Assembly (NCBI GenBank): GCA_949840805.1
Contig: CATKXR010000007.1
Coordinates: forward strand, 62,001-126,000
DNA length: 64,000 bases
Source of the DNA: an uncultured Lachnospiraceae bacterium
GTDB lineage: Bacteria > Bacillota > Clostridia > Lachnospirales > Lachnospiraceae
Direction: 5' to 3'
Position 1 is the stretch's first letter. Every line of letters begins with the position of its first letter. The notes under the pieces were generated by a model that did not search any database, was not told where the DNA came from, and worked only from the letters and a program-made list of their open reading frames with translations. The position numbers were made by a program, and so were the translations under genes. This document shows positions 1 to 64,000 of the stretch, in pieces.

Positions 1-2
1 TT

Positions 3-455
3 ATCGCCGATGAGCCGGTGTCGGCCCTGGATGTGTCCATCCAGGCCCAGGTGCTGAACCTGATGAACCAGCTCAAGAAGGATTTTAACCTTACCTATAT
101 TTTTGTGGCCCATGACCTGAGTGTGGTGGAGCATATCAGCGACCGGGTGGGCGTCATGTATCTGGGGAATTTTGTGGAGGTGGGAAATAAGGAAAGCTTA
201 TACCGCAAGCCCCTTCACCCGTACACCCAGGCGCTTTTGTCGGCGGTTCCGGTGCCGGACCCTACGGCTAAGAAGGAGAGGATGATCCTGGAGGGAAATA
301 TCCCGTCTCCTCTTAACCCGCCTAAGGGGTGCAAGTTCCATACCCGGTGCCCGAAGGCCATGGGGTGCTGCAAGGCAGAGGCGCCAAAGCGGTACCAGGT
401 CAGCGACGACCATTATGTATATTGCCACCTATATGACGATGTAAACAACCAATAA
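3..455 (+). CDS. Oligopeptide/dipeptide ABC transporter ATP-binding protein, C-terminal part (gene starts before window)
   Basis: Frame open from window start ([20 protein letters not shown] = Walker B/D-loop region), H-loop [21 protein letters not shown], and Opp/Dpp-type C-terminal Cys motif [14 protein letters not shown]. Confidence 0.93.
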
Positions 456-534
456 GTTACGATCAGGATACTCCCGGAATCTTAGAGCAGGATTTCGGGG
501 GTATCTATGACGAAAGGGGAGAATTGTCTTTGCC

Positions 535-1335
535 ATGAAGATTTTTATCAGTGCGGATATCGAAGGCTGCGCCGGGCTGGCCCTTCCGGCGGAAACCCAT
601 AAACAGGAAGCCGTGTACCAGGCTTTTGCCCGGGAGATGACAAGGGAAGTATTGGCGGCCTGTGAGGCGGCCAGGGAAATGGGGGCGACGGATATTGTGG
701 TGAAGGACGGCCATGGGGACGCATCGAATATCGACCCGCTTGAGATGCCGGATTATGTGAGGCTGATCCGGGGGAAAAGCGGCCATCCTTATAATATGAT
801 GTGGGGGCTGGATGAAAGCTTTGACGGTGTTTTGTATATTGGATACCATGCGCCGGCCGGGAACCCGGAGTTTTCCATCAGCCATACTTCTACCGGCAAC
901 AGTTTGTATATCCGCCTGAACGGGGAGTGTATGAGCGAGTTTATGCTGAACACATATACGGCTGCCAGCCTGGGGGTGCCGGTGCTTTTTCTGTCCGGGG
1001 ATGAGGCTGTCTGCCGTCTGGCCAAGGCCCAGGTGCCGGAGATGGAGACTGTGGCGACAAAAAGAGGGACAGGAGGGGCAACCGTCTGCGAGCCTTCGGG
1101 GGCCGTTCTGGAGGGAATCCGCGCAGGGGTGAAAAAGGCCCTCCGGGGGGATCTTTCCAGGTGCAGGGTTAAGCTGCCGGAAAAGTTTGTCTATGAAGTG
1201 ACCTTTAAGGACTGGAAAAAGGCGTATCAGATGTCTTTTTATCCGGGGATGGAGAAGGTAGATACCTTTACCGACCGGCTGACGGCCGGAAGGTGGATGG
1301 ATGTGGTGACGGCCCACTGCTTTGTGGTGTATTAA
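535..1335 (+). CDS. M55 family D-aminopeptidase (DppA-like)
   Basis: MKIFISADIEGCAGLA start, VVKDGHGDASNID and YIGYHAPAG motifs typical of DppA. Confidence 0.9.
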   Translation: MKIFISADIEGCAGLALPAETHKQEAVYQAFAREMTREVLAACEAAREMGATDIVVKDGHGDASNIDPLEMPDYVRLIRGKSGHPYNMMWGLDESFDGVLYIGYHAPAGNPEFSISHTSTGNSLYIRLNGECMSEFMLNTYTAASLGVPVLFLSGDEAVCRLAKAQVPEMETVATKRGTGGATVCEPSGAVLEGIRAGVKKALRGDLSRCRVKLPEKFVYEVTFKDWKKAYQMSFYPGMEKVDTFTDRLTAGRWMDVVTAHCFVVY

Positions 1336-1380
1336 ATATAGCCGGGATAAGAAAGAATGGAATAAAGGAGACTTTTGATC

Positions 1381-2475
1381 ATGGATATGCAGATGTTTGG
1401 CCGGATTTCGGATGCGTTTGGTCCGAGTGGATTTGAGGAGGATGTGATTCGTGTCATTGCGGGATATTGTAAAGAGTATCACGTGGAAAATGACGGGATG
1501 AACAACCTGTATGTCAGGATGCCGGGAGCGGACGGGAATAAGCCGGTGATCCAACTGGATGCCCACACGGACGAGTGCGGCTTTATGGTGCAGGCCATTC
1601 ACGATAACGGGGTTCTTGGGATTCTTATGCTGGGAGGGTTTTCACTCAGCAACATCCCGGCTCATACGGTGATGATCCGGACAAGGAGCGGGAAGATGGT
1701 CCGGGGGATCATCACTTCCAAACCGGTTCATTTTATGAACGAAAAAGAGCGGGCTTCCCAGGAACTTGATATTGAGAGGATCTATGTGGATATCGGCGCC
1801 ACCAGCAGGCAGGAGGTGGAAGAGGTATTCGGGATTTCCATCGGGGATCCCATGGTGCCGGAAGTGTCTTTTTCCTATGATGAGGAACATGAGATCTGCC
1901 TGGGGAAGGCTTTTGACAACCGGGCCGGGTGCGCCTGCATTGTGGATACCATGAAGCAGTTGTTTGGGGAGCGGGAGAAGCTTTCGGTGCAGGTAGTAGG
2001 CGCCTTCGCCGCCCAGGAGGAAGTGGGAATGCGGGGAGCCACGGTGACGGCCCAGGTGGTGAAGCCGGATCTTGCCATTGTGTTTGAGGGTTCTCCTTCG
2101 GATGATTTTTATTTCAGCGCCTCGCAGGCACAGGGGAAAATGAAGAGCGGGGTGCAGATCCGCCGGATGGACAAGAGCTATGTGTCCAATCCTGTGTTTG
2201 CCGGATATGCCGCTGAACTGGCTGAAAAGTACGGGATTCCTTATCAGGAGACCGTGAGAAGGGGAGGGAGTACCAATGCGGGAAAGATCAGCCTGACCGG
2301 CAAAGCGGTTCCTGTACTGGTGCTGGGAGTACCCAGCCGTTACGTGCATACGCATTATAATTTCTGCGCCAAAAAGGATCTGGAGGCGGCAGTCAGCCTG
2401 GCCGTGCAGGTGATACGGGAACTGGACGTGGAGCGGCTGCGGCAGATCTGCAGGAAGGACGTGCTGAAACGGTAG
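1381..2475 (+). CDS. M42 family metallopeptidase (glutamyl aminopeptidase/endoglucanase-M type)
   Basis: QLDAHTDECGFMV, FDNRAGCACIVD, AAQEEVGMRGA motifs. ORF opens at 1375; the likely start is the ATG at 1381. Confidence 0.9.
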   Translation: MDMQMFGRISDAFGPSGFEEDVIRVIAGYCKEYHVENDGMNNLYVRMPGADGNKPVIQLDAHTDECGFMVQAIHDNGVLGILMLGGFSLSNIPAHTVMIRTRSGKMVRGIITSKPVHFMNEKERASQELDIERIYVDIGATSRQEVEEVFGISIGDPMVPEVSFSYDEEHEICLGKAFDNRAGCACIVDTMKQLFGEREKLSVQVVGAFAAQEEVGMRGATVTAQVVKPDLAIVFEGSPSDDFYFSASQAQGKMKSGVQIRRMDKSYVSNPVFAGYAAELAEKYGIPYQETVRRGGSTNAGKISLTGKAVPVLVLGVPSRYVHTHYNFCAKKDLEAAVSLAVQVIRELDVERLRQICRKDVLKR

Positions 2476-2611
2476 TGCGCGGCATGCCAGAAGCTTGCTG
2501 AAACGGCAGGGCAGTGTGCCGGGAATGCGCTGAAACGGCAGGGAGGCGTGCCGGGAGCAGGTTGGTATGCCGCTCCCGGCGCGGAATGATTTCGGAAAGG
2601 ATTAGGAGAAC

Positions 2612-3349
2612 ATGAATCGGAAAAAACCTGTAATCGGAATCCTGGGTCTTACCAGAAGGACGGATCCAGGCCTGTATGTGAGCGGAGAGCATGTTTTTAC
2701 AGGAAGCGCCAGTGTCCGGGCCGTTCTGATGAACGGCGGCATGCCGGTGGTGGTTCCGGCTGCCGCGGCTGCGAAAGACGCGGAGGCCGCCATATCTTTC
2801 TGCGACGGCCTTCTGTTTCCCGGAGGGGAAGATATGACCCCTTGGTATTATGACGAGGAGCCTCTTCCCGTGATCGGCGCCTTCCGGCCTGAGATTGACG
2901 ATGCGTGGCTGAAGGCAGGGCGGTATGCCCTGGAACATAAGATCCCTATGCTTGGTATCTGCAAGGGGCATCAGACTTTGAATGTTCTTATGGGAGGAAG
3001 CCTTTACCAGGATTTATCGCTCCAGGAGGGAGAACGGATACAACATCTGCAGAAATACAACCGGTCTTATCTTACCCATCATGTGGAAGTGGAAGAGGGG
3101 ACCCGGCTGGCAGGGATTTTTGGCGCAGGGAAGTTAAAGACCAATTCCATGCACCATCAGGCGGTGAAAAAGCCGGGAAAGGGCCTTAGAATATCCGCCA
3201 GGGCATGCGACGGCACGATAGAAGGCCTGGAGGACGAAGAAGGGCTGATTATGGGGGTGCAGTGGCACCCGGAGGATCTGGTGGATTCGGCTCCGGTTAT
3301 GAACCGGCTGTTTGCGGATCTGGTGGAGCGGGCCGCGAGGCGGGAGTAG
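2612..3349 (+). CDS. Gamma-glutamyl-gamma-aminobutyrate hydrolase family (class I GATase-like, C26)
   Basis: LFPGGEDMTPWYY, LGICKGHQTLNVLMGGSLYQDL (nucleophile Cys), VQWHPE. Confidence 0.92.
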   Translation: MNRKKPVIGILGLTRRTDPGLYVSGEHVFTGSASVRAVLMNGGMPVVVPAAAAAKDAEAAISFCDGLLFPGGEDMTPWYYDEEPLPVIGAFRPEIDDAWLKAGRYALEHKIPMLGICKGHQTLNVLMGGSLYQDLSLQEGERIQHLQKYNRSYLTHHVEVEEGTRLAGIFGAGKLKTNSMHHQAVKKPGKGLRISARACDGTIEGLEDEEGLIMGVQWHPEDLVDSAPVMNRLFADLVERAARRE

Positions 3350-3375
3350 GATTCATATTTAAAAATCAAAAAAAG

Positions 3376-3396
3376 AGGACCCGGACGGGTCCTTTT
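3376..3396. terminator. Intrinsic terminator hairpin between convergent genes
   Basis: AGGACCC-GGAC-GGGTCCT followed by TTT. Confidence 0.75.
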
Positions 3397-4672
3397 ATTG
3401 TCCGGTCATAATCCGGATAATCTCTTCGTTTGTCTGCTGCATTCCGTCTTTTCCCAGCCTGCCTACGTTTCGTATGGTTTCTTCCACACCTTTGGTGACG
3501 ATCCCGTCGCCGCCGTAAAACTGCTGTCCACGTTTATACATGTTGTAGCCTAAAAGTCCGGCGTCCACGGCGGAGGCGATCTTGGCCGCACAGGAAGCTT
3601 TGGCGCCATCGCACACGATGCCGGAGACAATGGCAAGGGCGTTGACGACCGTGTGGACGATCTCTTTAAAACCGCCGCCGCAGAGGTAGGCTATGCCCGC
3701 CCCAGCTGCAGAACCGGCATTTACGGCGCCGCAGTAGGCGGAGAGCCGTCCGATCATGGTCTTCTGGTGGATGGCGCACAGATTGGACAGGGCCAGGGCC
3801 CGCAGTGTTTTTTCTTCATCGGCGCCCAGTTCATCGGCATATACCAAAACAGGCACGGATACCGTAATGCCCTGGTTGCCGCTGCCGGAATTGATAATCA
3901 CAGGCAGCTCGCAGCCATTCATACGGGCGTCGGACCCGGCGGCGGCCATGGCCTTTGCCCGGGCCTGAACATCCTGGCCCAGGGAATCCAGAAGAACCTT
4001 TCCGATATTGGCGCCATAGTCGCCCTGCATGCCTTCCCGGGCAATCTTCATGTTGAATTCGGCCTGACGGTTTAACGGTTCCCGGATATCATCCACATCC
4101 ACGGTGTTGATAAAATCCCAGATTCCTTTCATGTCCAGAAGGGAGCGGTCGGTAAGGTTTTCTTCTTTTTCTTCTTCGATAGGCAGGTCAAGCAGGACTT
4201 CCCCATTTTTTTCCTTATGTACAATGTTGGTATGGTAGTTGGCAATCCGTACCATACTGCTGTCATTTCCGTGATACAGCTTCACTATAATGTCGAAAAT
4301 AATATGATTGTCCACATGTTCTACGGAAACAGGCACCTGTTCCAGGAATACACGGATCTGGGCCTGCTGTTCTTGCGTGACGCAGGAGATTACTTCAAGC
4401 TGCCTGCCGGCGTTTCCGGCCACAATGCCCGCTGCCGCCGCGGCCGCGATTCCTTTGAGATGGCCGGTATTGGGTACAATCACGGATTTCACATTTTTAA
4501 TAATGCTTCCGCTCGCTCCCACTTCCACCCGCTCCGGCATGCAGCCCAGAAGTTCTCTTGCCGTGGCGGCGGCATAGGCCAGCGCTATGGGTTCGGTACA
4601 GCCCATGGCGGGAATCAGTTCTTCTTTCAGGATATCGATATAGGCCTGATAGCGAATGTCATTTTTATCCAT
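3395..4672 (-). CDS. L-cysteine desulfidase / UPF0597 (CyuA/YhaM) family
   Basis: ELIPAMGCTEPIALAYAAA, INSGSGNQGITVSVPV, LSAYCGAVNAGSAAGAGIAYL motifs. Confidence 0.88.
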   Translation of the reverse strand: MDKNDIRYQAYIDILKEELIPAMGCTEPIALAYAAATARELLGCMPERVEVGASGSIIKNVKSVIVPNTGHLKGIAAAAAAGIVAGNAGRQLEVISCVTQEQQAQIRVFLEQVPVSVEHVDNHIIFDIIVKLYHGNDSSMVRIANYHTNIVHKEKNGEVLLDLPIEEEKEENLTDRSLLDMKGIWDFINTVDVDDIREPLNRQAEFNMKIAREGMQGDYGANIGKVLLDSLGQDVQARAKAMAAAGSDARMNGCELPVIINSGSGNQGITVSVPVLVYADELGADEEKTLRALALSNLCAIHQKTMIGRLSAYCGAVNAGSAAGAGIAYLCGGGFKEIVHTVVNALAIVSGIVCDGAKASCAAKIASAVDAGLLGYNMYKRGQQFYGGDGIVTKGVEETIRNVGRLGKDGMQQTNEEIIRIMTGQ

Positions 4673-4711
4673 AGCTTCTTTTGTCCTTTCTAAGGAGGCT
4701 TTGGGGGACGG

Positions 4712-5545
4712 TTATCCCTTTACGGCTCCTTCCATGATACCTGCCTTCTGGAATTTTTCCAGGATCAGATATAACACAATAATGGGGATAATGACCAGTG
4801 TGGTTCCTGCCAGGATCACGGGCCAGGGAGTGGAAAGGCCTTCGCTGACGGGAAGCAGGGAGATCGTGACCATCAGGGTATATTTTGCCTGTTTCCTCAG
4901 ATACAGCAGGGGCCAGAAGAAATCATTCCAGCGGGCAATCAGGGTAATGGCGCCCCAGGAAGCCATGGCCGGCTTGATGACCGGGAGGATCACTTTCATA
5001 AAGATCCCGAAGTCGCTGCAGCCGTCAATCCTTGCGGCTTCCACCAGCTCATCGGGAACGTCCGTGATATACTGGTTCATATAGAAGATTCCCACGGCAG
5101 TGGCGATCCTTGGAACCACCAGCGACCACAGGCTGTTGATCAGCCCTACTTTTCTCATAATGATAAACAGCGGCACGGAACCTACTTCCGGGGGAACCAG
5201 CATGGTGGCAATGACAAAATAGAACAGAAAAGTCCTTCCGGGGAACCGGTATTTGGCAAAAGCAAAGCCTGCCAGCGCGCAGAAGAAAAGGGAAGTTATG
5301 GTTCCCATAATGGTAGTGAATACGCTGTTATAGGTATTCTGCCAGACCGGAATCATTTCAAATAACCGCCGGAAATTGGCCAGGGTAGGATGTTCCACAA
5401 TAATGGAATGAAAGCCGGTAATGCTTTCTGATGTGCTCTTAATGGAGATCAGGCACATCCAGACAATGGGGAACAGGCAGATCAGGGTGATAAAAGCCAG
5501 CAGTCCGTAGACGGCCGCGGAAGAAATCATCTTATTTCGGTTCAT
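4712..5545 (-). CDS. Carbohydrate ABC transporter permease (MalG-type)
   Basis: EAARIDGCSDFGIFMKVILPVIKPAMA EAA loop; multiple TM segments. Confidence 0.92.
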   Translation of the reverse strand: MNRNKMISSAAVYGLLAFITLICLFPIVWMCLISIKSTSESITGFHSIIVEHPTLANFRRLFEMIPVWQNTYNSVFTTIMGTITSLFFCALAGFAFAKYRFPGRTFLFYFVIATMLVPPEVGSVPLFIIMRKVGLINSLWSLVVPRIATAVGIFYMNQYITDVPDELVEAARIDGCSDFGIFMKVILPVIKPAMASWGAITLIARWNDFFWPLLYLRKQAKYTLMVTISLLPVSEGLSTPWPVILAGTTLVIIPIIVLYLILEKFQKAGIMEGAVKG

Positions 5546-5560
5546 AATCCTTCTCCTTTC

Positions 5561-6439
5561 CTACAGTTCACCCTGCCTGCGGCGGACCGCAAACTGAATG
5601 ACAGAAATCATCATCAGAATCAGGATAAGCACAACGCCGATGGCAGAGGCATATCCCATATTGAATACGTTAAATCCCGATTCGTACATATACTGGAACA
5701 GGGAGGAGTTGGAGGTTCCCGGTCCCGGAAGAATGTAAGATTCGTTAAACAGTTTCCACATATCCACTGTCAGGGTAACGGAACAGAAAAACAGGATGTT
5801 TTTCAGGGAAGGCAGGGTGATGAACCAGAACTGCTGTGCAGCATTGGCGCCATCCACCGTAGCGGCTTCGTAGTAATCTTTGGATATGTTCAAAAGGCCG
5901 GACAGCAGGATCATGGTAAACCATGGAGTATACCGCCATACATTCAGGATAATGACCGGAATCTTGGAAAAGGTGGTGCTGGTGAGCCATGGCACTTTGG
6001 AACCGCCGGCTAAGGAAATGACCTCGTTGACCAATCCCACATTTTCATCAAACAACATTCTGAAAATCAGGCCCATGGCAATGGCGGCGCAGATATTGGG
6101 CAGAAAGGTTGCCGTCTTGAAGAATGCCCGGGCTGAGTCCTTTCTCAGATAGCGGCTATTCAGCAAGCAGGCGATCAGAAGAGCGCAGCAGATGATCAGA
6201 ATCAGGCCGGAGATCCAGTAGATCACCGTGTTGCCTAAGGATTCCCAGAACATGTTGTCAACCGCCATCTTCTGATAATTGCCAAAGCCGCAAAATTCCG
6301 GGGAGCCGATGCCCTTCCAATCCGTCAGGCTGATATAAACCGTCCAGATTGTGGGGATTAGCTGAAATACAAAAAACAGGATGAAGAACGGAAGTATGAA
6401 CAAATAGGGGGCACGGTATTTTTTTAATGTCTGTAACAT
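5561..6439 (-). CDS. Sugar ABC transporter permease (MalF-type)
   Basis: YYEAATVDGANAAQQFWFITLPSLKN EAA loop; multiple TM segments. Confidence 0.92.
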   Translation of the reverse strand: MLQTLKKYRAPYLFILPFFILFFVFQLIPTIWTVYISLTDWKGIGSPEFCGFGNYQKMAVDNMFWESLGNTVIYWISGLILIICCALLIACLLNSRYLRKDSARAFFKTATFLPNICAAIAMGLIFRMLFDENVGLVNEVISLAGGSKVPWLTSTTFSKIPVIILNVWRYTPWFTMILLSGLLNISKDYYEAATVDGANAAQQFWFITLPSLKNILFFCSVTLTVDMWKLFNESYILPGPGTSNSSLFQYMYESGFNVFNMGYASAIGVVLILILMMISVIQFAVRRRQGEL

Positions 6440-6574
6440 GACATCCCTCCTTACAGAATCATCTTATCAGTGGGAGTATCAAGGCAAGGAACTGCCGCAG
6501 GCTGTTTCCGGACAGTTCCTTACCGTATGGATATCCCCTTGAGTTTAACTCAGGAACAGTTTGTTCCTAAAGGA

Positions 6575-8017
6575 TTACTGATTAACCTCAGCCTTTCCGA
6601 TCTTGGCTTTCAGGTTTTTATCCATGTTGGCGATGGCATCCTCCATGGACTGGTTGCCAGCAACATATTTTTCCAATTCGGCGGAAATGATCTCGTCGGC
6701 TTCTGCGTCCTGGGGAGTTACCACCAGATTGTCGGCGCCGTTGGACAGGCATTTTCCTTCCATCTCACGGAAGGACATCCCGCCGTAATACTCAGAAGGT
6801 TCTTTCCAGAAGGGGTCTTCCAGCATCTCAATGGACACCGGATTGGAGTACGGCGCGTTTTGTGCTTCCATGGAATTGACCCAGACTTCCTTTGCCTCAA
6901 TATCAAAGGTAAAGTCATACCACATCATGCGGAACAGCTCAGAGTAAGGATTGTCGCCTTTTTCGATAATGCCCATGTACTGGGAGACCGGGGCTCCGGC
7001 TTTGCCCACGCCTTCAAACTCCGGCGCGGACATGACTCTCCACTGGCCTTTGGTGGCATCGCAGTTCTGTCTCATGAATTCATCCCAGAAGGCCCCGATA
7101 CAGAAGGTGGCCACCTTCTGGTTGTTGATGGCGTCATACAGAGCTGGTTCCATGATGGTAGTCTTCATCAGAAGGCCTTCGCTGTTCATGGTATCCAGCG
7201 CGCCCAGGGCTTTTTTGGTGCCTTCGTCCGTGCCGATAATCACTTCGCCGTTTTCATCCCAGATTTTTGCGCCGGCTGAAGGCATCAGGCCACGGCGTCC
7301 CCAGTATCTCCAGGTCTTGCTGGTGGGATCAATATAGGAGAGGTAGACCTGGCCGCCGCTCTTTTCTTTTAACTGGCGTCCTGCTTCTATGTAGCCTTCC
7401 ATGGTTTTCATGGTTTCCGGATCTATGCCGTACTGGTCAAAAATCTCCTTATTGTAGAACAATACCTGGGGGCGGACGGAATCCGGCAAAGCATAGATCT
7501 TTCCGTCAATGGTGGCGTCTTTGGTGGCATTGTCCACCATCTTATCCAGAAGGGGAGTCAGGTATTCTGTCTCGTCTTTCAAAAGCCCGGCCTTTGCCAG
7601 GTCCATGATAGTCACCGGATCCAGCATGGCGGCGTCCGGAAGGTCGTCGGTGGCGCCAGAAAGGGCCGTCATGGTGATCTTTTCCCGGATATCGGCGGTT
7701 CCCTCTGTCTGTACAAACTCGATCTTTACATCCGGGGCAATATCCCGGTGATTTTCCAGCCAGGTCTCAAAATACTGCTGCCGGTACTGGGGATTGCCCA
7801 TGGCATAAACCGTAAGGGTGCCTGCCGGGAAAACGGTGCCGGAAGCGGCAGCCTGGCTGTCGCCTTTCGGGCTTTCCTGGCCGGAGGCGCTGTTCTGGCC
7901 TGCTGTTCCTGCCGTTCCTGCGGCGTCTGCTGCCGGGGCGCTGTCGCCGCCGCCACAGGCGGTAAGGCTTCCGATGGTTATAGCCGCGGCTAATAGGACT
8001 GCAATTTTTTTCTTCAT
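6575..8017 (-). CDS. Extracellular solute-binding lipoprotein (sugar ABC transporter)
   Basis: Lipobox LTACGGG; periplasmic-binding composition; adjacent to the two permeases. Confidence 0.92.
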   Translation of the reverse strand: MKKKIAVLLAAAITIGSLTACGGGDSAPAADAAGTAGTAGQNSASGQESPKGDSQAAASGTVFPAGTLTVYAMGNPQYRQQYFETWLENHRDIAPDVKIEFVQTEGTADIREKITMTALSGATDDLPDAAMLDPVTIMDLAKAGLLKDETEYLTPLLDKMVDNATKDATIDGKIYALPDSVRPQVLFYNKEIFDQYGIDPETMKTMEGYIEAGRQLKEKSGGQVYLSYIDPTSKTWRYWGRRGLMPSAGAKIWDENGEVIIGTDEGTKKALGALDTMNSEGLLMKTTIMEPALYDAINNQKVATFCIGAFWDEFMRQNCDATKGQWRVMSAPEFEGVGKAGAPVSQYMGIIEKGDNPYSELFRMMWYDFTFDIEAKEVWVNSMEAQNAPYSNPVSIEMLEDPFWKEPSEYYGGMSFREMEGKCLSNGADNLVVTPQDAEADEIISAELEKYVAGNQSMEDAIANMDKNLKAKIGKAEVNQ

Positions 8018-8094
8018 AATAGTTGATTCCTCCTTTAATTTAGATTGATATAATAAGATTCGCTGTAGCCGGCCGCTTTTTCTGTAGCCGTCCT

Positions 8095-9060
8095 TTATTC
8101 ACGGGCCGCGTCCACGGCTGCCCTGAGCAGTTCCATATCCTGTTCCGTAGCCAGGGTGCAGTCTGCGCCCAGGATAAATCCGGTTCTGCCAAACTGGGAA
8201 ATCACCTTATGTACTTCCTCCCTGACCGCTTCCTTCGGCCCGTCAACCAATACGCCGTGACGGTTGGGAAGGCCTCCCATAATCGCCTTTCCCGGGAAGA
8301 GCTTTCTTCCTTCTTCCAGGGAGAAAGGCGCTTCGTAGACTCCCCAGTTGGCCACATCGGTATAGATGCCGTAGTCACGATAGCGGTTCATATTCAACTG
8401 GTCCTTGCAGATGTGTAAGAAGCAGTATCCGCCGGCTTCTTTGACGGCTTTCATGATCTGTAAGTCAAAGGGCTTGATATACTCTTCAAATTCCTCATCC
8501 GTAAAGAATCTGGTCTCTCCGCCTAAAGCAGCGTAGTAAATCCCGTCCACGCCCAGGCGGATGTACTCTCTGGCCAGGTCGCACATGACGTTGGCAATCC
8601 GCTGCATCCCGGCCAGGACCGCATCCTTGTCTTCGTGAAGCAGGCGGCAAAGCTTCTCCCGTACATTGTCATAAGTATAACTGGGATCCATCTTTTCCAG
8701 GGGATGGATGGAAGAGGCGGTGATGCCGTGAAGGGTGCCAAGGGTGAAGGCGTCTCTGTCACAGCGCTCCAGGATCTTCTTTACAAGGGTGATCTGATCC
8801 TGCATGAAGAAATCGTCCAAAGTCATCTCCCGTACCAGGCGGTAGTCGGAGCCGTGATGGATCTCTCCCATATAGGGAACCAGGTTCTCATTCATAATCT
8901 TTAAGATATCGGTGTCACTTTCCTCAAAAAAGCGGATATGGGTATCCACGGCGGCGTCTCCAAAAGCCACTTCTTTCGGAAAATGGAGAGAAAAGCCGCT
9001 GGGGATCTTGTCTGGATCCCTTCCTTCAATTGCTGCGATTACACGTTCTTTCTTTGTCAT
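8095..9060 (-). CDS. Uroporphyrinogen decarboxylase-family protein (URO-D/methyltransferase-like)
   Basis: MTKKERVIAAIEGRDPDKIPSGFSLHFP start; GVDGIYYAALGGE; ILGADCTLATEQD. The ORF track's N-terminal extension to 9153 is low-complexity and not believed. Confidence 0.82.
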   Translation of the reverse strand: MTKKERVIAAIEGRDPDKIPSGFSLHFPKEVAFGDAAVDTHIRFFEESDTDILKIMNENLVPYMGEIHHGSDYRLVREMTLDDFFMQDQITLVKKILERCDRDAFTLGTLHGITASSIHPLEKMDPSYTYDNVREKLCRLLHEDKDAVLAGMQRIANVMCDLAREYIRLGVDGIYYAALGGETRFFTDEEFEEYIKPFDLQIMKAVKEAGGYCFLHICKDQLNMNRYRDYGIYTDVANWGVYEAPFSLEEGRKLFPGKAIMGGLPNRHGVLVDGPKEAVREEVHKVISQFGRTGFILGADCTLATEQDMELLRAAVDAARE

Positions 9061-9079
9061 AATATACCTCCTTTTTGTG

Positions 9080-9113
9080 AGATTAGTAATATTTGTAATA
9101 ATATTAGTAATCT
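9080..9113. promoter_or_regulatory. Imperfect palindrome, candidate operator upstream of the UroD-like gene
   Basis: AGATTAGTAATATT-TGTAAT-AATATTAGTAATCT; 14-bp arms with one mismatch. Confidence 0.4.
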
Positions 9114-9386
9114 TATTAATGTTGATTATAGTCATGTCAGGCCGATTTGTCAATAGGTTTTTTGGTGAAAATTGATATTATTTTTGGAGGGGAGGGGGAA
9201 AGAGTATGAAAAGGAGAAGATTACCAATTGTTTAAGCAAACTTCATCTGACTCATCAGATGCTAACCAGATGGCTCCAAGTTTATCTTTCGACAAATTTT
9301 CATATTTTCAGGTATTTCATTCTTTTCTTGAATCCTTTATAATAGTTTCAACTGTTGAAGATTTTGAAGGGAATGGAGATATCATA

Positions 9387-19090: not shown

Positions 19091-20185
19091 ATGAAATATC
19101 AGATCAATGAGAAGCAATGTGGATTTTTATTAAAGAACGGATGCTTTGTGAAGACTCTTTATAGCGGAATCCATCGATACATAAAAGCTATGGGTTATGA
19201 GGTGGTGGTGGAAGATATGGAGGGGATTGTGAAATTTGACCGGGTGCCGGGGGAGGTTTTGCTTGAGAAAGATAAGGCATTTGCCGAAAAGGCGCTTCTG
19301 ATAAGGATTCCGGAAGGGCATATCGGAATTCTAAGAGAGAGCGGAGTGGTGAAAAACATATTGACAGAAGCAGAGTATCTGTACTGGAATGTGTGGAACA
19401 AGTATGATGTGGAGCTTTTGGATATGAGGAATCCAGAAGACGCCAATCAGGTTCAGAAGGCATGTTTGGCGCGGATTCCTCTGAAGTATTATAAGAAAAT
19501 AGAGATCCAGCCAGGAGAACTGGGGATCCTCTATTATAATAACCAGGTGGAAAAGGAGCTGAAGACAGGAACGTATTATTACTGGGTGTATTCCAAGGAT
19601 GTGCTCTGCAGGATTGTGGATCTGAAAACAAAATCCCTGGAGATTTCAGGACAGGAGATCCTGACAGCGGACCGGATCGGGATACGGATTAACCTGATGT
19701 GTACTTACCGGGTAGTGGAGCCTGAAAGAATGATAGAGACGATTAAAAATCTGGAAAATCAGGTCTATGCCTGTGTGCAGCTTGTGATCCGGGAATACGT
19801 GGGACGTTACCGGCTGGATGAGCTTCTGCAGCAGAAAGAGGAGATTTCTCAGTTTATTTTTAAGCGGCTGAAGGAGGCGGAAGGGGATTATTGTGTTGAA
19901 TTTGGCAGCGCGGGAATTAAAGATATCATCCTGCCGGGGGAGATCCGGGATATCATGAATACGGTGCTGGTGGCGGAGAAGAGAGCCCAGGCCAATGTGA
20001 TCACCAGAAGGGAGGAAGTGGCTTCCACCCGGTCGCTTTTGAATACGGCAAAGCTGATGGATGAGAACAAGACGCTGTATAAGCTGAAGGAGATGGAATG
20101 TCTTGAGCGGATTTGCGCCCAGGTTGGAAATATCCAGGTGGGGGGAGTGGATTTGCTGGAACAGCTAAGGGGGCTGGTGGGCTGA
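19091..20185 (+). CDS. Slipin / SPFH (band-7) domain protein
   Basis: SPFH-type core (IEISGQEILTADRIGIRINLMCTYRVVEPERM..., IREYVGRYRLDELLQQKEEI, GIKDIILPGEIRDIMNTVLVAEKRAQANVITRREEVASTRSLLNTAKLM). ATG 19091 preceded by GAAGGAGG. Confidence 0.88.
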   Translation: MKYQINEKQCGFLLKNGCFVKTLYSGIHRYIKAMGYEVVVEDMEGIVKFDRVPGEVLLEKDKAFAEKALLIRIPEGHIGILRESGVVKNILTEAEYLYWNVWNKYDVELLDMRNPEDANQVQKACLARIPLKYYKKIEIQPGELGILYYNNQVEKELKTGTYYYWVYSKDVLCRIVDLKTKSLEISGQEILTADRIGIRINLMCTYRVVEPERMIETIKNLENQVYACVQLVIREYVGRYRLDELLQQKEEISQFIFKRLKEAEGDYCVEFGSAGIKDIILPGEIRDIMNTVLVAEKRAQANVITRREEVASTRSLLNTAKLMDENKTLYKLKEMECLERICAQVGNIQVGGVDLLEQLRGLVG

Positions 20186-20225
20186 AGGTAGCCCACCACC
20201 CGTGATTCAGGCAGGGCAGTACCGG

Positions 20226-22688
20226 TTATTCCGGACACAGATGGCCTTCACTGTCAAACCGGTAAGGAATTCCGTCTATTATCTCTGTCCCGATGGCCAT
20301 ACTGCCGTCTTCCCTGAGATAAAAATCATCGTACAGCCAGCCTTTATACATGGAACCGTCTTCCGAAAAATAATACCAGGTTCCGTCAACTTTCTTCCAG
20401 CCTGTATAGAGTTTTCCCCAAAAGTCAGCATAATAGCGGCCGTTATCATCCTCCGACCAGCCCTGCCTGATAAGGCCGGATTCCTGTACATAGTACAGAC
20501 GGCCTGCAAGCTCCTGGTTTCCCTTTAAAGAAGTTCTGACCCATACTTTGGCGTAATCTGTCAGTCCATGGTCTTCTTCGGCCAATTCCAGCAGTCCATA
20601 CAATTTTACCGGTTCCTGTCCTGTTTCAGGAACCAGCGGGATTTCATAAACATGTTGTTCTCTCAGATCCAGCGTGATTTCTTTTAACAGCCTTCGTTCT
20701 TCTCCTTCCAGGATCTTCAGTGTCACAAAATGGAGGGAATCTTCCTGAAGAGCCGGCGCCGTTTTCAGTCCCGGCGTTTCTACCCATAAGGTGAACGGTT
20801 CTTTGGAGGAGACATGTCCCAGGGGCGCCTCATCCGTTCCCAATATGCCTACGGCCCTCTGCCGGTTCAGATGGTTTTTTGGATCTGCCGGGCCCTTCAG
20901 ACGAAGCAGATACACATCATGGCCGGGAAATATCTGCTGCTGCGCCAGTTCTATGGCATCCACCCCGAACCGGTATTCATAGATTTCCTCAAGGTCCAAC
21001 ATCTCGCCTTTTTCTGTTTTGACTATGCCATAGACCCGGTCATTGTTCTCAAGTTCTTCTTCCATCTGGCTTGTAACGGACTGGAATACCTGGTCATTTA
21101 CCGTGGTAGTCACAAGATCCCATGAGACCACAGGAAGGCGGGGATTTAAAAGGGATGCCAGGCCTCCGTCGAAGCCGAACAGAAGCAGTTTTTCCGGTTT
21201 TTCCCTCTGTTCTTTTGTGCCGAGCTTTTTGTCTTTCCCTATCCATTCCATTTGTTCTTTATACATTTCCAGGTTGTCAAAATCCATGGGAATGCCTCCC
21301 GGCAGTATGCGGGAAGCGATAGCGGGACGGAAGTTCCATTCTCTTCCTTCCATACAGCTTTTCGCTGCCAGGAGAGGGCCGGGAACCATGACTGCAAGCC
21401 CAAGTACAAGAGCCATATCCAGGGGCTTTTTTTCTCCCGTCAGCCGCGCTGCCGACGAAATTCCCAGCAGTACCAGCAAGATATATCCGCCCATATAATA
21501 TCGGATGTGGCCTGTGGTAAGACTCCATAAAAGGGAGGAGGCAAGCACTAATATTGTCAGTATTTCCAGCAGTATGTCTCTCTTTTTTTCCTGAAAGCGG
21601 CGGGTAAAAAAGTTTTTAACGCAATAAAAGCATGACAGAATCCACGCGGCGCCATATCCCCAGGTGTAGGGCGCCGGAAGCTCGCTTTGGCGGTACTGCG
21701 GCCAGATGATCCCGATCCATGGCCATAATACCATTTCGATCCGGCTGGTTCCGCCCCATCGCGTGTCTTTAAAATTATGGTTTCCAAAATAAGGGGAGCG
21801 AAACAGGGAATTATAGTAGGGAAATACCGGATTTCCCGTACAGAGCCAGTTGTTTGCCAGATAGATGGAAACGGGCATGGCTCCGGCCAAAAAGCAGGCC
21901 GCGAATAAAGGCAAGGTTATGGATTTTCGGTTTTTGTAAATATAGAGGGCTAAAAGCGGGATCACATAAATAATGTTGGTCATCTTTACCGCAAAGAGAA
22001 AGCCCTGCAGAGACGCGAAAATCACCATATCCTGTCTGTTTTCCGGCTCCTGGAGAAGGAACCATATGCTTTCCATAAAAAGAACCGTCCCGACCATTTC
22101 CACCATGTAGGATCCCATCTGCATCAGGACATCATGCTGGGCTACGGCCACAAGGCACAGCGCCGGCTGGAACCTCTGCAGCCTAAAACCGCACAGCTTG
22201 TATAAGATCCGGCGCGCCTGGATATACAGCAGCAGAAGGCACAGCAGGTTGAATACCGTTCCCATCCGGTATCCCAATATCTGCCTGAAAGGATAAAAAA
22301 GCCGGTCTCCTAAGGGAAAACCAAATCCCTGGAATCCTCCGGGAAGAAGATGGTAGGAAATCATATCTTTCCAAAGAGGTTCCTGTAAAAAGATATGATA
22401 TTTAAGCGTGTCTTCACTGACATCCGGAAAAACCATTTTGCATAAGGCAAAAACGGACAGATAGCCGATGATCGCCGCATCCTGCCAGGAGGCGGATCCC
22501 ATACACCACTTTTTCTGCCTGGCCTGGGGGCCTATTACAGGCAGGGAGAGCAGGACTGCCAGGACCATGGGCCATACACCCGGCCCGAGTCCCGCTCCGG
22601 CCCGGTATCCAAGGAAACGGACTGCTTCTGACAGCCATACAATGATAAGATAACAGAAAAACCACCACGAAAATACTGATGAAAACAT
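20226..22688 (-). CDS. Polytopic membrane protein with C-terminal choline/cell-wall-binding-type repeats
   Basis: Many TM helices in the N-terminal ~500 aa; C-terminus GWSEDDNGRYYADFWGKLYTGWKKVDGTWYYFSEDGSMYKGWLY... resembles CW-binding repeats. M44 of the track ORF (22688) is the likely start; upstream codons come from a dispersed repeat. Confidence 0.65.
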   Translation of the reverse strand: MFSSVFSWWFFCYLIIVWLSEAVRFLGYRAGAGLGPGVWPMVLAVLLSLPVIGPQARQKKWCMGSASWQDAAIIGYLSVFALCKMVFPDVSEDTLKYHIFLQEPLWKDMISYHLLPGGFQGFGFPLGDRLFYPFRQILGYRMGTVFNLLCLLLLYIQARRILYKLCGFRLQRFQPALCLVAVAQHDVLMQMGSYMVEMVGTVLFMESIWFLLQEPENRQDMVIFASLQGFLFAVKMTNIIYVIPLLALYIYKNRKSITLPLFAACFLAGAMPVSIYLANNWLCTGNPVFPYYNSLFRSPYFGNHNFKDTRWGGTSRIEMVLWPWIGIIWPQYRQSELPAPYTWGYGAAWILSCFYCVKNFFTRRFQEKKRDILLEILTILVLASSLLWSLTTGHIRYYMGGYILLVLLGISSAARLTGEKKPLDMALVLGLAVMVPGPLLAAKSCMEGREWNFRPAIASRILPGGIPMDFDNLEMYKEQMEWIGKDKKLGTKEQREKPEKLLLFGFDGGLASLLNPRLPVVSWDLVTTTVNDQVFQSVTSQMEEELENNDRVYGIVKTEKGEMLDLEEIYEYRFGVDAIELAQQQIFPGHDVYLLRLKGPADPKNHLNRQRAVGILGTDEAPLGHVSSKEPFTLWVETPGLKTAPALQEDSLHFVTLKILEGEERRLLKEITLDLREQHVYEIPLVPETGQEPVKLYGLLELAEEDHGLTDYAKVWVRTSLKGNQELAGRLYYVQESGLIRQGWSEDDNGRYYADFWGKLYTGWKKVDGTWYYFSEDGSMYKGWLYDDFYLREDGSMAIGTEIIDGIPYRFDSEGHLCPE

Positions 22689-22714
22689 GTGTTTTATCCT
22701 CGCAAACCTGTTTT

Positions 22715-22806
22715 TATACACGTGAGACAGATCATTTGCCACCACGGTTCCCGTCTTTCCATAAATACACCGAATCATTTGGCAAATAAGTATGCTTGCG
22801 AGTATA
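22715..22806 (+). repeat. Dispersed ~92-bp inverted-repeat element, copy 1
   Basis: TATACACGTGAGACAGATCATTTGCC...CGAATCATTTGGCAAATAAGTATGCTTGCGAGTATA; matches copies 2-4. Confidence 0.8.
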
Positions 22807-24627
22807 GAAGGATACATCGTCCGGACGGCTGCCTTTGAAAACCATTGCCGCCAAAACAGGAATGCAAATCATAATGCACAACATATACCTGACAAGAATA
22901 CACGGCCCAAACACCAGGGTGAATTCATAGCTGGCAAGAAACAACGGAAGAACCAGGAACCTGTATTTTCTTTTGGCAGCCAGGATTCCGGCGCCGACCG
23001 CCACGCACCAGCTATAAAAGGAGGTATAAAAAAATACGGACAATCCTGGCAGGTGTTTTTGTATGTTTCCATCCGTAAACCAGGAATAAAAATTTTTCAG
23101 GATCGGGATCTTGCTTCTGGTTTCCACAAGATGGGCCTCATCAAAGGGCGGTGATATTTTGTACTCCACATAACAACTGGAGTCTCCGCCCATATACCAC
23201 AGCCCCATCATGTTATAGGCCGGAGATTTCACATATTCTCCCGGGAACTGCTTTCCCAGCCGCAGCCATAGCTTTACAAAGTCAGCCATCCGGAAATTTT
23301 CCATGCGGATGCCTGATTTTACCGGGTCTGACACGTAATACTTATATCGCAAAAGGCAGCTTTCATCAAAATAAGACAGCAGTTTTTCCTTGTCTTCCGG
23401 AAGAAATTCATCCGTATGATATACATAAGAACGGGCCATCTGCTGCATTGGCAGGCTCATCATCTCTGCCTTACTGCCTTTTTTTGCCTGAAGGCCTTTT
23501 TCCATGGCAATGAACAGGACCTGGGTCACTGCCATGCACACGATGAGAAGCCCTATGGCTTTTAAAAGGAATCTTCCGTCCCTGCGCTTCCATTTTGCCG
23601 CTGCCCATGCCAGGGCAAGAACCAGGCCCATGACTCCCAGGCCATAGACGGCGTTGTTGCGGAACAGGCACATGAACACGGCGCAGGCCAGAAAGAAAAT
23701 GAGCTTTGGCCCTCTGTAAAAGGTTTTTTCGGCCGTCATTTCACAGACACCGACGAACACCAGAAGGAAGAATCCGGCAAAGGGGATATCCTTTGTGGTG
23801 CTGATGCTCAAGACAGGGAAAAACGGGAACAAAAGGAAAAAGAGCCCGGTTCCAAAAACCAATGCCATATGAGTTTTTTGTTTTACCAGAAACCGGATGG
23901 CATAGGCCATAGTCCCGGTAAGAAAAAGAAGCTGAACCACACAATAGAGCAAAACCCCCGTATTGTAGGAACCGCCCAGGATCTTTCCCAATTCAAACAG
24001 GCCGCCGCTAAGCAGCGTATGGATCAGGGGATGATGCGTGTTAAAATCCCACTGGGCAAACTGCTGCCACTGCCACACCATGTCATAACAGTATAAACCA
24101 GGGTAAAATGCCAGCAGGCAGAGCAGGTATCCTATGGATAAAATCCCCCAGGCAAGGAGAAACGCCCGGTTTTCCGGCCTGATTTTATGGTCTTTATAGA
24201 AAGCTTCGTCTGTCGTCTGTGCCAGAGACATGTGCAGGATCCGGTAAAAAAGCGGTTCCGCCACAAAAGCCATGACCGGGGAAGCAGCCATTATGGCCAG
24301 GATTCCCTTAAGTCCCAGGCTGACGCCGCCTCTGGTTGCTTCCAGCCTCATAGCGCCGCCTAGAAGTTCCGTAAAGGTAAGGGCCAGCGCCATCCCGTAA
24401 GCTATGGCAAAATCTCTTTTTTCTTCCTGCCAATGTCTGTATACATGGGGGAAAATCCAAAGTCCAAAGAAAAACACCCCCAGGGAGATGGCCGCCTTAT
24501 TGAAAAACACGATCTCTTCTAAGCCGTATACGCGGATAATCATGCTGACTGAAACCATCAGCCAGGCAGAAGCGATCGCCTTTCCTGTTTTTAACATGCT
24601 ATATTCTTTCATTTTTCGTGTCTCCAC
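22732..24627 (-). CDS. Polytopic membrane protein (DUF6020-like / glycosyltransferase-39-like)
   Basis: Multiple TM helices, LYCYDMVWQWQQFAQWDFNTHHPLIHTLLSGG motif; last ~25 codons derive from repeat copy 1. Confidence 0.65.
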   Translation of the reverse strand: METRKMKEYSMLKTGKAIASAWLMVSVSMIIRVYGLEEIVFFNKAAISLGVFFFGLWIFPHVYRHWQEEKRDFAIAYGMALALTFTELLGGAMRLEATRGGVSLGLKGILAIMAASPVMAFVAEPLFYRILHMSLAQTTDEAFYKDHKIRPENRAFLLAWGILSIGYLLCLLAFYPGLYCYDMVWQWQQFAQWDFNTHHPLIHTLLSGGLFELGKILGGSYNTGVLLYCVVQLLFLTGTMAYAIRFLVKQKTHMALVFGTGLFFLLFPFFPVLSISTTKDIPFAGFFLLVFVGVCEMTAEKTFYRGPKLIFFLACAVFMCLFRNNAVYGLGVMGLVLALAWAAAKWKRRDGRFLLKAIGLLIVCMAVTQVLFIAMEKGLQAKKGSKAEMMSLPMQQMARSYVYHTDEFLPEDKEKLLSYFDESCLLRYKYYVSDPVKSGIRMENFRMADFVKLWLRLGKQFPGEYVKSPAYNMMGLWYMGGDSSCYVEYKISPPFDEAHLVETRSKIPILKNFYSWFTDGNIQKHLPGLSVFFYTSFYSWCVAVGAGILAAKRKYRFLVLPLFLASYEFTLVFGPCILVRYMLCIMICIPVLAAMVFKGSRPDDVSFYTRKHTYLPNDSVYLWKDGNRGGK

Positions 24628-24762
24628 TTCCTTTTCAGGTTTGTTCCTGCGCTAAGGAGATATTGTAAGATTATTTCCGAACAGCTCCTAAGCGTTCCTA
24701 TTATACCCTGAAATTTCTGTTGAATCAACTGTTCTTATGGAAACACGGCGGCTTTCTGCTTT

Positions 24763-24906
24763 GTATACTCTTTCGGGCATCCCCTAATGCATGCCCTTCG
24801 GGCGGGCGTGCTCCGTCAGGCTCCGCACGAAAAGGTATACCCTTCCGGGCATCCCCTAATGCATGCCCTTCGGGCGGGCGTGCTCCGTCAAGCTCCGCAC
24901 GAAAAG
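24763..24906. repeat. Tandem duplication of a 72-bp GC-rich unit
   Basis: Units 24763-24834 and 24835-24906 differ at about 3 positions; each contains GCATGCCC-ttcgggc-GGGCGTGC (8 bp with one G-U). Confidence 0.85.
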
Positions 24907-24974
24907 GTATGCATTATCGTGCAGTACTATCCATAGGCCAATATTGTTAAGTGAAAGATTTTTCCAAAGGGTCC

Positions 24975-25112
24975 GCAGGAGAAGAGGGACAGAACGTTTT
25001 CAGACGCGCTCCCACTCCGTTTTTCACGTAGCGGTACTAAGGCTGCAAAAAACGCAGCCTAAGTGCCGACGTGAAAAGAGGGTCTTCAAACGTTCTGTCC
25101 CTCTTCTCCTGC
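24975..25112 (+). repeat. 138-bp long-hairpin element A
   Basis: Arms GCAGGAGAAGAGGGACAGAACG.../...CGTTCTGTCCCTCTTCTCCTGC; core AGCGGTACTAAGGCTGC-AAAAAAC-GCAGCCTAAGTGCCGACG. Confidence 0.8.
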
Positions 25113-25163
25113 TACATTATCGGCATACTTAATGGAAGGCGTTGCTCCCCCATAAAACGGCCA

Positions 25164-25225
25164 ATAACGTAGCCTGGTCTGTTACCCGTACCCTGGGGTA
25201 CAGGTAAACGTCCGGGCTATGTTAT
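25164..25225. repeat. Structured inverted repeat between the two 138-bp hairpins
   Basis: ATAACGTAGCC (25164-25174) / GGCTATGTTAT, 11 bp with one G-U; inner GTACC-CTGG-GGTAC hairpin. Confidence 0.55.
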
Positions 25226-25283
25226 CTGCTATTCTGTGAATAGTAGACAATACAGGTTATGGTTCAGGCCTGTCAGAAAAGCA

Positions 25284-25421
25284 GCCTGGCCGTGTTTCCT
25301 ATTCCCATGAGGGGCCTCTGCCCCGCCGGTCCTTAGCCCGCGTTTTTTGCGGGCTTAGTACCGCTGCAGGGGCAGCAAGAGTGAGAACGTACCCTCATGG
25401 GAATAGGAAACACGGCCAGGC
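25284..25421 (-). repeat. 138-bp long-hairpin element B (inverted relative to A)
   Basis: Perfect 30-bp terminal arms GCCTGGCCGTGTTTCCTATTCCCATGAGGG / CCCTCATGGGAATAGGAAACACGGCCAGGC; reverse-complement core AGCGGTACTAAGCCCGC-AAAAAAC-GCGGGCTAAGGACCGGCG. Confidence 0.85.
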
Positions 25422-25506
25422 GGACCTTTTGGGATACCTATAAAATACAGTAATCAATGCGGTCAGCTTTTGTATGTATTTTCCCTAAAATGATGAAGCT
25501 TCCATT

Positions 25507-26763
25507 TTAATCTGCAAGACAGTGCTGGCAGCTCACCCGGTATACCTGGATGGTCCTGTCGTTCCGGCTGCTGAAATAAATATAATCTCCCTTATGGCTG
25601 TAAATCGGGTGAGGATGGGCGTCCTGTCCCAGCCAGTCGCTTTCATGGCGGCATAAAGGCTGCCATTCCATTTTCCCATTTTCCCAGTCAACATTCTGTA
25701 TGGAAATATAGGCCCCGTCTTTTTTGTGGGGATCCGGCCCGTTGTCCGTGCTGTTTTCAAAGACTGCTTTGATCTCTCCGGGAAATTTGAAATAGCCGTC
25801 ACAGACGAGATGGCCGAAATGGTCCATGGTAAAATGGCCGTAGGCATCGTAGTCTTCGGGGAGTGAGATCTCCCAATAGCCGCGAGTCTCCATATCTACC
25901 TTTCCCACAAAAGCCGGGCCATGGCTGTAAGCGCCGTGATAGATGACTGCTTTTCCGTCATCCTGCCACATTTCATGGCATACCCAGTCATGACGGCTGC
26001 GCGTATGTCCATTGTGTTCCACGCCTTCTGTGCGTACTCTGGAAATTTCATCCCGGCGATGGTCATAAAGCCAGATACGGCGGATACCGCAGTCAAAACT
26101 TGCCCATTCGTGGTTATATAAGATCTGTTCATGGTCAGCCGGGTTAAACTGTACATGGGTAATCCAGCAATCCGGAACCGTTTTTTCATATAAAAGGCTG
26201 CCGGTGGCTGTGTCATACACACAGAGATAGCTGTTTAAATGTTCTTTTTGTACACGTCCGTCAATATCGTAGACCGGGCGTTTATCCAGTCCGCTGCCTT
26301 CGGTTTCCGGATCATAGTCCAGGCATCGGCCGTCGGTCATAGGCACACAGAGCCGTGTGCCGTCTGCGCTTACATGGGTGAAGGCCGTCATGCGGCCCTG
26401 GGGGACGGTATTTAAGATCCGTTCTTTTCCTTCAAAATCCGAACAACAGATATGGTTGTCCTGGATGAAATAGACCAGGTTCCGGCTGCAGTCCAGGCAT
26501 ACACTGGCTTTTCCCAGCCCATAGCCAGGCGTGTTCTCAAAATAGACATAGCTTTTGAGGGTGCCGTGGGTGTTGTGGGAGAGCTGTATTTCCTGGCCTG
26601 TCTCCATGTCATGGCGGAATATGTTGGGGACGCCGGTGCGGTCGCTGATCAGGTAGAGATAGCGGTCATCAGCAGATAAAGAGGAGCAGGTGAAATATAA
26701 CATCTGTGTGTTATAGTCGTCGCTGCCAGAGACCAGTTCCCGCAGGTTAAGAGATCCGGACAT
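25507..26763 (-). CDS. Oligogalacturonate lyase-like beta-propeller protein
   Basis: MSGSLNLRELVSGSDDYNTQMLYFTCSSLSADDRYLYLISDRTG..., YNHEWASFDCGIRRIWLYD, HDWVCHEMWQDDGKAVIYHG; next to uronate-catabolism genes. Confidence 0.75.
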   Translation of the reverse strand: MSGSLNLRELVSGSDDYNTQMLYFTCSSLSADDRYLYLISDRTGVPNIFRHDMETGQEIQLSHNTHGTLKSYVYFENTPGYGLGKASVCLDCSRNLVYFIQDNHICCSDFEGKERILNTVPQGRMTAFTHVSADGTRLCVPMTDGRCLDYDPETEGSGLDKRPVYDIDGRVQKEHLNSYLCVYDTATGSLLYEKTVPDCWITHVQFNPADHEQILYNHEWASFDCGIRRIWLYDHRRDEISRVRTEGVEHNGHTRSRHDWVCHEMWQDDGKAVIYHGAYSHGPAFVGKVDMETRGYWEISLPEDYDAYGHFTMDHFGHLVCDGYFKFPGEIKAVFENSTDNGPDPHKKDGAYISIQNVDWENGKMEWQPLCRHESDWLGQDAHPHPIYSHKGDYIYFSSRNDRTIQVYRVSCQHCLAD

Positions 26764-26779
26764 GGTAAAACCCTCCTTT

Positions 26780-27529
26780 CTAATATCCGTAAGCCAAAGC
26801 GCCGCCGTCCATGGCATAGTCCTGTCCGGTGATATAAGCGCCATGGTCTCCAATGAGGAACAGTGCCAGAGCCCCTAAGTCTTTTGTGTCGCCAAACTGG
26901 TGGACCGGCATACGGGAGAGGATTTTCTCTTTTCTGGCCGGATCCATCACATCGGTAAGCATTTTGCTGGCAAACCAGCCAGGTGCAATGCTGTTGACAC
27001 AGATATTGTCCTGGGCCCATTCCACGGCCAGCCCGCGGGTCATGCCGCACACGGCTGCCTTGCTGGTGCAGTAGGGAACCACTTCAGAAAAACCTAAGTG
27101 GGCGCTCATGCTGGAGATATTGACAATGCGGCCTTTGTGGGCGCTGGCCTTCAGATAGGGGTAACAGATGGCGCTGAGTTTGAACACGCTTTTCACATTG
27201 ACTTCCAGGATCCGGTCAAAATCTGCATCGTCAAAATCTTCGGCACGTTTTTTTGCCGTGGCTCCGGCGTTGTTTACCAGAAAATCCAGGGTATTGCCGT
27301 GTTTGGATGCAAGCCCGGCAATCATGGCCTGCATGGCGGGGTAATCGGTCACATCTCCTTTCAGGTGGACAACGCCCGGATGGGGCGGCGCCATGTCTTC
27401 TTTGGCTTTTCCGGTGCGGCTGATGACGTAGACGGTAGCGCCGGCCCCGGCCAGAGCCTCAGCGATGGCATAGCCTATGCCGCTGGAAGCGCCGGTAACA
27501 ATGCCTGCACGTCCTTTTAATTCCTCCAT
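26780..27529 (-). CDS. SDR family oxidoreductase (KduD/gluconate-5-dehydrogenase-like)
   Basis: GIVTGASSGIGYAIAEALAGAGA, NNAGA, YCTSKAAVCGMTRGLAVEWA, NSIAPGWF. Confidence 0.9.
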   Translation of the reverse strand: MEELKGRAGIVTGASSGIGYAIAEALAGAGATVYVISRTGKAKEDMAPPHPGVVHLKGDVTDYPAMQAMIAGLASKHGNTLDFLVNNAGATAKKRAEDFDDADFDRILEVNVKSVFKLSAICYPYLKASAHKGRIVNISSMSAHLGFSEVVPYCTSKAAVCGMTRGLAVEWAQDNICVNSIAPGWFASKMLTDVMDPARKEKILSRMPVHQFGDTKDLGALALFLIGDHGAYITGQDYAMDGGALAYGY

Positions 27530-27542
27530 AATTTTATACCTC

Positions 27543-28664
27543 CTATTCTGCTTTCAGGATCCGGTGGCTGTGGCAGCTTGAGCGGATCAGTTCCCAGTCA
27601 AGTTCCATGCCTACTCCAGGTTTATCCGGTGCATGGATGATGCCGTTTTCATCGATAGGTAAAAGCCCTTTCATGGGGAGCTGGTAATTTTCTTCCGGGA
27701 CAAAGTATTCAAAATACTCGCAGTTGCGGATGGCGCAGCTTACATGGAGGTTGACCACGTCCATGTAATTCATGGTGGTAGTGTGGATCTCGCAGTTCAT
27801 GCCAAAACCTTCTGCCATGTGTGCAATCTTTAAAGTACCGGTGATGCCGTCTTTCCAACTGACGTCAGCCCGGACAATGTCCGCGGCCCGCTGCGCGATA
27901 GCCTGGGCCACGCCCCAATGTGCGCCGCGGGTTGTTTCGGTAGCGGCGATGGGGATATCCAGGGTGCGGCATAATTCTGTATATTTGTAAAGCTCAAAAT
28001 CCCGGAAAGGCTCTTCCAGCCATTTGTAATTGAGCCTTTCTAACTGGCGGCCCACCCGGACGGCATCGCCCATGGTATATTCCGCTACCGGGTCGCTCAT
28101 CAGGATATAATCTTCCCCTACGGCATCCCGCAGCTTCTGGTGCAGTTCCAAGTCAAACTCAACCGGGCCGGCCGGATGGGCCTTGTAAGCTGGAATTCCC
28201 TTGTTTTTATAATAAAGGGCTTCATCCAGATATTCCTGTATCGTGCTGTGAAAGTTGCCGCTGGCATAGGCCGGCAGGCTGTCTCTGTAGGCGCCGATGT
28301 ACTTATAAAGAGGAAGACCGGCCTCTTTGGCACAAATATCCCACAGGGCCACATCTACCGGACCGGGAAGATAGACCGGGAAAAAAGTCAGGTGACGGTC
28401 CACATTCCAGAGTTCCTGCCAGATGGCCTCCCGGTCATGAGGGTCACGTCCCATGATGACCGGGGCGATATTGTCGTAGAGATAATTTTCAGACACACCG
28501 CCGCTGCGGGCTGCCAGGCAGGTAGCGATGCCGTCAATGCCGGCGTCAGTGCCGATGCGGATTGCTATGACGTCCCAGTTCATGGAAGCGCCGCCCTGGC
28601 GCTTGGCATCAAACAGGCATTTGTCACGGCTGACCCACCAGGTTTCAAATTCTGTGATTCTCAT
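27543..28664 (-). CDS. Mandelate racemase/muconate-lactonizing (enolase superfamily) sugar-acid dehydratase
   Basis: AYKAHPAGPVEFDLEL, ILMSDPVAEYT, KWLEEPFRDFELYKYTEL, ADIVRADVSWKDGITG, CEIHTTTMN. Confidence 0.88.
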   Translation of the reverse strand: MRITEFETWWVSRDKCLFDAKRQGGASMNWDVIAIRIGTDAGIDGIATCLAARSGGVSENYLYDNIAPVIMGRDPHDREAIWQELWNVDRHLTFFPVYLPGPVDVALWDICAKEAGLPLYKYIGAYRDSLPAYASGNFHSTIQEYLDEALYYKNKGIPAYKAHPAGPVEFDLELHQKLRDAVGEDYILMSDPVAEYTMGDAVRVGRQLERLNYKWLEEPFRDFELYKYTELCRTLDIPIAATETTRGAHWGVAQAIAQRAADIVRADVSWKDGITGTLKIAHMAEGFGMNCEIHTTTMNYMDVVNLHVSCAIRNCEYFEYFVPEENYQLPMKGLLPIDENGIIHAPDKPGVGMELDWELIRSSCHSHRILKAE

Positions 28665-28683
28665 AAGTAAAGCCTCCTTACAT

Positions 28684-29203
28684 TTATTTGGTTATTTTTT
28701 GGAGTGGAAGCGAAGAGCAGGCTAATGCCCACACATCATCCAGAGTGCCGTTTTCCACCATGCCGTCAGGGAGCAGGTAGGCGGTCCGGGGGTTCATATA
28801 CAAATAAAGAATGCCGGGCCTTTTGTATACGTGATGGACCTGTTCCCAGGTATAGGCGGCATGCTCCGTTTTGTTTCTGACATCCAGCCCGGAGGAGGTG
28901 AAGGTGATGCTGTAAAAGGTCCGCGGCATTTCGTCCAGGCCGTACTGGCGGCAGATCCGGTTCAGGCTTAAGTAAAACCTGAGAAAACGCGAGACCAGAA
29001 GATAAAGGGCAAACAGCACAAAAACCCATCCCAGGATGATGCTGTCCACCCGGAAGTTGAACAGGCCAAAGATAAAAACGAGCAGGCATCCTCCTGTGAA
29101 TTTCAGCCATCCGAAATCTTTCCGGAAGACGTGGAAATGCATATATTGCCGGTAAAGCCTCCGGGTCAGCCTGGTGTGAACGGTAATCGCAGATGTTTGC
29201 ATA
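28684..29203 (-). CDS. YcxB-like small membrane protein
   Basis: Two TM segments followed by SITFTSSGLDVRNKTEHAAYTWEQVHHVYKRPGILYLYMNPRTAYLLP. Start uncertain. Confidence 0.55.
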
Positions 29204-29294
29204 AAAAATCCTCCTGATCCGTGTAAAACCACATTATGATACTTCCAACAGCTTTCTCCATTATAACCGTGTCTTTGGCATTTGTAAAGAAAAA

Positions 29295-29312
29295 TACTAA
29301 AACGATTTTGTA
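29295..29312. promoter_or_regulatory. LacI-family operator-like palindrome 1
   Basis: TACTAAAACGATTTTGTA. Confidence 0.65.
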
Positions 29313-29442
29313 AAAAGGCGATTTTCTTGGATTTTTTGGAAGGAAATTAATTGCGGGATTGTGTGATGTGCTTAAAAAATAAAAAAAATAAAATATGTTA
29401 TTGACAATTAAGCCGAATGAATTTACAATAAGGGGGAAAGGA

Positions 29443-29462
29443 TTACTAAAACGATTTAGTAA
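29443..29462. promoter_or_regulatory. LacI-family operator-like palindrome 2
   Basis: TTACTAAAACGATTTAGTAA directly upstream of the LacI gene; symmetric except the central ACGA. Confidence 0.75.
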
Positions 29463-29472
29463 AAAGAAGAAT

Positions 29473-30531
29473 ATGACAACCAAAACGAAAGTGACAATAA
29501 AGGATGTTGCCAAAGAGGCAGGAGTGTCCTTAAGCAGCGTCCATCTGGCATTGAGCGGGAAAGCAGGAGTCAGTGAAAGCACAAGGCAAAGAATTCTTGA
29601 GATTGCCAAACGTATGGATTACACGCCGAGCCTGCTGGCGGCAAATCTGAAACGGGAGACCTTTACCATAGCGGTCGTCCTTCCGGAGAAGAATACAAGT
29701 TCCCGCTTTTACTACAATTTTATGTGGGATGCGGCTGCTGATTATGAATCCGCTGCCCGCAGTTATAATCTGAATCTGCTCCTGACGGGATTTGCGGATC
29801 TGGCAGAGACTCTTGCAAATATGGATTTGGAAAACATCCACGGCCTGATTACCATGGGATATCCGGAGGATGGCTATGTGGAGGCAGTGGCCCGGTTTTC
29901 AGAAGCAGGGATTCCGGTGATTCTTCTGGATAATGACCTGGAGGATTCGGGGCGGGTTTGCTGCGTCAAATCGGACAATGACCTTTTGGGCAGGCTCACC
30001 GGCGAACTTTTGCTGGACATGATACGATGGCCGGCAGGGGAATTGCTGGTATGCGCGGGCTTTCGGACGTATCCGAACCATTACAGGATTGTGGAAAGCC
30101 TGGAGGCGTATCTGAAGGAGCAGAACGTATATATGCCCCTGGTATGCGAGTATTTTCACGATGTGGGAGAGGAGCCTCTGGCACATCTGAAAAAGCATCT
30201 GCTGGAAAGGCCGATTGTGGGCTGCTGTACCGTAAATTCCCGCGCCACTCTGGTAATGGCCCAGGCATTGGATGAACTGGGGTTGGCGGGAAGGATCCCG
30301 TTAATCGGAAGCGGCCTTTATTCCGAGTCCGTCCAGTATCTGGAAAAGGGAGTGGTCACGGCGTTGATTGACAAGTGTCCTTATGAGCAGTGTTACCAGG
30401 CGTTGGAGATGATGACGGATATCCTGGTGCGCAATGAAGCGCCGGACAGGCCGGTGGCGTATGTAGGCGGAGAGGCTGTTTTCCGCAGCATGTTAAAGCA
30501 GTATGAAAGGATTTCTTTCCGGAAGAGGTAG
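29473..30531 (+). CDS. LacI family transcriptional regulator
   Basis: VTIKDVAKEAGVSLSSVHLALSGKAGVSESTRQRILEIAKRMDYTPSLLAANLK. Confidence 0.93.
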   Translation: MTTKTKVTIKDVAKEAGVSLSSVHLALSGKAGVSESTRQRILEIAKRMDYTPSLLAANLKRETFTIAVVLPEKNTSSRFYYNFMWDAAADYESAARSYNLNLLLTGFADLAETLANMDLENIHGLITMGYPEDGYVEAVARFSEAGIPVILLDNDLEDSGRVCCVKSDNDLLGRLTGELLLDMIRWPAGELLVCAGFRTYPNHYRIVESLEAYLKEQNVYMPLVCEYFHDVGEEPLAHLKKHLLERPIVGCCTVNSRATLVMAQALDELGLAGRIPLIGSGLYSESVQYLEKGVVTALIDKCPYEQCYQALEMMTDILVRNEAPDRPVAYVGGEAVFRSMLKQYERISFRKR

Positions 30532-30623
30532 CGGGAATGTCTGTTCCGGCGGAAATAGATCAAACGTGTAATTGAAATAAAATCAGGCAATTGCACAGAA
30601 CAACAAAAAAGGAGGATTTTATT

Positions 30624-31736
30624 ATGAGAAAGGCATTATCAGTGATTCTTGCGTCAGCCATGGTGTTGTCGATGGCGGCCTGCGGAGGTTCCGGCGGAAG
30701 CGCTCCGGCGACCACGGCAGCGGCCGGAGGAGGCGCGGAGGCGGCTCCGGCAAAAGAACAGGAAGCGGCATCTGCAGAAGGCCAGGAAGCGGCCCCGGCG
30801 GCAGCACCGGAGATTACCTTCAAGTATGCAGAGCTGAACAGCGACGACAACATCAATACCAGGGCAGGCTATAAGTTTGCAGAGTATGTGGCGGAGCTGT
30901 CCGGCGGAAGAATTGAGATTGATGTCAATTCCGCTTCCACTTTAGGAGATGAGAAAACCTGCCTGAATGCATTGCAGATGGGCGGAGGGACCGTGGATTT
31001 CTACAGAGGCAATACCAACAGCCTTTCTGACTATGGTTTCCAGAAGTTGAACCTGTTTGGCCTTCCCTATATTTTTACAAGCCGCGAGGGCATGTGGAAG
31101 GTGCTGGAGTCTGAAGAACTGGGACAGGCATTCCTCAACGAAGGCGTTGAAGTGGGGGCAGGCATGGTAGGCATCGCTTATACGGACGAGGGTGCAAGAA
31201 ACCTGTTTACCTCTTCTGAGATTTCCAGCCTGGCAGATATCAAAGGCAAGAAGATCCGCGTGCCGGAGACTACATTGATGATGGATACTATGTCCGCCCT
31301 TGGCGCGGAACCTACCCCGATTTCTTACAGCGAACTGTACAGCTCCCTGCAGACCGGCGTGGTTGACGGCGCTGAGAACGGATATCCGGGATATGATTCC
31401 AACAAATTCTATGAGGTTGCCCCGTATTATCTGCTGGATGCCCATACCTTCAGCCCTGGCATCATCCTGATGGCAGAAGCCCAGTGGAACAAGCTTTCCG
31501 CAGAGGACCAGGCAATCCTTCTGGAGGCCGGAAAGAAAGCGTCCGAGTGGAATAAGGGTGCAATCGAGGAAGAGGAGAAGGAACTGAGAGCCGCTTTGGA
31601 GGGCAAGGGCGTGACCATTATCGAGTGTCCGGCAGAGGACAAGGCAGCTGCCCAGGAAGCCTGTAAGGCCGTATGGGCTGACTACTCCAAGGGGATTGAG
31701 GATCTTTTGCAGGCAATGGTAGAGATTCAGCAGTAA
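30624..31736 (+). CDS. TRAP transporter substrate-binding protein (DctP type)
   Basis: Lipobox MAACGG; IRVPETTLMMDTMSALGAEPTPISYSELYSSLQTGVVDGAEN. Confidence 0.93.
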   Translation: MRKALSVILASAMVLSMAACGGSGGSAPATTAAAGGGAEAAPAKEQEAASAEGQEAAPAAAPEITFKYAELNSDDNINTRAGYKFAEYVAELSGGRIEIDVNSASTLGDEKTCLNALQMGGGTVDFYRGNTNSLSDYGFQKLNLFGLPYIFTSREGMWKVLESEELGQAFLNEGVEVGAGMVGIAYTDEGARNLFTSSEISSLADIKGKKIRVPETTLMMDTMSALGAEPTPISYSELYSSLQTGVVDGAENGYPGYDSNKFYEVAPYYLLDAHTFSPGIILMAEAQWNKLSAEDQAILLEAGKKASEWNKGAIEEEEKELRAALEGKGVTIIECPAEDKAAAQEACKAVWADYSKGIEDLLQAMVEIQQ

Positions 31737-31863
31737 AGCAGCACATTTATTTTCGAATTGATTTATGTGGAGGCTGCCCGGGAGGACAGAGGACGGCTCT
31801 GTCTCCCGGGCAGTATTGGTGTAATGGCAGTGGACCTATCTTAGAAGACTAAGGGGAAATAAG

Positions 31864-32385
31864 ATGAAGAAATTTTATGATTTCATATACTGGCTGTTTA
31901 TGACATTTTGTAAGATCCTGTTTATTATCTCTATCTGCATTACCACCTATGTGGTATTCTGCAGATACATCCTGTCGAAGACGCCGCGCTGGGGCGAGCA
32001 GAGCATATTGCTCTGCATGGTTTACATGGCCCTGATCAGCGCGAGCCTGGCCATCCGTACCGACAAGCATATCCGGGTGGTCCTGATTCAGTACTTATTC
32101 CCGCTGTCAATCCGGGAAAAGGTAATGTCGATCCTGCATGGACTGTCCCAGGTGACAATCTTTTTGTTCAGCCTGTTTATGATTATTTATGGCTATCAGT
32201 TTACCGTGCTGATGTCCAAGAGCGTGATGTCCGGGCTTCCGGTAAAGAACAGCATTATGTACGCGCCGGTTCCCATCGCGGGGGTTTGTATGCTGCTGAT
32301 GCAGAGCGAACGTTTCTTTGTGTTTATGGCAAAGCTGGCAGGCAAGACAATTCCAGGCTATGAGAACGGCCTGCCGACAGAATAG
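31864..32385 (+). CDS. TRAP transporter small permease (DctQ type)
   Basis: Four TM helices, WGEQSILLCMVYMALISASLAIRTDKHIRV; between DctP and DctM. Confidence 0.9.
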   Translation: MKKFYDFIYWLFMTFCKILFIISICITTYVVFCRYILSKTPRWGEQSILLCMVYMALISASLAIRTDKHIRVVLIQYLFPLSIREKVMSILHGLSQVTIFLFSLFMIIYGYQFTVLMSKSVMSGLPVKNSIMYAPVPIAGVCMLLMQSERFFVFMAKLAGKTIPGYENGLPTE

Positions 32386-32396
32386 GGGGTTAGAGG

Positions 32397-33701
32397 ATGA
32401 ATGCAACAGTAGCAATCTGGATTTTGGTAATCACCTTTTTCGTGTTGATATTTTTAAGCTTCCCGGTGGCTTATGCCATTGGCATCGCCTCTGTGGTCGG
32501 CATGATGTACATGGGGCTGAACCTGCAGCAGATCGTACAGCTTATGGTAAAGGGTGTGTTCAGTTTTTCGCTGATGGCGGTTCCTTTCTTTATCATTGCC
32601 GGTGAAATCATGGGAAAGGGCGGAATATCGGACCGGCTGATAAAGCTGTCAGATTCCCTCGTCGGGTGGATGCCGGGCGGGCTTGCCATGGTAAATATTG
32701 TGGCGTCCATGTTTTTTGGCGGTATTTCCGGTTCCTCCGCGGCAGACTGTGCTTCTCTTGGCACGATCCTGATTCCCATGATGGTTGACCAGGGATATGA
32801 CGATGATTTTTCTGCAAACGTTACGATGACATCTTCCGTACAGGGAATCCTGATCCCGCCAAGCCACAACATGGTGATTTACGCCACCGTTGCCGGAAGC
32901 GTGTCCATTGGCCGCCTGTTTATCGCCGGCTATATGCCGGGTATCCTGCTGGGTGTGGCTCTGATGGTATACAGCTTTTATGTGTCAGTGAGGAAGAATT
33001 ATCCCAAAGGTGATGCCTTTAACCTGAAGAATTTCCTGAAGGTAGGAATGGACGCCATATGGGGCCTGTTTACCGTCCTGATCGTAGTAGTAGGGGTGGT
33101 GGCCGGTGTGTTTACCGCTACGGAGTCTGCGGCGGTGGCCGTGATCTGGGCTTTGTTCTGCGGCGCGTTTATTTACAGGCAACTGACTCTCAAGGATTTC
33201 TGGCAGGTTTTGGAAAATGCCCTGAATACCTTGGCAATCGTGCTGATCCTGATTGCCACTTCCAGCGCGTTTTCCTGGTGTCTGACTTATCTGAAGGTGC
33301 CGTCTATTATGGCTACGGCTGTTATGGGCATTACCCACAATAAGATCCTGATCCTGCTGATGATGAATGTGATCATGCTGATCTTCGGCACCATGATGGA
33401 TATGAGCTGTAACATTCTGCTTCTGACGCCGATTTTGCTTCCCATAGCACAACAGATCGGAGTGGATCCGGTGCAGTTCGGGTGTATCATGATCCTGAAT
33501 CTGGGAATCGGCCTCATTACGCCGCCGGTAGGTTCCACGCTGTTTATCGGTTCCGCTATTTCCAAGGTGCCGATTGAGCGTCTGGGCAAGACCCTGATCC
33601 CGTTCTTTGCCGTTATGCTGGTAGTGCTGGCGATCGTTACTTACTGGCCTGCTTTTACCATGACTTTGCCGAATATCATCATGCCAGTGGCGGCAGGATG
33701 A
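32397..33701 (+). CDS. TRAP transporter large permease (DctM type)
   Basis: MFFGGISGSSAADCASLGTILIPMM, GLITPPVGSTLFIGSAIS. Confidence 0.95.
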   Translation: MNATVAIWILVITFFVLIFLSFPVAYAIGIASVVGMMYMGLNLQQIVQLMVKGVFSFSLMAVPFFIIAGEIMGKGGISDRLIKLSDSLVGWMPGGLAMVNIVASMFFGGISGSSAADCASLGTILIPMMVDQGYDDDFSANVTMTSSVQGILIPPSHNMVIYATVAGSVSIGRLFIAGYMPGILLGVALMVYSFYVSVRKNYPKGDAFNLKNFLKVGMDAIWGLFTVLIVVVGVVAGVFTATESAAVAVIWALFCGAFIYRQLTLKDFWQVLENALNTLAIVLILIATSSAFSWCLTYLKVPSIMATAVMGITHNKILILLMMNVIMLIFGTMMDMSCNILLLTPILLPIAQQIGVDPVQFGCIMILNLGIGLITPPVGSTLFIGSAISKVPIERLGKTLIPFFAVMLVVLAIVTYWPAFTMTLPNIIMPVAAG

Positions 33702-33853
33702 CGCACGTGGATCATCAGAGTGGTTTTTTGTTTGTTTTTGGGGTCGTGAATTGCAAAAGCGGCCCTTTTATTTTAGAAGATTCGTTATCTATACGAAAGA
33801 CGTGTCGGTGATAAGCTGACCGGACTGGAAAAACGATAAGAGGAGGTTTCATT

Positions 33854-34516
33854 ATGGCCATTTGGAAAGATGAGGAAGAATTGTTTTCCCTGATGAAGGA
33901 GAAATTGTATACCCCTGTGGTGGGAGATATTCTGGATATGATGGGATACAGCCATCAGTTTTTGCCGGCTTCCATCCATCCTTTAAGGGAAGATATGAAG
34001 CTTGCAGGCAAGGCTTGCACGGTTCTGGAATGTGACGTGTTCGAGGCGCAGAAAAAGCCTTTCGGGCTGCTGACGGAAGCCCTGGACCAGCTTCAAAAAA
34101 ATGAAGTCTATATTGCGACCGGCGCCCATAATTCCGCCCTTTGGGGAGAGCTTCTGACGGCTACGGCCAGGACCCGTGGCGCCGTGGGGGCGGTGCTTGA
34201 CGGATATACCCGGGATACGCCCCAGGTGCTAGCCCAGAATTTCCCGGTGTTTGCAAAAGACCGCTGGGCCCAGGATTCTTCCATCCGCACAAATGTGATC
34301 GATTTCCGCTGTACCATCGAGATCGGCAAGGTGGTGATCCATGACGGGGACCTGGTATTTGGCGATATGGACGGAGTGCTGGTCATTCCGAAGAAAGTGG
34401 CGGAGGAATGTATTGAGCGGTCTCTGGAGAAAGCGGCAGGAGAGAAAAAGGTGCGTAAGGCCATAGAAGGCGGCATGTCTGCCACGGAAGCTTTCCGGGT
34501 ATTCGGCATTCTTTGA
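33854..34516 (+). CDS. RraA-like / HMG-aldolase family protein
   Basis: VVGDILDMMG, GAVGAVLDGYTRD, GDLVFGDMDGVLVIP. Confidence 0.88.
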   Translation: MAIWKDEEELFSLMKEKLYTPVVGDILDMMGYSHQFLPASIHPLREDMKLAGKACTVLECDVFEAQKKPFGLLTEALDQLQKNEVYIATGAHNSALWGELLTATARTRGAVGAVLDGYTRDTPQVLAQNFPVFAKDRWAQDSSIRTNVIDFRCTIEIGKVVIHDGDLVFGDMDGVLVIPKKVAEECIERSLEKAAGEKKVRKAIEGGMSATEAFRVFGIL

Positions 34517-34583
34517 CCCTGAAGCAGGAAAGCTTTTCAGGCAGTTTTTTAGGCCAGAGGTTTTTCAAGGAAAAGGAGGGACT

Positions 34584-34916
34584 ATGGCAGAGCAGAGCGC
34601 GTTTCAGATCAAACAGGAAGACAATGTGGCAACGGCCCTGCAGGCGCTGGAACCGGGAACCGTACAATTGCTGGGGGACGGCATGGATCCTTCCCTGGAA
34701 GCGGTGACGGAAGTTCCCGCAGGGCATAAGATTGCCCTTCGGGATATCGGGCCTGGGGAACCGATTGTGAAATACGGGGTTGTGATCGGGCGGAGCACAA
34801 AGGAAATAAAAAAGGGAAGCTGGGTACATCTTCATGTGATGGAAAGCATTTATGATGAGCGTTCCAGTCATCTGGATGCAGTGACCGGCACGCCGAAGGA
34901 TACGAAATATGAGTAG
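34584..34916 (+). CDS. UxaA-type SAF-domain protein (altronate dehydratase N-terminal subunit)
   Basis: AGHKIALRDIGPGEPIVKYGVVIGRSTKEIKKGSWVHLHV. Confidence 0.88.
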   Translation: MAEQSAFQIKQEDNVATALQALEPGTVQLLGDGMDPSLEAVTEVPAGHKIALRDIGPGEPIVKYGVVIGRSTKEIKKGSWVHLHVMESIYDERSSHLDAVTGTPKDTKYE

Positions 34917-36159
34917 GACAGAGGCAAAGGGAATGATAAGACCAGAGGAATTGTCCTGGCAGGGGTATGCCAGGAAGAATGGAAAGCCAGGGATCCGCAA
35001 CCGCCTGCTGGTGATCTATACCGTAAAATGCAGTGAGTTTGTGGCGGATGCCATTGTGCGCCAGTCCGGCCATCCGGATGTGGAGCTGGTCGGGTTTGAC
35101 GGCTGCACGGACAACCAGTATGCGGTGAACCTGCTGATCAGCCTGATCCGCCATCCCAATGTGGGAGCGGTGCTGGCAGTGGGCTTAGGCTGTGAGTATG
35201 TACAGCCCAAGTGGCTGGCCGATATTGCCGGGAAGGAAGGAAAACCGGCCAGGTGGATGTTCATCCAGGAGGCGGGCGGCACAAGGAAAGCGATTGCCCA
35301 GGGCCTTCAGTGGACCTGCGAAATGCTGGAGGAGCTGAATGGCACGCCCAGGAAGGAAATGAGCCTGAGGGATTTGACAGTTGGCGCTGAGTGCGGCGGC
35401 AGTGATTTTACCAGCGGACTGGCCGGCAATGTGGTGGTGGGTAATTTTTTTGACCTGCTGGTGGATCTGGGAGGAACCGCTGTCTTTGAAGAAATCGTGG
35501 AAGCCGTGGGCCTGGATCAGCTTTTGGTCTCCCGGGGAGCAAACGAACAGGCCAAAAAGGAGATCCGCTACACTTACGATAAGGCTTTGGAGTACTGCAG
35601 GCAGGTGCGTCAGTATTCCGTCAGCCCGGGCAATTTTGCCGGGGGGCTTTCTACGATTGAAGAGAAGAGCATGGGAGCCGTAGCCAAAAGCGGCAGCCGC
35701 CCGATCCAGGGGGTGATCAAAGTGTCCTGCACGCCGCCCGGGCCCGGGCTGTGGCTGCTGGATTCCACGCCGGATCCTTATTGGATGCAGTTCGGCATTA
35801 CGAATCCCAATGACAACGAGGGGCTGATGGATCTGATCAGCACAGGCGCGCATATTGTGTTTTTGGTGACGGGGCGCGGCAACGTGGTGGGGAGCGCGGT
35901 AAGCCCCTGCATCAAGATTACCGGGAACCAGGAGACTTTTTCACGCATGGAGGAGGACATGGATTTTGATGCCAGCCCGGTGCTGCGCGGCGCCTGCACC
36001 CAGAATGAGCTGGCGCTTCGCGTGGCACAGATGACGGCAAAGGTGGCGTCCGGAGAACTCTCCAAGAGTGAGGCCCTTGGGCATAAGGAATTTTTTATTC
36101 CCTATAAGTACCAGGAAAAGACAGTGGCATTCACAAAGCGGGCGTGTGAAAGGGAATGA
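34909..36159 (+). CDS. UxaA-family altronate/galactarate dehydratase, large subunit
   Basis: WQGYARKNGKPGIRNRLLVIYTV, VGAECGGSDFTSGLAGN; overlaps the preceding SAF gene. Confidence 0.9.
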   Translation: MSRTEAKGMIRPEELSWQGYARKNGKPGIRNRLLVIYTVKCSEFVADAIVRQSGHPDVELVGFDGCTDNQYAVNLLISLIRHPNVGAVLAVGLGCEYVQPKWLADIAGKEGKPARWMFIQEAGGTRKAIAQGLQWTCEMLEELNGTPRKEMSLRDLTVGAECGGSDFTSGLAGNVVVGNFFDLLVDLGGTAVFEEIVEAVGLDQLLVSRGANEQAKKEIRYTYDKALEYCRQVRQYSVSPGNFAGGLSTIEEKSMGAVAKSGSRPIQGVIKVSCTPPGPGLWLLDSTPDPYWMQFGITNPNDNEGLMDLISTGAHIVFLVTGRGNVVGSAVSPCIKITGNQETFSRMEEDMDFDASPVLRGACTQNELALRVAQMTAKVASGELSKSEALGHKEFFIPYKYQEKTVAFTKRACERE

Positions 36160-36188
36160 GATTTTATATAATTGAAGGAGGAAGGAAA

Positions 36189-36989
36189 ATGGCGGCTTTT
36201 ACGGAGGAACAGAAAAAAGCATTTTGTATGGCGGATTATTATAGCCTGGACGGGCAGACGGCGGTGGTCACAGGGGGATCCACAGGCCTGGGGCTGGCAA
36301 TTACCCATTGCCTGGTAAGCGCCGGGGCCAAGGTTGTGGTCTTAAGTTTCGAGTCTCCGGACCAGGCGGCCGGGGCGCTTTCTGAATTTGGCGACCGGGT
36401 GGCTTTCTATCAGTTTGACATTACAGATACGGACCACACCCAGGAGATGGCGGACCGCATTGTGTCTGAACAGGGGCCGGTCAGTATTTTGATCAATAAC
36501 GCAGGGAACCATTGCAAGAAATACATTTGGGAAATGAGCGTGGAGGAGTATGTGAGTGTACTCAATGTCCATCTGGTAGGAGCTTTTGCTTTGACAAAGG
36601 CGCTGGTTCCCCAGATGAAGGAACAAGGGCACGGGCGGATTATCTTCCAGGCTTCTATGACAAGTTATATCGGACAGCCGCAGGTGGCCGGGTATTCTAC
36701 GGCAAAGGCCGGATATCTGGGACTGATCCATACGCTGACTGCAGAACTGGCGGAGTATGGCATAACGGTGAATGCCATTGCCCCAGGATGGATCGATACC
36801 CCTATGTTCCACAAGGCTACGGATAATGATCCGCCAAGACTGGCTAAGATTCTGGGCAGGATTCCCGCCAAGAGCGTGGGGGATCCCATGGATGTGGGAA
36901 TGTGCGCAGCGTTTTTGTGCAGCGAGGCGGCACGTTATATCAGCGGCACCTGTATTCCTGTTGACGGCGGCGCGCTGATCGGGTTTTAA
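36189..36989 (+). CDS. SDR family oxidoreductase (KduD-like)
   Basis: AVVTGGSTGLGLAITHCL, NNAGN, YSTAKAGYLGLIHTLTAELAEYGITVNAIAPGWIDTPM. Confidence 0.9.
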   Translation: MAAFTEEQKKAFCMADYYSLDGQTAVVTGGSTGLGLAITHCLVSAGAKVVVLSFESPDQAAGALSEFGDRVAFYQFDITDTDHTQEMADRIVSEQGPVSILINNAGNHCKKYIWEMSVEEYVSVLNVHLVGAFALTKALVPQMKEQGHGRIIFQASMTSYIGQPQVAGYSTAKAGYLGLIHTLTAELAEYGITVNAIAPGWIDTPMFHKATDNDPPRLAKILGRIPAKSVGDPMDVGMCAAFLCSEAARYISGTCIPVDGGALIGF

Positions 36990-37021
36990 ATGGAACTGAG
37001 AGAAAAGAAGGTGGGTATCCT

Positions 37022-38425
37022 ATGAGAGGAAAATTTAGCGAGGAATTGTTTTTGACAAATAAAACGGGAAGTGACCTGTACCATAAATATGCAGAGCATC
37101 TGCCGATCATTGATTATCATTGCCACCTGCAGCCGCAGGAAATGTATGAGAACCAGGAGTTTGAGGACCTGGGAGAAATGTGGCTTAGGGGAGATCATTA
37201 CAAATGGCGGGCTATGCGCTGTTTTGGCATTGATGAGAAATATATTACAGGGGATGCCAGTTATTATGAGAAATATATGGCGTTTGCTTCGGTGCTTCCC
37301 AAAATGATAGGGAATCCGATCTATATCTGGTGCGCCCTGGAGCTGAAGCGGTATTTTGACATTGACGAGCCGGTTTCTTCTGCCAATGCCCGGGAGATTT
37401 ATGACAAGACCAAAGAGCTGATTGCCAGGAATCACATGACGCGCCGTTGGTGTATGGAGCATTCTCATGTGGAACTGGTTTCCACGACGGAAGATCCCAT
37501 TGATACATTGGAGTATCATCAGAAGATGAAGGAAGACTCTTCTATGAAGACCCGGGTGATCAGCGCATTCCGCCCGGACCGGGCTATGTTTCTTGAGGAC
37601 CGGGAGTTTGGAGATTATATGAAGCTTCTGGGGAAGAGCGCTGGAAAAGAAATTGACAGTTTTGCCCGGATGCTGGAGGCGCTGGAAGGGCGGCTTCAGT
37701 TCTTCAGGAAGATTGGGACTACGGTTTCGGACGATGGGATTCCTTATTTTAAATGGGAGAACTATACGGAGAAGGAAGTGGAAGCCATCTGGAAGAAGGC
37801 TTTTACCGGGGAAGGGCTTACGCAAAAGGAATGCGACCAGTACCGGAGCGCCTTCCTGTTTGAGATGGGACGTATGTACTGCCGTAACGGATTTGTAATG
37901 CAGCTTCATATCGGAACTTATCTCAACGCGAATACATCAAAAGTGGAGGCTATCGGAAAGTCGACAGGATTTGACTGTACGGACAACCGTACCAGTGTGT
38001 ACAGCGTAGGGCAGCTTTTGGACAGACTGACCAGGATCGGGGAATTGCCAAAAACGATTTTGTATCCTCTTGACGGGACGAAGATCGAGAATTGGGCGGT
38101 GCTTGCCGCTGGTTTCTGCGAAGGCGGAACAAAGGCTAAGGTGCAGCTTGGGGCTCCCTGGTGGTTTAATGACCAGGCATTTGGGATTCAGCGTCAGTTC
38201 GAGGCCTGCGCCAATCTGTACCCGGTTTCCCTTTCCGTGGGAATGCTGACAGACAGCCGCAGTTTTATCAGCTATCCGCGGCATGAGCTGTACCGCCGTG
38301 TGCTGTGTGATTATTTTGGACGGCTGGTGGAGCGGGGAGAGTATTTTGGGAGCGAAGAAGATCTGAAGGAAATGATCGAGGATGTCTGTTACCGAAATGT
38401 AAAAGAGTTTTTTGGATTTGAGTGA
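37022..38425 (+). CDS. uxaC: Glucuronate isomerase
   Basis: PIIDYHCHLQPQEMYEN, WRAMRCFGI, STTEDPIDTLEYH, QLHIGTYLNAN. Confidence 0.94.
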   Translation: MRGKFSEELFLTNKTGSDLYHKYAEHLPIIDYHCHLQPQEMYENQEFEDLGEMWLRGDHYKWRAMRCFGIDEKYITGDASYYEKYMAFASVLPKMIGNPIYIWCALELKRYFDIDEPVSSANAREIYDKTKELIARNHMTRRWCMEHSHVELVSTTEDPIDTLEYHQKMKEDSSMKTRVISAFRPDRAMFLEDREFGDYMKLLGKSAGKEIDSFARMLEALEGRLQFFRKIGTTVSDDGIPYFKWENYTEKEVEAIWKKAFTGEGLTQKECDQYRSAFLFEMGRMYCRNGFVMQLHIGTYLNANTSKVEAIGKSTGFDCTDNRTSVYSVGQLLDRLTRIGELPKTILYPLDGTKIENWAVLAAGFCEGGTKAKVQLGAPWWFNDQAFGIQRQFEACANLYPVSLSVGMLTDSRSFISYPRHELYRRVLCDYFGRLVERGEYFGSEEDLKEMIEDVCYRNVKEFFGFE

Positions 38426-38438
38426 CAGATGGGAAATG

Positions 38439-38478
38439 GGACCGCAGTTTTGGAAAACCAGGACTGCGGTCCTTTTTT
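38439..38478 (+). terminator. Intrinsic terminator of uronate operon
   Basis: GGACCGCAGT...ACTGCGGTCC followed by TTTTTT. Confidence 0.85.
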
Positions 38479-38541
38479 GGGGATTGAATTTAAAGGGGGA
38501 ATATGGGATAATGTGAGGAAAGGCCAGGAGGTTAATCGGAT

Positions 38542-39324
38542 ATGAAAGTCAAATATTATGATATCGGGCTGAACCTGTTCTGCAGGCAATTTCCGGATCC
38601 GGAACGGATTGTGAAAAATGCGGCTGACGCCGGCGTATGTTGTATCCTGACCGGAACGGATCCTAAGGAAAACCGGTTGATTGACGGATTTGTCAGGGAG
38701 CACGAGGTCTATGGGACTGCCGGGATTCATCCCCACAACGCGGATTCTGCGAAAAAAGAGGATTTTGAACAGATTGAGCGTCTTATTGCGGAAAATGACA
38801 GGATTGTTGCCGTGGGAGAATGCGGGCTGGACTTTGACCGGATGTTTTCTGAACGGGACAATCAGATCCGGTGCCTGGAGAAGCATATCGTGCTGGCAGA
38901 GCGCCTGGATAAGCCCCTGTTTCTCCATGAGCGTGCAGCGGCGGAAGAATTTGTCCGAAGATTCCGGAAACATCCGGATGTCTGCAAAAAGTCTGTGGTC
39001 CACTGCTTTACCGGGAATAAAAGGACGCTGGACCAGTATTTATCCATGGGATTTTCCATCGGGATTACCGGGTGGATCTGTGATGACAAAAGGGGAGGTG
39101 AGCTGCGGGAGGCGGTGAAGATGATTCCTCCGGACAGGATTTTGGTCGAGACGGACGCGCCCTATCTGACGCCGCGCAATGTTTGCGGCCTGGCAAGGAC
39201 CAATGTGCCGGAGAATATCGTGTATGTGGTGCGGGAGCTGGCAAAATATATGAAAATAGAAGAGGAGGAGCTGATTGTTCATGCAAGGCAGAATACGGAG
39301 CGGATATTTGGTATATACCCGTGA
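38542..39324 (+). CDS. TatD family hydrolase
   Basis: DIGLNLFCRQF, TAGIHPHNAD, VAVGECGLDFDRMF, VVHCFTGNK, LVETDAPYLTP. Stop codon lies inside repeat copy 2. Confidence 0.92.
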   Translation: MKVKYYDIGLNLFCRQFPDPERIVKNAADAGVCCILTGTDPKENRLIDGFVREHEVYGTAGIHPHNADSAKKEDFEQIERLIAENDRIVAVGECGLDFDRMFSERDNQIRCLEKHIVLAERLDKPLFLHERAAAEEFVRRFRKHPDVCKKSVVHCFTGNKRTLDQYLSMGFSIGITGWICDDKRGGELREAVKMIPPDRILVETDAPYLTPRNVCGLARTNVPENIVYVVRELAKYMKIEEEELIVHARQNTERIFGIYP

Positions 39325-39405
39325 GCCAAATGATCTGCCAACACAGTTCCCATTTTTCTATAAATACATCGAATCATTTGGCAAATAAGTATGCTCGCGA
39401 GTATA
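39314..39405 (+). repeat. Dispersed ~92-bp inverted-repeat element, copy 2
   Basis: TATACCCGTGAGC...GCTCGCGAGTATA terminal inverted repeats; inner GCCAAATGAT/ATCATTTGGC. Confidence 0.85.
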
Positions 39406-39422
39406 AAAGGAGGAGATACTTT

Positions 39423-39704
39423 ATGAGAATCGCGGCGTTGAAAATAAGGCTGTACGCTCCATGGGTCCATTCGCTGAAGGAGAAGAGGATGATTGTCAAA
39501 AGTATTCTGGCAAAAATCCGCAATAAGTTCCAGGTGTCGGCCGCGGAGGTGGAGGACCAGGACGTCCATCAGTCGGTGGTGATCGGCGTGGCGGCGATCG
39601 TACCTCACAGCGCCCAGGCGGACAGCATGATGGATGAGATTGTCCGTTTCGTGGAGCAGAATACGGAGGCGGAGATCGTGGCGGAGGAGAGAGAAATCAG
39701 ATAG
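39423..39704 (+). CDS. DUF503 domain-containing protein
   Basis: LYAPWVHSLKEKRMIVKSILAKIRNKFQVSAAEVEDQDVHQSVVIGVA. Confidence 0.88.
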   Translation: MRIAALKIRLYAPWVHSLKEKRMIVKSILAKIRNKFQVSAAEVEDQDVHQSVVIGVAAIVPHSAQADSMMDEIVRFVEQNTEAEIVAEEREIR

Positions 39705-39714
39705 GGAGGGCGAA

Positions 39715-40626
39715 ATGTCTCAGGGAAAAATGAGTGGTTTCAAACAGGACAATACCATGCGGGGAGTGCTGATGATTATTTTGTCGGCATTTTGCTTTGC
39801 CTGCATGAATGTACTCGTGCGGCTGGCCGGCGACATACCGTCAGTCCAGAAAAGTTTTTTCCGGAATCTGGTGGCAGCGGTGTTTGCGGGAGCGATTCTA
39901 TGGAAAGAGAGGGTGCCTGTTCAGATAAAAAAGGAGGCAAGGCTGTCTCTGGGGGCAAGGTGCCTTTTCGGGACTATTGGCATTCTCTGCAATTTTTATG
40001 CAGTGGACCATCTGCTGGTGGCGGATGCGTCCATATTGAATAAGCTGTCGCCCTTTTTTGCCATTATTTTTTCCTATTTGCTGCTGAAGGAGAGGATTGC
40101 ATTTTTTCAGGCTGTGTGTGTGGGAGCGGCTTTTGCTGGCTGCCTTTTTGTTGTAAAGCCGGGATTCCAGAACACGGCGCTGTTTCCGGCCATGGTCGGA
40201 GTGTGCGGCGGGCTTGGGGCGGGGATTGCCTATACCATGGTGCGCAGGCTCGGCTCTATGGGAGTTAAGGGGCCTGTGATTGTTTTTTATTTTTCGCTGT
40301 CTTCCTGTTTGGTTGTGGTGCCGTGGATTATGATACATTTTACACCCATGGATTTGCGTCAGCTGATGATTCTGCTGATGGCAGGGGTGTGCGCGGCCGG
40401 CGGACAGTTTTCCATAACCGTGGCTTATACTTATGCACCGGCAAGAAAAATCTCCATATATGATTATTCTCAGATTATTTTTGCCACCGTTTTGGGTTAT
40501 GTGATGTTCGGGGAGATACCGGACAGGTATAGTTTTGTGGGATATGCCCTGATTGTGGCTGCTTCCCTGGCGATGTTTATCCATAACCGCCGGGCGGAGA
40601 GGAAAACAGAGGAAAAGAAACGATAG
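39715..40626 (+). CDS. DMT family (EamA) transporter
   Basis: Multiple TM helices with EamA repeats (LSPFFAIIFSYLLLKERI; YDYSQIIFATVLGYVMFGEIPD). Confidence 0.9.
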   Translation: MSQGKMSGFKQDNTMRGVLMIILSAFCFACMNVLVRLAGDIPSVQKSFFRNLVAAVFAGAILWKERVPVQIKKEARLSLGARCLFGTIGILCNFYAVDHLLVADASILNKLSPFFAIIFSYLLLKERIAFFQAVCVGAAFAGCLFVVKPGFQNTALFPAMVGVCGGLGAGIAYTMVRRLGSMGVKGPVIVFYFSLSSCLVVVPWIMIHFTPMDLRQLMILLMAGVCAAGGQFSITVAYTYAPARKISIYDYSQIIFATVLGYVMFGEIPDRYSFVGYALIVAASLAMFIHNRRAERKTEEKKR

Positions 40627-40646
40627 AGCGGGAAGGAGACTTGATT

Positions 40647-41006
40647 ATGGGACTTTTGGGAAATATGATTTGGTTTATCTGCGGAGGTTTGGTCAGCGGT
40701 TTGAGCTGGTTCCTGGCTGGCTGCCTGTGGTGTATCACGGTTGTTGGGATACCGGTGGGGCTGCAGTGCTTTAAGATTGCGGGCCTGAGCTTTTTTCCAT
40801 TTGGGAAAGAGGTGGTGTATGGCGGCGGGGCAGGATCGTTTCTGCTTAATATCATCTGGATCTTGGTGTCGGGACTGCCGCTGGCCCTGGAGCATCTGGC
40901 ACTCGGGCTTTTGTTGTGCGTGACGGTGATCGGGATTCCCTTTGGCCTGCAGCAGTTCAAGCTGGCAAAGCTGGCGTTGATGCCGTTTGGGGCGGAGGTT
41001 TATTGA
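40647..41006 (+). CDS. YccF-domain membrane protein
   Basis: CLWCITVVGIPVGLQCFKIAGLSFFPFG duplicated motif. Confidence 0.88.
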   Translation: MGLLGNMIWFICGGLVSGLSWFLAGCLWCITVVGIPVGLQCFKIAGLSFFPFGKEVVYGGGAGSFLLNIIWILVSGLPLALEHLALGLLLCVTVIGIPFGLQQFKLAKLALMPFGAEVY

Positions 41007-41007
41007 G

Positions 41008-42072
41008 ATGGACTGGGAGAAACTGATACAGACAAAGAAGTATGATTTTCTGCGGGCCAATCCCCGGCTGGGAGAGAGGATCATGCTGCTGGGGCTGGGG
41101 GGAAGCCATGCTTACGGGACGAGCCAGGAGGGGAGTGACATTGACCTCCGGGGTGTCACCCTGCAGATGCCTTCTGACCTGATCGGCATGACCCGGTTTG
41201 AGCAGTATGAGGACGGCGGGACGGATACGGTGATTTACGGGTTTAACAAGATCATCCGGCTTTTGCTGGAATGCAATCCCAACATCTGTGAGATCCTGGG
41301 TCTGGATGAGGATCAATATCTGATCCGGTCTAAGTGGGGGCAGGAACTGATTGACAACCGGGGGCTTTTTCTCTCCAAGCGGGCGATCAAATCTTTTGGA
41401 GGATATGCGGATGCCCAGCTCCGCCGCCTGCAGAATGCCCTGGCGAGAGATTCCATGGCCCAGAGCGAGCGGGAGGGACATATTTTAAAGTCGGTCAGGA
41501 ACGCGCTGGAGGATTTCAACCGCCGGTATCGCACCTTTGAGAAGGGAAGCATCCGTCTCTATATTGATAAGGCGGAGAATCCTGAGCTGGATACGGAGAT
41601 TTTTGTGGATGCCTGTTACCAACATATGCCTCTGAGAGATTACAATGGAATGACGGGGGCCATGCGGTCGGTGCTCCATGATTATGAAAAGCTGGGAAAG
41701 CGGAACAGGAAGAAGGATGACGTCCATCTGAACAAGCATGCCATGCATCTGATCCGGCTGTTTATGATGGCGGTGGATATTCTGGAGCAGGGGGAGATCC
41801 GCACCCACCGCAGGGAAGATTTGGATCTGCTGATGCAGATACGGCAGGGAAAATTCCGGCAGGCAAACGGCGCTTTCTCGCCGGAATTTTATGAGATACT
41901 GGATGATTATGAGCGGAAGCTGGAGGAGGCCGCCGCTGCCACCCGTCTCCCGGACAATCCGGATATGGAGAAGGTGGAGGCATATGTGGAGCGGGTGAAC
42001 CGGTATGTGGTGACGGGGGAAGCCTTAGTGCAACACTGTACCAGGGAAAGGAACAAAGAAAAGCGTGAATGA
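41008..42072 (+). CDS. RlaP/YcgL-like DNA-polymerase-beta superfamily nucleotidyltransferase (paralog 1)
   Basis: LLGLGGSHAYGTSQEGSDIDLRGVTL NTase motif; IYGFNKIIRLLLECNPNICEIL. Confidence 0.8.
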   Translation: MDWEKLIQTKKYDFLRANPRLGERIMLLGLGGSHAYGTSQEGSDIDLRGVTLQMPSDLIGMTRFEQYEDGGTDTVIYGFNKIIRLLLECNPNICEILGLDEDQYLIRSKWGQELIDNRGLFLSKRAIKSFGGYADAQLRRLQNALARDSMAQSEREGHILKSVRNALEDFNRRYRTFEKGSIRLYIDKAENPELDTEIFVDACYQHMPLRDYNGMTGAMRSVLHDYEKLGKRNRKKDDVHLNKHAMHLIRLFMMAVDILEQGEIRTHRREDLDLLMQIRQGKFRQANGAFSPEFYEILDDYERKLEEAAAATRLPDNPDMEKVEAYVERVNRYVVTGEALVQHCTRERNKEKRE

Positions 42073-42838
42073 GATCAAACGGATCATCAATGAAAAATTA
42101 AAGGAGATCGAAAGGCGGGAGAATGTCCATATTCTTCATGCCGTGGAGTCGGGAAGCCGGGCGTGGGGATTTGCCTCGCCGGACAGTGACTATGACGTGC
42201 GGTTTATCTATGTGAGGCCGATGGAGGATTACCTGCGGCTGGATGAGGCCCGGGATGTGATCGAGTGGCAGCTTGATGAGGTGCTGGATATCAATGGATG
42301 GGATCTGAAAAAGGCCATGAGGCAGTTTGCCAGGGGAAACGCCACGCTTTTTGAGTGGAGCGGCTCTCCGGAAATTTATCTCACCACGGATGCGTGGGGA
42401 CAGGTGAAAGAGGCGTCCACGGCGTATTTTTCGGAGAAATCGGCGGTGGGCCACTATTATGGCATGGCTGCCAATACATACCGGGATTATCTCTGCGGCG
42501 GGACGGTCAGCTACAAAAAGTATTTTTATGCATTGCGGCCGTTGTTTGCAGCCATGTATATCGAGCAGTTCCATCATGTGCCGCCGGTCCGTTTTGCGGA
42601 TTTGACGGGGATTGAGGTGGGAGAGGAGCTGAGAGAGGCTGTTGCCGAGCTGCTGGACAGGAAGAAATACACGGGAGAGAGGGAGCTAAAGCCCCACATG
42701 CCCGTGATCCGCCGGTTTATTGAGGAGGAGCTGGAGAGGCAAAAGCAGATCGTGGACCGGCTGCCGGACGACCATAATAAGGACTGGACTGCGCTGAATG
42801 TTTGTTTTCGGAGGGTGATTGGATATGGGGAAAAATAA
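42065..42838 (+). CDS. RlaP/YcgL-like nucleotidyltransferase (paralog 2)
   Basis: AVESGSRAWGFASPDSDYDVRFIYVRP; DINGWDLKKAMRQFARGNATLFEWSGSPEIY. Overlaps the previous gene by 8 bp. Confidence 0.85.
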   Translation: MNEIKRIINEKLKEIERRENVHILHAVESGSRAWGFASPDSDYDVRFIYVRPMEDYLRLDEARDVIEWQLDEVLDINGWDLKKAMRQFARGNATLFEWSGSPEIYLTTDAWGQVKEASTAYFSEKSAVGHYYGMAANTYRDYLCGGTVSYKKYFYALRPLFAAMYIEQFHHVPPVRFADLTGIEVGEELREAVAELLDRKKYTGERELKPHMPVIRRFIEEELERQKQIVDRLPDDHNKDWTALNVCFRRVIGYGEK

Positions 42839-43373
42839 TAAAGACCTGGATCGCGCAAGCAAATACATCAGCCTGATTCTGCGCCACCATCCGGAGGCAA
42901 TCGGAATCACTCTGGATGAGCATGGATGGGCGGATGTGGAACAATTGGTCCGGGGAGTGCAAAAGACAAGGCCGTTTGACCGGGAAATGCTGGAAGAGAT
43001 TGTGCGGACAGATGAAAAGCAGCGTTATTCCTTTAATCAGGATAAAACAAGGATCCGCGCAAACCAGGGGCATTCCGTCCCTGTGGATGTGGAGCTGCCG
43101 GCTGCAGAGCCGCCGGAATATCTGTATCATGGAACCGGGCGGAAATATGTGGAATCCATTGACCGGACGGGCCTGGTGCCAAAGGGAAGACTGTATGTCC
43201 ATCTTTCCGGAGATGTGGATACGGCAGCCAAGGTGGGGAGCCGTCACGGACAGCCGGTGGTTTACCGGGTCGGCAGCGGCCGGATGAAAAGGGACGGGCA
43301 TGTGTTTTACCGGTCGGTGAACGGAGTATGGCTGGTAAAGGCTGTGCCGGTGGAGTATCTGGAGAAACAATGA
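42825..43373 (+). CDS. kptA: RNA 2'-phosphotransferase (KptA/Tpt1)
   Basis: ASKYISLILRHHPEAIGITLDEHGWADVEQL, SFNQDKTRIRANQGHSVPVD, LYHGT, GLVPKGRLYVHLS. Overlaps the upstream gene. Confidence 0.93.
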   Translation: MGKNNKDLDRASKYISLILRHHPEAIGITLDEHGWADVEQLVRGVQKTRPFDREMLEEIVRTDEKQRYSFNQDKTRIRANQGHSVPVDVELPAAEPPEYLYHGTGRKYVESIDRTGLVPKGRLYVHLSGDVDTAAKVGSRHGQPVVYRVGSGRMKRDGHVFYRSVNGVWLVKAVPVEYLEKQ

Positions 43374-43492
43374 CGGAAGTGTTACAGTAAAGATTATTTT
43401 TTCCGGGAAAAAGAACATGCCAGAGAGCCGGAAGCGGAGGGAAGATTGACCGGAGAGGCAAAAATACGGAGAGGAAAGCAGAGGTAAATACT

Positions 43493-44413
43493 ATGACAAA
43501 TAGAAAGGCTTCTCCAATGATTCGGGTGACAAGAGACCATGTGATTTACGCATTCAGCAAGACTGATGAACCGGCGGCATTTGCGGAGCCGGGGGAGTGC
43601 GTGGAGCTGGAGACTTATGACTGCTATCAGGGAGTGATGTTAAAGGAGGGGAGTACCTTCCGGGATTTTGACCGCCGCTTCGGCAATCCGGCTACGGGGC
43701 CGGTGTTCGTCCGTTCGGCCATGCCGGGAGATACCCTGAAAATTCAGATTCAGAAGCTGGAGCTGGGGCCGGTGGGCATACTGGATATCGGAGGAAACAG
43801 CGGAGCCTTAAAGGAGGCATTTGCCGGGCGGGAGCCGGTGATTAAGCGGCTTTCTGTGAAAGACGGAATGATTGATTATGAGGGGATTTTTGTGCCGGCA
43901 AAGCCTATGATTGGCGTGATCGGCGTGGCTCCGGCGGGAGAGCCGGTGGGAACTTTGACGCCTATGGATCACGGCGGCAATATGGACTGCACGAGGATTG
44001 AGGAGGGAGCTACCTTGTATCTGCCGGTCAGCGTGGAGGGAGCGCTGCTTTCCGTCGGTGATTTTCACGCCGTCATGGGTGAGGGCGAGGTGGCCAACTG
44101 CGGCGTGGAGATCGAGGGGCGCGCGGTGCTGAAGGTGGATGTACTGAAAAAGACCGGCATTACTTACCCCATGCTGGAGAATCCGGATCAATGGATCACC
44201 ATTGCCTATGGAGATACCCTGGATGAAGCGTCTCACAAGGCAGTAATGCAGATGTTTTCGTTTTTGTGCCGGAAAAAGGGACTGAGTGAGGTGGATGCAG
44301 GGATGCTGATGGATATGGCGGGCGATCTGATGGTATGCCAGATTGTCAATCCCAAAAAGACGGTGCGGATGGAGGTGCCGAAGTGGCTGGTGGAGAAGCT
44401 GAGAAGAGTGTAA
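43493..44413 (+). CDS. Acetamidase/formamidase family protein
   Basis: DHGGNMDCTRIEEGATLYLPV, GDFHAVMGEGEVANCGVEIEG. Confidence 0.9.
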   Translation: MTNRKASPMIRVTRDHVIYAFSKTDEPAAFAEPGECVELETYDCYQGVMLKEGSTFRDFDRRFGNPATGPVFVRSAMPGDTLKIQIQKLELGPVGILDIGGNSGALKEAFAGREPVIKRLSVKDGMIDYEGIFVPAKPMIGVIGVAPAGEPVGTLTPMDHGGNMDCTRIEEGATLYLPVSVEGALLSVGDFHAVMGEGEVANCGVEIEGRAVLKVDVLKKTGITYPMLENPDQWITIAYGDTLDEASHKAVMQMFSFLCRKKGLSEVDAGMLMDMAGDLMVCQIVNPKKTVRMEVPKWLVEKLRRV

Positions 44414-44430
44414 AAAAGAAGAATTTTCTG

Positions 44431-44940
44431 ATGGCTTTTTTGGCTTTTTTTCTGATTTTCGGGATGTGGTACTACAGAAGATATCAATATATGCGTTTAG
44501 ACGTATTGGAATTTCGTCTGTCAGGCATCCGTTTAGAATTGCCATGCACAATCGCCGATATTGAGATGTGCGGCTACCATGTAAATGATTTTACTGGCGA
44601 GTGTGATAAGAATGAGATTGGATTAGGAACCATTCATATCACGCAGGATGAGAAAGGCAGGGTGTGCGAAATTTATACGGATGATATTTTTTGTGATTTG
44701 GAAATCTATGGTAATATTGACATAGGATTTGCACGGAATCAGGGAAGAAAGAAAACAAGAGGGTTTGTCGATGCGATAGAACGTATTGAAAAGTTATATG
44801 GGGAACCGGAAGAGGAAGACGACAAGTCCAGGACATACATAAAGTACAAGAGCGAAAACGAATATGCATACATTACAATAGACGGATCGTTCTATATTTC
44901 CCGACTCGGAATTGTTGCCGGTAAATCATCCTCCCAATGA
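44431..44940 (+). CDS. Hypothetical single-TM protein
   Basis: TM segment MAFLAFFLIFGMWYY followed by a soluble domain. Start uncertain (track ORF from 44335 overlaps the amidase). Confidence 0.55.
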   Translation: MAFLAFFLIFGMWYYRRYQYMRLDVLEFRLSGIRLELPCTIADIEMCGYHVNDFTGECDKNEIGLGTIHITQDEKGRVCEIYTDDIFCDLEIYGNIDIGFARNQGRKKTRGFVDAIERIEKLYGEPEEEDDKSRTYIKYKSENEYAYITIDGSFYISRLGIVAGKSSSQ

Positions 44941-45113
44941 CAGAGGGAGAAGCAGGCCGGGCATCACAGATATCGGGCGATTTATTCACCGGAATTCATG
45001 CAATGTTGTATTCGGAGCGGATGCTGCTGTCGGTCAGAATGGAAAATTTGTGGCCGGAAGATCATTGAAAGGCAGGCGGAGCGTGTATTGGGTAACGCTC
45101 CGCTTTCTCTTTC

Positions 45114-45206
45114 TATAACCCATGAGCCAAATGATTTGCCAAAATATTCTCATTATTTCAGGAAAAACAGTCAGTTGTTTGGTTGATAAGTATGCTCGTG
45201 GGTATA
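45114..45206 (+). repeat. Dispersed ~92-bp inverted-repeat element, copy 3 (divergent)
   Basis: TATAACCCATGAGCCAAATGATTTGCC...GATAAGTATGCTCGTGGGTATA. Confidence 0.7.
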
Positions 45207-45221
45207 TTTTATGGTTAAAAA

Positions 45222-45953
45222 TCACAGGCGGCCGTCCTTCTCAAGCTTGATGGATTGCTGTAAATATCCCAGGCAGTCTGCGGCCAGACGCCGGTAGGAA
45301 TACCCGCCTGCCAAAAAGACATCCTTCATGGAAAGCCACACAACCGTCATGGTGGCTTCCATCAGCAGAATGCGCAGCAGCCTTTCCAGTGGATGGGATT
45401 TCAGCTTATATAAGGTATGGGACTGAAAAACAATGTGCGGCAATTCATCCTTGAGCATTTGCCGGCAGATGCTTTTTAAGGCAGGGGAGGGAACACATGC
45501 GGCCAGCGCCCGGTAGTAGGATAAGGCGATCATCTCAGCAGTCACCAGGACAATAATTTCTGATCTCAGCCCACCCGTTTTCCGCAGGAAACGGAACACA
45601 TCATCCAGAAAAGAGTGAGGGCGGGCGGGGATCTGATGATAGTTCATAAATTTTTTAAGATACGCGGAATGCCAGTTTTCCTCCCGGATAAACCATTTCA
45701 TAGCTTCCGGATATTCCGGCGCATGATTGCGGCCGGCGTAACGCCTCGCACAGTGAAGAAGGAACCGTCCTTCGGAGGCTTCACCTTTCTGGAAGCTTTG
45801 GATGGAAGGAGAGATCAGCTTTTTTTCCTGCGGGGTCAGTTCTGGTTCTTCAGTAAAATCAATCTGCAGGCGGTGATTGTTGTTGGATTCAAAATGGGCC
45901 GCCCAGTTGAACCGGGATAAATCTCTCATAGGGAGAGTGGACAGTAATATCAT
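45222..45953 (-). CDS. Ferritin-like/diiron-type helical protein
   Basis: Repeated helices with E..H ligand-like motifs (EENWHSAYLKKFM; KDELPHIVFQSHTLYKL). Confidence 0.5.
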   Translation of the reverse strand: MILLSTLPMRDLSRFNWAAHFESNNNHRLQIDFTEEPELTPQEKKLISPSIQSFQKGEASEGRFLLHCARRYAGRNHAPEYPEAMKWFIREENWHSAYLKKFMNYHQIPARPHSFLDDVFRFLRKTGGLRSEIIVLVTAEMIALSYYRALAACVPSPALKSICRQMLKDELPHIVFQSHTLYKLKSHPLERLLRILLMEATMTVVWLSMKDVFLAGGYSYRRLAADCLGYLQQSIKLEKDGRL

Positions 45954-46216
45954 GACAAAATACCTCTTTGTAAATATGTATAGGTTGTATCCTTCATTTC
46001 AGGCTTCTTTTTTCCTGTTTTTGTTGGTTTTAATGTTATGTATTGCCATGCAGGCATACCAAGCATGGCCTTTTGTCTTTGGTATCATATAATAAAATTC
46101 AGGAAACGTCAATATGAAGCCGTGACAATAGCGTGTTGCAAATGGATTTCAGGAATGTTATAATGATAGTATCACAGTTTTTGATTTTTGTTTTACAGGA
46201 AATTAAGGAGAAAAGA

Positions 46217-47095
46217 ATGCAAAATGTAAAACAGGATTATAAAAATACAGTATTTTGTGATCTGTTTTCGGAAAAGAAAAATGCTTTATCTCTATATAAT
46301 GCACTGAATAAAACCGACTACACCAATGCGGAGGATCTGGAAATCGTGACGCTGTCCGATGTGATCTACATGCATCAAAAAAATGATGTGTCGATTTTGT
46401 TCCAGAACGAGATAACGCTCTGGGAGCACCAGAGTACGTTAAATTACAACATGCCGCTGCGAGGCCTGATCTATTACGCCCACAATATAGACGGTGTTTT
46501 GCAGGCCCACGGGATAAACCTGTATGGAAAGAAGCAGGTGAAAATCCCTGCGCCGGATTATTATGTATTGTATAACGGGAAAGAAGCAAGCCCGGAGAGA
46601 GAGGAACTGAGGCTGTCGGATTCCTTCCTGACCCCGAAGGAGGGGTATGAATGGACGGCCCATATGGTGAATATCAATGTGGGGCATAACCCGGAAATAC
46701 TGGAGAGATGCCTGCCATTAAAGGGATATGCGGCATTGGTGGGATATGTACGGGAGTATCAGGGACAGAAGTGCAGCCTGCCGGAGGCAGTAGACAGGGC
46801 GACGAAGCGGTGTATAGAGGAAGGCTATCTGAGGGAATATCTGCTGAAAAAGAGAGCGGAGGTGAATATGATGCTGCTTACGGAATTTAATGAAGAGGCT
46901 TTCGTGAAAACAATCAGGGAGGAAGGCCGTGAGGAGGGCCGGAAAGAGGGCCGTGAGGAAGGCCGTTACCTATCCTTGCAGCGCCTGATGCAAAAGGCTG
47001 TCATGCCTTTGGCAGAAGCGATGGATGCGCTTGGGTTTTCCAAGGAAGAAAGAACCGGATATGAGACGTGGGTAAGGATTAATAAAAGCATCTGA
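46217..47095 (+). CDS. Rpn family (PD-(D/E)XK) recombination-promoting nuclease/putative transposase, copy 1
   Basis: YKNTVFCDLFSEKKNALSLYNALN, DVSILFQNEITLWEHQSTLNYNMPLRGLIYYA; C-terminal EEGREEGRKEGREEGR. Confidence 0.88.
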   Translation: MQNVKQDYKNTVFCDLFSEKKNALSLYNALNKTDYTNAEDLEIVTLSDVIYMHQKNDVSILFQNEITLWEHQSTLNYNMPLRGLIYYAHNIDGVLQAHGINLYGKKQVKIPAPDYYVLYNGKEASPEREELRLSDSFLTPKEGYEWTAHMVNINVGHNPEILERCLPLKGYAALVGYVREYQGQKCSLPEAVDRATKRCIEEGYLREYLLKKRAEVNMMLLTEFNEEAFVKTIREEGREEGRKEGREEGRYLSLQRLMQKAVMPLAEAMDALGFSKEERTGYETWVRINKSI

Positions 47096-47147
47096 GGATA
47101 AAACGTTGGTTTAAGATTCAGATCTTACAGGAAATAAGGAGAAAAGA

Positions 47148-48002
47148 ATGCAAAATGTAAAACAGGATTATAAAAATACGGTATTTTGTGATCTGTTTTC
47201 AGAAAAGAAAAATGCCTTATCTCTATATAACGCGCTGAATAAAACTGACTACACCAATGAGGAGGATCTGGAAATCGTGACGCTGTCCGATGTGATCTAC
47301 ATGCATCAAAAAAATGATGTGTCGATTTTGTTCCAGAACGAGATAACGCTCTGGGAGCACCAGAGTACGTTAAATTACAACATGCCGCTGCGAGGCCTGA
47401 TCTATTACGCCCACAATATAGACGGTGTTTTGCAGGCCCACGGGATAAACCTGTATGGAAAGAAGCAGGTGAAAATCCCTGCGCCGGATTATTATGTATT
47501 GTATAACGGGAAAGAAGCAAGCCCGGAGAGAGAGGAACTGAGGCTGTCGGATTCCTTCCTGACCCCGAAGGAGGGGTATGAATGGACGGCCCATATGGTG
47601 AATATCAATGTGGGGCATAACCCGGAAATACTGGAGAGATGCCTGCCATTAAAGGGATATGCGGCATTGGTGGGATATGTACGGGAGTATCAGGGACAGA
47701 AGTGCAGCCTGCCGGAGGCAGTAGACAGGGCGACGAAGCGGTGTATAGAGGAAGGCTATCTGAGGGAATATCTGCTGAAAAAGAGAGCGGAGGTGAATAT
47801 GATGCTGCTTACGGAATTTAATGAAGAGGCTTTCGTGAAGACAATCAGGGAGGAGGGCCGGGAAGAAGGCCGTTACCTATCCCTGCAGAGCTTGATGCAA
47901 AAGGCTGTCATGCCTTTGGCGGAAGCGATGGATGCGCTTGGATTTTCCAAGGAAGAAAGAACCGGATATGAGACATGGGTAAGGGTCAATAAAACCATCT
48001 GA
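47148..48002 (+). CDS. Rpn family nuclease, copy 2 (near-identical tandem duplicate)
   Basis: Almost identical to 46217-47095; shorter EEGR tract. Confidence 0.88.
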   Translation: MQNVKQDYKNTVFCDLFSEKKNALSLYNALNKTDYTNEEDLEIVTLSDVIYMHQKNDVSILFQNEITLWEHQSTLNYNMPLRGLIYYAHNIDGVLQAHGINLYGKKQVKIPAPDYYVLYNGKEASPEREELRLSDSFLTPKEGYEWTAHMVNINVGHNPEILERCLPLKGYAALVGYVREYQGQKCSLPEAVDRATKRCIEEGYLREYLLKKRAEVNMMLLTEFNEEAFVKTIREEGREEGRYLSLQSLMQKAVMPLAEAMDALGFSKEERTGYETWVRVNKTI

Positions 48003-48061
48003 GGATAAGGCTTTGGTTTATGACGGCAAAGTTATAAAAAACTATTCAAGAGGAGAGCAGA

Positions 48062-48826
48062 ATGGCAACAATATTTCATCGCTTTTGTAAGGATAAAAGC
48101 GCGTTTATCAATCCCTGTGACACTACAAAGGAGATTATTGGATTTCCAGAGGTTTGTATCACGACATTTTCAGAAAGCATTATAAAAGACTTTATTGAAA
48201 AGAATAAGGCAGAAATCATTGCAAATTTATATTCCGCAAATGGAATTATACCGGTTTATGAAATCGAATATGCGGGTAAGAAAATGGGATTGTTTTTATC
48301 GAGAGTAGGAGGGCCGGCCTGTGTGGCCGGTTTGGAAGAAATCATTGCCATGGGAGCAAAAAAGATTATACAATTTGGCTGCTGCGGCATCCTGAATGAA
48401 TCCTCTGCAGGGGGCAGAATCATAATTCCATCGGCGGCTGTCCGGGATGAAGGTACAAGCTATCATTATGTTCCGGCAAGCGAGGAGATAACGGCGGAGG
48501 AATCCTCGATTGACATTACCACACAATGCATGGAGAAGCTCGGGATCCCCTATGTGGTGGGGAAAATCTGGACGACCGATGCCATCTACCGGGAGACAAA
48601 GACAGTTATCGAGGAACGAAAAAAACAAGGCTGCCTTGCCGTTGAAATGGAGTGTGCATCCTCTTTAGCGGTTGCCAGATTCAGAAATATACCATTTCTT
48701 TCGTTTTTCTATGGAGCAGATAATCTGGATGATGATACATGGGATTCAAGGGATCTGACTGACTATGGAAAGAGCTGCGGCAATCGGTATATGATGATTG
48801 CTTTGGAATGTGGGGCGGCCTGCTGA
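48062..48826 (+). CDS. Nucleoside phosphorylase family protein (PNP/UDP type)
   Basis: KKIIQFGCCGILNESSAGGRIIIPSAAVRDEGTSYHY, CLAVEMECASSLAVARF. Confidence 0.88.
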   Translation: MATIFHRFCKDKSAFINPCDTTKEIIGFPEVCITTFSESIIKDFIEKNKAEIIANLYSANGIIPVYEIEYAGKKMGLFLSRVGGPACVAGLEEIIAMGAKKIIQFGCCGILNESSAGGRIIIPSAAVRDEGTSYHYVPASEEITAEESSIDITTQCMEKLGIPYVVGKIWTTDAIYRETKTVIEERKKQGCLAVEMECASSLAVARFRNIPFLSFFYGADNLDDDTWDSRDLTDYGKSCGNRYMMIALECGAAC

Positions 48827-48835
48827 GAGTGAAAA

Positions 48836-49090
48836 ATGCAAGATGTTGTGCAGGATTATCATGGACAAAATGAGATGATTTTTAATTATTGGAACGGAAA
48901 GAGAATGACGAGAGAATGGCCGGATAAGTTCAGGCGGAAGCTGACAGATAATAAATCAGCATCCGCCTGTCCTGGTTCCGAGGAAAAACTCAGAACTCTC
49001 TCATCAGAAGACTGTACGGATCATTGCGCCTGCCGGATAATCAGGCAGGAATTTGAAAGAATATGGGATGCGGCCGGTCTGTTTTCTTGA
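48836..49090 (+). CDS. Small hypothetical protein
   Basis: 84-aa ORF between the nucleoside phosphorylase and arr; no recognised domain. Confidence 0.35.
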   Translation: MQDVVQDYHGQNEMIFNYWNGKRMTREWPDKFRRKLTDNKSASACPGSEEKLRTLSSEDCTDHCACRIIRQEFERIWDAAGLFS

Positions 49091-49132
49091 CCGGATTGAA
49101 CAATAACACAAGGTTTGTGAGGAGGTTTTTGA

Positions 49133-49543
49133 ATGAGCGAAAAGATAACATTCAGTCCCGGCTCTTTTTTTCACGGGACAAAGGCGGATTTGAAGACAGG
49201 TGATTGCCTGACAACAGGTTTTTTGTCCAATTACGGGGACAGGACGGCAAAGTATGTTTATTTTGCGGGAACGTTGGATGCAGCAGTCTGGGGTGCAGAA
49301 TTGGCGGCCGGAGACGGCAGACAGAGGATTTATGTGGTAGAGCCTACGGGAGAATTTGAAGACGATCCCAACGTCACAGACAAGAAGTTTCCCGGCAATC
49401 CCACAAAGTCTTATCGTACCAGAGAACCTTTAAGGATTGTCGGAGAAGTGACAGGCTGGAGCGGACATTCGCCGGAGGTGCTGCAGAATATGAAGGAGAA
49501 CCTGGAACGGCTGAAGAAGATGGGAATTGAGACAATCGAATGA
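49133..49543 (+). CDS. arr: NAD(+)-rifampin ADP-ribosyltransferase (Arr)
   Basis: FFHGTKADLKTGDCL, TLDAAVWGAELAAGDGRQRIYVVEPTGEFEDDPNVTDKKFPGNPTKSYRTREPLRIVGEVTGW, closely resembling known Arr sequences from memory. Confidence 0.93.
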   Translation: MSEKITFSPGSFFHGTKADLKTGDCLTTGFLSNYGDRTAKYVYFAGTLDAAVWGAELAAGDGRQRIYVVEPTGEFEDDPNVTDKKFPGNPTKSYRTREPLRIVGEVTGWSGHSPEVLQNMKENLERLKKMGIETIE

Positions 49544-49586
49544 TCTTATTTACGAAAGAGTCCGGTTATAATACAAAGGAGTGAAT

Positions 49587-51416
49587 ATGGACAAGTATGA
49601 TATTTTAATCAATATTGTGGATCAGTTAATGGGTGAAGCGCCGTCAGGATACAAACGATATTACCCTGATCCCAAGAATATAGAGAATTTAAATCAGGCC
49701 AGAGCGCGGGTTTTTATACATTTGTTTTTAAAAGTGAAATTTGGAATCAATGAATTTCTGGAGAGAGAAGAATACATTACAGATGGTACCAATGATGGGG
49801 GGATTGACGCCTATTATATTGATGAAGATAATAAAACCATATTATTTGTACAGTCCAAATATAGAAGAACGAAAGATAATTTTGAAAATAAGGTAATCGA
49901 GTTAGATGAAATATTGAAAATGGATACTGACCGTATTGTTGATGGTGAGGAGGAAAGCGAAGATGGGATATCCTATAATGGAAAAATAAAGAATATGCTT
50001 CAAAAAATAAGAGATATTGATGATATTGGGAGATATAGATACCAGGTTGTGATTTTAGCTAATCTAAAAAAAGAAAAATATAAAATGTCGCAGATAAAAA
50101 AACTTACAGGAGGATTTCCAACAGAGATTTTTGATTATGAAAGATGCTACAATGAACTGGTTTTCCCGGTGGTAACAGGCTGTTATTACAATGCTGAAGA
50201 AATAAAAATAAGGCTTTCATTGGTAAATAAAGAAAACAGTGACGGGAGAATCAGCTATACGGTTCAATCGAAATATGGAACATGTAAAATAATGGTAGCA
50301 TTTGTTCCTGTTCTTGAAATAGCAAAAGTGGTGGCGAAATATAAGAATTCGATTTTAAAATATAATCCCAGATGTTTTTTAAGTTTGAAAAATAATACAA
50401 TCAATCCTAAAATCAGGAGTACAATAAAAGACAAAAAAACAAATGAAATTGCTCTGTATAATAATGGAATAACCATATTATCGGACGATACGATTTTTAA
50501 TTCCCAGGTGGCAATCAAGGATACGGCCCAGTTAATTATAAAAAATCCACAGATTGTGAATGGAGGACAGACGGCATATACGGTGGCATCTATATATGAG
50601 GATGACCCGGATTATATGGAACATTTTGAAGGAAAAGAAGTGCTGGTTAAAATTATTACTTTTTTGGGAGAATATAAAGAAAGTGATAAATTATCATTGA
50701 TTGAAGAAATATCCAAAGCAACCAATGAACAGACTCCTGTCAAAGAAGTAGACAGAAGGTCAAATGACAAGATCCAGATAGAATATCAGGAGAAGATTTA
50801 TAGAGATTTCGGGTATTTTTATAACAGAAAAATGGGTGAATTTTATGATGGGTTAAATCATAATTTCATAACAAGAGATATGGTTGTTGATCGTGCAGTA
50901 TTCATGAGAGTTGCGTCCAGTATACAGGGAGAGATAGCAAAAGCAAGAAGAAACAGTGATGAAATTTTATTTAGAACAGAACATTTTGATCAGATTTTTT
51001 TGAACACAAATATATACAAAAAATATATGTATGGATTTTTTTGTCATCAATATTTAACTGAATTAGAAAAAGGATTTGCAAATAAAAAGAATAATAAATA
51101 TGGAGTTAATACATATGGGAATGCGCTTCGTTATGGGAAATATGCCGTAACCTATGTAGTCTCAAAATATTATTTGGAATCGCTGGAATTGCATGACTAT
51201 TTAAACAATGTAAGAATGTATACGGATATTATTTTAGGGCAATGGCTGCAATATGAACAATATATTGTAAAAAAAGAACACAACAGAGATTATTTTTATC
51301 AGGAAACAGAAGAAGACGGACCGATCAAGTATTACTACAATTATGACGGATATTATAAAGGCAGAACGATTAATAAAGATTTAAAGCAGTATAAATTTGT
51401 TATACAGAGTCAATAA
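49587..51416 (+). CDS. AIPR (abortive infection phage resistance) family protein with N-terminal nuclease-like domain
   Basis: TNDGGIDAYYIDEDNKTILFVQSKYR (PD-(D/E)XK-like), LYNNGITILSDD, IVNGGQTAYTVASIYED; AT-rich compared with flanks. Confidence 0.82.
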   Translation: MDKYDILINIVDQLMGEAPSGYKRYYPDPKNIENLNQARARVFIHLFLKVKFGINEFLEREEYITDGTNDGGIDAYYIDEDNKTILFVQSKYRRTKDNFENKVIELDEILKMDTDRIVDGEEESEDGISYNGKIKNMLQKIRDIDDIGRYRYQVVILANLKKEKYKMSQIKKLTGGFPTEIFDYERCYNELVFPVVTGCYYNAEEIKIRLSLVNKENSDGRISYTVQSKYGTCKIMVAFVPVLEIAKVVAKYKNSILKYNPRCFLSLKNNTINPKIRSTIKDKKTNEIALYNNGITILSDDTIFNSQVAIKDTAQLIIKNPQIVNGGQTAYTVASIYEDDPDYMEHFEGKEVLVKIITFLGEYKESDKLSLIEEISKATNEQTPVKEVDRRSNDKIQIEYQEKIYRDFGYFYNRKMGEFYDGLNHNFITRDMVVDRAVFMRVASSIQGEIAKARRNSDEILFRTEHFDQIFLNTNIYKKYMYGFFCHQYLTELEKGFANKKNNKYGVNTYGNALRYGKYAVTYVVSKYYLESLELHDYLNNVRMYTDIILGQWLQYEQYIVKKEHNRDYFYQETEEDGPIKYYYNYDGYYKGRTINKDLKQYKFVIQSQ

Positions 51417-51538
51417 TTTGCGATTCTGAAATATGTGATTTTTTGACCCTGGAATTAATCAAATACATAGAGGACTGTATCAAGCCGGAGAGGAATTTTC
51501 AGGTGTCCGTATGCAAGAACCTAAGGGGAGCATGCCGG

Positions 51539-52082
51539 CGTTGCATTAATTCTCGAGTGAATAACACTTGCTATTTGCATTATCCGCACATTGGTGAAGC
51601 TAACCGCAGTCTCCATTACGCCATCGCTTCACCGACGCACAGATGACACCGATATCAGGTGATTGATTCACCGAATTTAAGCAGTGCCGTATCAGATGCA
51701 TGACTGATACGAACAGCAGAACAGCAGGCAGGATCGGTTTCAGATGTAAATGCAACGGTGTATTTGATGAAAAAGAAGCGAAGACCTTTAAGAGAATCTG
51801 GATATTTCAGATGATTTTGAAGGCCTTTTTGCTTTGAATATCAATAAAAACTGATAATAAATATTAATACACCTATATTAACTAATTATCTGAAAATTTA
51901 AAACGAAAAAAGTCTTTACAAATCCCCACATCCGTAGTATCATCTATAAAAATTGAAATCCCCGGGCAGGAGGAATCCTTGTCCAGGTTCAGACAGGTGT
52001 CTCACTGTGAAAATATCTCGTTGCAGGCGCACAGCTGACACGAATATCGAGCACTATTTACTTTGAGATTAGTGCAACGATG
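51539..52082. repeat. Cluster of three divergent ~55-65-bp repeats (one inverted) between AIPR and gltB
   Basis: 51539-51594 (reverse), 51634-51689 and 52018-52080 (forward) share GNCGCACAGNTGACAC..ATATC and/or TTACTTTGAGATTAGTGCAACG-like blocks; the third is closed by TCGTTGCA/TGCAACGA. Confidence 0.5.
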
Positions 52083-52123
52083 TACTAGTACTGCCTTGCA
52101 GAAATAAAGAAAGGACATAACTT

Positions 52124-55100
52124 ATGAAAAGAGCTGAGGAGAGATCCGTACATCCCGTCCCGGCGGCAGTTCCGGGACTTTATGACCCCAGGTTTGAGCA
52201 TGACAACTGCGGAATCGGGGCTGTGGCCAACATCAAGGGCATAAAGAGCCATAAGACTGTGGAGCAGGCGCTTCACATTGTGGAAAATTTAGAGCACCGC
52301 GCAGGTAAGGACGCGGAAGGAAAGACTGGCGATGGGGTCGGCATTTTGATGCAGATTTCCCATCGCTTTTTTAAGAAGGTGACGGCTCCTCTGGGGATTT
52401 CCCTGGGAGAGGAGCGGGAGTACGGAGTGGGGATGTTTTTCTTCCCCCAGGATAAGCTGGCCAGGAACCAGGCCAAGAAGATGCTGGAGATCATTGTGAA
52501 AAAGGAGGGCCTCACCTTCCTTGGCTGGCGGGACCTGCCCATCCATCCGGACCGTATTGGAGAGAAGGCGGTGGAGAAAATGCCCTATATCGTCCAGGGC
52601 TTTATCGGCAAGCCGGCCCAGGTGGCCAAGGGGCTGGATTTTGACCGAAGGCTGTATGTGGCCAGGCGGGTGTTTGAGCAGAGCAATGACAACACCTATG
52701 TAGTGTCATTGAGCAGCCGCACTATCGTCTACAAGGGAATGTTCCTGGTGGGGGAGCTGCGTCAGTTTTTTGACGATCTGCAGGATCCGGATTATGAGTC
52801 GGCCCTGGCGGTAGTCCATTCCCGGTTCAGCACCAACACCAACCCAAGCTGGATGCGGGCCCACCCCAACCGGATTATCGTCCACAACGGGGAGATCAAC
52901 ACCATCCGCGGCAATGTGGACAAGATGCTGGCCAGAGAGGAGACCATGGAGTCAGACTTTTTCAAGTCGGAGATGCACAAGGTACTGCCTATCATCAACC
53001 AGGAGGGCTCGGATTCGGCCATGCTGGACAATGCCCTGGAATTTATGATGATGAGCGGCATGGAGCTGCCTCTGGCGGTAATGATCACCATTCCGGCGCC
53101 CTGGGCCCACGAGAAAAACATGCCTCAGGATGTGATTGATTTTTACCGGTATTATGCCACCATGATGGAGCCCTGGGACGGCCCGGCCTCCATTGTATTC
53201 AGTGACGGGGATGTGCTGGGGGCAGTTCTTGACCGCAACGGCCTGCGTCCCTCCCGTTATTATATCACGGATGACGATCAGGTGATCCTGGCCTCGGAGG
53301 TGGGAGCCATTGATACCCCACAGTCCCATGTGGTGAGAAAGGAACGGCTCCGCCCGGGGAAAATGCTGCTGGTGGACACGGTGAAGGGGGAACTGGTCAG
53401 CGACGAGGATTTAAAGCTGCGCTATGCCGCCCGGCGTCCCTACGGCGAGTGGCTGGACAACAACCTGGTGGAGTTAAAGTCCCTTCCCATCCCCAACAAG
53501 GGGGTGCCGCCCATGGACAAGGAGACCAGGGCCCGGCTCCAGAAGACATACGGCTATACCTATGAGCAGTACAAGACCATGATCCTTCCCATGGCTCTCA
53601 ACGGGGCGGAGGCGGTGTCCGCCATGGGGGCGGACAGTCCCCTGGCAGTGCTGTCTAAGAAGCATCAGCCCTTGTTTAACTATTTTAAGCAGCTATTCGC
53701 CCAGGTGACGAACCCGCCTATTGACGCCATCCGGGAGGAGATCGTCACCTCCACTACCGTGTATGTGGGGGAAGAGGGGAACGTGCTGGAGGAGAAGCCG
53801 GAGAACTGCAAGATTTTGAAGGTGGACAATCCCATTCTCACCTGCACGGATCTGTTGAAAATCAAATATATGAAGCAGCCCGGATTTAAGGTGGAAGTGA
53901 TTCCCATTACCTATTATAAGAACACCTCCCTGGAAAAAGCCATTGACCGGCTGTTTCTGGAGGTGGACCGGGCTCATCGGGACGGGGTGAATATTATCAT
54001 CCTCTCCGACCGGGATATTGATGAAAATCATGTGCCTATTCCCTCCCTGCTGGCGGTGTCGGCCCTGCAGCAGCACCTGGTAAAAACCAAGAAGCGCACC
54101 TCCATGGCGCTGATTTTGGAGAGCGGGGAGCCCAGGGAAGTCCATCATTTCGCCACCCTGCTGGGCTACGGCGCCTGTGCCATCAACCCTTATCTGGCCC
54201 AGGAGTCGGTGCGGTATCTGATCGAGAGCGGGATGCTGGACAAGGATTACTATGCGGCGGTGGATGATTACAATTCGGCGGTGCTCCACGGGATTGTAAA
54301 GATTGCTTCCAAGATGGGTATTTCCACCATCCAGTCTTATCAGGGAGCACAGATCTTTGAGGCTATCGGTATTTCCAGGAAAGTGATTGATAAATATTTT
54401 ACCAACACGGTGAGCCGGGTGGGAGGCATTACCTTGAGCGATATTGAAGGTGATGTGGATGTACTTCATTCCACGGCTTTTGACCCTCTGGGGCTGGATG
54501 TGGATCTGACCTTGGAGAGCGTGGGCAGCCACAAGGAGCGGGCCGGCCAGGAAGAGCATCTGTACAATCCCCGCACCATTCACCTTCTCCAGGAGGCGGC
54601 CCGGACGGGAAACTATGAGATTTTTAAAGAATACAGCCACGCCCTCAATGAGGAAGGGCAGACCATCAACCTGCGGAGCCTGATGGATTTTATATATGAT
54701 GAAAACGGCGGCGTTCCCATTGAGGAAGTGGAGAGCGTGGAGTCCATTGTCAAACGGTTCAAGACCGGGGCCATGTCCTACGGATCCATTTCCCAGGAAG
54801 CCCATGAGACGCTGGCTGTCGCCATGAACCGGCTGGGGGGCAAGTCCAACACCGGCGAGGGAGGCGAGAGCTTGGACCGGCTGACGCCCGGGCCGAAAAA
54901 CAACAACCGCTGCTCGGCCATCAAACAGGTGGCGTCCGGGCGGTTTGGGGTGACGTCCCGTTATCTGGTCAGCGCCCAGGAGATCCAGATCAAGATGGCC
55001 CAGGGGGCAAAGCCCGGGGAGGGCGGCCAGCTTCCCGGGGGCAAGGTCTATCCCTGGGTGGCCAAGACCCGCCATTCCACCACCGGAGTGGGGCTGATCT

Positions 55101-64000: not shown

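What the first reader, a model, noticed from the sequence alone, without database searches (positions are those of the whole stretch)
24975..25421. Two inverted 138-bp hairpin elements with conserved core but unrelated, self-complementary arms
Element A (24975-25112) and the reverse complement of element B (25284-25421) are exactly 138 bp. They share position-matched motifs (CTC[CT]CACTC, AGCGGTACTAAG, loop AAAAAAC, CTAAG..CCG[AG]CG), yet the outer arms are entirely different in sequence while remaining self-complementary in each copy, including a perfect 30-bp stem in B. The inner stem also covaries (GGCTGC/GCAGCC versus GCCCGC/GCGGGC). Conserved internal loops with freely changing stems are the signature of a folded RNA (or ssDNA) family rather than a decaying repeat. 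I do not recognise the class.
Basis: partly seen in the sequence, partly recalled or inferred. Interest (0 to 1): 0.8.

Follow-up and report, generated by a model that had tools for sequence, protein, structure and literature searches.

The report
Giant mobile palindromes with conserved tip
The two hairpins belong to a large, apparently undescribed family of palindromic repeats scattered through the chromosomes of gut Lachnospiraceae, in which only the structured tip is conserved while the long arms can be almost any sequence provided they mirror each other; they most likely spread as folded single-stranded DNA hairpins, although the enzyme that moves them was not found.

Summary
A (24975-25112, +) and B (25284-25421, -) are 138-nt hairpins that share a core and have unrelated, self-complementary arms. 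The core is GCGGTACTAAG - stem-loop - CTAAG[T/G][A/G]CCG, preceded by a CGCTYTCGCT mini-hairpin. They are two arms of one composite palindrome (24960-25434). The window's genome has 31 core matches. The core recurs in 68 of 395 sampled Lachnospirales genomes, all of them in the window's own family. No match was found in Rfam, phages, plasmids or 2.9 million viral contigs. Across 100 diverse cores, base pairs covary strongly (10 of 17 pairs change on both sides). In Eisenbergiella tayi, copies share the core (median 87% pairwise identity) but have arms near random (57%, shuffled 54%), yet each copy's own arms are 97% complementary. Arm mismatches are G.T and A.C about equally, which indicates upkeep at the DNA level rather than selection for RNA pairing. 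Copies are dispersed between genes, show no transcription-strand bias, and vary in presence between sister species (one clean 152-bp insertion, no target duplication). Best reading: non-autonomous REP/REPIN-like mobile palindromes that move as folded single-stranded DNA, mover unknown; Y1 transposases do not correlate.

The parts
24975..25112 (+). element A: 138-nt hairpin, type A arms (GCAGGAGAAGAGGGACAGAACG..)
   Evidence: near-identical arms in most of the genome's copies
25033..25063 (+). apical core of A: GGTACTAAG-GCTGC-AAAAAAC-GCAGC-CTAAG
   Evidence: alignment A1 and model R1
25284..25421 (-). element B: 138-nt hairpin, type B arms with perfect 30-bp outer stem; a second type B copy is at L012
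25332..25362 (-). apical core of B: GGTACTAAG-CCCGC-AAAAAAC-GCGGG-CTAAG
24960..24974 (+). P1 5' strand TTTTCCAAAGGGTCC, the closing stem of the composite; ends with the conserved 5' flank GGTCC
25422..25434 (+). P1 3' strand GGACCTTTTGGGA; read on the minus strand it ends in the 5' flank GGTCC of B
25113..25283 (.). spacer between A and B with further stem-loops, pseudo-symmetric about its middle (central stem about 25163-25226)
24908..24924 (+). left terminal inverted repeat (TATGCATTATCGTGCAG) of the larger repeat that carries the type A hairpin in this genome
   Evidence: same left end, and an inverted right end GCACGATAAGGTATA, in most other copies; TA target duplication suspected only

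Best explanation
These are non-autonomous mobile palindromic elements, a giant REP/REPIN-like family of Lachnospiraceae. The apical core (mini-hairpin, AG bulge, GGTACTAAG..CTAAG helix with an A.A mismatch) is the recognition module of a folded single strand. The arms need only be self-complementary and, in the commonest form, about 30-32 bp long, so that the hairpin base (5' flank GTCC or GGAC, 3' tail T[A/G]CNTTTTTGGCA) sits at a fixed distance from the core. Shown: dispersed multicopy occurrence, presence/absence between sister species, conserved core against drifting arms, perfect arms that decay with equal G.T and A.C mismatches. Inferred: movement through a single-stranded DNA hairpin whose stem mismatches are repaired, or template-switch correction after insertion, so that arms are perfect in each copy while their sequence drifts. 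The enzyme is unidentified. In the window two such hairpins sit head-to-head in the two arms of a larger palindrome, as REP sequences do in REPINs.
For: Copy number: 31 core matches in the own genome against 1 for the reversed control; 20 and 28 in two sister species; 0-1 in most others of the genus. Over 40 places in E. tayi. Clean insertion: L102 carries 152 bp (hairpin plus 3' tail) between ATCGTCCG and CCG, where L094 is empty, without target duplication. Other sites are absent, half-deleted or filled in the sister species. E. tayi: core identity median 87%, arms 57% against 54% shuffled, within-copy arm complementarity 97%. At one orthologous locus of E. tayi and G067 the core is kept but the arms differ. 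Outer-arm mismatches A.C 101, G.T 88 (also 104 and 78). In the own genome arm positions switch A-T to G-C or C-G to T-A as pairs, with few single mismatches. No gene-strand bias (51:51 upstream), convergent gaps (23) above divergent (10). Arm length peak at 30-32 bp and 5' flank GTCC/GGAC. Head-to-head pairs recur. Template switching is a published route to compensatory stem changes (PMC8794818, abstract seen).
Against: No transposase or other gene family is enriched beside the elements. Several complete genomes with 10 or more copies have no Y1 transposase at all. Only one insertion junction is clean; other intergenic comparisons are blurred by divergence or deletion. The family is absent from phages, plasmids and viral contigs, unusual for an actively jumping element. 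At one orthologous site the element is better conserved (a few differences, two of them a compensating pair) than its flanks, which would also fit a host function.
Confidence: 0.55

Rival explanations
1. A structured noncoding RNA family: the transcript folds, the core binds a protein or ligand, and the long dsRNA stem is a scaffold.
For: Strong covariation and strand-specific unpaired conserved bases in the core; G.U excess over A.C in the inner stem, 60 to 25, and U-G at 35 of 100 sequences in one core pair.
Against: Outer arms show no G.U excess; no fixed orientation to genes; no Rfam match; dozens of copies with presence/absence turnover. No transcript data available here.
Confidence: 0.18
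2. Host-domesticated chromosomal sites (BIME/ERIC-like) used for transcription termination, supercoiling or nucleoid binding; the core binds a host protein and the arms correct each other by template switching.
For: Intergenic location with more convergent than divergent gaps; chromosome-only distribution; core kept while arms drift; one orthologous copy better conserved than its flanks.
Against: Copy number swings from 0 to 28 or more within one genus, and full-length gains or losses between sister species.
Confidence: 0.17
3. Ordinary TIR-bearing MITEs that happen to be palindromic: the hairpin is passive cargo amplified by a DDE transposase acting on the outer inverted repeats (TACCTTATCGTGCAG here, GGGTGCAGATAAAAAA in Eisenbergiella).
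For: In the own genome most copies lie inside a larger repeat with terminal inverted repeats; some Eisenbergiella copies share an outer end.
Against: The outer repeats differ between genera while the core is conserved across the whole family; the L102 insertion is hairpin plus tail without such repeats or a target duplication. It does not explain core conservation.
Confidence: 0.1

Closest known systems
REP elements / REPINs mobilised by RAYT (TnpA-REP, Y1) transposases
   Same: Chromosomal, intergenic, multicopy palindromes with a short conserved 5' tag; head-to-head pairs; thought to move as folded single strands (PMC3116915, PMC8266576, PMC3733652)
   Different: 138 to over 300 nt instead of 20-40 nt; conserved structured apex with free arms rather than a conserved short hairpin; no GTAG tag; no Y1 gene flanking or correlated
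CGTC-tagged palindromic repeats (PMC3733652)
   Same: Tagged palindromes with an unpaired 3' tail and no known dedicated transposase
   Different: Those have 8-9 bp stems and were reported from Proteobacteria, Chlorobi, Bacteroidetes, Spirochaetes and Thermotogae; here the tag is GTCC/GGAC and the hairpin is several times larger
MITEs / foldback elements (BOX, RUP, NEMIS, bcr type; from my own knowledge)
   Same: Non-autonomous dispersed repeats with inverted repeats that can fold as RNA or DNA
   Different: Conservation is at the apex, not at the termini; arms unrelated between copies
Integron attC sites (from my own knowledge)
   Same: Recognition by folded single-strand structure with unpaired landmark bases and freely varying stems
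   Different: No conserved R boxes at the base, no cassettes, no integrase seen; the conserved part is the apex
Rfam structured RNA families
   Same: Covariation pattern
   Different: No family reaches its gathering score; the weak twister-P3 hit (16.6 bits, E 2.4) is at chance level

Membership tests
REP/REPIN-RAYT system | short (20-40 nt) palindrome with 5' GTAG tetranucleotide | tested here: not met
   138-nt and larger hairpins; 5' flank GTCC/GGAC
REP/REPIN-RAYT system | Y1 (RAYT) transposase gene in the genome, flanked by the repeats | tested here: not met
   Y1 hits in 5 of 12 high-copy and 7 of 12 no-copy genomes; none among recurrent neighbours
REP/REPIN-RAYT system | multicopy, intergenic, chromosomal, often head-to-head pairs | tested here: met
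IS200/IS605-type non-autonomous element | insertion 3' of a fixed short target without target-site duplication | tested here: inconclusive
   one clean junction (L102/L094) after GTCCG, no duplication; other sites unclear
MITE (DDE-type) | conserved terminal inverted repeats with target-site duplication | tested here: inconclusive
   TIR present around the type A copies of the own genome with a suspected TA duplication, not shared with other genera
Structured noncoding RNA family | covariation of base pairs beyond shuffled and slid controls | tested here: met
   cells paired 92.3% against 80.3% shuffled, covariation score 0.335 against 0.134, 0 of 500 shuffles, for the core only
Structured noncoding RNA family | G.U tolerated over A.C in all stems | tested here: not met
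   inner stem 60:25, but outer arms 88:101
Structured noncoding RNA family | discrete transcript | not testable with these tools
   no expression data

The most novel reading that the evidence does not exclude
A new class of genetic element in which a conserved folded apex is copied with replaceable, perfectly mirrored arms, made or renewed for each copy by an unknown fold-back synthesis or hairpin-repair machine. The strongest form would be that the individual arms carry information, as guide-like double-stranded hairpins each with its own target.
Probability: 0.12. Interest if true: 0.9.

Novelty: new variant of a known kind. Interest (0 to 1): 0.62.

Why it matters
An unnamed repeat family with tens of copies per chromosome sits in many Lachnospiraceae, a dominant group of gut bacteria. 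It separates what must be conserved (a folded apex) from what need only be symmetrical (the arms). It is therefore a natural test case for how palindromes keep their arms matched, and for mobility by single-strand folding without a known transposase. It is also a warning that stem covariation need not mean RNA: here much of it appears to arise at the DNA level.

Tried and rejected
Rfam, gathering and relaxed thresholds: nothing beyond chance; the twister-P3 likeness is weak and conflicts with the GGTAC/GTACC pairing. Y1/RAYT as mover: no correlation. Recurrent neighbour genes (reverse transcriptase, transposase, TnpB): none; recurrent neighbours are housekeeping and transporter families or the palindrome's own translation. 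Phage, plasmid or viral origin: no match. Cis-regulatory RNA or attenuator: no orientation bias. Arms as copies of local host DNA: at the L295 and other sites both arms are absent from the sister species. Arms of one E. tayi copy copied from elsewhere in that genome: no other match. An ORF between head-to-head pairs was not searched for systematically: the spacers I read are mostly short (44-437 bp) and differ between genomes, and one 781-bp spacer (L389) may hold a host gene. Literature searches for the motif strings and for Lachnospiraceae palindromes gave nothing relevant; the library lacks most subscription papers.

Full report
Observation. B has a perfect 30-bp outer stem and A a 36-nt arm pair at 89%. 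They share the core and differ completely in the outer arms. They lie in the gap between two minus-strand genes (22732-24627 and 25507-26853) and form one composite: closing stem P1 (24960-24974 with 25422-25434), A, further stem-loops, B. The composite is pseudo-symmetric with its own reverse complement.

Family in the same genome. The window lies in a 5.0-Mb draft assembly (152 contigs) that holds 31 matches to GGTACTAAG-N12-26-CTAAG, against 1 for the reversed control. Most are type A copies with nearly the same arms, carried inside a larger repeat with terminal inverted repeats; many stand at contig ends, as repeats do in drafts. One further type B copy exists (L012). Among 44 distinct type A arm pairs, variable positions change as pairs (G-C 22, A-T 18, with 2 A.C and 2 G.T at one position; C-G 34, T-A 10 at another).

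Family elsewhere. Sister species have 0 to 28 copies. A covariance model of 100 diverse cores finds 68 of 395 Lachnospirales genomes, all in one family, and in a sample of the class only that family plus one contig-end hit. There are no hits in phages, plasmids or viral contigs, and no Rfam family.

Structure. The core pairs covary far beyond both controls: 92.3% of cells paired against 80.3% shuffled and at most 42% slid; covariation score 0.335 against 0.134. Conserved unpaired features are an AG bulge, an A.A mismatch and a mini-hairpin CGCTYTCGCT that itself covaries. The outer stem most often measures 30-32 bp from the core to a base marked by a 5' GTCC/GGAC flank and a 3' tail T[A/G]CNTTTTTGGCA.

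Arms. In Eisenbergiella tayi over 40 places share the core. In 27 copies with complete arms, core identity between copies has median 87%, arm identity 57% (shuffled 54%), and within-copy arm complementarity 97%. At one orthologous locus the core persists while the arms differ between two species. Arm mismatches over the family are A.C 101 and G.T 88 (104 and 78 with a looser definition). RNA-level selection would favour G.U. In the inner stem G.U does exceed A.C, 60 to 25. The arms are therefore matched at the DNA level; the core is read as a folded strand. The sequences are related, so these counts are not independent events.

Mobility. Site L102/L094 is a clean 152-bp presence/absence, hairpin plus tail, after GTCCG, without duplication. 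Other comparisons show absence (L088, L096, L113, the L295 site), or one-sided remnants (L094, L097, L099, L116), in the sister species. Whether a given absence is a failure to gain or a loss cannot be settled site by site; palindromes delete easily. One orthologous pair is better conserved than its flanks. No neighbour gene family explains movement, and Y1 transposase is absent from seven of twelve high-copy genomes.

Mechanism. I favour a REPIN-like single-strand hairpin mobile element: the core is the recognition structure, and the hairpin intermediate is repaired to perfection, so arms are perfect at birth and drift from copy to copy. Template switching at the palindrome after insertion (described for RNA hairpins in PMC8794818) would give the same arm pattern and may act as well. 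The head-to-head arrangement seen here recurs in several other genomes, one pair enclosed by a perfect 17-bp stem. What is shown: family, structure, arm behaviour, dispersal, turnover. What is inferred: single-stranded DNA intermediate, recognition by the core, a trans-acting enzyme.

Verdict. A real and apparently undescribed repeat family; RNA nature not shown; works like REP/REPIN elements but fails two of their defining features.

Noticed in passing
window 24763-24906: Two tandem 72-bp copies (96% alike) of another palindromic repeat (GTATACCYTTYCGGGCATCCC..GCACGAAAAGGTAT); related units flank many other copies in this genome.
   Followed up: partly
L109 (G020:C29): Tandem 3'-truncated copies of the element's 5' half (GTCCGTCCCTGAG..CGCTCGCGCTTAG + AAATTGACAATCC) upstream of a full copy.
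   Followed up: no
L352, L371, L372, L378, L338, L335 (Eisenbergiella): Several long palindromes share the outer end GGGTGCAGATAAAAAA, others GTTACTATTCA: two terminal types around the same core.
   Followed up: no
E. tayi copies L345-L383: Left (5') arms are mostly pyrimidine rich (fraction about 0.6-0.7) in spite of unrelated sequence.
   Followed up: no
L144, L206: Single hits in MAGs labelled Selenomonadaceae and Muribaculaceae; may be binning contamination rather than transfer.
   Followed up: no
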